Shown here in pieces: positions 1 through 43,989 of a stretch of DNA of 43,989 nt; position 1 is the first letter of the stretch; every line of letters begins with the position of its first letter. The position numbers and the translations under genes were made by a program. This DNA is from Methylococcales bacterium. Its GTDB lineage: Bacteria; Pseudomonadota; Gammaproteobacteria; Methylococcales; Methylomonadaceae. The notes under the pieces were generated by a model. The model was given only the letters and a program-made list of their open reading frames with translations. It searched no databases and was not told where the DNA came from. The stretch spans positions 1 to 43,989 of the forward strand of contig QVQD01000222.1 in the NCBI GenBank assembly GCA_003584875.1, given 5' to 3'.

Positions 1-407
1 AACTTTGCGAGCGAAAGCGAACAGAGTGCTTCCGACAGTCACTCTGTTTGAATTGCTAGAAACGCCCCCTGCGCCAGGCTCTAATCTTTTAGATAAGCCA
101 GAGTATTAATCTCTAGAGCTTAATGCATAATAGCGGAGTCAAAACTCATGAGTTTTGTTTATCAACGAATACTTTGAAACAACGCTACCTGTAGCTAACC
201 AATTTTATATATCCTTATCTCGTTCTTTTAGAAAATGAGCGACATAATTTGGCACCCTTAGCCGTTATCATGAGCACCTATCTGGGCTTAATACCTTAAT
301 CTATTAGTTCGCTGTAATAGGCTAAAGGCTATTTCGCGAGAAAATCAGATGATTGATCTTTTTTTTTATTTTGTTAGGCTATATTTTAATATTACTAGGG
401 GGCAAAC
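1..407. other. Non-coding left edge of the window
   Basis: I see no open frame with a convincing start here. Near the left edge ACAGAGTG and CACTCTGT form an 8-bp inverted repeat around an 11-base loop, which could be a transcription terminator of a gene outside the window, although no strong T run follows. Just upstream of the NADAR gene the sequence is very AT-rich, with a TATATTTTAAT stretch that could serve as a -10 region. Confidence 0.4.
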
Positions 408-992
408 ATGAATTCTGAATCGAGTACCTATAACAAAGCTGAGGTTTGCTTTTTCTCAAAAGCACAAGAAGAGTGGGGTTGTTTTGGTAACATGACGGGG
501 GGCTTCCCTTTTCGTCTTACAGAAGATACGCTGATCCCTTCTACAGAGAATCTTTACCAGGCCATGCGTTTTACTCAACACCCCGATATTCAAAAAAAAA
601 TAATCGCGCAAAAGTCTGGATACGCTGCCAAGCTAGTTTCTAAACCCTACAGAAATACGCATACCCGTGCAGACTTTGAAAAGCGTAAGTTAGAAATTAT
701 GCGCTGGTGCCTACAATTAAAACTCGCTAATCATAAAAGCTTTGGTGATGCCCTCCTGCTGACAGGTGATAAAGCCATAGTCGAGAAATCACACAATGAT
801 GCTTGGTGGGGGACTTTATTGAAAGGTGATACATTGCTTGGTATTAACATATTAGGACAGTTGTTAATGGAATTACGCGATCAGTATCGTAAGGAATTAG
901 CAGAGGGTACTACAGGGTATAAAACAGTTACGCCGCCTAACATTCCAGACTTTAACTATTTTGGAGTTGCTGCGACGGTTATCAGGAAATAG
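408..992 (+). CDS. NADAR (YbiA/DUF1768) family protein
   Basis: The protein (194 aa) matches the NADAR family. Near residue 45 STENLYQAMRF corresponds to the family's T-E-x-x-x-Q-x-x-K/R-F active-site motif, and near residue 130 NDAWWGTLLKGDTLLGINILGQLLMELR is the typical C-terminal block. NADAR proteins are glycosidases that cleave N-glycosidic bonds; some remove damaged riboflavin-pathway intermediates and others reverse ADP-ribosylation of guanine in DarT-type toxin systems. No DarT gene is adjacent, so the substrate cannot be told from context. The first 15 and last 35 residues are extra to the core domain. ATG at 408 is preceded by AGGGGGC at good spacing. It converges on the broken toxin-antitoxin pair to its right. 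Confidence 0.85.
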   Translation: MNSESSTYNKAEVCFFSKAQEEWGCFGNMTGGFPFRLTEDTLIPSTENLYQAMRFTQHPDIQKKIIAQKSGYAAKLVSKPYRNTHTRADFEKRKLEIMRWCLQLKLANHKSFGDALLLTGDKAIVEKSHNDAWWGTLLKGDTLLGINILGQLLMELRDQYRKELAEGTTGYKTVTPPNIPDFNYFGVAATVIRK

Positions 993-1058
993 CGTTACAA
1001 AGCTAATTAAGGTGTTGAGCATGGTTGGGTTGCGAAAACAAGCCAGCCAGGCTAATTA

Positions 1059-1477
1059 TCAAAAAGCAGATAAAGTTAAAAACGCAACGGCACTAATAAT
1101 CGGTGTATTGTTAACTCTCTCCATTGATAACAAATCACGCTTATCACCCGTTACAAGAAAATCGGCTTTACACTCAATAGCAATAGCTAATATTGGATTA
1201 TCATCAGGATCTTTACATAAATCTACGGCAGGCAACATTTCATAAACTAAAGCGTTTAACTTAAGTCCGTTGACCATCTGCACAGCTTCAATTGGATTGA
1301 TAAGGTTCGTAATTTTGGATAACGACTAACTCGTCGGAATTCTGCAAGTCGCCACTCTGATGTAAATAAATCAAAGTGTTTCTTTTTCCATGCTTGATTG
1401 ATTCTATCGGGAGGCGTGTCTACCGTAATAAGCGCAGCGATTAAAATAGCAGTATCTAAAACTATTCTTACCTTAAT
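1059..1477 (-). pseudogene. PIN-domain toxin, frameshifted
   Basis: Read on the minus strand, the sequence gives VRIVLDTAILIAALI, then FTSEWRLAEFRRVSRYPKLRTL, and then changes frame to reach INPIEAVQMVNGLKLNALVYEML and DPDDNPILAIAIECKADFLVTGDKRDLL. Together this is a complete PIN ribonuclease toxin with its acidic residues (LDT near the start, E in SEWRLAEF, DPDD, TGDKRD). The two halves are one base out of register near 1300. The ORF track shows only the C-terminal half (GTG at 1283). The start is unclear: the frame opens just inside the antitoxin's end with ATT AAG GTA AGA and lacks an ATG. The product is probably inactive unless the frameshift is a sequencing error. Confidence 0.75.
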
Positions 1478-1702
1478 GAGTGAGAGACAGCTTCATCAAT
1501 AGCCGTAAGAATATCATTCTGATTGAATTCAGCATTACGGGCTTTAACTTTATTAATAACCAAATCAGATAAATACAACTGTACTGCTTGATCTACAAAA
1601 CGAGATAGGTCGCTTTTTTTTCAGACCGGTTCCAGCCAAATAATTACGTAAGGCATTATCTGTGGCTTCAGGAACAACGACTGACCATTTTACTGTGTTC
1701 AT
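1468..1702 (-). pseudogene. Antitoxin of the PIN toxin, frameshifted
   Basis: ATG at 1702, preceded by AAGGG, opens MNTVKWSVVVPEATDNALRNYLAGTGLKKK. After that the frame is lost in a run of eight A residues (minus strand, about 1613-1620). Seven As would give continuous KKSDLSRFVDQAVQLYLSDLVINKVKARNAEFNQNDILTAIDEAVSHSLR and a TAA at 1470. This looks like a short ribbon-helix-helix-type antitoxin of the kind paired with PIN toxins. The pairing, the overlap with the toxin start and the shared strand support a toxin-antitoxin operon. Homopolymer length error, phase variation or true decay would all explain the extra A. Confidence 0.65.
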
Positions 1703-2461
1703 TTTTAAACCCTTATATTGAAATAATTTGAATTATAGAGCCCAATGCCGGTCGAGGTTTGCAACCCCGATCGAAACGTTTAGATGCTTCGATAACTTAG
1801 AAACGTAAGTAGCGGGGTTATAAAAACCGTCACGCTATGGGGCTTTGAAGTTCGCGCAATGTTAGACGTAAAAGTAAGAGCAATAACACCTGCAGGTAGC
1901 ATTGATTTTTGCGTCCCTGTATCAAAGCTATTCAATTAAACACCCTGCCCTCAACAAGCACTATTAACCTTACAGGTTTAACCATTATTAAAACCGCCTT
2001 TCAGGTTAAAGCTCTCTTTTTTGATATCCATACCCGCTTTTTTAATACCCATCCGGCAGGTTTTAATGCAAAAACGGCGCTTTTAGATACATAAAACTCC
2101 GGTTTTTATACCTAAAACGCTGGTTTAGACACAAATAACTACGCTTTTAATACATAAACCTCGCTTCTATGTATCAAAACCTAACTTTTAGATACACAAA
2201 ACTCAAGTTTAGACATTAAAACGCCCGATTTTTATATCTCATCGGTTTTCTTTAGTATCAAAAACTGACTTATAGATACGAAAACAAGAAATTTTTGTAT
2301 GTAGAACCGACTTTTTTATACGATAAAGGGCGGTTTTTGTATCTTAACCTCGGTTTTTAGTATCTTGCCGACTCTGATTGTTAGCAACAGCAAATATATT
2401 AATGGCTTAAACACTTGAGTTAATGCGACAGCTTTTTAACCTTGAATGATGAGCCACTCTA
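1703..2461. other. Long intergenic stretch with palindrome and repeat array
   Basis: No intact gene is visible between the antitoxin and the mcrC remnant. The stretch holds a dispersed palindrome at about 1748-1775 (GGTCGAGGTTTGCAACCCCGATC) and the 21-bp repeat array described separately. The ORF at 1909-2094 lies largely within that array and is not supported as a gene. Confidence 0.6.
1966..2375 (+). repeat. Degenerate tandem array, about 21-bp period, about 19 units
   Basis: Units of 20-24 bp follow one another, with a loose consensus CGGTTTTTAGATACNAAAACC. Examples are CGCTTTTAGATACATAAAACTC, CGGTTTTTATACCTAAAACG and CGGTTTTTGTATCTTAACCT. Read in the frame of the 1909 ORF, the array gives a heptapeptide pattern (FFDIHTR, FFNTHPA, GFNAKTA, LLDTQNS, SLDIKTP) that stays in register for over 400 bp. 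About six in-frame stops interrupt it. It is either a non-coding minisatellite or the remains of a heptapeptide-repeat gene. Confidence 0.7.
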
Positions 2462-3046
2462 TTAAGAGTCATTAACCCCCGTATTAACACCATCAGCATT
2501 TGTTTCGGCATCAACACCTCTTTGTATCAATTCAAAAATATTTAGCGCAGATTTATCTGCCTCATTCAAAACAAAAGGGAAAGCATAAAGCACCAACCCA
2601 TTCCCTAGATCAAACTGTTTCATTTCATTAAAATTGCTCCATTGAGGGTAAATCAAAACAAGCTTGCCTTTACCCCCTTTTAAATACTTGTGTCCATAAG
2701 CAAACATTTGATACATATCCGCTTGGCTGATGTTAGCTTTTTTGTCTTCATTGCCATTATCGTATAGCGCGTTTTGATCAATTAACTTCCATTTAGTATC
2801 TAAGATACTCACCACTTGTCCATCTTGAGATATTGCAATATCGGGTTTTAATAAAAAAGCCTTAGGGGCTTCCGATAAATACACGCTCCTGACTTGTTTC
2901 TCAACGCTGTAATTGTCTTTCGCGTTCTTTTCTAAAATTTTAGTAACATACCGTTCAAACAAGGTCTGCATGGGAAAGAGAAAAGAAATACCCTTACTAT
3001 CCCCTCTAATACTAAAAGGGCTTTGTTGATTTAAAATCAGCTTCAC
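2462..3046 (-). pseudogene. McrC-like restriction subunit, 5'-truncated remnant
   Basis: The 194-residue frame matches the C-terminal nuclease half of McrC family proteins, the partner of the McrB GTPase in methylation-dependent restriction. Visible landmarks are QSPFSIRG..KGISFLFPMQTLFERYV, then LKPDIAI and ILDTKWK (the D and D-x-K of a PD-(D/E)XK nuclease), then ISQADMYQMFAYGHKYL. Full McrC proteins are usually 350-450 residues, so the N-terminal half is missing. The ATG at 3046 lies inside the last codons of the upstream small gene, and no mcrB is present. I read it as a remnant left after a deletion or insertion; a functional short form is less likely. Confidence 0.75.
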
Positions 3047-3215
3047 CCGCTACAAATTGCTCATTATTTAGAACTTTAACTGCATACAAAACTGCACAAC
3101 GTACATCCTCAGCAATAATGGCTTCTAATTCTGGAACTCTTTTACCTAATTTTTTAACATATAAAAACGCATCAAATGGATCAGTAATATTTAACACTTG
3201 TTCTTTCGTTTCCAA
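3012..3215 (-). CDS. Small hypothetical protein (67 aa)
   Basis: A TTG start at 3215 is preceded by GAGGG at suitable spacing. The product, METKEQVLNITDPFDAFLYVKKLGKRVPELEAIIAEDV.., contains two similar short helical segments (FLYVKKLGKRVPELEAIIAEDV and VLYAVKVLNNEQFVAGEADF). This resembles the short A-Y-x-Y-A-x-x-V-x-x-x-R-x-P-E-A-E repeats in many small phage or accessory proteins. Its 3' end runs 35 bp into the mcrC remnant in another frame, so the last residues (STKPF) may be foreign sequence acquired at a junction. Function unknown. Confidence 0.45.
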   Translation of the reverse strand: METKEQVLNITDPFDAFLYVKKLGKRVPELEAIIAEDVRCAVLYAVKVLNNEQFVAGEADFKSTKPF

Positions 3216-3242
3216 GACGTTTCCCTCAAATAAAACTAATTT

Positions 3243-3518
3243 CTAAACAATGTTACCTAAAGTTGCATTCGCTATTGCTCTATCATCTTCTGTGAAATCT
3301 GCGTATTTAAGTACAATTTGTTCAAGTGAAACACCTCCCTTTGAATGAATTATAAAACCATTAGCTTGATTGTTTCCTATACGTATTGCTCTTTGTATTG
3401 AGGCAATAAGTTGTGGAATTGGGTAGTATCTCCAAGGCATTAAAGTTTTTGCGGCACCATTGCTAACATAAGTTCTTGTGTCATTAATACATTTATCTAA
3501 ATCTTGTTGAATTGGCAT
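3243..3518 (-). CDS. Hypothetical protein (91 aa)
   Basis: ATG at 3518 follows a good ribosome-binding site (GGGAGATAAAAA). The protein begins MPIQQDLDKCINDTRTYV and contains LMPWRYYPIPQLIASIQRAIRIGNNQANGFIIHSKGGVSLEQIVLKYA. I do not recognise the family. It has no signal peptide or membrane segment and looks like a small, mixed alpha/beta soluble protein. It is followed after 27 bp by the TTG-started 67-aa gene on the same strand, so the two may be co-transcribed. Confidence 0.5.
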   Translation of the reverse strand: MPIQQDLDKCINDTRTYVSNGAAKTLMPWRYYPIPQLIASIQRAIRIGNNQANGFIIHSKGGVSLEQIVLKYADFTEDDRAIANATLGNIV

Positions 3519-3833
3519 TTTTTATCTCCCTATTTGTTTAAATATTATTGATTAATCTATATTCTTGAACATCAGTTTGTTTGCGAAAAATAAATATTCG
3601 TAAATAATAAAAAATTTGATGCTTATTGTTTTTCTTATTCCTATTCCTATTCCTAAATGCCGATCGGGGTTTCAAACCCCGATCGAAGCGTATGGATTCG
3701 CTTAAGCGTTGCTATATAACTAAAAGTAGGAATACATAATCGCAGATTTTTCAAAGATAGTTGCAATATCAAACATTTGAGAGGGGTTATAAGCCACGTA
3801 TCGCTTGAGAAAAAAATTGTACATTTTAAAATA
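3519..3833. other. Intergenic stretch with hexamer repeat and palindrome
   Basis: It contains three direct copies of a TTCCTA hexamer (TTCCTATTCCTATTCCTA, around 3636-3656) followed directly by the palindrome CGATCGGGGTTTCAAACCCCGATCG (about 3661-3685). The palindrome is a second copy of the dispersed repeat also found near 1748. The ORF at 3653-3865 is an unsupported frame. Confidence 0.55.
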
Positions 3834-5165
3834 TCAGTAACCATCCATAAAAAGCACCATTTCAACTAGCCTAACCGTCCATATTCCGTTATTTACTGGG
3901 CATTTAAATTCGTTTCCATTTCTACTGTTTAATTCGTCGCGAATTAATCTAACAATCTTACTGCCTTGAAAGACAGTATCCCAACGTCCATAACCATTAC
4001 GCCAACGAGTAGTATTATAGCGATATCTTTTACGGTTTCCCCCTCTACCTTGAACATATCCAATACCATTCAATTCTTCTGGTAATCCAATAATGCCACC
4101 TTGTAACAACATTCTTTCGAATCTAGTAACAATAGAGTGTGCCACCCTACTATCCCAAATTACTAAATGCTGATGGGGGGGTAATGCTTCTGATGCAAAA
4201 GAGGCTACCTTTGTCCAGCCACTATTCATCCTTGCATTATTGTGTGGAACTCCCAAAGAAACACTAGATAAAACATCTAAAACATCAGAATAAATAAATG
4301 TTTGAGGGACTCCACCCCATTTAAAAATTTGATTAGCCCAATCAACCAAAGCAACATGCGAATCCTTAGGAAAGTTATTAATAGCACCCATAAAATCAGC
4401 TGCTGGAGTATTAATATGAGTTAAATTTGTTAATGTTACATCTAAGTTAATCTCGGGCTTAGGCCAGAAATAGTTACTTAATCTATCCGACCAACCTGTT
4501 ATAGGATCTAGGTAGGGAGCGCCACGATACATCGGTTGATATGGATCATTATTAACATAAGTGACAAAATCTTGGATAAACGTATTAAAATTAAATACAG
4601 GTATATCTTGGTTTTGTTGATCTGTTCCATTTAAAGGTGAATCGGGAGAACTATCTTTATCTTCTACTTCATAGCCAACAGCAACCAATTTAGTAATATT
4701 TGTATTTACATCAGAAACTTCTATATCTGAATCAAGACGTGATTCGATTAATTCTTTTAGCTCATCCCAACCAGGTTGCTCCCTGCAAGACTCAAGAATG
4801 TTTCTAGCATGCTCAGTTAATTGGGCTGAATTTACAATTCGATTTGAATAAGGAGATCGAGATCTTATATGACTAAATAAATAATTATTTGCAACCATAA
4901 ATGGCTTTGTTACCTGCATAGTATTTCTGTATGACGATGGAACTAAAACTCTACTTAGATATTCAAGTGAAAATTTACGTGTATTACCTGTATTGTTATT
5001 TTCTTCTGTTTCCAAAGAGAGCATTGAATCTATTGTATTGTGCCGAGGAAGTGAGTCAGTTAGTGCGTTTAAACCATTTCCAAAGATATCAAACCATAAC
5101 TCCCAAGCAGCAAAAAACTCACAATCACCGACCTGATAATTATTTGCGTGTACAAAAACAACCAT
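3834..5165 (-). CDS. Conserved-looking protein of unknown function (443 aa)
   Basis: I do not recognise a named family. The most protein-like start is the ATG at 5165 (MVVFVHANNYQVGDCEFFAAWELWFDIFG), preceded by a GAGTGAG sequence; the ORF track starts at 5222. The middle is acidic and variable. The C-terminal 180 residues look conserved: VALVDWANQIFKWGGVPQ, then SGWTKVASFASEALPPHQHLVIWDSRVAHSIVTRF, a basic Gly/Arg stretch YVQGRGGNRKRYRY, and a final WTVRLVEMVLFMDGY. The K-V-A-S-F..V-I-W-D-S-R-V-A block is reminiscent of helix-hairpin-helix DNA glycosylase-like proteins with a catalytic Asp, but this is a guess. The 140-aa gene lies just upstream on the same strand. Confidence 0.6.
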   Translation of the reverse strand: MVVFVHANNYQVGDCEFFAAWELWFDIFGNGLNALTDSLPRHNTIDSMLSLETEENNNTGNTRKFSLEYLSRVLVPSSYRNTMQVTKPFMVANNYLFSHIRSRSPYSNRIVNSAQLTEHARNILESCREQPGWDELKELIESRLDSDIEVSDVNTNITKLVAVGYEVEDKDSSPDSPLNGTDQQNQDIPVFNFNTFIQDFVTYVNNDPYQPMYRGAPYLDPITGWSDRLSNYFWPKPEINLDVTLTNLTHINTPAADFMGAINNFPKDSHVALVDWANQIFKWGGVPQTFIYSDVLDVLSSVSLGVPHNNARMNSGWTKVASFASEALPPHQHLVIWDSRVAHSIVTRFERMLLQGGIIGLPEELNGIGYVQGRGGNRKRYRYNTTRWRNGYGRWDTVFQGSKIVRLIRDELNSRNGNEFKCPVNNGIWTVRLVEMVLFMDGY

Positions 5166-5239
5166 AAAAATCTCACTCAATAAAAAAAATGACATGTAAT
5201 TTTCGTTAATAGCTTCAATCATTAACCCAAATTACATAG

Positions 5240-5662
5240 CTAAGGTAGTAATCTCAAAAAACCCCTACCATTTTCACAAACTTCTGCACTGCCCAGTATT
5301 CGACAAATAGGCACAATTCTTTGAAGCACCGCTTCACCAATATTTTTTCCATAAACAACTTTTGCCACATGTCCTTCAATAGAATTTAACGGCAATAATT
5401 CATGACCAAGCCCAATATTCGCGCCATTGGCTGTACCCTTTTTTGCTTGATTATCATCGCTTAAGCTCAATAGTGAGATCGTTGCAACAAAAACATCTAT
5501 GGGTAAAAAAGGATAATTTCCCAAATTATTTACATTTACTCCTAATATTTTTCCATCGCAGATAACTGGTGTAACAGTCATTGCCCCTCCTCCTTGTAAT
5601 TCAATTTCAGTATTACCATTGATGTTTAGCAGATAATTTTTTAACTCTTGCAAATGATTCAT
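5240..5662 (-). CDS. Partner protein of unknown function (140 aa)
   Basis: ATG at 5662 opens MNHLQELKNYLLNINGNTEIELQGGGAMTVTPVICDGKILGVNVNN. The C-terminal half, GLGHELLPLNSIEGHVAKVVYGKNIGEAVLQRIVPICRILGSAEVCENGRGFLRL, looks like a conserved globular domain with a recurring LPLxSIEGHxA..VYGK pattern, but I cannot name it. No membrane segment or nucleic-acid-binding motif is obvious. The gene ends 74 bp before the preferred start of the 443-aa gene (17 bp before the longer one), so the two are very likely one operon transcribed leftward from the AT-rich region near 5700-5870. Confidence 0.6.
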   Translation of the reverse strand: MNHLQELKNYLLNINGNTEIELQGGGAMTVTPVICDGKILGVNVNNLGNYPFLPIDVFVATISLLSLSDDNQAKKGTANGANIGLGHELLPLNSIEGHVAKVVYGKNIGEAVLQRIVPICRILGSAEVCENGRGFLRLLP

Positions 5663-5878
5663 AATATTGCCTATTTTATTGATTTAAATTAACCTTGTAA
5701 TCCTGGCCAGTATATTAACACACAAATAGTTTTGTTTGAATAAAAACAATACATCTTATTAAAACAAAACATTTTTTTAATTTGTTGTAATAAATAAAGA
5801 GTTTTCTTATAATTTGTAGGGCAAGAGAATATTATTATAAAATTATAATTTATTACATAATCTGTGGAGGGATTAAAT

Positions 5879-6156
5879 ATGTCACAAGTCATTAGGCAAT
5901 TAGCTATATTGAGTAAAATACCTGAGACACCAAAAGAAATCACTTTAAATGTGTTAATGGAATACCTATAGATATAGGTTTCAAATTTTCTAGGCGCAGC
6001 TTAGAAAGGGATATAATTCAGTTGGAATCTGCGTTGCCAGGGATATTTTTAGTATCAAAGCCTGAAAGCTACCATGATAATATTGATAAATCATCACGAC
6101 TTTCTTTTTCACAATCGAAACTACCGTTTATAAAAATACTAAAACAAAATGAATAA
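5879..6156 (+). pseudogene. N-terminal HTH part of a WYL-type regulator, frameshifted
   Basis: ATG at 5879, after GGAGGG, gives MSQVIRQLAILSKIPETPKEITLNVLMEYL and then stops at TAG. One base out of frame the sequence continues IDIGFKFSRRSLERDIIQLESALPGIFLVSKPESYHDN..LPFIKILKQNE. Joined, this is the winged-helix start of a WYL-family transcription factor; compare the N-terminus of the gene at 7999-9069. The WYL domain itself is absent. The reading frame ends at TAA 6154, overlapping the next gene by 8 bp. It could be a short DNA-binding autoregulator with a sequencing error, or a broken gene. Confidence 0.55.
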
Positions 6157-6733
6157 TAATGAGTTACAGGAATTTCCTACAGAAGCATTGATACTAGAGC
6201 TGAAAAAAAGGGGGCTTTCGCCTACTTTTTTATCATTTCCAGAAAATTTATTATCGCCAGTTATTGAAACTCCCGCCAATAAAGAAATAAAAATAGAAAA
6301 AGAAATAGGTATGCTACAGACACTTGGTGGAAAAATGAAACAGTTCAATTTTCATATCCAAGGTAGCAACCTATTCATTGATAGGATCGACTCTAAAATT
6401 CAAGATATTGTGCCGATAGATATGCTTTATACGATTCTTTTAAAGCTACCCGAAAATGATTATTTTCCGTTAGCCAATAATGTTCAATATCTAAAAATGG
6501 GTACCGAAAAATATGGGTTTGGCACTTTATTATATGCAGAAAGTGGCGGTAATTTAACGCTGGCGCAATCAAGCAGCCAAATAGTGGCTATCCTGACCGG
6601 ATGCAAAATATTAATATGGAACAATTTAAAAAGAAACATGTTATTCCATATTGCAAACTTGCCACAAAACGCCAGCGAGCTGCTTGAGTCTTTAACTAAT
6701 TATCAGAAGAGCCTCTTTATTGCGGATAATTAA
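6149..6733 (+). CDS. Hypothetical protein (194 aa), coupled to the HTH fragment
   Basis: The ATG overlaps the end of the HTH fragment (..AAAATGAATAA), which suggests translational coupling. The N-terminus (MNNNELQEFPTEALILELKKRGLSPTF) is helical and charged. The remainder (FHIQGSNLFIDRIDSKIQDIVPIDMLYTILLKLPENDYFPLANNVQYLKMGTEKYGFGTLLYAESGG..) looks like a compact alpha/beta protein with no transmembrane segment. I do not recognise it. Because the upstream partner appears to be a DNA-binding domain, this may be the effector or sensor half of a split regulator; that is inference only. Confidence 0.5.
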   Translation: MNNNELQEFPTEALILELKKRGLSPTFLSFPENLLSPVIETPANKEIKIEKEIGMLQTLGGKMKQFNFHIQGSNLFIDRIDSKIQDIVPIDMLYTILLKLPENDYFPLANNVQYLKMGTEKYGFGTLLYAESGGNLTLAQSSSQIVAILTGCKILIWNNLKRNMLFHIANLPQNASELLESLTNYQKSLFIADN

Positions 6734-6812
6734 ATCATTTTTTTTCTTGATCTTGTTTCTAATATAATTCATGTATCACTCTCAGTAATCTAGATATTAT
6801 TTTCTATTATTG

Positions 6813-7196
6813 CTAAGTTGTTATAAACACATCATCCGGTGACATAATGCGCACACCGGTTTGATACCCTTTTATATAGCCATGCCCAGCAGGGCCAGAC
6901 ATCGCAGACTCTGAATACGTAGGCAAATTACCCGCGACCAAAAGCGTTAAGCCCTGCTCTGCCATTTGGGTATTGCAGTCTTTAAGGGCTTGGCTATAGG
7001 TTTCGGAGTAACCTTTACTCCTTCCTGCTATGGTTACATCTTTGTAATTAATTATGATTTGATAACCCCAAAACATACGACTCTTGCCCGTTGTAATAAT
7101 ACCCAGCTCATAGTGACACTGGGTTCTTTCATTAGTATCAGTTACAAGCACAGTGCAAATGCCCTGATCTCTAATCTCAAAGTGTTCCCAACTCAT
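6813..7196 (-). CDS. Hypothetical protein (127 aa)
   Basis: ATG at 7196 opens MSWEHFEIRDQGICTVLVTDTNERTQCHYELGIITTGKSRMFWGYQIIINYKDVTIAGRSKGYSETYSQALKDCNTQMAEQGLTLLVAGNLPTYSESAMSGPAGHGYIKGYQTGVRIMSPDDVFITT. It is predicted to be soluble, with alternating beta strands followed by one helix; the G-Y-S-E-T-Y-S-Q-A-L-K-D-C segment looks like the start of that helix. No known domain recognised. It begins 3 bp after the stop of the 87-aa gene upstream, so the two form a tight two-gene unit. Confidence 0.5.
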   Translation of the reverse strand: MSWEHFEIRDQGICTVLVTDTNERTQCHYELGIITTGKSRMFWGYQIIINYKDVTIAGRSKGYSETYSQALKDCNTQMAEQGLTLLVAGNLPTYSESAMSGPAGHGYIKGYQTGVRIMSPDDVFITT

Positions 7197-7199
7197 ATT

Positions 7200-7463
7200 C
7201 TAAATTCTCTTAACATATTGTTTTCCGAACATCATTAAAAACTGATCAACTTGACTGTAAGTTGCTCCATTAAAGTGGTTATGGATAGGCATCATAAAAT
7301 CCTTCAAATTGATTATATCAGCCCAATTTGAGGGCTTCTTCTTAATCCGCATTGCGGGTCTCAGTTGACGTAATAACGCATTCATGCCCCTGAAGTTGTG
7401 CTGATCAACAATAGGGGCAATTTGATTGGCAATTTGTTCTGCTTCGTTTTGTGTAATAGGCAT
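7200..7463 (-). CDS. Hypothetical protein (87 aa), first gene of a pair
   Basis: ATG at 7463 is preceded by GGAGTATAGCG, a good ribosome-binding site. The product MPITQNEAEQIANQIAPIVDQHNFRGMNALLRQLRPAMRIKKKPSNWADIINLKDFMMPIHNHFNGATYSQVDQFLMMFGKQYVKRI is mostly helical with a basic centre (RPAMRIKKKPS). It is a small soluble protein of unknown function, divergently arranged with the 124-aa gene and cotranscribed with the 127-aa gene. Confidence 0.5.
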   Translation of the reverse strand: MPITQNEAEQIANQIAPIVDQHNFRGMNALLRQLRPAMRIKKKPSNWADIINLKDFMMPIHNHFNGATYSQVDQFLMMFGKQYVKRI

Positions 7464-7633
7464 CGCTATACTCCGGTGTGTGTAAAAACCCTATTGTATT
7501 GGCCAAGCCCGTCAAATGTTGACGGTCAACATCACCTAACTTTAAAAAAATATCATCGCGCACGACGCATAGTGACGCTTTGATCCGTTACCATTTATCA
7601 ATACGTTTTTTAATTAAATTTTGAGGATTATTT

Positions 7634-8008
7634 ATGAGAATACCCACTTTTAAACAACTAGAAGCTGATCAACTAAGAGAGGGAGGCGTTTCTTATTCAT
7701 ATGCTATGCGCATGCATCCAAATCCTTATTTTTATAAATACTATTGGTGGGTATTTTGGAAGGGTAGCCCTTGTGAGGGACACGCGTTTTTAAATAGTTC
7801 TAAGACGCGATTAAGTACTAAAGAGGCTTATGAGCTGCGTAATAAATTGGCTGAGGAGAATTTAAGCTACTATTTATACAATGAAAGTTATCCACGGCTT
7901 GACGCCTCGAATAATCCTTGGGATCCCTCGTCTGAGAGGTGGAATGATACTCAATGGGCCATAGCTTATGATGAAGACACGGACGAACCTTACAAGGGTC
8001 ATAAATAG
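7634..8008 (+). CDS. Hypothetical protein (124 aa), aromatic-rich
   Basis: ATG at 7634 has a GAGG site 9 bp upstream. The sequence is rich in Tyr and Trp (FYKYYWWVFWKG, YYLYNESYPRL, ERWNDTQWAIAYDED) and acidic at its C-terminus. No domain recognised. It converges on the WYL regulator, and the two stop regions overlap by 10 bp. The aromatic composition is not that of a membrane helix, so it is probably a small soluble accessory-region protein. Confidence 0.5.
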   Translation: MRIPTFKQLEADQLREGGVSYSYAMRMHPNPYFYKYYWWVFWKGSPCEGHAFLNSSKTRLSTKEAYELRNKLAEENLSYYLYNESYPRLDASNNPWDPSSERWNDTQWAIAYDEDTDEPYKGHK

Positions 8009-9069
8009 GTATCTGCAACATATCGGTCTAGCATAGCTTTTGCAGTCTTAGCCATTTTGTCGCGCAAATGCTGAGGTTCTTTGACTTCTACGCGTGAGCC
8101 AAAGCTTAATAGCCACCAATAGAGTTGCTCGGTTTCTTTAATGGTGGCACTGACCTGATAGTGATCATCGTCAATCTTTTCTACTCTTTGATCTTTTGAC
8201 AGTTTTGATTCGGAGAGGTGATTAGCGGTTATGGTGTCGAACACACCTACAAAATTAATCATGTCATAAGCTGCCGGTCCAGTTAAGTTAAAGCCCATTT
8301 GACCATCTTGTAAACAGTCTTCTAGAGTGCAGTTATCTATTTGTTCTACGGGGTTGTCCTCAAGTAACTCTATTTTTTTAATTCTATGCAGTGCAAATTG
8401 CCGTCGCTCATGAGTACCTACTTTAGTCGCGATAAGGTAATGACTGCCATTCCTCAACACTAAGCCAATGGGGTTTAACGAATAATTATTGGTTTTTGAA
8501 TCGTGGCGCGTATAGGTGATGTTAATTTGCTTTTCTGATAGTAGCGCCTGCCCCACTGCATCATTAATAACTGGCTTTACGACAGGGTGTATTAAGGGTT
8601 GCGTAGCTTCTACTATGGCAATTTTATTTTGCCATTTACTGAGAGCGTTTTTCTCAAAATGCGTTAACACGTTTGCCGCCTCTTTAAATAAAGGTTCTAA
8701 ATCATCTATAGTTACTTTAGGCAACAGGCTCACTAGATATTTGTTAACGAGGCGTAACGACAAGGCTTGGTTAATGTTTAAACCTACCAGTTTTAACTCC
8801 TTATATTCTTTGCTCCAACTATAGCGATTAGATTTATCATTCTCAAATTCGGCATTTGGAACGCGTCGCTTATAATTGGGGTAGGGTTCGCAAATCAGTT
8901 TATTTTCAAAAACAGCAAGCAAATCCTCCATGTCTCGTTGCACTTTGCGCGTATCGACTTTGAATCTCTGATTTTCTAGTTTAATTCGAATTTTTCCAGC
9001 GCTGATAGCTTGAGGATGTTGTGGCAGCATTAAAATAATTTGTAGTAATCGATCAATTTGTTCGCTCAT
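7999..9069 (-). CDS. WYL-domain transcriptional regulator
   Basis: A DeoR/WYL-type regulator of 356 aa. Residues 1-60 form a winged helix (MSEQIDRLLQIILMLPQHPQAISAGKIRIKLE..VDTRKVQRDMEDL). Residues about 165-235 form the WYL domain (LLSEKQINITYTRHDSKTNNYSLNPIGLVLRNGSHYLIATKVGTHERRQFALHRIKKIELL), and the C-terminal WCX-like part ends in YWWLLSFGSRVEVKEPQHLRDKM. In the WYL motif itself the Trp is replaced (GSHYLIA), which is common. Such regulators often sense nucleic acid or nucleotide ligands and control defence or DNA-repair genes. It is divergent from the phosphatase gene, with about 130 bp of shared promoter region between them. Confidence 0.85.
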   Translation of the reverse strand: MSEQIDRLLQIILMLPQHPQAISAGKIRIKLENQRFKVDTRKVQRDMEDLLAVFENKLICEPYPNYKRRVPNAEFENDKSNRYSWSKEYKELKLVGLNINQALSLRLVNKYLVSLLPKVTIDDLEPLFKEAANVLTHFEKNALSKWQNKIAIVEATQPLIHPVVKPVINDAVGQALLSEKQINITYTRHDSKTNNYSLNPIGLVLRNGSHYLIATKVGTHERRQFALHRIKKIELLEDNPVEQIDNCTLEDCLQDGQMGFNLTGPAAYDMINFVGVFDTITANHLSESKLSKDQRVEKIDDDHYQVSATIKETEQLYWWLLSFGSRVEVKEPQHLRDKMAKTAKAMLDRYVADTYL

Positions 9070-9204
9070 AATTGCTTTATCATCATTAAGTTTGTTGTTA
9101 TTAATGCCGTCTTATTTAAGCGTCATTGCTTGTCGTGTTAATTATTTATAGTATCAAGTTTTAAGTTAGTTTCAACTCATATTGTTATTTAGAGAGTGTG
9201 TTAT

Positions 9205-10053
9205 ATGGTGCAATGTTCGCTTATACAAAAATTACCTAGCAATGCTATTGGACGAGATTTCGTGATTGGCGATTTGCATGGTTGTTTTGATTTATTAGAA
9301 AGTTTGATGAAGGCTGTCGATTTTAATATTGATCAGGATCGGTTATTTGCTGTTGGAGATTTAGTTGATCGCGGCCCTTATTCTTTACGTTGTTTAGAGT
9401 TGATTGAACAGCCCTGGTTTTATTCGGTTATGGGTAATCATGAGGGGATGATGTTGGATTATTTTGAGGTGTATCAACAGAAAAGCTATATAGGCTCTAA
9501 TTTTGATTTTGATGAGTCTGATGAGATTGGTTATCTTCTGTATGGTGGCGAGTGGGTTAAAGACTATTATCATTCGGATAATGGCACTATGAGTAAAGAG
9601 TTTGATCATGGTTTAGAGCTTGCTGCAAGTCTACCTTTGTTAATAGTGGTTGGGGAAAATGATCAGCGCTTTCATATTGTTCATTCTGAATTGTTGAGGC
9701 CAGATTATTCGACTAATGACATAAAGGTTTGGTTAGATAGTGATATTGATCAATGGCTCTCTAGTAACGCTATACCTGAGCGCATTAAGGAGCGGTTTTA
9801 TTGGGGACGAACACTTATGGGAGGTCATTTAGATCCTGTAACTTCGATTCAAAATGGTCTATCTAAGACTTTTTGTGGACACACCATTGGTAATAACATT
9901 AGGCAGAAATTATCACATATTTGTTTGGATACTGGCGCTTATTCATCTGATGATACAACTGCTTACAGCTTAACAATTTACGATATAAAGGCTGGGAACT
10001 GGGTGTCGGCTTCTTATTGTCGTAGTGAGGTAACTTATGGTGATTTTGTTTAG
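9205..10053 (+). CDS. Calcineurin-like metallophosphoesterase (PrpA/PrpB-like)
   Basis: The protein has the full metallophosphatase signature: VIGDLHGCFDLL, AVGDLVDRGPYS, VMGNHEGMML, the later metal-ligand histidine in HIVHSEL, and FCGHTIGNN. Order and spacing match the lambda-phosphatase/PrpA-PrpB group of serine/threonine protein phosphatases that use two metal ions. The ORF track begins at a GTG (9196); the ATG at 9205 (MVQCSLIQKLPSNAIGRDF) is a better start because an AGAGAG site lies 8-14 bp upstream of it. It is soluble and stands alone, followed immediately by the 158-bp repeat array. Confidence 0.88.
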   Translation: MVQCSLIQKLPSNAIGRDFVIGDLHGCFDLLESLMKAVDFNIDQDRLFAVGDLVDRGPYSLRCLELIEQPWFYSVMGNHEGMMLDYFEVYQQKSYIGSNFDFDESDEIGYLLYGGEWVKDYYHSDNGTMSKEFDHGLELAASLPLLIVVGENDQRFHIVHSELLRPDYSTNDIKVWLDSDIDQWLSSNAIPERIKERFYWGRTLMGGHLDPVTSIQNGLSKTFCGHTIGNNIRQKLSHICLDTGAYSSDDTTAYSLTIYDIKAGNWVSASYCRSEVTYGDFV

Positions 10054-11137
10054 ATATTTTGGTTTGGGTAGATAACCCTTCGCGTCACTGCCCACAGTTA
10101 AGCTTTTGTCGGTCGGAATAAGACCCTACTAGTGCTGAGCGTGTTGGTGTTTCTGGCACAGGAGCAGTCTCAATGCCGGAAACGCTTTACTTGCTGCGCT
10201 CGCAAAGTCTTATTCCGGCCTACAATAAGTTCAAATATTCTTTAACTGTGGGCAGTTAAGCTTTTGTTGGTCGGAATAAGACCCTACTAGTGCTGAGCGT
10301 GTTGGTGTTTCTGGCACAGGAGCAGTCTCAATGCCGGAAACGCTTTACTTGCTGCGCTCGCAAAGTCTTATTCCGGCCTACAATAAGTTCAAATATTCTT
10401 TAACTGTGGGCAGTTAAGCTTTTGTTGGTCGGAATAAGACCCTACTAGTGCTGAGCGTGTTGGTGTTTCTGGCACAGGAGCAGTCTCAATGCCGGAAACG
10501 CTTTACTTGCTGCGCTCGCAAAGTCTTATTCCGGCCTACAATAAGTTCAAATATTCTTTAACTGTGGGCAGTTAAGCTTTTGTTGGTCGGAATAAGACCC
10601 TACTAGTGCTGAGCGTGTTGGTGTTTCTGGCACAGGAGCAGTCTCAATGCCGGAAACGCTTTACTTGCTGCGCTCGCAAAGTCTTATTCCGGCCTACAAT
10701 AAGTTCAAATATTCTTTAACTGTGGGCAGTTAAGCTTTTGTTGGTCGGAATATGACCCTACTAGTGCTGAGCGTGTTGGTGTTTCTGGCACAGGAGCAGT
10801 CTCTATGCCGGAAACGCTTTACTCGCTGCGCTCGCAAAGTCTTATTCCGGCCTACAATAAGTTCAAATATTCCTTCACTTTGGGCAGTTAAGCTCGGCGT
10901 CTGTTGTTGCGTTTATTTACATTGTTAGCTTGCATACTTTATTTGTGTTCATGATAGGAGATTTTTCTTATGATGAATAATATTAACTAGACTCTAAACT
11001 CATTCTATATTATAAATAGCAAACAATAGAATTTCTTTAGTACGCTTCAATAAATGTTACAAAATCATGCATTAGTTGCTAAGCAACTGATTTTATAAAT
11101 AGGTTGATAGTTATGTATTGCTTCAAATAAGGGGGGT
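10054..11137. other. Repeat-rich intergenic region
   Basis: About 800 bp of this gap is the five-copy 158-bp tandem array listed separately. The remaining part, 10894-11137, is AT-rich and probably holds the kinase promoter. Around 10955-10990 a good ribosome-binding site (ATAGGAG) precedes ATGATGAATAATATTAACTAG, a six-codon frame that is too short to call a gene. Confidence 0.6.
10098..10890. repeat. Tandem array: five copies of a 158-bp unit
   Basis: The sequence GGTCGGAATAAGACCCTACTAG starts at 10111, 10269, 10427 and 10585, and with one change at 10743, giving an exact period of 158 bp. Each unit holds internal inverted repeats: GTCGGAATAAGAC pairs with GTCTTATTCCGGC at the other end, and CCGGAAACGC sits in the middle. 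Each copy could therefore fold into one long hairpin. Copies 1-4 are nearly identical; copy 5 has several differences (AATATGACC, CTCTATGCC, ACTCGCTG). No open frame is conserved across it. A related single copy occurs at about 35881-36000. Confidence 0.95.
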
Positions 11138-12616
11138 GTGGAGTATATGAATTTGGATGATTTAATGCACTACACACCTTTTTTGCTTAGTTTATTTGTC
11201 CAATTAGGCATTGTTTTATCTTATCTTGCATGGGTACTCATTAATAATTTGAAAGGCAGTCATCTTCTGGTTGCTGTTGTTATGGGTCTAGGGATATCTT
11301 CTGCGTACTTTGTTAAAGATGAACTGGATCTGGTATCTGTAACAGGACTAAGTATTGATGTTAGTGCTATGACGCTCCTATTTATAAGTCTGTCGACATT
11401 AACAATCGCTTTAATTTTACGCAATAATGAAATAATTAAGCAGTTGCGGGAAAATGAGGAGCGTTCAACATTTGCTTTGGAAGGTGCCTGTGATGCTGTA
11501 TGGGAATGGAATCCACAAACCGATCAGATCTCGTTTCCGTTGTTATGGAAAGAAATAATTCGTTATGCTGAAAATGAGTGTCCTACTACGGTAGCTGCTT
11601 GGGTAGAAACATTTCACCCTGATGACAAGCAGCCTTTTTTATCGACATTACATGATTATTTGGCTACTAAGGAACGAAGCTTTGCCACTGAGTTTAGAAA
11701 ATGGTCGACAGAAAATAGTTTGGAATGGATTTTGGCTAGAGGAAAGCTGGTTAATTATGATGAGCAGGGTCGTCCAATAAGAGTGATTGGTACACTTACT
11801 AATATTAGCGCGACTAAAAACCTGCAAGCTCAATTAAGCCAAGCACAGAAACTAGAGGCGATAGGGCAGTTGGCGGCGGGTGTTTCTCATGAAATTAACA
11901 CACCTATCCAATATATAGGTGATAACCTCTCGGCGTTACATGAAAACTTTGCTGAAATCAGTGGTTTTCAGCAAGCAATGTATGAAGTCTTAGATAAGGC
12001 CGGAGCTGAGAAAATGAAGGCTTTGGCTAGCCAATATGACATGGAGTTTCTATTGGAAGATAGTCCTTTAGCCATACAGCAAGCAATTGAGGGTGTAGAG
12101 CGAGTAACGGAAATCGTTAAAGCTATAAAAACTTTTTCTTATGTTGAGCAAAGCCACAAAAAGCAGTTTATAAATCTACATGAGGCTATTAATAATGCCT
12201 TAATCATTACTCGGAATAGTTACAAATATATTGCTGAAGTTGAAACCGATTATTCAGCTGAGATTAATAGTATTGAGTGTTACGCAAGCGAACTCAATCA
12301 GGTTTTTATAAATTTGATTATTAATGCTGTACACGCCATTGAGGAAAAAAAATCCGGTACTGGTAAGATTAAAGTTATCACGCGAAACTTGGGTGCTAGT
12401 GTCGAAATTTTGTTTCAAGATAATGGAGCGGGTATGCCTTCAGATATCCAGGATAAAGTTTTTAATCTGTTTTTTACTACAAAAGAAGTGGGTAAAGGCA
12501 CGGGTCAAGGTTTAAGCTTGTCACACAATATTATTGTGAAAAAACATGGAGGACAATTGTTTTTTGAATCTTGTCCTGATCATGGAACCACTTTTCATAT
12601 ACAACTTCCACTTTAG
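11138..12616 (+). CDS. Membrane histidine kinase, PAS-HisKA-HATPase
   Basis: A 492-aa sensor kinase. Three N-terminal hydrophobic segments (about residues 14-34, 43-60, 78-96) anchor it in the membrane. A PAS domain follows (about 105-225: ALEGACDAVWEWNPQTDQISF, FHPDDKQPFL, RVIGTLTNISATKNLQ). The dimerisation segment carries the phosphoacceptor histidine in LAAGVSHEINTPIQYIGDN. The ATP-binding domain has NQVFINLIINAVHAI (N box), DNGAGMP (G1) and GTGQGLSLSHNIIVKKHGG (G2). There is no receiver domain, so phosphate must go to a separate protein, most likely the receiver-HDOD protein 23 bp downstream. The GTG at 11138 is the ORF-track start; the ATG at 11147 is an equally good candidate. Confidence 0.93.
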   Translation: MEYMNLDDLMHYTPFLLSLFVQLGIVLSYLAWVLINNLKGSHLLVAVVMGLGISSAYFVKDELDLVSVTGLSIDVSAMTLLFISLSTLTIALILRNNEIIKQLRENEERSTFALEGACDAVWEWNPQTDQISFPLLWKEIIRYAENECPTTVAAWVETFHPDDKQPFLSTLHDYLATKERSFATEFRKWSTENSLEWILARGKLVNYDEQGRPIRVIGTLTNISATKNLQAQLSQAQKLEAIGQLAAGVSHEINTPIQYIGDNLSALHENFAEISGFQQAMYEVLDKAGAEKMKALASQYDMEFLLEDSPLAIQQAIEGVERVTEIVKAIKTFSYVEQSHKKQFINLHEAINNALIITRNSYKYIAEVETDYSAEINSIECYASELNQVFINLIINAVHAIEEKKSGTGKIKVITRNLGASVEILFQDNGAGMPSDIQDKVFNLFFTTKEVGKGTGQGLSLSHNIIVKKHGGQLFFESCPDHGTTFHIQLPL

Positions 12617-12639
12617 CCTAAAGAGAAAGTTAAGCGTAC

Positions 12640-13860
12640 ATGATTAATAAAAACATACTGTTTGTTGACGATAATAACAATGTGATTTCTGGTATACAGC
12701 GTCAATTAAGACCTTATCGTGGACACTGGCAATTGTTTTTTCTGAATAGCGGAGAAGAAGCTTTACAATTAATGGCTACGCACCCCATAGATCTGATCGT
12801 GACAGATATTATGATGCCATTAATGCGTGGTGATGACTTATTGAAAAAAGTAAGCTTATTGTATCCTAATATAGTGCGCATTATCCTCAGTGGCTACGCT
12901 GATGAGGCGACTCTTAAAAGCGGCTTAGAAGTTGCGCATCAATATCTTAGTAAACCTTGTAGTGCAGAAACTCTCCGGGAAGCGATACTTCATATTTTTA
13001 ATGTTTTAGCGTGTGTACAAAATCCTTGTATTATCGCTGAGATGGGTGACCCTAAGTTGTTGCCAAGTCTGCCGAAAATTTATCACCAATTGAATGCTGC
13101 TATATCAAATGATAATACTTCCATCGCTGAAATCGCCGAAATTCTTGCTAGAGATATGGTGCTTTCGGCAAAGTTATTACAAGTAGTTAACTCGGCGTAT
13201 TTTGGCGTTAATCGGAATGTTTCGAGTCTTGTTGAAGCAATTAATCTGATTGGCTTGAAACATCTTAATAATTTAGTGATCACCGCGCATGTTAAAAATG
13301 CCTTTCCTGTCAAGAGTCCAGCAATGGCTTCTTTTATGGAATATATTTGGGAAGATGCTAATGACGTTGCTACTCTAGCTAAGCAGATTGCCCTATCAGA
13401 AGATCAACTGGAAGATCGTCCTGATCAAGCCTATATGTGTGGGTTGTTGCATAATATGGGCTTATTGATGTTCCTGTCACGCGGGGGTGATCAATTAGTT
13501 AGGCTACTGGATCAGGTAAAAAACACTGATACCCCTGTTGCTGAGTTGGAAACGGAAATCTATGGTGTTACTCGATCAGAAGCGGCTGCTTATATATTGA
13601 GTTTATGGAAAATTCCGCCTCGTATCATCGAAGGTATTTTGTTACAACATAATCCTTCTGTTAGTGATTATGATGGTGTTAGTGCTTTAACAGCGGTGCA
13701 TGTTGCTTCTTGTTTGTTAAAACCTAAAGAGATGGATGGCTATGAGCGATTGTTTGAGATGAAAGTAGACAGCCAGTATTTGGAGCGGATTAATAAATTG
13801 GAACGCTTGTCAGATTGGCAATTATTAGCCGATGAGCTGTTGGTTAAATCGGCTGAATGA
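12640..13860 (+). CDS. Response regulator with HDOD output domain
   Basis: Residues 1-120 are a receiver domain with the acidic pair VDD (9-11), phosphoacceptor Asp56 in DLIVTDIMMP and the conserved Lys in YLSKPCS. Residues about 140-340 are an HDOD domain (LPSLPKIYHQLNAAI, LARDMVLSAKLLQVVNSAYFGV, VSSLVEAINLIGLKHLNNLV, MCGLLHNMGLLMF). HDOD proteins resemble HD hydrolases but usually lack their metal ligands and act in regulating motility, biofilm or signalling through protein contacts. Position and strand make it the likely partner of the kinase upstream. Confidence 0.93.
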   Translation: MINKNILFVDDNNNVISGIQRQLRPYRGHWQLFFLNSGEEALQLMATHPIDLIVTDIMMPLMRGDDLLKKVSLLYPNIVRIILSGYADEATLKSGLEVAHQYLSKPCSAETLREAILHIFNVLACVQNPCIIAEMGDPKLLPSLPKIYHQLNAAISNDNTSIAEIAEILARDMVLSAKLLQVVNSAYFGVNRNVSSLVEAINLIGLKHLNNLVITAHVKNAFPVKSPAMASFMEYIWEDANDVATLAKQIALSEDQLEDRPDQAYMCGLLHNMGLLMFLSRGGDQLVRLLDQVKNTDTPVAELETEIYGVTRSEAAAYILSLWKIPPRIIEGILLQHNPSVSDYDGVSALTAVHVASCLLKPKEMDGYERLFEMKVDSQYLERINKLERLSDWQLLADELLVKSAE

Positions 13861-14454
13861 TAATAGTAACGTAGGTCGGGTTAGCGTTAGCGTAACCCGA
13901 CAGGATGCGCAGGAAATGCTTGGCTTACGCTATCGCTACGCCAAGCAACAAAACTCGTGAGTTTTGACTCCATTGCAAAGGTTTGTAGGCGGTCGGGTTA
14001 GCGTTAGCGTAACCCGACAATATCACCTACGAGTGTTGGGTTACGCTATCGCTAACCCAACCTACATTAAGGCTTAGTATTCATAAATTGCGGAAATCAT
14101 ACTGTAGGGGCGAATTCATTCGCCACGTTTCAACTCCTAGGCCGGTCGGGGTTTGTAACCCCGACCCGCGTGTTACGTAGTTTCGTGCAGGGTATAGACC
14201 TGAAAATAGATGATATTTAAGGACTTGACTTATCTATGACAGGTCGGGTTAGCGTTAGCGTAACCCGACAATATCACCTACGAGTGTTGGGTTACGCTAT
14301 CACTAATCCAAGCTACATTAAGGCTTAACCTTATACTGTTGGACTTTAAGTTATTAGCCTAAATATCTAAACACTTTTTATAAGCAGAAAACTTATTTAA
14401 AGAAAATAATTTTAATCAGTTATCTATAACACTTGGCAGCACTCTGGAGTTCGC
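13861..14454. repeat. REP-palindrome cluster between two regulator genes
   Basis: Several imperfect palindromes lie within 450 bp. GTCGGGTTAGCGTTAGCGTAACCCGAC occurs at about 13875-13901, 13992-14018 and 14243-14269. The related TTGGGTTACGCTATCGCTAACCCAA lies at about 14036-14060, with a degraded form at 14286-14313. CTTGGCTTACGCTATCGCTACGCCAAG lies near 13919-13945, and the different palindrome GGTCGGGGTTTGTAACCCCGACC near 14144-14166. Parts around the second and third copies are repeated almost verbatim (AATATCACCTACGAGTGTTGGGTTACGCTATC), so the block grew by local duplication. No gene visible. Confidence 0.9.
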
Positions 14455-16128
14455 ATGACTTTATTATCTTATAGCAATAGCCAAAAAGTCTTATTTGTCG
14501 ATGATGAAGTATTGTTGATGGAAGGAATAAAGCGCCAGTTACGGAAAGGCTTTGATATCACTGTGGCAGAAGGTGGTGAAGCAGCATTAATAATCTTGGC
14601 TAAAGAGGGGCCGTTTGCTGTTGTGATAGCCGATTACAACATGCCGGGCATGGATGGAATTGCTTTTCTTAATGAGGTTTATCAACGGTTTCCACAAACT
14701 ATTTTAGTGATGCTGACAGGTCGTGCAGAATTAAATATAGCGGTGAATGCCTTTAATAATGCACATATTACTCGCTTTTTGAATAAACCCTGCTCCAGAG
14801 AGGTTTTGAAAGAAACTCTTACAGAAGGTTTGGAACAATATCGCTTACGTGTATCCGAAAAATTGTTGCAAGCGCAATTGCAGCAGGCCAATCAACAGCT
14901 TAATCAGTTAAATAGTCAACTAGAATCATTGGTTGAGCAAAAAACTCATGCTTTGCAATTTCAATATCATTATGTGGCAAATATGGCGCAAATGACTAGT
15001 TCAACAGCTATCATTCAGGCACTAGTTCGTGCAGTTAGCCAATTGACGGATTTGTATGATATTAGTTTATGGTTAAGTCCTCATCTTGATGGACAGTTTA
15101 GTTGTTATTATCCAAACGACTCTGGATTGCCTAGTTTTTCTGCAAAAGCTTGTGTCGATGGAGTGATAGCCAAGTTAATACATGATAAGCAGGTTGTTCA
15201 ACGAAATGTTTTGATTGCGCCAGTACTTAATGCTTTTGAAGCGGTCCTGTTTTTGGGTTTACCGTTTATGTCGGTGCCGCTACAAAGCAAACAAGGGGTT
15301 TTAGGCTTACTTAATATATCAGGCGATAAAGCTGTACTTGAATCAGATGTATTAGAGGCCTTAATTGGTATGGCGGATATAACCGCTACCGCATTACAAA
15401 GTCGCTGGCACCGAGAAGCTTCTGATGACGCTCAAGATGCCATCATTAATGCCTTAGCCAAGCTATCTGAATACCGTGATCCAGAAACAGGCTTACATTT
15501 ATTGCGTTTAAAGATCTATTCTGAACTCATATGTCGAATCCTATCCGACACTGATAAATATCGAGATATTGTAACGCCTGAGTTTACTGAGGATTTAGTA
15601 CGTTCTTCGCCGTTGCATGACATTGGTAAGGTGGGTATACCCGATGCGATCTTGAAAAAACCAGGGCGTTTAACTCCTGATGAATTTGAAATTATGAAAA
15701 CACATGCTCAGATAGGCGGTGATACTTTGCGTAGCGTTTATGAGCAATATCCATCACAAAGCTTTATAAAATGCGGTATGGACGTGGCTTATGGTCATCA
15801 TGAAAAATGGAATGGTGAGGGCTATCCTTTGGGTTTGAAAGGTGAGGCTATTCCACTGGTAGCAAGAATTTTGTCTTTGGTTGATGTTTATGATGCCATC
15901 ACTACTCGTCGTGTTTATAAATCACCTTTTACGCGTGAACAAGCTAAAAATATCATCATTCAAGGTAACGGCAGTCATTTTGATCCAGATATAGTCAGTG
16001 CTTTTTTAACTAATGAGGATGAGTTTTACAAGATTGCCGAAAAGTATGCCGATGTTGTTGAGAGTGAAGATTATTTCCATGCAGAACTTTATACTTCCTC
16101 CACTGATTCAGAAGTCAGTAGCTCATAG
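14455..16128 (+). CDS. Response regulator with GAF and HD-GYP domains
   Basis: A 557-aa protein. Residues 10-130 form a receiver (VDDEVLLMEGIKRQL, phosphoacceptor Asp60 in VVIADYNMPGMDG, FLNKPCS). A coiled coil follows (about 135-165, QLQQANQQLNQLNSQLESLVEQ), then a GAF-like sensor (about 170-320), then an HD-GYP domain with SSPLHDIGKVGIPDAILKKPGRLTPDEFEIMKTH, HHEKWNGEGYP and DVYDAITTRRVYK. All recognisable HD-GYP metal and signature residues are present, so it probably hydrolyses c-di-GMP under phosphorylation control. It is separated from the HDOD gene by the REP cluster and may have its own promoter. Confidence 0.93.
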   Translation: MTLLSYSNSQKVLFVDDEVLLMEGIKRQLRKGFDITVAEGGEAALIILAKEGPFAVVIADYNMPGMDGIAFLNEVYQRFPQTILVMLTGRAELNIAVNAFNNAHITRFLNKPCSREVLKETLTEGLEQYRLRVSEKLLQAQLQQANQQLNQLNSQLESLVEQKTHALQFQYHYVANMAQMTSSTAIIQALVRAVSQLTDLYDISLWLSPHLDGQFSCYYPNDSGLPSFSAKACVDGVIAKLIHDKQVVQRNVLIAPVLNAFEAVLFLGLPFMSVPLQSKQGVLGLLNISGDKAVLESDVLEALIGMADITATALQSRWHREASDDAQDAIINALAKLSEYRDPETGLHLLRLKIYSELICRILSDTDKYRDIVTPEFTEDLVRSSPLHDIGKVGIPDAILKKPGRLTPDEFEIMKTHAQIGGDTLRSVYEQYPSQSFIKCGMDVAYGHHEKWNGEGYPLGLKGEAIPLVARILSLVDVYDAITTRRVYKSPFTREQAKNIIIQGNGSHFDPDIVSAFLTNEDEFYKIAEKYADVVESEDYFHAELYTSSTDSEVSSS

Positions 16129-16147
16129 ATTTCATGATGTGAAGTAT

Positions 16148-16609
16148 TTAATTTGCATCGGCCAATCTTTTTAAAGTCGTACTTAATTTAAGTAACGCTG
16201 AGCTTAGCTTATCATCTGAAATACTCTGACTATGCTTGCGTATAAGGTCTATGCCTTCTTGTGAAGGTAAATTTGCTTTTCGTGTTGATGTTTCTGTTAG
16301 ACCTGAGAGGCGACTAATGATCTTAATTTGCATAGCTTCAATCGGTGATCTAACTAAGCCCTGTATAGATGCTAATAGAGCGCTATTATAAAAACGCAAT
16401 TGAGATGCCCAAATAGCGGAGTCGGTATAGATTAATAATTTTTGATCTTTTATTAGGCAATGTTTAGTTTGTTTTGCCAGATCATCGGGTAATACTGCTT
16501 TAATCTGTTGCAAAATAAGACGTTGTTGCTCAATTTGGCTGTGTAAATAAACCATGGTTCGATTAGGGAACGCTAATGATTTTCTAAATAGCGGTGCTTG
16601 TTGTGCCAT
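16148..16609 (-). CDS. DUF721 (DciA-like) protein
   Basis: The product matches the DUF721 pattern: a short N-terminal part, then LILQQIKAVLPDDLAKQTKHCLIKDQKLLIYTDSAIWASQLRFYNSALLASI, the region in DciA proteins that interacts with the replicative helicase DnaB. The ORF track starts at a TTG (16630); the ATG at 16609 (MAQQAPLFRKSLAFPNRTMVYL) is the likelier start. The C-terminal tail (TRKANLPSQEGIDLIRKHSQSISDDKLSSALLKLSTTLKRL) is helical. DciA helps load DnaB where DnaC is absent; that role here is inferred from family membership only. Confidence 0.7.
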   Translation of the reverse strand: MAQQAPLFRKSLAFPNRTMVYLHSQIEQQRLILQQIKAVLPDDLAKQTKHCLIKDQKLLIYTDSAIWASQLRFYNSALLASIQGLVRSPIEAMQIKIISRLSGLTETSTRKANLPSQEGIDLIRKHSQSISDDKLSSALLKLSTTLKRLADAN

Positions 16610-16630
16610 GAGCTTATACCGGTAGATCAA

Positions 16631-16772
16631 AGAAGGAGCTGTGATGGTCGGGTTACGCTACGCTAACCCGACCTACCTATTCAAAAGCTGTTACGTAGGT
16701 CGGGTTAGCGTAAGCGTAACCCGACAGCTTTTATAGATATCGGGTTATGTTGTATTAACTCAATGTACGCAA
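16631..16772. repeat. REP palindromes between the DUF721 gene and acnB
   Basis: GGTCGGGTTACGCTACGCTAACCCGACC (about 16646-16673) and GTCGGGTTAGCGTAAGCGTAACCCGAC (about 16699-16725) are two palindromes of the same family as the cluster near 14 kb. They lie in the leader of the DUF721 gene and just after acnB, so they could end acnB transcription, although no T run follows. Confidence 0.85.
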
Positions 16773-19310
16773 CTATTGATAAGCCTCTATCTTATTGAAA
16801 TTTAGATAACGATAAGAATCTTCTGAGCTTGCACTGATTTGTTCGGCATAATGCATGTATTCAGAAAAGCTTGGAATCTTACCTAAAATTGAACATACGG
16901 CTGCAAGTTCAGCTGAAGACAAATAAACGTTAGCACCATTACCTAGACGATTGGGAAAGTTACGAGTTGAAGTAGAAACGACTGTTGAGTTTTCTGCAAC
17001 TCGAGCCTGATTACCCATACATAATGAACAGCCAGGTATTTCAGTTCTAGCACCTACTTTATTAAAAGTATCGTAATAACCTTCTTCAGTTAATTGGCTT
17101 TGATCCATTTTAGTCGGTGGCGCGACCCATAATCGAGTAGGTAGTTCGCTTTGTTGTTCCAGTAGTTTACCGGCTGCACGAAAATGACCAATATTAGTCA
17201 TGCAAGATCCTAAGAAAACTTCATCTATTTTAGTGCCAGCAACATCGGATAAGGTTTTGATGTCATCAGGATCGTTAGGGCAGGCCAGCAAAGGTTCTTT
17301 GATGTCATTCATATTGATTTCAATGATTTCAAAATACTCGGCATCAGCATCTGCTTCTAACAACACAGGATTTTCTAACCATTGTTCCATGCTAGCAATA
17401 CGACGGGTCAATGTGCGTACATCGCCATAGCCCTCTTTAATCATCCATTTTAATAGGCTAATGTTTGAATTAAGGTATTCACGTATAGGCGCTTCATTTA
17501 ATTTAATGGTGCAGCCACCCGCTGAGCGTTCTGCTGATGCATCTGATAATTCAAAGGCTTGTTCAACTTTTAAATCAGGTAAACCTTCGATTTCTAAAAT
17601 GCGACCTGAAAATACGTTCTTCTTACCTGACTTATCTAATGTTAATAAGCCACGTTGTAGGGCTGCATAAGGAATGGCATTGACCATATCTCTTAGGGTA
17701 ATACCGGGCTGCATTTCTCCTGTAAATCGCACTAAAACTGATTCTGGCATATCCAAAGGCATAACACCGGTCGCTGCGGCAAACGCCACTAAACCTGAAC
17801 CAGCTGGAAATGAAATACCTAATGGGAAGCGCGTATGTGAATCACCACCAGTACCAACACTGTCAGGTAATAACATACGATTTAGCCATGAATGGATGAT
17901 GCCATCACCAGGACGCAAGGAAACGCCACCTCGATTCATAATAAAATCTGGTAAGGTGTGCTGCATATCGATATCAATAGGCTTAGGGTAAGCCGCAGTA
18001 TGACAAAAAGATTGTAAAACCAAATCAGCAGAAAAACCCAAGCAGGCTAAGTCTTTGAGTTCATCACGAGTCATAGGGCCTGTAGTATCTTGCGAACCGA
18101 CGGTACTCATTTGTGGTTCGCAATATGTGTTAGGACGAACACCCGCTGCGCCACAAGCTTTGCCGACAATTTTTTGAGCTAAAGTATAGCCCTTACCACT
18201 GTCTTCAAGGTCTACGGCACAAGAAAAGACCTTGGAAGCACTAAGACCTAAATATTTTCTAGCTCTTTCAGTAAGGCCTCTACCAATAATGAGTGGGATA
18301 CGTCCACCTGCACGTACTTCATCTAAAAGTACGTCGGTTTTTAAAGAAAAGTTACAGATAACATCATCGCTTTCATGACGTTTAATAAAGCCTTCATAGA
18401 CGTAAATATCGATAATATCGCCCATTGCTAACTGAGACACATCACATTCAAAGGGCAGGGCGCCAGAATCTTCCATGGTGTTAAAGAAAATAGGCGCGAT
18501 TTTTCCACCTATACAAACACCGCCATCGCGTTTGTTTGGAATAAAGGGAATATCATTGCCGATATACCAAAGCACGGAGTTAGTGGCAGATTTACGTGAT
18601 GATCCTGTGCCGACCACGTCGCCTACATAGGCTACTGGAAAGCCTAGTTGTTGTAACTCTTCGATTTGTAGCTCGGCTTGAGTAATGCCAGGTCTTGGCA
18701 TTTTCAACATGGCTTTGGCGTGCAGAGGGATGTCGGGTCTGGACCAAGCATCAGGTGCAGGAGATAAGTCATCGGTATTAGTTTCGCCTGTAACTTTAAA
18801 TACGCTGACTGTCATTTTCTCAGGTACAACGGGTTTGTTAGTAAACCATTCTGCATCAGCCCATGATTGGATGATTTGTTGAGCGAAAGTATTACCTGCT
18901 TGGGCTTTTTCTTGAATATCGTGAAAAGCATCAAAGATGAGTAAGGTATGAGATAAGCCTTTTACAGCAATCGGCGCTAAGCTAGGATTGTCAAGTAGGG
19001 CAATTAAAGGAGCAATGTTGTAACCACCTAGCATGGTACCTAATAATTCAGTAGCATCTGATGCGGTTAATATAGGAGAGCTTACAGTGTCATTTGCAAT
19101 TGCTGATAAAAAACTAGCTTTGATGTAGGCCGCTTCATCAACACCGGCTGGAACGCGATTCGCTAATAGATTTAAAACAAATTCTTCTTCGCCAGCAGGG
19201 GGATATTTAATTAACTCAACTAAGTCAGTCATTTGCTCAGCGCTTATGGGTTTAGGTACGACACCCTCAGCAGCGCGTTCTTCAATATGTTTTCGGTACT
19301 GTTCTAACAT
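16773..19310 (-). CDS. acnB: Bifunctional aconitate hydratase 2 / 2-methylisocitrate dehydratase
   Basis: At 845 aa the length and domain order fit AcnB. The N-terminal HEAT-like domain ([57 protein letters not shown]) is specific to AcnB, followed by the swivel domain and the catalytic domains. The three [4Fe-4S] cysteines are visible in [16 protein letters not shown] and GCSLCMGNQ. It interconverts citrate and isocitrate in the TCA cycle and can dehydrate 2-methylcitrate-pathway intermediates. The ATG at 19310 sits after a long AT-rich promoter region. It is a single-gene unit here. Confidence 0.97.
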
Positions 19311-19980
19311 GACGAATTCCTTATAAATTATTTCAATTCGGTAACGCTTAAAATGAACGTGCTTAGTTAACCATTATTTAATGGACAAAAGACAATTAAT
19401 TAGTAGTTAGTGTGGTTTAAGATAAGGGCTAAAGGCTATGGCTAAGGGCTAAAGACGAAGATTTAAACCTAGCATTTGTCGTCGCTTAATTTGCTAAGCT
19501 CTTAAGCTTAATTTTTTACCCTGAGCCTTTCGTCTGCGATCAAAGATTGCTCCTTAAGATCGTATCCATTAAATCGCCCTAGCAATATGATAATCATTAA
19601 AGCTTAGTATTACAAAAACTTGTGATGATAATATAAAAATCTGAGCATTACGTTATTGTTGTGGATCGCTATGACTTTTAGATTTTAGGGAGATATAAGT
19701 GATGAGTAGCGCTGCTATAACAGTAGAATGGTTTTCGGTTATAGCGTCACTATTTATATAGATCTTGAGCTATCAACTTAAGATAGGGTAGGGTTTAAGG
19801 CTTAGCCGTTTGTCCTGAGCCATGGGCTTGTCGAATGGTCTAAAGATGTAGGTTAAGCCGTTCATGGTTCGACTGGCCTCACCACGAACGGCTAAACTTT
19901 ATACTGTATGTCTTAAGTTGGTAGCCTAGATTTTGTAAACATTTTAACAAACACAGTATTGACACCGACAGCGCTAAGAT
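19311..19980. other. Intergenic region between ihfA and acnB
   Basis: No gene is supported. A large inverted repeat lies in the right half: TTAGCCGTTTGTCCTGAGCCATGGGCTTGTCGAATGG around 19802-19839 faces GCCGTTCATGGTTCGACTGGCCTCACCACGAACGGCTAA around 19857-19896, another dispersed REP-type element. Upstream of acnB (about 19430-19520) there are short repeats such as GGGCTAAAGGCTATGGCTAAGGGCTAAAG. Around 19690-19760 a ribosome-binding-like AGGGAGATATAAGTG precedes a 19-codon frame overlapping an inverted repeat (CTATAAC/GTTATAG); I do not call it a gene. Confidence 0.55.
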
Positions 19981-20286
19981 TTATTCAGCGTGTTCGCTTC
20001 CTGCGTAAGCTTCTACTCGAGCTTTTAGTTTTTGACCTGAGCGAAAAGTAACTACACGTCTAGCCGAAATAGGAATTTCTTCGCCTGTTTTAGGATTTCT
20101 TCCTGGTCTTGGGGTTTTGTCACGTAATTCAAATTTACCAAAACCAGAAATTTTTACCTGTTGACCTTGTTCTAATGAACTTTTAATTTCTTCAAAGAAA
20201 AGTTCGACCATATCTTTGGCTTCACGTTTATTTAAGCCAACTTCCTCAAAAAGTTTTTCTGCAAAATATGCTTTAGTTAATGCCAT
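19981..20286 (-). CDS. ihfA: Integration host factor, alpha subunit
   Basis: 101 aa, matching IHF-alpha: [88 protein letters not shown]. The [10 protein letters not shown] beta-arm inserts into the DNA minor groove and bends it. Lying last in the thrS-infC-rpmI-rplT-pheST operon, directly after pheT, is its classic position in Gammaproteobacteria. Its partner IhfB is not in the window. Confidence 0.97.
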
Positions 20287-20289
20287 AAA

Positions 20290-22665
20290 TTAGTCCCTCA
20301 GTTTTGCGTTTAATTTTTCAGATAATAAGGTTAATAGTTTGCTAATAATAGCGTCTATTTCAGTGTCTGTTTGAGTGTGCGTGGTGTTTTGGAATATTAA
20401 GCATAATGCAACGCTTTTGTTGCCTTCTTCCACGCCTTTGCCACGATAAATATCAAATACCTTGGCGTCTTGTAATGTTGCTTCTGCACTGCTTTTAATG
20501 CAATCAATGATATCGTTGGCGGGAACGTCTTCTTTGACAATTAAAGCTAGGTCGCGCCGCACTGAAGGATATTTAGATAAAGACTTAAACACAGGTATGC
20601 GCTTGTTGAGAATTAAATCTTGATCTAATTCAAATAGAAAAACAGGGCAATCAAAGCCTAGTTTTTTTTCTAAAATAGGATGTAGCATACCTAAGTAACC
20701 AATGGTTTCACCCTCGTGCGTTACTATTTTTGCAGATTGACCTAAGTGCAGTGCCGGTTGTGGAGAGGCTATAAATTTTACAACACAACCGGTCAAGGCA
20801 AATATGGCTTGCACATCGGCTTTGATGTCAAAAAAATCAACTTTACGAGATTGCTCGCCCCATTGCTCACTATAAACATCGCCTAAAGCTAGACCACTCA
20901 ACATTTTTTGCTGGTGAGTGGTTTCGTTGGTTTTGATAAAACGTAGTCCGGTTTCAAATAATCGAACTCTATTTTGTTGGCGATTGGTATTGTGTAGAGC
21001 TGCTTTTAATAAACCACACCAAAGTGTAGTGCGCATCACTGCTAACTCAGAAGAAATCGGATTTTTAAGTCGAATAACTTCCATTTCAGGGGCAATAGTT
21101 TCTTGGATTTCTTCGTCAACAAAACTATAAGTAATAGCTTCTTGGTAACCTTTATCAACCATTAAATCTTTAACGCGATCTAGGTCTAGTGTGGCTTCTG
21201 TGGCAGTCGATAATTCAGAGCGCATTAACAAACTGCTGCTCGGTAAATTATTATAACCAAAGATACGTGCTATCTCTTCAATCAAGTCAGCTTCAATGGC
21301 TATATCAAAACGAAAACCAGGAGGACTAATTAACCAACCGTCAGCTTGTATTTGGATACACATACCAAGGCGCTTAAAAATATCGATGACTTGATCATCA
21401 GCTAAAGAAATGCCCAAGGTTTTTTGGATGCGTTGCTTTCTTAATAGAATCGGCTGACGTGAGGGTAGTGTTTGTTCGGTCGTCACTTCTGAAATGGGAC
21501 CCACACTACCACCAGCAATTTCAACGATGAGTTGAGTTGCTCTTTCAATGGCTCTAGTTTGTAAGCTAGCATCGACACCGCGTTCAAAGCGATGTGATGA
21601 ATCTGTATGTAAGCCAAAATCACGTGCTTTACCGGCTATAGCCAGAGGTGCGAAAAATGCGCACTCAAGGAAAACTGATTGAGTTTGATCGCTGACCGCT
21701 GTTTCACTTCCGCCCATAATACCTGCGAGCGCTAAGGCTTTTGAGTCATCGGCGATGACTAATGACCCAGTATTCAAGCTAATGACTTGATTATTTAATA
21801 AGCTTAAGCTTTCGTCTGCTTTCGCCCAGCGTACGTTAATATTGCCGGTTAATTTGTCGGCATCAAATACATGTAAAGGTTGACCCAACTCTAATAGGAC
21901 ATAATTAGTTACATCAACTAATGGACCTAAGCTTCTAATACCAGAGCGACGTAATCGTTCTTGCATCCATAAAGGTGTAATAGCGCTAGCATTAATACCT
22001 GTTATTAAACGACCTAAATAACGAGGACAAGCTGTGGTATCGGCTATCGATACAGTGAGTGTGTTTTGATGAGTAACTGGGATATTGGTAAATGCAGTGG
22101 TAGTCCATTCCAGTTTGTTGAGCACTGCAATTTCACGCGCTAAACCTTCTGCGCATAAACAATCAGCTCTATTTGGGGTTAAATCAACTTCTATAATGAC
22201 ATCGTTCAGAGACAAATAGTCACGAATATCAACACCAACCGGTGCATCAGTCGCTAATTCCATTAAGCCATGTGCATCCGTTGCCAAACCTAACTCTTTT
22301 TCTGAGCAAAGCATGCCGAATGATTCTACGCCCCGTAGTTTGGATTTCTTTATTTTGAAATCGCCAGGTAATACAGCGCCGCAAAGCGCCGCAGGTATTT
22401 TTAGGCCAATACGAACATTGCTAGCGCCACAGACGATTTGCAAAGGTTCTTCTGTGCCCACATTGACTTGGCAAACACGAAGGCGATCAGCATCAGGATG
22501 TTGCTCCATAGCAATGACTTCACCGATGACTACGCCATTAAATTGAGCGGCAGCCGGTACAACAGAATCGACTTCTAAGCCGGCCATTGTTAATTGTTCT
22601 ACCAGTTCCTCTGTATCGATTGCTGGATCAACATACGATCTTAACCAAGCTAAACTAATTTGCAT
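20290..22665 (-). CDS. pheT: Phenylalanine-tRNA ligase beta subunit
   Basis: 791 aa, close to the 795-aa E. coli protein. The start, MQISLAWLRSYVDPAIDTEELVEQLTMAGLEVDSV, is followed by an EMAP-II-like tRNA-binding domain (GVVIGEVIAMEQHPDADRLRVCQVNVG), the B3/B4 editing region and B5 domains, and a C-terminal anticodon-binding ferredoxin fold (SKYPSVRRDLALIVKEDVPANDIIDCI). With PheS it forms the alpha2-beta2 enzyme charging tRNA-Phe. The gap to ihfA is only 3 bp. Confidence 0.97.
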   Translation of the reverse strand: MQISLAWLRSYVDPAIDTEELVEQLTMAGLEVDSVVPAAAQFNGVVIGEVIAMEQHPDADRLRVCQVNVGTEEPLQIVCGASNVRIGLKIPAALCGAVLPGDFKIKKSKLRGVESFGMLCSEKELGLATDAHGLMELATDAPVGVDIRDYLSLNDVIIEVDLTPNRADCLCAEGLAREIAVLNKLEWTTTAFTNIPVTHQNTLTVSIADTTACPRYLGRLITGINASAITPLWMQERLRRSGIRSLGPLVDVTNYVLLELGQPLHVFDADKLTGNINVRWAKADESLSLLNNQVISLNTGSLVIADDSKALALAGIMGGSETAVSDQTQSVFLECAFFAPLAIAGKARDFGLHTDSSHRFERGVDASLQTRAIERATQLIVEIAGGSVGPISEVTTEQTLPSRQPILLRKQRIQKTLGISLADDQVIDIFKRLGMCIQIQADGWLISPPGFRFDIAIEADLIEEIARIFGYNNLPSSSLLMRSELSTATEATLDLDRVKDLMVDKGYQEAITYSFVDEEIQETIAPEMEVIRLKNPISSELAVMRTTLWCGLLKAALHNTNRQQNRVRLFETGLRFIKTNETTHQQKMLSGLALGDVYSEQWGEQSRKVDFFDIKADVQAIFALTGCVVKFIASPQPALHLGQSAKIVTHEGETIGYLGMLHPILEKKLGFDCPVFLFELDQDLILNKRIPVFKSLSKYPSVRRDLALIVKEDVPANDIIDCIKSSAEATLQDAKVFDIYRGKGVEEGNKSVALCLIFQNTTHTQTDTEIDAIISKLLTLLSEKLNAKLRD

Positions 22666-22693
22666 GATTTACATGTTCCTGTGTAACGAAAAC

Positions 22694-23807
<1,114 letters not shown>

Positions 23808-23843
23808 ATTAAGATCCTTTAGTTAAGTAAGACTAGGTCTTGC

Positions 23844-24206
23844 TTAAGGCTTGCTTTGATTAGCGATAGCAATTTCTGCTATTTTTCCAAAGGACTCGAT
23901 ATCACGTACCGCGATATCTGCTAAAACTTTACGATCGATTGCAACATTAGCTTTTGTTAAGCCGTTGATCAAGCGGCTGTAAGATATACCATATATTCGT
24001 GCTGCAGCATTGATACGGACTATCCACAAGGCACGGAATTGACGTTTTCTTTGTTTGCGGTCGCGGTACGCATATTGACCTGCTTTGATGACCGCTTGTT
24101 TGGCTACGCGATAAACTCGACTGCGTGCACCATAGTAACCTTTGGCTTGTTTTAAAACTTTTTTATGTCTTGCTCTGGCTGTTACGCCGCGTTTAACTCT
24201 AGGCAT
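23844..24206 (-). CDS. rplT: 50S ribosomal protein L20
   Basis: 120 aa, [83 protein letters not shown], unmistakable L20. It binds 23S rRNA early in 50S assembly and in many bacteria represses its own operon at the rpmI leader. It follows rpmI by 15 bp. Confidence 0.98.
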
Positions 24207-24221
24207 TAGTGTTCTCCGTTA

Positions 24222-24419
24222 TTAACTATATGGCATCATACGTACAGCCATGCGCACGTCTGAAGGATGAATAGTTGCGGGTGAACGTAACTGTCTTTTT
24301 CTTTTAGTGGATTTCTTAGTCAAAATATGACGGCGATGTGATTGTCCACATTTAAAACCGCCATTGCCTGTGCGTCTAAAACGCTTAGCGGCTCCACGGT
24401 TAGTTTTTATCTTTGGCAT
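24222..24419 (-). CDS. rpmI: 50S ribosomal protein L35
   Basis: The true start is the ATG at 24419 ([46 protein letters not shown]), which follows GGAGCAAACAA; the ORF track's longer version from 24482 reads the leader. The 65-aa product is the normal L35 size and is very basic. It belongs to the infC-rpmI-rplT block. Confidence 0.97.
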
Positions 24420-24640
24420 TTGTTTGCTCCAGTATATAAAAATAAAAGTCCCTGAGAAATAACCCAACAAGGCAAAATGCATGGCCCTGAAAAATTACTT
24501 GTAGCGGAATGCTACGCTTTAGCAGTTTATCCTTTACTGCTTACTTAAGAGCATCTGTAATACAGAAACTCTTTAGAATGATATAGCTACCCATAGTTAT
24601 GTTTGTAACTTAGGGCAGCAATTGAAAGGGTTAGTCCCCT
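24420..24640 (-). promoter_or_regulatory. Leader region of rpmI-rplT (possible L20 operator)
   Basis: The 220-bp gap between infC and rpmI is unusually long for this operon and holds several short inverted repeats on the transcribed strand, including GTAGCATTCCGCTAC followed by AAGTAATTTTT (about 24489-24510). In enterobacteria, ribosomal protein L20 represses translation through a structured RNA in this interval. Whether this sequence forms that pseudoknot cannot be decided by eye. Confidence 0.35.
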
Positions 24641-25165
24641 TTATTTTTTCTTCTTAGGTGACATAACCATAATCATTTGACGACCTTCCATTTTTGGAAA
24701 TTGTTCGACTATAGCTAGTTCTTCTAGGTCTGTTTCAATACGTTTTAATAAATCCATGCCGATTTCTCTATGAGCCATTTCTCGGCCACGGTAACGAACG
24801 GTGATTTTTGTTTTATCGCCTTCGTTAAGGAATTTAATTAAGCTACGTAGTTTAACTTGATAATCGCCTTCATCAGTCCCAGGTCTAAACTTAATTTCTT
24901 TAACCTGAATCTGTTTTTGTTTCTTTTTGGCAATTTGAAGTTTTTTGTTGAGTTCAAACTGGTATTTGCCGTAGTTCATTATCTTGCAAACGGGAGGATC
25001 CGCGTTTGGTGATATTTCTACTAAATCCAAGTCTGCAGCATAGGCAATCTGTTTTGCCTCATCTAACGAAATTATTCCTAATGCTTCACCTTCAGCGCCT
25101 GTTACTCTCACTCGTCTTGCGGTGATAAAGTCATTCAAGCGTGTTTCATCTTTTTTAGCAGCGAT
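24641..25165 (-). CDS. infC: Translation initiation factor IF-3, with ATC start
   Basis: The ORF track begins at a TTG (25138), but upstream codons in frame read ATC GCT GCT AAA AAA GAT GAA ACA CGC TTG. The codon before them is GGT, preceded by a TAG stop, and a strong GGAGG lies 8 bases before the ATC. I therefore place the start at ATC 25165, giving the typical 174-aa IF-3 N-terminus ([32 protein letters not shown]). E. coli infC uses the rare AUU codon, which lets IF-3 repress its own translation; ATC would serve the same purpose. The C-terminal domain ends [19 protein letters not shown]. Confidence 0.9.
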
Positions 25166-25188
25166 ACCCTAATCCTCCAAAAAAATAA

Positions 25189-27096
25189 TTATATTCTATC
25201 TGCAATCTCTTGCTTTAACCGTTCGGTAAATTCAGTAACTGATAAGCTACCTAGATCATCACCTTTTTGCGTGCGTACCGTAATGCGTTTTTCTTCTAAT
25301 TCTTTATCGCCAATAATGACTAAATACGGCACGCGCTGCATAGAATGCTCGCGAATTTTAAACCCGATTTTCTCATTTCTCAAGTCAATTTTCACTCTGA
25401 TGCCTTGTTTTTCAAGTTCGTTGAATATTTCAGAGGCATATTCAGCATGGCGATCGGCTATGTCGAGCACCATAACTTGCACAGGTGATAGCCAAACAGG
25501 GAACGTTCCTGCGTGTTGTTCTATTAATATACCGATAAAGCGTTCAAGTGAACCCAGTATTGCTCTATGCAACATAACAGGGGCTTGTTTTGAACCATCT
25601 TCGGCAATAAATGTTGCACCTAAGCGACCTGGCATCGAGAAATCGACTTGGATAGTACCGCACTGCCAAACTCGACCAATACAATCTTTTAATGAGAACT
25701 CAATTTTAGGGCCGTAAAATGCACCTTCACCCGGTTGTAAATCCCATTTTAGGTTTTTATTGTTAAGCGCTAATTCTAAAGCGTTTTCTGCTTTATCCCA
25801 TACAGAATCATCGCCGACTCTATTTTCAGGGCGTGTTGAAAGTTTGATAATGACTTCTTCAAAACCAAAGTCTTTATAAACAGCAAACAGCATATCAATG
25901 AATGTGGATACTTCGCCTTGAATTTGTTCTTCTGTGCAAAAAATATGAGCATCATCTTGAACAAAGTTTCTGACTCGCATTAAACCATGTAATGTGCCAG
26001 AGGGTTCGTTGCGATGACAAGAGCCAAATTCAGCTAAGCGTATCGGTAAGTCACGATAGCTTTTAATACCTTGATTGTAAATTTGTACGTGGCATGGGCA
26101 ATTCATGGGCTTAATTGCGTAATCACGATTTTCTGAGTGAGTAGTGAAGATCATTGCGCCAAACTTATCCCAATGGCCTGATTTTTCCCACAAACTACGA
26201 TCTACTAATTGGGGTGTTTTAACTTCACCATAACCATTGACACGTAATTTCTCACGAATATATTGTTCGACTTGTTGATAAATAATCCAACCTTTTTCAT
26301 GCCAAAACACCATGCCAGGAGCTTCTTCTTGGCTGTGAAATAAGTCAAGGGTCTTAGCTAATTTGCGGTGATCGCGTTTTTCAGCTTCTTCCAATCTATG
26401 TAGATAAGCTTGTAATTCTTTTTTATCGCCCCAAGCTGTACCGTAAATGCGTTGTAGCATTTCATTTTCTGAGTTGCCGCGCCAATAAGCACCAGCAATC
26501 TTCATCAATTTGAAGGCGTTTAATTTGCCTGTGCTAGGAACGTGAGGACCTCTACATAGGTCGGTAAAGCCCCCTTGTTGATAAAGAGATAGGTCTTGGT
26601 CGGCAGGAATAGATTCGATAATTTCAGCTTTATAGGCTTCGCCTTGGTCTCTGAAAAATGATACAGCGTCATCTCGACTTAAAATCGAACGACTAATGCC
26701 AATGTCTTCAGCAACTAATTGCTGCATTTTTGCTTCGATAACCGTTAAATCTTCAGTTGTAAAAGGTCTTTTGTAAGCAAAGTCATAATAAAAGCCATTT
26801 TCGATGACAGGGCCGATAGTGACTTGCGCATCAGGAAATAATTGCTTAACAGCTTGTGCTAGTAGGTGGGCTGTTGAATGTCTGATGATATCAACACCCT
26901 CTATATCTTTAGCGGTAATGATTTGTAGGCTAGCATCTTCACTAATCAGGGTGCTGGCATCGACTAGAATATTGTTAACACGGCCTGCTAAAGTTGCTTT
27001 TGCTAAGCCTGAACCAATCGATGTAGCGATATCGAGTACTGAAACAGCGTGATCAAACTCACGAATAGAACCATCAGGAAGGGTAATTACAGGCAT
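25189..27096 (-). CDS. thrS: Threonine-tRNA ligase
   Basis: 635 aa, near the E. coli 642. An N-terminal TGS domain ([41 protein letters not shown]) is followed by the editing domain with the [15 protein letters not shown] motif, the class II core with [10 protein letters not shown] and the anticodon domain ending [30 protein letters not shown]. It is the first gene of the minus-strand translation operon, 23 bp before infC. Confidence 0.97.
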
Positions 27097-27125
27097 GTTT
27101 ATATACTTTGGTTGCTACAATAAAA

Positions 27126-27149
27126 AAAGCACCGCTGTTGCAGTGCTTT
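27126..27149 (-). terminator. Intrinsic terminator after tRNA-Val
   Basis: On the minus strand AAAGCAC and GTGCTTT form a 7-bp stem around an 10-base loop, followed by a run of seven T residues. It lies between the 3' end of the tRNA-Val gene and thrS, so the tRNA is probably terminated separately from thrS. Confidence 0.8.
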
Positions 27150-27155
27150 AATGTC

Positions 27156-27232
27156 TGGTAGGCGCGATTGGATTCGAACCAACGACCCCCACCATGTCAA
27201 GGTGGTGCTCTAACCAACTGAGCTACGCGCCT
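27156..27232 (-). tRNA. tRNA-Val (anticodon GAC)
   Basis: The minus strand reads AGGCGCGTAGCTCAGTTGGTTAGAGCACCACC, anticodon loop TTGACAT, GGTGG, then a variable loop and TTCGAATCC of the T arm, ending CGCGCCT A CCA. The acceptor arms AGGCGCG and CGCGCCT pair fully, and CCA is encoded. GAC in the centre of the 7-base loop is the anticodon for valine. It is 77 nt long including CCA. Confidence 0.97.
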
Positions 27233-27518
27233 AAAGTAACGCGTTACTTCAAGAGTTGGCTATTATAGCAATAGAAATTAGTTTCGCAAGATTTAAATGT
27301 TTTATAAGGTGAGTTGGATTGTGAATAGTAAGTTTCAGAAGTTTATTTTTAATGATATTTTGAGAATACTAAATTTTAGATGTTAAAAAAGCTTATTAGA
27401 GGTTTTAGGTTGTCGCCAACACAATCTACAAGTGTTATAGTTCACCGCAAATTTTGGGTGCTAATATCGGCGCTCAATGGCAAAGCAACTTTTTTTTTCA
27501 ATTACAGGAGCATTTTTT

Positions 27519-28121
27519 ATGAGCGAATTTATAACCGCAATAATAGTCATAGCAGTTGTATTCATGGTTATTTCTAAAGTACGAAAAAATTCAGATGAGC
27601 CTAAAATCGAAACAACTCCTAAAAAAGCTTCTGAAACAGTCGCTAAGCCTATCGTTAAGCCGGTTCAAAATAATAGCCCCGTTGCTGAAACTGAATTAGT
27701 TGTAAAAAGTGAAGAAGTCGCGGTTGCTGTAGCACCTAAAAAAACAGTAGCTACTACGCCAACACCATCGCAAAAAAATATTCAAATTCCTCAAGACTCA
27801 TCTTTGAGAAGACATACACTAAGTCAGTTGCATGCGTTATTAGATTCTCATAAAGAAAGTCGTCCAACTGACTCTGCACTGAGTCGTCATCATGATAGTT
27901 TGGTGGAAGTTAAGGTAGGCTCTTATACCAATGATGTTGATGAAGTTTTGTGCCTAGTGACTTATTATGAAAATCAACTTGAAATACTAGATACTACAGA
28001 AGTAGCGCCTGTTAAAGAGATTGCTGCGCAGAAAATAACTGCAGAATTAGAGGTCGCTAAGTCAGTATTGCCAGAAGATTCGACATTAAGACGACATGCT
28101 TTGCAACTACAGGCTAGTTAA
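27519..28121 (+). CDS. Membrane-anchored protein with D-S-x-L-x-R-H repeats
   Basis: The best start is the ATG at 27519, after AGGAG, giving 200 aa; the track start at 27477 lacks a ribosome-binding site. Residues 3-21 (FITAIIVIAVVFMVISKV) form one membrane segment, followed by a long Pro/Lys/Val-rich linker (about 25-90). Three related motifs then appear: PQDSSLRRHTLSQLHAL, PTDSALSRHHDSLV and PEDSTLRRHALQLQ. I do not recognise the family. The layout suggests a single-pass inner-membrane protein with a cytoplasmic or periplasmic helical domain of about 100 residues. Confidence 0.65.
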   Translation: MSEFITAIIVIAVVFMVISKVRKNSDEPKIETTPKKASETVAKPIVKPVQNNSPVAETELVVKSEEVAVAVAPKKTVATTPTPSQKNIQIPQDSSLRRHTLSQLHALLDSHKESRPTDSALSRHHDSLVEVKVGSYTNDVDEVLCLVTYYENQLEILDTTEVAPVKEIAAQKITAELEVAKSVLPEDSTLRRHALQLQAS

Positions 28122-28151
28122 TTTTTGATTAGGTAGTTCGGGTTAGCGATA

Positions 28152-28585
28152 GAGACTGTGAAAGTATTATGATTTTAGCTTCCCCCTTTATAAAAATAGG
28201 TATCTACACAAATAATTGTTAGCATTCCCGCGGGCGAACGATAACATTGTGGTGAGATCGTAGGGGCGTATTGCATACGCCCTTATAAAATAAGCTCTAT
28301 AACATTGGACTTTCAATGTTGGGCGTATGCAATACGCCCCTACGGTGATTTTTATCGTTTCCACGCCGATAAGAAACTTGTGTAGATACCTATACTTGTA
28401 GGGGCGACAAATTCGCCCAGTACATTCGTTTGTTTAATTGTGTAGATACTTATGCTTTATAAAAAAGGGGGGGGCTGAGGGGTGTGATAAGTTACTGATA
28501 TTTTATGATTATTTTTAATAGACCCAATCTCCCCTAACCCCTCTTTGCTAAAGAGGGGAAATAAAAAGAATACTTTCACAGTCTC
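28152..28585. mobile_element. MITE-like element A with 17-bp inverted ends, inserted in a REP
   Basis: GAGACTGTGAAAGTATT (28152-28168) and AATACTTTCACAGTCTC (28569-28585) are perfect 17-bp terminal inverted repeats. GATA flanks both outer ends (28148-28151 and 28586-28589) as a 4-bp target duplication. Removing the element and one GATA restores GGGTTAGCGATAGCGTA, the REP palindrome. No transposase is inside, so it depends on a transposase elsewhere. One end recurs alone at 35743. Its middle is interrupted by element B. Confidence 0.85.
28197..28454. mobile_element. MITE-like element B, nested inside element A
   Basis: TAGGTATCTACACAA (28197-28211) and TTGTGTAGATACCTA (28378-28392) are a perfect inverted pair, with a further end TTGTGTAGATACTTA at 28438-28452. 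Flanking it, CTTTATAAAAA occurs at 28186-28196 and again at 28455-28465, a target duplication of about 9-11 bp. The interior is a palindromic GTAGGGGCGTATTGCATACGCC..GGGCGTATGCAATACGCCCCTAC. It has no gene. A second copy lies at 32862-33221 and a decayed interior at about 30766-30860. Confidence 0.85.
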
Positions 28586-28617
28586 GATAGCGTACCCCGA
28601 CATTTAGTCGGTCAATT

Positions 28618-28643
28618 GTCGGGTTACGCTATCGCTAACCCAA
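28618..28643. repeat. REP palindrome
   Basis: TGTCGGGTTACGCTATCGCTAACCCAAC is a further member of the family seen near 14 kb, placed just downstream of the REP that element A entered, so this spot already held a pair of REPs before the insertion. Confidence 0.85.
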
Positions 28644-28701
28644 CCTACATAAGGTTTTTAGGGTGGATTAGCGGCGGCGGCATCCACCCTTCGGTATTTA
28701 T

Positions 28702-29028
28702 TTAGCTTACAGAGAAGCTTTCTCCGCAACCACAAGTTCCCTTAACATTAGGGTTGTTGAATTTAAAGGCTTCATTGATGCCTTCTCTACGATAATCTAG
28801 CTCTATCCCATCAACGAATTCCAAATCATTAGCTGAGACTATGACGCTCACACCAAATTTTTCAAACACTTGGTCATTTTCATTCAGTGCATCTGCATAA
28901 TCGAGAACGTAGGCATAGCCTGAGCAACCTGATTTTTTGACGGCTAGTTTTAACCCCAGACCTTTTCCTCGTTTTTCTAATTGCTTTTTGATTTGTTTAG
29001 CTGCGCTTTCAGTAACTGTAACAGACAT
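28702..29028 (-). CDS. iscA: Iron-sulfur cluster assembly protein IscA
   Basis: 108 aa with the A-type carrier signature: three cysteines in [14 protein letters not shown] and the C-terminal [11 protein letters not shown]. It binds Fe-S clusters or iron and passes them to apo-proteins. It follows the cysteine desulfurase by 10 bp, where the scaffold gene iscU would be expected. Confidence 0.92.
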
Positions 29029-29038
29029 AAGACTCTCT

Positions 29039-30148
29039 TTATGCTTGGCAAGCCAAGGATTTTAATAAATGAATAAAGTTAAAAATTTCTTTTGGGGTAT
29101 TGCTTAAACCAAGGCTGATACGGATTGCGCTTTTAGCAAGTGTGGGTTCTATTCCCATGGCAATAAGTACAGGGCTAGGCTCTTTGTCACCACTAGCGCA
29201 AGCTGAGCCGCTTGAGACTGCATAGCCTTTTTGATCAAGTTTCATTAGTAGCATTTCACCGTCTACTTCTGGCAGGCCAATCAATACAGTGTTGGGTATG
29301 CGTTCTGCCTTATCTGCAAAAATTTTCAGATTAGGAATGGTTTTGAGTTCAATTTCCAGTTGTGATCTTAAAGCTAGAAGTTTCGTGCTACGTTCCTTGA
29401 GTTCTGTTTTTGCAAGTTCTGCCGCTTTGCCAAAGCCAACGATTGCTGCAACATTTTCTGTGCCCGCTCTGTGTTCACGCTCTTGTCCACCGCCAATAAG
29501 TATAGGGTTTATTTTTAGGTCTTTGTCATAAATTAAAGCCCCGCAGCCCTTGGGTCCGTATATCTTATGGCTGGACACGGTCATCAAACTGACTGCTAAT
29601 TGCTTAAATGATAAAGGTATTTTTCCTAAGGCCTGCACAGCATCGGTATGTACTTTAATGCCATTAACTTTTAATTGTTGAGTAATTGCTGATAAATCTT
29701 GAATAACGCCCGTTTCATTATTAGCTAACATAATTGACACTAAATTAGGTCGGTCAATAATTAATTGATCGAGTGTCGATTGGCTAATTAATCCATGGCT
29801 GTCGACATTAATATGGCTTAGTTTAATGCCTTTTTTTTGTAAGCTAGCTGCACTTTCAGTAATAGAGGGATGTTCAGTCGTTGAAATGGCCAGTTTGTCA
29901 GTGACATCAAGGGTTGCCAATGCCAGATTATTTGCTTCAGTGCCCCCGCTAGTAAAAATGATTTGAGAGGCAGGTGCATCAGTCAGGGCTGCAATTTGTT
30001 CGCGAGCATTGTCAATTGCGCTGCGGGCTAATCTACCTTGGCGGTATAGGCTTGAAGGATTGCCGTGAAATGTACTTAAAAATGGAAGCATCGCCTCCAA
30101 CACCCTCTCATCTAGGGGTGTTGTGGCATTGTGATCAAAATAGATCAT
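29039..30148 (-). CDS. iscS: Cysteine desulfurase (NifS/IscS family)
   Basis: 369 aa, a PLP-dependent class V aminotransferase-fold enzyme that draws sulfur from cysteine. Landmarks: [38 protein letters not shown], the PLP-lysine in [15 protein letters not shown] and the active-site cysteine in [20 protein letters not shown]. It is about 35 residues shorter than E. coli IscS (404 aa) and its active-site loop reads like the NifS-type group, so iscS is a positional name. It starts 4 bp inside the end of iscR (ATGA overlap). Confidence 0.85.
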
Positions 30149-30639
30149 TCACTCAAGTTGGCAACTAAATCGGTATGTCGATGAATTCCAATAACTTGCT
30201 CAGTCTCATTAACCTGTCTTTTAGCAACCGTTTGTACATGGTGTTTTTCTAAAAGTTGAGCCAGAGTAATACCTTTCAGATAATCTCTGATTTGATCGCT
30301 GAGTCCCATCCATAAATCATGGGTTAAGCAGGCTTGTTCTTTTTGACAATTTGCTTCGCCGCCACATTTAGTAGCATCGATAGGCTCATCTACAGCAGCG
30401 ATAATGTCAGCAATATTGATTTTGTTCGGTGCATCAGCAAGGGTATAGCCACCACCTGGGCCGCGAATACCTTTTACCATATTGGCGCGTCGTAACCGAG
30501 AAAATAATTGTTCTAGATAAGACAAAGAAATAGTTTGTCTTGCAGCTATATCAGTCAAAGTTACAGGTTTTATATCGCTGTGAAAGGCTAGGTCGAGCAT
30601 TGCCGTTACTGCATAACGGCCTTTTGTAGTTAGGCGCAC
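30145..30639 (-). CDS. iscR: Rrf2-family regulator IscR
   Basis: 164 aa. The start MRLTTKGRYAVTAMLDLAFH and GIRGPGGGYTLA are the Rrf2 winged-helix core, and three cysteines in CGGEANCQKEQACLTHDLW match the [2Fe-2S]-binding site of IscR, including its neighbouring histidine. It senses cluster supply and represses the isc genes when clusters are plentiful. It leads the operon iscR-iscS-iscA. Confidence 0.93.
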   Translation of the reverse strand: MRLTTKGRYAVTAMLDLAFHSDIKPVTLTDIAARQTISLSYLEQLFSRLRRANMVKGIRGPGGGYTLADAPNKINIADIIAAVDEPIDATKCGGEANCQKEQACLTHDLWMGLSDQIRDYLKGITLAQLLEKHHVQTVAKRQVNETEQVIGIHRHTDLVANLSE

Positions 30640-31057
30640 TATTTAAATCCCTTGAATAAAGTAAGTAATAGCTGTCACTATACTTAACCTAGCAAAATAG
30701 TCAACTTTAAAATAAAGGATTTTAGTTTGGTTATGTAAATTAATCCTTTCATCAGTAACATGATCGTAGGGTCGTATTGCATACGACCATATAAAATCAG
30801 CACTTTAATAACGAACTTTCGATGTTGTGCGCAGGCAATACGCCCCTATGTTGTTTTTTATCGTTGTTACGTGCCCAAAGTTAACTCTTCCTGTTCCATG
30901 GATGAGTCGATGCAGGTGGTGGGTGTGGATAAGTACATGTCGATCGTAATGTAGGACCGGGCCGAGACCTGTCTCTAAGGTTAGAAATGTACCGAAAATG
31001 CGAACTTACTTATATAGAGGTTTATGTTTGGCAAGGTCTAAAAATATCGATCAACAA
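30640..31057. other. Intergenic region between iscR and trmJ
   Basis: It holds the iscR promoter (separate entry) and, at about 30766-30860, a decayed copy of element B's interior (CGTAGGGTCGTATTGCATACGACC..GCGCAGGCAATACGCCCCTATG) without recognisable ends. The ORF at 30760-30954 lies in that repeat and is not a gene. In other Gammaproteobacteria cysE sometimes sits here; it does not in this window. Confidence 0.65.
30677..30704 (-). promoter_or_regulatory. Sigma-70-type promoter of iscR
   Basis: On the minus strand TTGACT, a 16-base spacer (ATTTTGCTAGGTTAAG) and TATAGT form a good -35/-10 pair about 40-65 bp before the ATG. The run AGTTGACTATTTTGCTAGG..AAGTAT resembles one half of an IscR type 1 site (ATAGYTGACTA..), which would give autorepression, but the second half does not match well. 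Confidence 0.55.
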
Positions 31058-31786
31058 TTATTGTTTTTTTTGATTATCTTGGGACATCCTTAAAATGCCT
31101 CTGAGTATATCTAGCTCTTTAGTGTCTAGCTGGGTACGATTATAGAGTCGTTTTAAGCGGCGCATAATAGACTTAGATTTGTCGGGGTGCATAAAGCCTA
31201 TATCAGTCAAAGCTTCTGCTAAATGTGTATAAAAAGACTCCATTTGCTGGGCAGTAGCTTTGATGTTTTTATCGACATCACCAATGCTTACCGGTGTTTG
31301 TGTGTGAGTCGCTACAAATAACTCATAACAGACGACTTGTACGGCCGCCGCTATATTGAGTGAGCTGTATTCAGTATTGCAGGGAATTCTTAATAAAAAG
31401 TGACATAAATCCAGTTCATGATTTTTTAAACCTGAGTTTTCTCTGCCAAAAATAATAGCGACTTTTTGATCAGATTCTTTTGCAGTGGTCAGTTCAGCAC
31501 ATTCGCGCGGACTGATTTCTGGCCAACTTATCGTGCGAGATCTTGCGCTAGCACCAATCACTAATTGGCAGTCAGCGACGGCTGCTTGTAAAGTGTCACA
31601 AACTTGAGCGCGAGCTAAAATATCATCGGCACCCGCTGCTCTTGAGGTTGCTTCAGCACAAGGAAAAATTTTAGGAGTCACTAAGCAAAGCTCGGTCATG
31701 CTCATGTTTTTCATGGCTCTAGCTACCGCACCAATATTTCCTGGATGTGATGTTTCGACTAAAACAATCTTAATATGTGAAAGCAA
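31058..31786 (-). CDS. trmJ: tRNA (cytidine/uridine-2'-O-)-methyltransferase TrmJ
   Basis: SPOUT-class methyltransferase: IKIVLVETSHPGNIGAVARAMKNM, VAIIFGRENSGLKNHELDLC and YSSLNIAAAVQVVCYEL are its cofactor-knot motifs. It methylates position 32 of several tRNAs. The track starts at 31879, inside the suhB gene's start; a TTG at 31786, preceded by AAGGA eight bases upstream, gives the normal N-terminus (LLSHIKIVLVET) and 242 aa, so I prefer it. It is divergent from suhB, the usual order. Confidence 0.88.
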   Translation of the reverse strand: MLSHIKIVLVETSHPGNIGAVARAMKNMSMTELCLVTPKIFPCAEATSRAAGADDILARAQVCDTLQAAVADCQLVIGASARSRTISWPEISPRECAELTTAKESDQKVAIIFGRENSGLKNHELDLCHFLLRIPCNTEYSSLNIAAAVQVVCYELFVATHTQTPVSIGDVDKNIKATAQQMESFYTHLAEALTDIGFMHPDKSKSIMRRLKRLYNRTQLDTKELDILRGILRMSQDNQKKQ

Positions 31787-31873
31787 CAGTGTCGTCCTTA
31801 GATAAAAATAAACAAAGTTTACCAAAAGTTTTGCTATCATTGTGCGTTTTATACGCTCATTAAGAATCTGCCT

Positions 31874-32668
31874 ATGCAACCCATGTTAAATATTGCCGTC
31901 CGTGCTGCTAGAAGCGCTGGCGACTTAATTCTTCGTTCAGTCGACAATGTTGGCCGCCTACATATTGATCAAAAAGGTAAAAATGATTATGTTAGTGAAG
32001 TCGATCGCATGGTTGAGCGAGAAATCATTAGTATCATCAAGGCTGCTTTTCCTGAACATAGCATACTCGCAGAAGAAAGTGGTGAGCATCTAGGCAATGA
32101 TTATGTCTGGGTAATTGATCCTCTTGATGGTACCACTAATTTTTTACATGGATTTCCTCAGTACGCTGTTTCTATTGCCCTTAAATATAAGGACAAACTT
32201 GAAGTAGGGGTCATCTATGATCCTTTACGTGATGAATTATTTACCGCAAAACGTGGCGGTGGCGCTATGTTAAATAATCGTCGCCTTAGAGTCACCCAAC
32301 AAACTAGCTTAAAAAACGCGTTGATTGGCACTGGCTTTCCTTTTAAGACCGATAAACACTTAGATGCTTATGTAGGCATGTTTAAGTCATTAACAACTGA
32401 ATGTGCAGGATTACGACGAGCGGGCGCTGCCGCATTGGATTTAGCTTATGTTGCCGCAGGTCGCTTAGATGGTTTTTGGGAGATAGGCTTGATGGAATGG
32501 GATATGGCCGCTGGTATTTTGTTAATAAAAGAAGCGGGCGGTGTTGTGACCGATTTATCTTTTAATGATAATTATCTACAATCCGGCAATTTAATTGCAG
32601 GCAGTCCTAGAATGCATCAGTTAATGTATCAATTGATAGAGCCGCATGTGACTGAAAATTTAAAGTAA
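31874..32668 (+). CDS. suhB: Inositol-1-monophosphatase SuhB
   Basis: 264 aa. Metal-binding acidic residues appear in ILAEESGEH (about 64-71) and VIDPLDGTTNFLHGFPQYAVSIAL (about 80-103), and MEWDMAAGILLIKEAGG gives the distal motif. Besides dephosphorylating inositol phosphates, SuhB takes part in ribosomal-RNA antitermination complexes in E. coli. It is divergent from trmJ. Confidence 0.96.
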   Translation: MQPMLNIAVRAARSAGDLILRSVDNVGRLHIDQKGKNDYVSEVDRMVEREIISIIKAAFPEHSILAEESGEHLGNDYVWVIDPLDGTTNFLHGFPQYAVSIALKYKDKLEVGVIYDPLRDELFTAKRGGGAMLNNRRLRVTQQTSLKNALIGTGFPFKTDKHLDAYVGMFKSLTTECAGLRRAGAAALDLAYVAAGRLDGFWEIGLMEWDMAAGILLIKEAGGVVTDLSFNDNYLQSGNLIAGSPRMHQLMYQLIEPHVTENLK

Positions 32669-33585
32669 GATTATTCTTATAAGTCCATGCAGTATTCTAA
32701 AACTAATAATGAGGTCGCTTTCGCGACGTTTGTTTTAATCGGGTAATTGCACCCGAGGGCGAGGTATTTTCTTTTGCTTCGTCAAAAGAAAATACCCAAA
32801 GAAAAGGCGGTTCGATTACCGCTCAACCTGCGCTCCTCGGTTTTGCCTCGGGTCGGTAGCATAGGTATCTACACAAATAATGGTTAGCATTCCCACGCGA
32901 GAACGATAATCTGTGGTGAAGATCGTAGGGGCGTATTGCATACGCCCTTATAAAAATAAGCTCTATAACATTAGATTTTCAATGTTGGGCGTATGCAATA
33001 CGCCCCTACGGTGATTTTTATCGTTTCCACGCCGATAAGAAACTTGTGAAGATACTATACTTGTAGGGGCGAATTTGTAGGGGCGACAGATTCGCCCAGT
33101 ACATTCGTTTGTTTAAACGTGGCGAATCTGTCGTCCCTAAAGTATGATTTTCGCAGTTTATGACGATTCATGCCATATGAACTGCCGGAATGATGTTGCT
33201 TTTTAATTGAGTAGATACCTATGGGTCGGTAGGTAGGGCTTCCTGCTCTCCCACCGACGAGCGGTATCCATGCCGCGTCCCTGTTGTGGCAAACCCAACA
33301 AAACCAGCGGTGCTCGGTGCGGCAAACGAGATTAGCTGTCGATATTGATTAACGTTGTAACTATAGAGAATGTGGCTTAAACAAGTCATATCTTATTTAG
33401 ATTTTTTAATCTTTAAGTTAGCCCTTATTAAAATCAAAACAAGCTACACTCTGTTTTTATAAAAGCCAGTGATATAAAATCAGTTTTAATTTCCAGTATA
33501 ATGTGTGCGGTATTCTAAGCTTAACTTCTTATTCAAGCAGTTTGGGCGTATTTAATTTTTATATTACAAAGTTATAGGGGAATTT
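32669..33585. other. Repeat-filled intergenic region
   Basis: Starting about 32710 a composite repeat reads GAGGTCGCTTTCGCGACG..GAGGTATTTTCTTTTGCTTCGTCAAAAGAAAATACC, with an internal 15-bp palindrome pair. It is split by element B (32862-33221) and continues to about 33345. After it, 33346-33585 is AT-rich and leads to the membrane protein gene. No gene recognised. Confidence 0.75.
32862..33221. mobile_element. Second copy of MITE-like element B, with target duplication
   Basis: It begins CATAGGTATCTACACAAATAATGG (C at 32860) and ends GAGTAGATACCTATG. GGGTCGGTAG occurs immediately left and right, a 10-bp target duplication, so the host repeat was intact before insertion. The interior matches element B near 28.2-28.45 kb over most of its length, with a longer right arm (GTAGGGGCGAATTTG..CGTCCCTAAAGTATG). 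An inner end (TTGTGAAGATACTATA, 33044-33059) has decayed. Confidence 0.8.
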
Positions 33586-34305
33586 ATGTGTTTTAGTGCC
33601 AATATGTCACTGGGTCTAGGTGTTATCGGTTTAACCGCTGCCAGCATTACTTATCTTGATAAAACGGAAACATTTTGGGTGCGTGCAGCACGATCTTATG
33701 CCATATTCCATTTTTCACTCATGGAATTAATTCAATATTTTGCTTATCCCGTTGCTGATCAATGTGGCTATGGTACTAACTATTTTTTAAGTGAGTTATC
33801 CACTTATCATATTGCCCTACAAGCCTTTGCAATTATGCCCGCACTGGCGACTTATTCGACTGATAAAACCGCGCTTAAACAAGCGACTATCTTTGGTGCT
33901 AGCTTGAGTACATTGTTTTTGATTTGCACCGCATTACCCAAAGAATTACAACTATTTGATGGTTCGCCCAACTTCATCGGTAATATGATCTCTTGTTTAT
34001 TTATGGGGACTTATCATATCGGTTATCACATATCGAGCGCCTTCGGTGCTTTTGTGACTCATGGATCATTATTCGGCTTGGCCTTAAGTGGCTTTGTTTG
34101 GAAAAACAATTGGAGAATTTCGAGTTACCATTTATTTATGGCTTTAATGACTTTGTTTATGCCTCAGTGGTTATTCAATGTATCAACCGGTGAAGCAGCT
34201 GCGATTTATTGTTTTTATTCTATTCCAATCACTGCCAGTTTTATGCCTTATTTTAAGAATTTCTTTAGCGCTGAAAAATATATTGATAGTCCTGATTACG
34301 CTTAA
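33586..34305 (+). CDS. Multi-pass membrane protein of unknown function
   Basis: 239 aa with about six hydrophobic segments (SLGLGVIGLTAASITYL, SYAIFHFSLMELIQYFA, IALQAFAIMPALATY, IFGASLSTLFLICTALP, FGAFVTHGSLFGLALSGFVW, LFMALMTLFMPQWLF) and the start MCFSANMSLG. The M-C-F/W-S-x start with an E-x-x-Q in the second helix (MELIQYFAY) recurs in an uncharacterised membrane family (DUF5765-like); I recall this from the pattern only. ATG at 33586 follows AGGGGAA. It stands alone. Confidence 0.75.
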   Translation: MCFSANMSLGLGVIGLTAASITYLDKTETFWVRAARSYAIFHFSLMELIQYFAYPVADQCGYGTNYFLSELSTYHIALQAFAIMPALATYSTDKTALKQATIFGASLSTLFLICTALPKELQLFDGSPNFIGNMISCLFMGTYHIGYHISSAFGAFVTHGSLFGLALSGFVWKNNWRISSYHLFMALMTLFMPQWLFNVSTGEAAAIYCFYSIPITASFMPYFKNFFSAEKYIDSPDYA

Positions 34306-34315
34306 AGGACCCTAG

Positions 34316-34380
34316 GGAACGCCGAGCCCCAGCTCGGCGATATGGCTACATTCTATGCCAAGCTGGGGCTTAGCGTTCCC
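34316..34380. terminator. Long inverted repeat between convergent genes
   Basis: GGGAACGCCGAGCCCCAGCTCGG and CCAAGCTGGGGCTTAGCGTTCCC form an imperfect stem of about 23 bp around a 19-base loop. It lies between the stops of two convergent genes and would work as a bidirectional terminator. It may equally be another REP-type element; no strong U run follows. Confidence 0.55.
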
Positions 34381-34386
34381 AGATAT

Positions 34387-35001
34387 TTAAACGATCACTT
34401 TAGAAACAGGCTCACTATAGTCAGTTAAACCGTCCGGTGTAATTGCCGCTATTCGAAAATAATATAGACACATAACTTCAAGACCGCTTAGTTCAAAACT
34501 AGCACTTGTGCTCACGCCGCATAATATCCAGCCGTCTTCTGTTAGAGGGATACTACCTTTACACATTTGATAATGATAAGCGCCGGCATTTGGAATTGCT
34601 TTGCCTATGAATTTGACTGAGCCAGAATGAGCACCATCAATCATAGTTAAAATAGCTTTGGGCGAATAAATGGGTTGTTTTGAGCAATGAAAGCCGCTAC
34701 TTAAGATTGTAGATTCATCGCCAGCGGCCATTCTGTCTACATAAGCAGTCAAGTTACGAAATACGGTATCGGTCAATTTTTCTTGGTCGTGCATGACTGA
34801 AATGCTGGTGCGTCCGCCATCACTGGCCGCTATGATGGCTTTTTCTAAAGCATCAACGGCTGCGCTGGCCTCAAGCATTGATACATCAGGTGTTGGAAAG
34901 CGCGGATTGTCGGTGATTTTAACAACGACATTGCGATAAAAGACCACTTTTACCGTGGGTGAATACTGCATAAAATCTAGTTTGGTTTGGATGATTTTCA
35001 T
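34387..35001 (-). CDS. Fibronectin type III-like protein
   Basis: 204 aa. The C-terminal half (SVKFIGKAIPNAGAYHYQMCKGSIPLTEDGWILCGVSTSASFELSGLEVMCLYYFRIAAITPDGLTDYSEPVSKVIV) has the beta-strand pattern and the closing YYFRI-A-A-I-T-P-D-G-x-x-D-Y-S of an FN3 domain. The N-terminal half is helical (VSMLEASAAVDALEKAIIAASDGGRTSISVMHDQEKLTD). No signal peptide. Similar proteins are common in Bacteroidetes, so lateral transfer is possible. A repeat-rich frame ends 18 bp upstream on the same strand. Confidence 0.65.
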   Translation of the reverse strand: MKIIQTKLDFMQYSPTVKVVFYRNVVVKITDNPRFPTPDVSMLEASAAVDALEKAIIAASDGGRTSISVMHDQEKLTDTVFRNLTAYVDRMAAGDESTILSSGFHCSKQPIYSPKAILTMIDGAHSGSVKFIGKAIPNAGAYHYQMCKGSIPLTEDGWILCGVSTSASFELSGLEVMCLYYFRIAAITPDGLTDYSEPVSKVIV

Positions 35002-35141
35002 AATATTGATCTCCGATTTTAGGTTAAGTTTAAGAAATTCAGTTTTTTATGGGACAGGATAAAGATGGCTTGTACTAGTCTTACTATGTGTACTTTGGAG
35101 CTTGGAAAATAGGAATTATTTTGTGTTAAAGCGACGATCAG

Positions 35142-35510
35142 GCCGGTGATATGTTTAGCCGGTCTTACTGTAACTACTGTCGTGTCTGCTAAATGTTTAG
35201 CACACCCTACTGTTGCTACTTTAGAGCCTGTTATATATTGAGCACGCCTTACAGTAGCTACTATAGGACCTGTTATATGTTTAGCAGGTCGTACTTTAGC
35301 TACTATCGGGTCTGTTATATGTTTAACACGTCCCGCAGTAGCTACTTTAGTGCTTGCTATATGTTTAACAGATCTTGCTGTAGCTACTTTAGTGCTTGCT
35401 ATAGGTTTAACAGGTCTTGCAGTAGCTACTTTAAAGCCTGCTATATGTTTAGCAGGTCGAACTGTAATTACTATAGAGCCTTAAGTAGCTTTAGTAGGTC
35501 TTACAGATGA
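35142..35510. repeat. Tandem array of 42-bp units, about eight copies
   Basis: Unit: ATGTTTAGCAGGTCGTACTTTAGCTACTATAGGGCCTGTTAT, with the two 21-bp halves resembling each other (TTTAGCAGGTCTTACT / TTTAGAGCCTGTTAT). On the minus strand one frame is open from 35480 to a TAA at 35019, giving 14-residue repeats (VRPAKHITGPKVAT-like) for 154 codons, but without ATG, GTG or TTG. The plus-strand 105-aa ORF over it is a Cys/Tyr-rich artefact of the same repeat. Other frames also stay open. Confidence 0.85.
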
Positions 35511-35880
35511 TTTAATCCGACGATTTCTTGTTTAGAGCTAACATAAGAATCATATAAAAAACTAAGGGGTATGATCTTTAAAAGGACTGATAACAGCTAG
35601 TCAATCAACTAGTGTTTTTAAGAGTATTGCATAATAAAATTTTTAAAAATATACGTAGTAATACTGAATCAGGGAAATTAGATGAATGGGTCTATGTGAA
35701 TTGTAGTGGGGTATAGCGATGAATAAGGCGCAATACGCTAACGAGACTGTGAAAGTATTCCTTTTATTTTCCCTCTTTAGCGCGGAGCTCGTAGGTTGGG
35801 GTGAGTGATAACGAACCCCAACGCAAGACGCGATTGGTTGGGGTTCGCGTTGCTTCACCCCAAGCTACAATTGATCAGCC

Positions 35881-36000
35881 TTGTAGGCCGGAATAAGGCT
35901 TTACGAGTGTAAGCGAGTAAAGCGTTTCCGGCATTCATACGATCGTGTGCCGGAAACGCCACCACGCGCTACGCTTAGGTGGTCTTATTCCGGCCTACAG
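35881..36000. repeat. Single relative of the 158-bp repeat
   Basis: TTGTAGGCCGGAATAAGGC..GTGTAAGCGAGTAAAGCGTTTCCGGCATTCATACGATCGTGTGCCGGAAACGCCACC..GGTGGTCTTATTCCGGCCTACAG is a long palindrome that shares the outer CCGGAATAAG/CTTATTCCGG arms and the inner CCGGAAACGC with the tandem units near 10 kb. Confidence 0.8.
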
Positions 36001-36190
36001 CTTATTCTCCCGCGTAAAAAACAAAATAATAGGTGACGTAACGCGATTAGCTTATAGCTGAGTTTAAAATCATCATTGTTTAAGTTTAAGACCTGATCAG
36101 AATCTTTATTCTTTGCTAATAATGCCTTTAATTATATTGTGTGATAGATTAAAAATTAGCTAACAATAGTCAACTTATCTAAACGTCCCT

Positions 36191-39100
36191 ATGTTTATCC
36201 TTCATAGCTCCAATAAAACCGAAAATTTAGTTGGGCATTTGACCCACGTTATTAAAACGTTGCCCTTAAATTCACCTTTTGCCAAAGAAGTGTTCTTAAT
36301 TCAAAGTCAGGGTATGGAGCGGTGGTTGTCACAGCAGTTGGCAGGGCAGTTTAAAGTTTGGGCTAATTATGAGTTCTTATTTCCGAGTAAGTTTTTTAGT
36401 TCTTTAGCGCAACGTGTAGATAGTCGCTTAAATGATGCCGCTTTTGAACGTAATCTGATGTTATGGCGCATTGAAGCTTTATTGAGACAACTGGACAGTG
36501 CGGAGTTTTTGCCGATAAAAAACTATTTGGCGTCCGACAATCAAGACTTAAAACGTTATCAACTGGCTAAACAATTAGCGCAAATTTTTGATCAATATCA
36601 AATGATGCGACCTGATATGCTAGATCTTTGGAAAAAAGGTGAATTGCTTTATAACAATGCTACCGAGCGTTGGCAACGGGACTTATGGCTAGCGATCTGT
36701 GAGCAAACTGGCTATAAACATCGCGGTGCTTTATGGCTAGAGACCATTGCTAAATTTAATAATATTCAGCCTGGTGCTCTAAGTGCGGCGTTACCAGAAC
36801 GCATTTCGGTGTTCGGCATTAATACGATGCCGCCGATTTTCTTGAGTTACTTAGAGGGCTTAGCTAAACATTGTGATGTACATTTCTTTTTATTAAATCC
36901 TTCACAAAGCTATTGGGACGATCTGGTCAGTAAACGCCAACGCTTGCAAGATGAAGTCTTTGAGGGTCATGCTTTATTGTCAGCTTTAGGTCAGCAGGGA
37001 CGAGAGTTTCAGTCACTATTGCATGAGCAAATCAATCCTGATTTTGAACCAGAAAGTTTTGAACCCAGCGATGAATATCAGCAAACCACTGTGCTGCAAC
37101 AATTACAAAACGATATTTTAGCTAATCAACTGGATGAACAAGACAGCGTTAGACCATTGCTAGCTGATAACTCGATTAGCATTCATGCCTGTCATTCACG
37201 ATTGCGCGAAGTTGAAGTATTAAAAAATCAATTATTAGTCGCCTTAGAAAACGATGCGAGCTTAGAGTTGCGCGATATTGTAGTGATGGCAGCCGATATT
37301 GAAGTCTATGAGCCCTTTATTTCGGCGGTTTTTAGCGATATACAACATGCCATTGCCGATCGTAGTTTACGTTTAAGTAATAATACTTTAGATGCTTTTA
37401 TTCGTTTCTTGGCCTTGAGTCAAAGTCGCTTGGGTTGGCAAAGCGTCTTGGATTTATTAGAACAGCCTGTTATTTATAGCAACTTTGACTTATCTGAAAC
37501 CGATTTAGAGTTGATTAGATATTGGATAGAAGAAACCCATGTGCGCTGGGGGCAGTCAGCTCAACATAAAAAAGAATTAGGATTGCCAGAACTCAATGAA
37601 AATACTTGGCAAGCGGCTATAGATAGATTGTTGATGGGTTACGCAGTAGGCTCGGATGAAGATTTTGTTTGCGATGTTCTGCCATTCCTAGATATTGAAG
37701 GTTCTTCGGCACAAGCTTTAGGCGGCTTGTGCAGCTTTATGAACGTATTATTTAAAGCTAAAAATGAACTTAAACACCCTAAGACTTTAATCGATTGGTC
37801 AACGCAACTAAGTTATTATGCCGAACAACTTCTAGGGCAAACAGCTTCTATTGAACAGCAACAATTACATGAATTATTAACTGCTTTATCGGCTGATTTA
37901 GAGGGCGTCCATAACGACACGTTAACTTTGCCGATTATTACTAGCTGGCTTGAAGATCGCGTTTCTGAAACTAAATCAACTCAGGGCTTTTTACGTGGGC
38001 AATTAACTTTTTGTTCTATGTTACCGATGCGCTCCATTCCTTTTAAAGTGATCGCTTTGCTGGGTATGAATGAGGGTGAGTTTCCAAAAATAGATCAAAG
38101 TCCGACCTTCGATTTGTTGTCATTAAAACAGCATTTTCGTAAAGGTGATCGTTCGCGCCGTACCGATGATCGCTATCAATTTTTAGAAATATTATTGTCG
38201 ACGCGGCAACAATTGATTATGACCTACATTGGTCAATCTATCGCTAATAATGAAACGATCTTTCCTTCTGTAGTGATTAGCGAATTACTGGAAGTATTAC
38301 AAGATAGTTATCAGTTGCATGACATAACGATACGCGAGCCCTTGCAATCCTTTAGTTATCGTTATTTTAATAATAATCTAGGATTAGTGAGTTTTTCTAC
38401 AGCCGACCTCGAAACCGCGAAGGCTTTGCAATCACCCGAGATAATAGCAACAGACTGGTGGCAAGGTGAGCTTACGATCGAAAAAAATACTGTTATCGAA
38501 CTAGCAGATTTATTGGCGTTTTATCAACATCCACAACGTCATTTTATGCGCCAGCAATTAACACTACGCTTTCAAAGTATTAGTGCGCAAATCGAAGAAT
38601 GTGAGCCTTTTGTTATTGATAGTATGGAGGGTTATGGCATTAATCACGATTGGATAGAGCAACGCTTATTAGGCGAAAATCTCTCAGTAAAGAAACTCCA
38701 AGCGCAAGGACGTTGGTTGTCAGGGGTGTTAGGCGAGTTAGAGTTTGCAAAACAACAAGCCAGCATAGAAGACTTCGTTACACGCATCCAAGAAAAAAAT
38801 ATAGGTGCACCTATAGAAGATGCCGTGATTGATATTCAAGTTAATCAATATCGTTTACTCGGTAAATTAGGCAGTCGTTATGAAAGAGCGAGTCTGATTT
38901 ATCGCTATGCTGATCTTAAAGGTAAAGATTTTATCAATGCACTATTGCAGCATTGTGTCTTGAATCAGTTAGCACCACAAAGCACTTACTTATTAAGTAC
39001 GGATGAAGATATTGTCTTTTTACCAGAGCAGGCTTCAGCTGAATTATTAGCTGCTTTATTGGATATTTATTGTGCCGGTCAGCAAGCACCGAATGCTTTT

Positions 39101-39340
39101 TTTGTAGAAGCAGCTTTAGCTTATATTAAACAAGCATGGATATTAAAAACCAGTAGTAGGGCTAAAAAGCCTGCCATAGAAGTCGCTCAAGAATGGCTAG
39201 ATAGAGCGATTACTCAAGATTACGAACCAGAACTTAAACGGTTATACCAAGACATGGCGAATCGGGGTGACATACTCGATGAGCATTTTGAGCAGCAATG
39301 CCAGAGTTTGTTACAGCCTATATGGGATGCATTGCATTAA
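36191..39340 (+). CDS. recC: Exodeoxyribonuclease V gamma chain (RecC)
   Basis: 1049 aa (E. coli 1122). The N-terminus FILHSSNKTENLVGHLTHVIKTLPLNSPFAKEVFLIQSQGMERWLSQQLAGQFKVWANYEFLFPSKFF is diagnostic of RecC, and later blocks (SVFGINTMPPIFLSYLEGLAKHCDVHFFLLNPSQSYW, CHSRLREVEVLKNQLL, GQLTFCSMLPMRSIPFKVIALLGMNEGEFPK) follow in order. RecC recognises Chi and splits the DNA strands in the RecBCD helicase-nuclease. recB and recD, usually downstream, are absent here; nrdR follows instead. Confidence 0.95.
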   Translation: MFILHSSNKTENLVGHLTHVIKTLPLNSPFAKEVFLIQSQGMERWLSQQLAGQFKVWANYEFLFPSKFFSSLAQRVDSRLNDAAFERNLMLWRIEALLRQLDSAEFLPIKNYLASDNQDLKRYQLAKQLAQIFDQYQMMRPDMLDLWKKGELLYNNATERWQRDLWLAICEQTGYKHRGALWLETIAKFNNIQPGALSAALPERISVFGINTMPPIFLSYLEGLAKHCDVHFFLLNPSQSYWDDLVSKRQRLQDEVFEGHALLSALGQQGREFQSLLHEQINPDFEPESFEPSDEYQQTTVLQQLQNDILANQLDEQDSVRPLLADNSISIHACHSRLREVEVLKNQLLVALENDASLELRDIVVMAADIEVYEPFISAVFSDIQHAIADRSLRLSNNTLDAFIRFLALSQSRLGWQSVLDLLEQPVIYSNFDLSETDLELIRYWIEETHVRWGQSAQHKKELGLPELNENTWQAAIDRLLMGYAVGSDEDFVCDVLPFLDIEGSSAQALGGLCSFMNVLFKAKNELKHPKTLIDWSTQLSYYAEQLLGQTASIEQQQLHELLTALSADLEGVHNDTLTLPIITSWLEDRVSETKSTQGFLRGQLTFCSMLPMRSIPFKVIALLGMNEGEFPKIDQSPTFDLLSLKQHFRKGDRSRRTDDRYQFLEILLSTRQQLIMTYIGQSIANNETIFPSVVISELLEVLQDSYQLHDITIREPLQSFSYRYFNNNLGLVSFSTADLETAKALQSPEIIATDWWQGELTIEKNTVIELADLLAFYQHPQRHFMRQQLTLRFQSISAQIEECEPFVIDSMEGYGINHDWIEQRLLGENLSVKKLQAQGRWLSGVLGELEFAKQQASIEDFVTRIQEKNIGAPIEDAVIDIQVNQYRLLGKLGSRYERASLIYRYADLKGKDFINALLQHCVLNQLAPQSTYLLSTDEDIVFLPEQASAELLAALLDIYCAGQQAPNAFFVEAALAYIKQAWILKTSSRAKKPAIEVAQEWLDRAITQDYEPELKRLYQDMANRGDILDEHFEQQCQSLLQPIWDALH

Positions 39341-39526
39341 GGCACGGGATTGAGTTCAGTATGGTGTTTTACGGTATGGCTAAGTTTCACGAGCAGTTCG
39401 CAATTTGTTTCTATCATGTAATGTTACTGTTAAAAATAAAATCCAGAAACTGAAGGAAATGTTATAAAATCATCGGTTTTAAATTTAAAGGCCGTTCACG
39501 GTATTTAAATAGAGTGGTTAAGTGTT

Positions 39527-39979
39527 ATGCGATGTCCCTTTTGTGCGGCCCAAGATACTCGGGTACTTGATTCTAGGTTGATTAGCGAGGGCGATCAAGT
39601 TCGGCGTCGACGTGAGTGCGCTGTTTGCAAAGAGCGTTTTAATACTTTTGAAATGGCAGAACTGAACATGCCTCGAATTATTAAGCGTGATGGTACGCGA
39701 GTCGCTTTTGACGAAACTAAGTTACGTTCAGGCATGCTTAAGGCTTTAGAAAAAAGACCCGTTAACAGTGATGCCATTGAAATGGCGCTACATAACATTA
39801 AAAAAACATTAATGTTAAAGGGTGATCATGAAATATCAACTCAGGAGTTGGGTGAAAACATCATGAAGGAATTAAAGTTATTAGATCATGTCGCTTATGT
39901 GCGCTTTGCTTCGGTGTATCGCAGTTTTCAGGATGTCAGTGAATTTACTGACATGATTGAAGATTTAAAGAAAAAATAA
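39527..39979 (+). CDS. nrdR: Transcriptional repressor NrdR
   Basis: 150 aa with an N-terminal zinc ribbon ([34 protein letters not shown]) and an ATP-cone domain ([27 protein letters not shown]). It senses ATP/dATP and represses ribonucleotide reductase genes. It begins the nrdR-ribD-ribE-ribB-ribH-nusB cluster and overlaps ribD by one base. Confidence 0.97.
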
Positions 39980-41061
39980 TGTTAGCGCAAGATGCTTTTT
40001 ATATGGCTAAAGCTTTGCAACTGGCTAGGTTGGGACGTTTTAGTACCGATCCTAATCCTCGTGTAGGCTGTGTTTTAGTTAAAGATGGCGTGATCATTGG
40101 TGAAGGTTATCATGTTAAAGCAGGGCAGGCTCATGCTGAAATTGTTGCTCTAAATAATGCAGTTACTGCACAAGGTGCTACTGCTTATGTGACTTTAGAG
40201 CCCTGTAGTCATCAGGGTAAAACGCCGCCTTGTTGTGATGCGCTGATTAATGCGGGTGTCAAGCGAGTTGTCGCTGCTATGCAAGACCCGAATCCTTTAG
40301 TGTCAGGGCGTGGTTTAGAGAAACTGAAAGCGGCTAGCATAGAGGTGGTTTGTGGTGTCTTAGAAGCCGATGCTAGAGTATTAAATCGTGGCTTTATTAA
40401 GCGTATGACCGAACAAAGGCCTTTTGTTCGTAGTAAGTTAGCGATGAGCTTAGATGGACGTACGGCAATGGCATCAGGTGAAAGTAAATGGATTACCTCT
40501 GGTGCTGCCAGAGTCGATGTGCATCAACTACGCGCGGAAAGTTCGGCAATATTAACAGGCATCAATACCGTGCTTGCTGATGATCCCGCTTTAACGGCGC
40601 GAATTGATGAGGCAGTTGAACAGCCCATTCGCGTGGTGTTGGATTCTAACTTAAAAATGCCTGTGACCGCACAAATGGCAAAACTAGCTGGACGCAGTTT
40701 GATTTTAACCTGCTCATCAGACGTCACTAAAAGGCAGGCCTTGCAGGCAGAAGGTTTTGAAGTTTATACCTTAGCTGATAACAACGGTCAGCTTGATTTA
40801 CAGACTGTGCTGATTTTTTTAGCGGAGCAGCAAATTAATGAAGTGTTGGTTGAAGCGGGTTCTTTATTAAATGGCGCTTTATTGGCCGAAGATTTAGTCG
40901 ATGAATGGATCATTTACATGGCACCCTGCGTGTTGGGTGATCAAGGTCGTGGTTTGTTTACTATGCCGACTTTACAGAGTATGGCTGATAAAAAGAACTT
41001 ACGCTTTCAAGATGTCAGGGCTGTCGGGCCTGATTTAAAATTAACCCTGACCCGACCTTAA
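39979..41061 (+). CDS. ribD: Riboflavin biosynthesis protein RibD (deaminase-reductase)
   Basis: 360 aa. The N-terminal deaminase has GYHVKAGQAHAEIVAL and PCSHQGKTPPCCDALINAGVKRVV (zinc ligands His, Cys, Cys); the C-terminal reductase (about 145-360) begins RPFVRSKLAMSLDGRTA and includes VLVEAGSLLNGALL. It converts the GTP cyclohydrolase II product to the pyrimidine precursor of riboflavin in two steps. Confidence 0.97.
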   Translation: MLAQDAFYMAKALQLARLGRFSTDPNPRVGCVLVKDGVIIGEGYHVKAGQAHAEIVALNNAVTAQGATAYVTLEPCSHQGKTPPCCDALINAGVKRVVAAMQDPNPLVSGRGLEKLKAASIEVVCGVLEADARVLNRGFIKRMTEQRPFVRSKLAMSLDGRTAMASGESKWITSGAARVDVHQLRAESSAILTGINTVLADDPALTARIDEAVEQPIRVVLDSNLKMPVTAQMAKLAGRSLILTCSSDVTKRQALQAEGFEVYTLADNNGQLDLQTVLIFLAEQQINEVLVEAGSLLNGALLAEDLVDEWIIYMAPCVLGDQGRGLFTMPTLQSMADKKNLRFQDVRAVGPDLKLTLTRP

Positions 41062-41070
41062 GGAATATAC

Positions 41071-41730
41071 GTGTTTACAGGCATCATTTTAGCAATAGGT
41101 AGCATCGCTGCCATAGAGCGTAGAGCTGGCGATTGTCGTATTAAAATAAATACGGGTAAATTATCGATGGCTGATGTGGCATTAGGTGACAGTATTGCGG
41201 TTAATGGTGTTTGTTTAACGGCTGTTGAGTTAGGAACACATTATTTCTGCGCGGATGTTTCTAATGAAACCTTGAATAAGACGCTTATCAATACCTTGGT
41301 TGTCGGTGCACCTGTTAATTTAGAGCTCGCTTTAACACCCACTACCCGAATGGGTGGACATATCGTTAGCGGTCATGTCGATGGTGTCGGTGAAATAGTT
41401 GAAAGAAAAGCAGATGGACGTTCGTTTCGTTTTAAAATTAAAGCGCCCGACTCGTTGGCAAAATATATTGCTCAAAAGGGTTCTATTTGTATTAATGGCA
41501 TTAGCTTAACGGTTAATGAAGTGAGTGGTGCAACCTTCAGTATTAATATTGTGCCTCATACCCTAGCTGAAACTACTTTGGGAACAGCGACGACCGGTAC
41601 TTTTGTAAACTTAGAAGTAGATATGTTAGCGCGTTATATGGAGCGACTAATGCAAGGTGAAGCGGCAGCTGTTGAGTATGGCGGCGGTGTCACTATCGAT
41701 TTATTACATAAAAGTGGATTTTTGGGTTAA
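41071..41730 (+). CDS. ribE: Riboflavin synthase, alpha chain
   Basis: 219 aa, starting at GTG ([17 protein letters not shown]) after AAGGAATATAC. Two lumazine-binding repeats are visible, each with an N-G-V/I-C/S-L-T block (VNGVCLTAV near 46, [11 protein letters not shown] near 146), and [15 protein letters not shown] between them. It dismutates two lumazine molecules to riboflavin. The gene is called ribC in E. coli. Its stop overlaps ribB's start. Confidence 0.96.
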
Positions 41731-42833
41731 TGAATACAATTGAAGAAATCATAGAGGATTTACGTTTAGGCAAAATGGTCATCATTATGGATGATGAAGA
41801 TCGTGAAAATGAAGGCGACTTATTGATGGCGGCTGCTTTTACTCGTCCAGAAGATATTAACTTTATGGCGCGTTATGGTCGTGGCTTAATTTGTTTAACC
41901 TTAACCAGTGAGCGTTGTCAGCAATTACGTTTGCCGTTAATGACTAATGAAAACAAAACGGCTCATTCCACTAATTTTACCGTTTCTATTGAAGCCGCTA
42001 CGGGTGTAACTACCGGTATTTCAGCTGCAGATAGAGCGAGAACAGTGCAATGTGCGGTTGCTGCAGATGCAAAAGCCGAAGATTTAGTGCAACCAGGACA
42101 TATATTCCCTTTAATGGCTAAAGCGGGTGGCGTTTTGAGTCGGGCAGGGCATACTGAAGCGGGATGTGATTTTGCTAGATTAGCTGGCGTTGATCCGTCG
42201 GCGGTGATAGTAGAAATTCTTAATGAAGATGGCACTATGGCCAGACGCCCTGATCTGGAAATATTTGCTAAAGAGCACAATCTTAAAATGGGCACCATTG
42301 CTGATTTGATCCATTATCGTATTCAGCATGAGAACACTTTAGAGCGCATTAGTGAGTGTGCTTTCCCTACTGAATTTGGTGATTTTCGACTTTATGCTTA
42401 CCAGGATAAAAACGACAATAACGTACATTTAGCCTTAGTCATGGGCAATGTCTTAGGTGATACACCTGTTTTAGTTAGAGTACATGCAAAGAACCTGTTG
42501 GATGATGTGTTTTCATCCAAACGTAACGATTGCAGCATTTCTATTCGTGAGGCTATGCAAAAAATTGCAGAAGCGGGGTGTGGTGTTTTGGTCGTGATTA
42601 GGCAAAGTGAAGACAATAAATCATTGGTAGAATTAATACATCAATATCAATTAGAAGATAACGGTGTGTTAAGCCAAAATCAGGCAAAGCTTGCAACTGA
42701 TTGGCGTACTACTGGAACTGGTGCAAGAATTTTAGCTGATTTAGGTGTACATAAGCTGAAAGTACTAGGTACTCAGAAAAAATATGTTGGTTTGTCAGGA
42801 TTTGATTTAGAAGTGTCAGAGCACGTCGGTTAA
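41730..42833 (+). CDS. ribB: 3,4-dihydroxy-2-butanone 4-phosphate synthase with degenerate GTP cyclohydrolase II tail
   Basis: 367 aa. Residues 1-205 are an intact Rib[44 protein letters not shown] and [15 protein letters not shown]. Residues 210-367 align with RibA, but the zinc-binding stretch (C-x(10)-C-x-C in RibA) reads [24 protein letters not shown], keeping one cysteine, and its catalytic core is altered. This is the RibBX type known in many Proteobacteria, so a separate RibA should exist elsewhere in the genome. Confidence 0.9.
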
Positions 42834-42972
42834 TAATAACCAGTGCTTTAATATAATTATTGTAATTATTCAGCAGAAGGGGATTTACCTAATAAAATCT
42901 CCCCTAATCCCTCTTTTCAAAGAGGGGGACTCAATAGTTACTAGTCATTGTAATTTAAAGTAGAGAAAGAAA
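42834..42972. other. Gap before ribH with a shared palindrome
   Basis: The only long gap in the rib cluster holds AATCTCCCCTAATCCCTCTTTTCAAAGAGGGGG, a 7-bp stem that matches the end portion of element A near 28520-28560. It could be a weak terminator, or a decayed copy of that element. No FMN riboswitch is recognisable. Confidence 0.6.
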
Positions 42973-43449
42973 ATGTCAGCTATAAAAGTGTTTGAAGGAA
43001 ATTTATTAGTACAAGGCGGTAAGTTTTGTATCGTTGCATCCCGTTTTAACAGTTTTATTGTTGAACAATTAGAAGGCGGAGCTATTGATGCGTTGCTGCG
43101 TCATGGTGCAGATAAAGCCAATATTGATTTAGTTAAAGCGCCGGGTGCCTTTGAATTACCGATGGTCGTGCAACGCATCGCAGCCACTAAAAAATATGAT
43201 GCGATTATCGCTTTAGGTGCAGTCATACGTGGAGGCACGCCTCATTTTGAATATGTGGCTGGTGAATGTGTTAAAGGCTTGGCGACGGTTTCATTGCAAT
43301 ATAATGTGCCAGTCAGTTTTGGTGTATTAACCGTTGACAGTATAGAGCAAGCCATAGAGCGTGCAGGCACTAAAGCAGGTAACAAAGGTGCAGAAGCGGC
43401 GATGTCTGCCATAGAAATGGTGAGTTTATTTGCTAATTTGGAAGCCTAA
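42973..43449 (+). CDS. ribH: 6,7-dimethyl-8-ribityllumazine synthase
   Basis: 158 aa: [85 protein letters not shown]. All active-site blocks are there, including the catalytic histidine in THFEY-like PHFEY. It joins the pyrimidine and the butanone phosphate into lumazine. It overlaps nusB by one base. Confidence 0.97.
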
Positions 43450-43889
43450 TGAGTCAAACGCGTACCAATGCCCGCAAAGCAGCCGTTCAAGCTTTATATC
43501 AATGGCAAATGACCGGGCAAAGTTTAGTTGAAATTGAACGCCAGTTTGCAGAAGATGAGCGTTTTAAAGATGTACAAAAAAGTTATTTTACTGAGCTGTT
43601 TCATGGCGTACCCAAAAATTTAACGGTCATTGATGAAGCCTTGAATGAGTTTGTTGATCGACCTGTGGATATGGTTGATCCCGTCGAACGTGCGATATTA
43701 AGAATTGGTGCATACGAGTTACAACATCGTTTAGATATGCCTTATCGAGTAATTTTAAATGAAGCGATTAATCTAGCTAAATATTTTGGTGCTGATGGCA
43801 GTCATAAATATGTTAACGGTATTTTAGATAAATTAGCTCAGAAGAATCGCGCTATAGAAATTAAAGCTAAGGCGCAAGCGGCTAAATGA
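43449..43889 (+). CDS. nusB: Transcription antitermination protein NusB
   Basis: 146 aa, all helical: RTNARKAAVQALYQWQMTGQSLVEIERQFAEDERFKDV, VDMVDPVERAILRIGAYELQHRLDMPYRVILNEAINLAKYFGADGSHKYVNGILDKLA. NusB with NusE (S10) binds boxA RNA in rRNA operons. Its place after ribH is standard. Confidence 0.97.
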   Translation: MSQTRTNARKAAVQALYQWQMTGQSLVEIERQFAEDERFKDVQKSYFTELFHGVPKNLTVIDEALNEFVDRPVDMVDPVERAILRIGAYELQHRLDMPYRVILNEAINLAKYFGADGSHKYVNGILDKLAQKNRAIEIKAKAQAAK

Positions 43890-43945
43890 TAGTTAGTTCA
43901 AATCTAGTAGAATTAATTCTTTAGTAGAATGCATAAAATACGTAG

Positions 43946-43972
43946 GTCGGGTTAGCGATAGCGTAACCCGAC
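43946..43972. repeat. REP palindrome after nusB
   Basis: GTCGGGTTAGCGATAGCGTAACCCGAC is a perfect copy of the REP family, and the intact form of the site that element A split at 28.15 kb. Confidence 0.9.
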
Positions 43973-43989
43973 AAAGACACCTAATGCGG

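Follow-up and report, generated by a model that had tools for sequence, protein, structure and literature searches.

The window, a stretch of 43,989 nucleotides from a Methylococcales bacterium (contig QVQD01000222.1), encodes a 443-aa protein that belongs to a genuine, apparently undescribed family, patchily spread in bacteria. The reproducible partner of this protein is a WYL regulator and not the 140-aa gene beside it. Judged from the alignments, the invariant residues of the family form the pattern of an active site, and we put at roughly 40% the probability that the protein acts on DNA as a glycosylase-like enzyme, within a defence or damage-response module under WYL control.

The two genes

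The original prediction placed two co-oriented open reading frames, of 140 and 443 aa, in this part of the window, and both are real and lie on the minus strand. The gene for the 140-aa protein (5,240 to 5,662) is upstream of the large gene (3,834 to 5,165, minus strand), and 74 nt separate it from the ATG at 5,165. The longest open reading frame of the large gene, 3,834 to 5,222, starts at an upstream ATG and would yield 462 aa; the 443-aa protein begins at the second ATG. We prefer this shorter form because the homologues align to the start at 5,165 and because a GAGTGAGATTTTT / GAGTGAG stretch stands just 5' of it. No ribosome-site-like stretch accompanies the start at 5,222.

Profile searches and structure prediction had been proposed for both proteins. 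The large protein was modelled, and neither protein has a convincing match in Pfam, NCBIfam, PADLOC, PHROGs, or the PDB sequences.

The claim that the two genes form a conserved unit fails. The 140-aa family is missing from all 29 genomes searched that carry the large protein, from 30 neighbourhoods of the large gene, and from further genomes of the class. The sole other place where it was found is a Pseudomonas luteola plasmid (NZ_CP044084.1), where the one relative found (46% over 98 aa) adjoins a TM0106-type nuclease gene. The same 16-kb stretch of that plasmid also holds WYL genes and relatives of the large protein and of a 124-aa protein encoded elsewhere in the window, and thus all of these belong to one gene pool. 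The short gap on a common strand and the presence of both families in this single plasmid island are what a toxin-antitoxin-like or two-gene defence unit would predict, but the absence of the 140-aa family from the other genomes and neighbourhoods makes such a unit very improbable, and even in P. luteola the distant relative of the large protein lies 3.7 kb from the 140-aa relative, with other genes between. The best reading of the 140-aa gene is that it is a local passenger or accessory. A match of the 140-aa protein to beta-propellers (8prj, 6g6o) was rejected: its E-value is summed over the numerous repeats in a designed protein, none of the stretches passes individually, and the plasmid relative has no such match.

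Distribution of the family

Among about 200 relatives searched, the large protein was present in the window's own genome alone, and a sample of the phylum contained clear homologues in two genomes (39% over the full length with E = 1.5e-77 in one, and E = 2.8e-20 in the other). A three-sequence alignment, used as the query against one genome per species, identified 30 loci with members of the family, which are full-length in the long clade. Most belong to Proteobacteria; the taxa include Paraburkholderia, Massilia, Janthinobacterium, Zoogloea, Azonexaceae, Dechloromonas, Pseudomonas, Rheinheimera, and Alishewanella, as well as Oceanospirillaceae, Porphyrobacter, Neoroseomonas, Planctomycetota, and Zipacnadia. 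Membership in a housekeeping family, the outcome that was to count against the original prediction, is rejected on this patchy distribution (1 in 200 relatives). Wherever features are given, the annotated members are labelled "hypothetical protein", and no tested member has a convincing match in Pfam or PADLOC.

A short version of the protein is encoded by the P. luteola plasmid, by 113 Pseudomonas plasmid records, many of 300 to 600 kb, and by records from Paraburkholderia and Cupriavidus (Burkholderiales). It also occurs on one unverified human-gut phage contig (MT835507.1, locus L080), with the conserved lysine and aspartate in place. The short plasmid versions are without the long N-terminal region, yet they retain the conserved K, D, E, R, and Y/W residues. 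Among the viral contigs of IMG/VR, relatives of neither the 140-aa nor the 443-aa protein were found. At one Pseudomonas plasmid locus with a short version (L075), a Fic-family gene is close by.

Invariant residues and predicted structure

Alignment of the 30 members reveals numerous invariant positions: R228, Y232, W234, W283, G284, S315, K319, D338, S339, R340, V341, G369, G376, R378, W388, Y392, R432, E435, L438-F439-M440, G442, and Y443 are among them. When 7 short versions are added, YxW, WG, K319, D338, R340, V341, E435, LFM, and GY are still kept in 37 of 37 sequences. In all of these divergent members the lysine of TK, the aspartate of D-x-R-V, and the LFM-x-GY at the end of the protein are invariant, and K319 and D338 are unchanged while identity drifts to about 20%. 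All of the motifs that had been singled out are present, and KVASF..VIWDSRVA and WTVRLVEMVLFMDGY are among the best conserved blocks of the large protein in the 30 homologues, beyond chance. The basic RGG-like stretch corresponds to a conserved block, GRGG(S/T)RPR, and not to a low-complexity RGG region.

Two residues stand out. K319, within MNSGWTKVASF (codon at 4,209 to 4,211, minus strand), is a putative Schiff-base lysine, and D338, within VIWDSRVA (codon at 4,152 to 4,154, minus strand), is a putative catalytic aspartate that would cap the following helix. In OGG1 the active site reads LPGVGTKVA...VPVD, with the lysine and the aspartate 19 residues apart; the spacing in the window's protein is also 19 residues. 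MNSGWTKVA is equal in layout to the OGG1 sequence, and the K/D pair, its spacing, and the positions of the helices resemble the HhH-GPD/OGG site.

The predicted structure of the whole protein has a pLDDT of 84 and a pTM of 0.75. The C-terminal 253 residues modelled alone reach a pLDDT of 92 and a pTM of 0.91. This C-terminal domain (3,834 to 4,595, minus strand) is mostly helical and conserved in all members, and it is the putative glycosylase-like catalytic part. Helices 292-304 and 315-325 are joined by a hairpin, with K319 near the start of the second, and D338 lies directly before helix 339-355. A lysine placed after a helix and hairpin, with an aspartate before the next helix, is the layout of an HhH-GPD active site. 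The helix-hairpin-helix, glycosylase-like segment proposed from the sequence is thus present in the model, with its conserved lysine and with the invariant aspartate about 19 residues on, at a helix start.

Similarity of fold is another matter. Foldseek found no HhH-GPD or other match at E<0.001 in PDB or BFVD, either for the full model or for the high-confidence domain, and therefore does not confirm the glycosylase fold. The least bad PDB matches of the domain include the queuine-salvage DUF2419 (E of about 0.5, TM 0.2), which is not significant. PF00730 and the related HhH-GPD families of Pfam match none of the 30 members. A comparison of the family with the genome's own Nth revealed no similarity, a weak test, since the profile was built from one protein and the second sequence, from L074, came from a wrong reading frame. 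A fold relation to HhH-GPD is something that we infer, as are catalysis, substrate, regulation, and a part in defence; the family itself, its invariant residues, its link to WYL regulators, and its island setting are established. With this qualification, glycosylase activity is the best single mechanism for the large protein, although we hold it tentatively, at the odds given for the module as a whole.

The N-terminal region (4,599 to 5,165, minus strand) probably contains a winged helix-turn-helix and is predicted to bind DNA, as suggested by the helix-helix-strand-strand order in the model. Winged-helix proteins make up most of the best Foldseek hits for the full model, none of which is significant, and in two members this region has a weak match, below the cut-off, to DUF7669. 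Together with the WYL adjacency described below, a winged helix would suit a non-catalytic DNA-binding protein or co-regulator that partners the WYL repressor and whose conserved residues are structural. We consider such a role unlikely. Residues (K, D, E, R, and Y/W) that stay invariant in such divergent members point more typically to an active site, and the short plasmid versions keep them despite the missing N-terminal region.

Relation to PF21790

Among the closest known parallels to the large protein is PF21790, a Pfam family of putative 8-oxoguanine DNA glycosylase OGG-like proteins. Seven members or relatives of PF21790 were collected via locus L002 and plasmid matches. Like the large protein, they contain WGG..TK..I-x-D in identical order, with the K and the D conserved. 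Members of PF21790 also lie beside defence genes, namely a Shedu-domain protein (L067), an NB-ARC protein (L068), and a DEAD helicase with an N-6 methylase (L072). The two families differ in their endings, E-x-x-LFM-x-GY in the large-protein family versus a WR motif in PF21790.

The PF21790 HMM (cut-off 27 bits) matches nothing in the window's genome and no member of the family, and in searches across the order and the phylum, where PF21790 is rare, it did not match the window's protein. With hhalign, the family aligns to PF21790 at a probability of 4-8% (P of about 0.005-0.01). As a control, 170 alignments were built from clusters of neighbourhood open reading frames. The large-protein family scores highest of the 170 against PF21790, with 24.7 for its own cluster and 28.9 for the full superfamily alignment, versus a control mean of 13.5 (sd 3.0) and a next best score of 23.4. 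When the short versions are included, hhalign brings the WGG, TK, and I-x-D of the two families into register and pairs lysine with lysine and aspartate with aspartate; global hhalign gave no sensible alignment. Taken together, these comparisons of sequence are suggestive of a remote kinship with PF21790 and not of membership in it.

WYL regulators and other neighbours

A gene for a WYL-WCX regulator lies within 10 kb of the large gene, in the fetched flanks, at 18 of 31 distinct loci. It is mostly the very next gene, either divergent (for example, in Massilia loci L044-L047) or codirectional, and at L050 an additional WCX protein adjoins. Three of these genomes contain 9 WYL genes in 14.9 Mb, a density at which about 1% of loci should have one in 20 kb by chance. 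The link spans about a dozen lineages, and the loci are not independent. Another 12 to 13 of the 31 loci, including most of those in fluorescent Pseudomonas, are without a WYL gene nearby, and some of these look like ordinary chromosome.

Other neighbours recur at fewer loci. SIR2 genes are found at L036, L037, and L043, and a double-AAA ATPase, which is IetA-like according to PADLOC, at L035, L057, L058, L062, L063, and L066. McrC is present in the window and at L057, metallophosphatase-like proteins in the window and at L057 and L058, and TM0106 or DUF2779 (RecB-like) nucleases at L050, L058, and L066. Inositol-phosphatase (IMPase)/ADP-ribosylglycohydrolase-type genes occur at L039, L049, and L066 and are absent from the window; a YbjN-type protein is encoded at L039, and NADAR proteins in the window and at L062. 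The earlier view of the setting as one of defence or DNA modification is supported, as is the description of the large protein as uncharacterised; it is the two-gene system that is not.

This assortment invites a different reading, in which the large protein belongs to an ADP-ribose conflict island and serves nucleic-acid de-modification or salvage. It would work alongside NADAR and ADP-ribosylglycohydrolase, removing ADP-ribosylated or toxin-modified bases or hydrolysing free modified nucleotides, and would thus serve host repair and not attack on phage. The NADAR, ADP-ribosylglycohydrolase/IMPase, YbjN, and SIR2 neighbours argue for it, and they form the set described for ARG-centred WYL systems (PMC9503650); the DUF2419 match of the domain is a hint in this direction and no evidence by itself. 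However, the ADP-ribose genes adjoin a minority of members and no member was seen fused to an ADP-ribose-type domain, so that we regard this role, in either form, as improbable. Several members in Pseudomonas and on plasmids sit among metabolic genes, as would be expected if the protein were an uncharacterised repair or metabolic enzyme, merely borne on islands and with no part in defence. The patchy spread, the low G+C island of the window, and the repeated WYL adjacency all weigh against this explanation, which we rate as less probable still.

Comparison with known systems

Brig1-3 are glycosylases that act against phages by excising modified bases from their DNA (PMC11078745, PMC13160076). 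Brig1 and one homologue have an ADP-ribosylglycohydrolase gene next to them and SIR2 genes nearby, and Brig3 has a predicted ADP-ribosylglycohydrolase in its vicinity (PMC11078745, PMC13160076). The large-protein family is like Brig1, Brig2, and Brig3 in having ADP-ribosylglycohydrolase and SIR2 neighbours, and base removal would be a further likeness. However, Brig1 is a member of the uracil-DNA-glycosylase superfamily and Brig3 has a mixed alpha/beta fold, whereas the domain of the large protein is mostly helical with an invariant K and D, and it has no structural match to the Brig-type, uracil-DNA-glycosylase-like alpha/beta fold. The large-protein family would therefore represent a separate lineage.

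ARG-centred WYL/Nudix systems are predicted to counter phage ADP-ribosylation (PMC9503650, section 3.8). They have in common with the large-protein loci genes for WYL, ADP-ribosylglycohydrolase, calcineurin-type phosphatase, HD, NADAR, a YbjN-type chaperone, and nucleases. Unlike in those systems, the ARG gene itself is missing near most members of the family, the window's included, and neither OGG nor glycosylase occurs in the account of ARG-centred systems (PMC9503650). CapW of CBASS and BrxR of BREX are likewise divergent or adjacent WYL regulators, but the effector in the large-protein loci, unlike theirs, belongs to no described system.

How the module might work can be outlined as follows. 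A WYL repressor would silence the 443-aa gene and release it in response to single-stranded DNA or some other nucleic-acid signal; that WYL regulators sense single-stranded DNA is stated in the title of gkae1101, as cited in PMC13373217. The N-terminal winged helix would bind DNA, and the C-terminal domain would act on modified or damaged bases by flipping them out. Cleavage of the N-glycosidic bond, with Lys319 as the nucleophile and Asp338 as its partner, would leave an abasic or nicked site that may stop phage replication or start repair. The more specific proposal, that these proteins are WYL-gated DNA glycosylases directed at phage, forming an unnamed family of wide but patchy distribution whose Lys/Asp site lies in a fold unmatched in the PDB, we think rather unlikely. 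If it is true, defence by base excision was invented separately from the Brig enzymes. Phage defence by base excision has been described recently and for one enzyme superfamily; the WYL-linked family, whose members come from several phyla and from replicons of Pseudomonas and Burkholderiales, is a second candidate, with two residues to mutate.

The island in the window

The part of the window from about 2 to 7 kb has a G+C of 32-35%, versus about 37-43% to its right. A C-terminal McrC remnant (2,462 to 3,046, minus strand; PF10117, 8.7e-36) matches profile positions 192-318 of 318, in keeping with the mcrC remnant reported beside the two genes. Because of this low G+C and the truncated McrC, the region looks like a decaying accessory island.

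Divergent from the 140-aa and 443-aa genes lies the 5' part, with the HTH, of a broken WYL-type regulator gene (5,879 to 6,156, plus strand). Its frame changes between about 5,971 and 5,977, and it was recognised as two collinear tblastn pieces against the WYL protein of L043 (E = 3.5e-4). Given its divergent upstream position, the window probably once had the common layout of WYL regulator and effector back to back. The intergenic region contains a 20-nt inverted repeat (85%; 5,724 to 5,775), a possible operator, although the region is AT-rich and the evidence correspondingly weak. An intact WYL-WCX regulator is encoded some genes further on, at 7,999 to 9,069 on the minus strand (PF25583, 2.2e-16; PF13280, 1.8e-13), and its homologues adjoin family members elsewhere. 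Both WYL genes had escaped the original prediction. If the outlined mechanism holds, either the broken or the intact gene could represent the repressor.

The NADAR ADP-ribosyl hydrolase-type protein of the window (408 to 992, plus strand; PF08719, 5.8e-22) matches the NCBIfam model NF053876, "NADAR family anti-phage protein", at 5.2e-57, below that model's cut-off. The 124-aa protein (7,634 to 8,008, plus strand) is 40% identical over 125 aa to its relative in the P. luteola island and also has a 29% relative in Cupriavidus metallidurans. The metallophosphatase-like protein (9,196 to 10,053, plus strand) is divergent from the intact WYL gene. Tandem open reading frames of 127 and 87 aa are found at 6,813 to 7,463 (minus strand), the former with a relative at 44% identity on a plasmid of Sphaerotilus sulfidivorans. 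At 1,059 to 1,283 (minus strand), a 74-aa open reading frame, recognised by eye, is like the C-terminal portion of a toxin-like protein with a PIN domain (DPDDNPILAIAIECKADFLVTGDKRDLL) and is apparently a remnant. Finally, a perfect 12-bp inverted repeat, CGATCGGGGTTT-C-AAACCCCGATCG, is present at 3,661 to 3,685 and again at 1,749 to 1,773; with 9 sites in the genome (at most 3 mismatches) versus 0 for a reversed control, it is a dispersed palindromic element.
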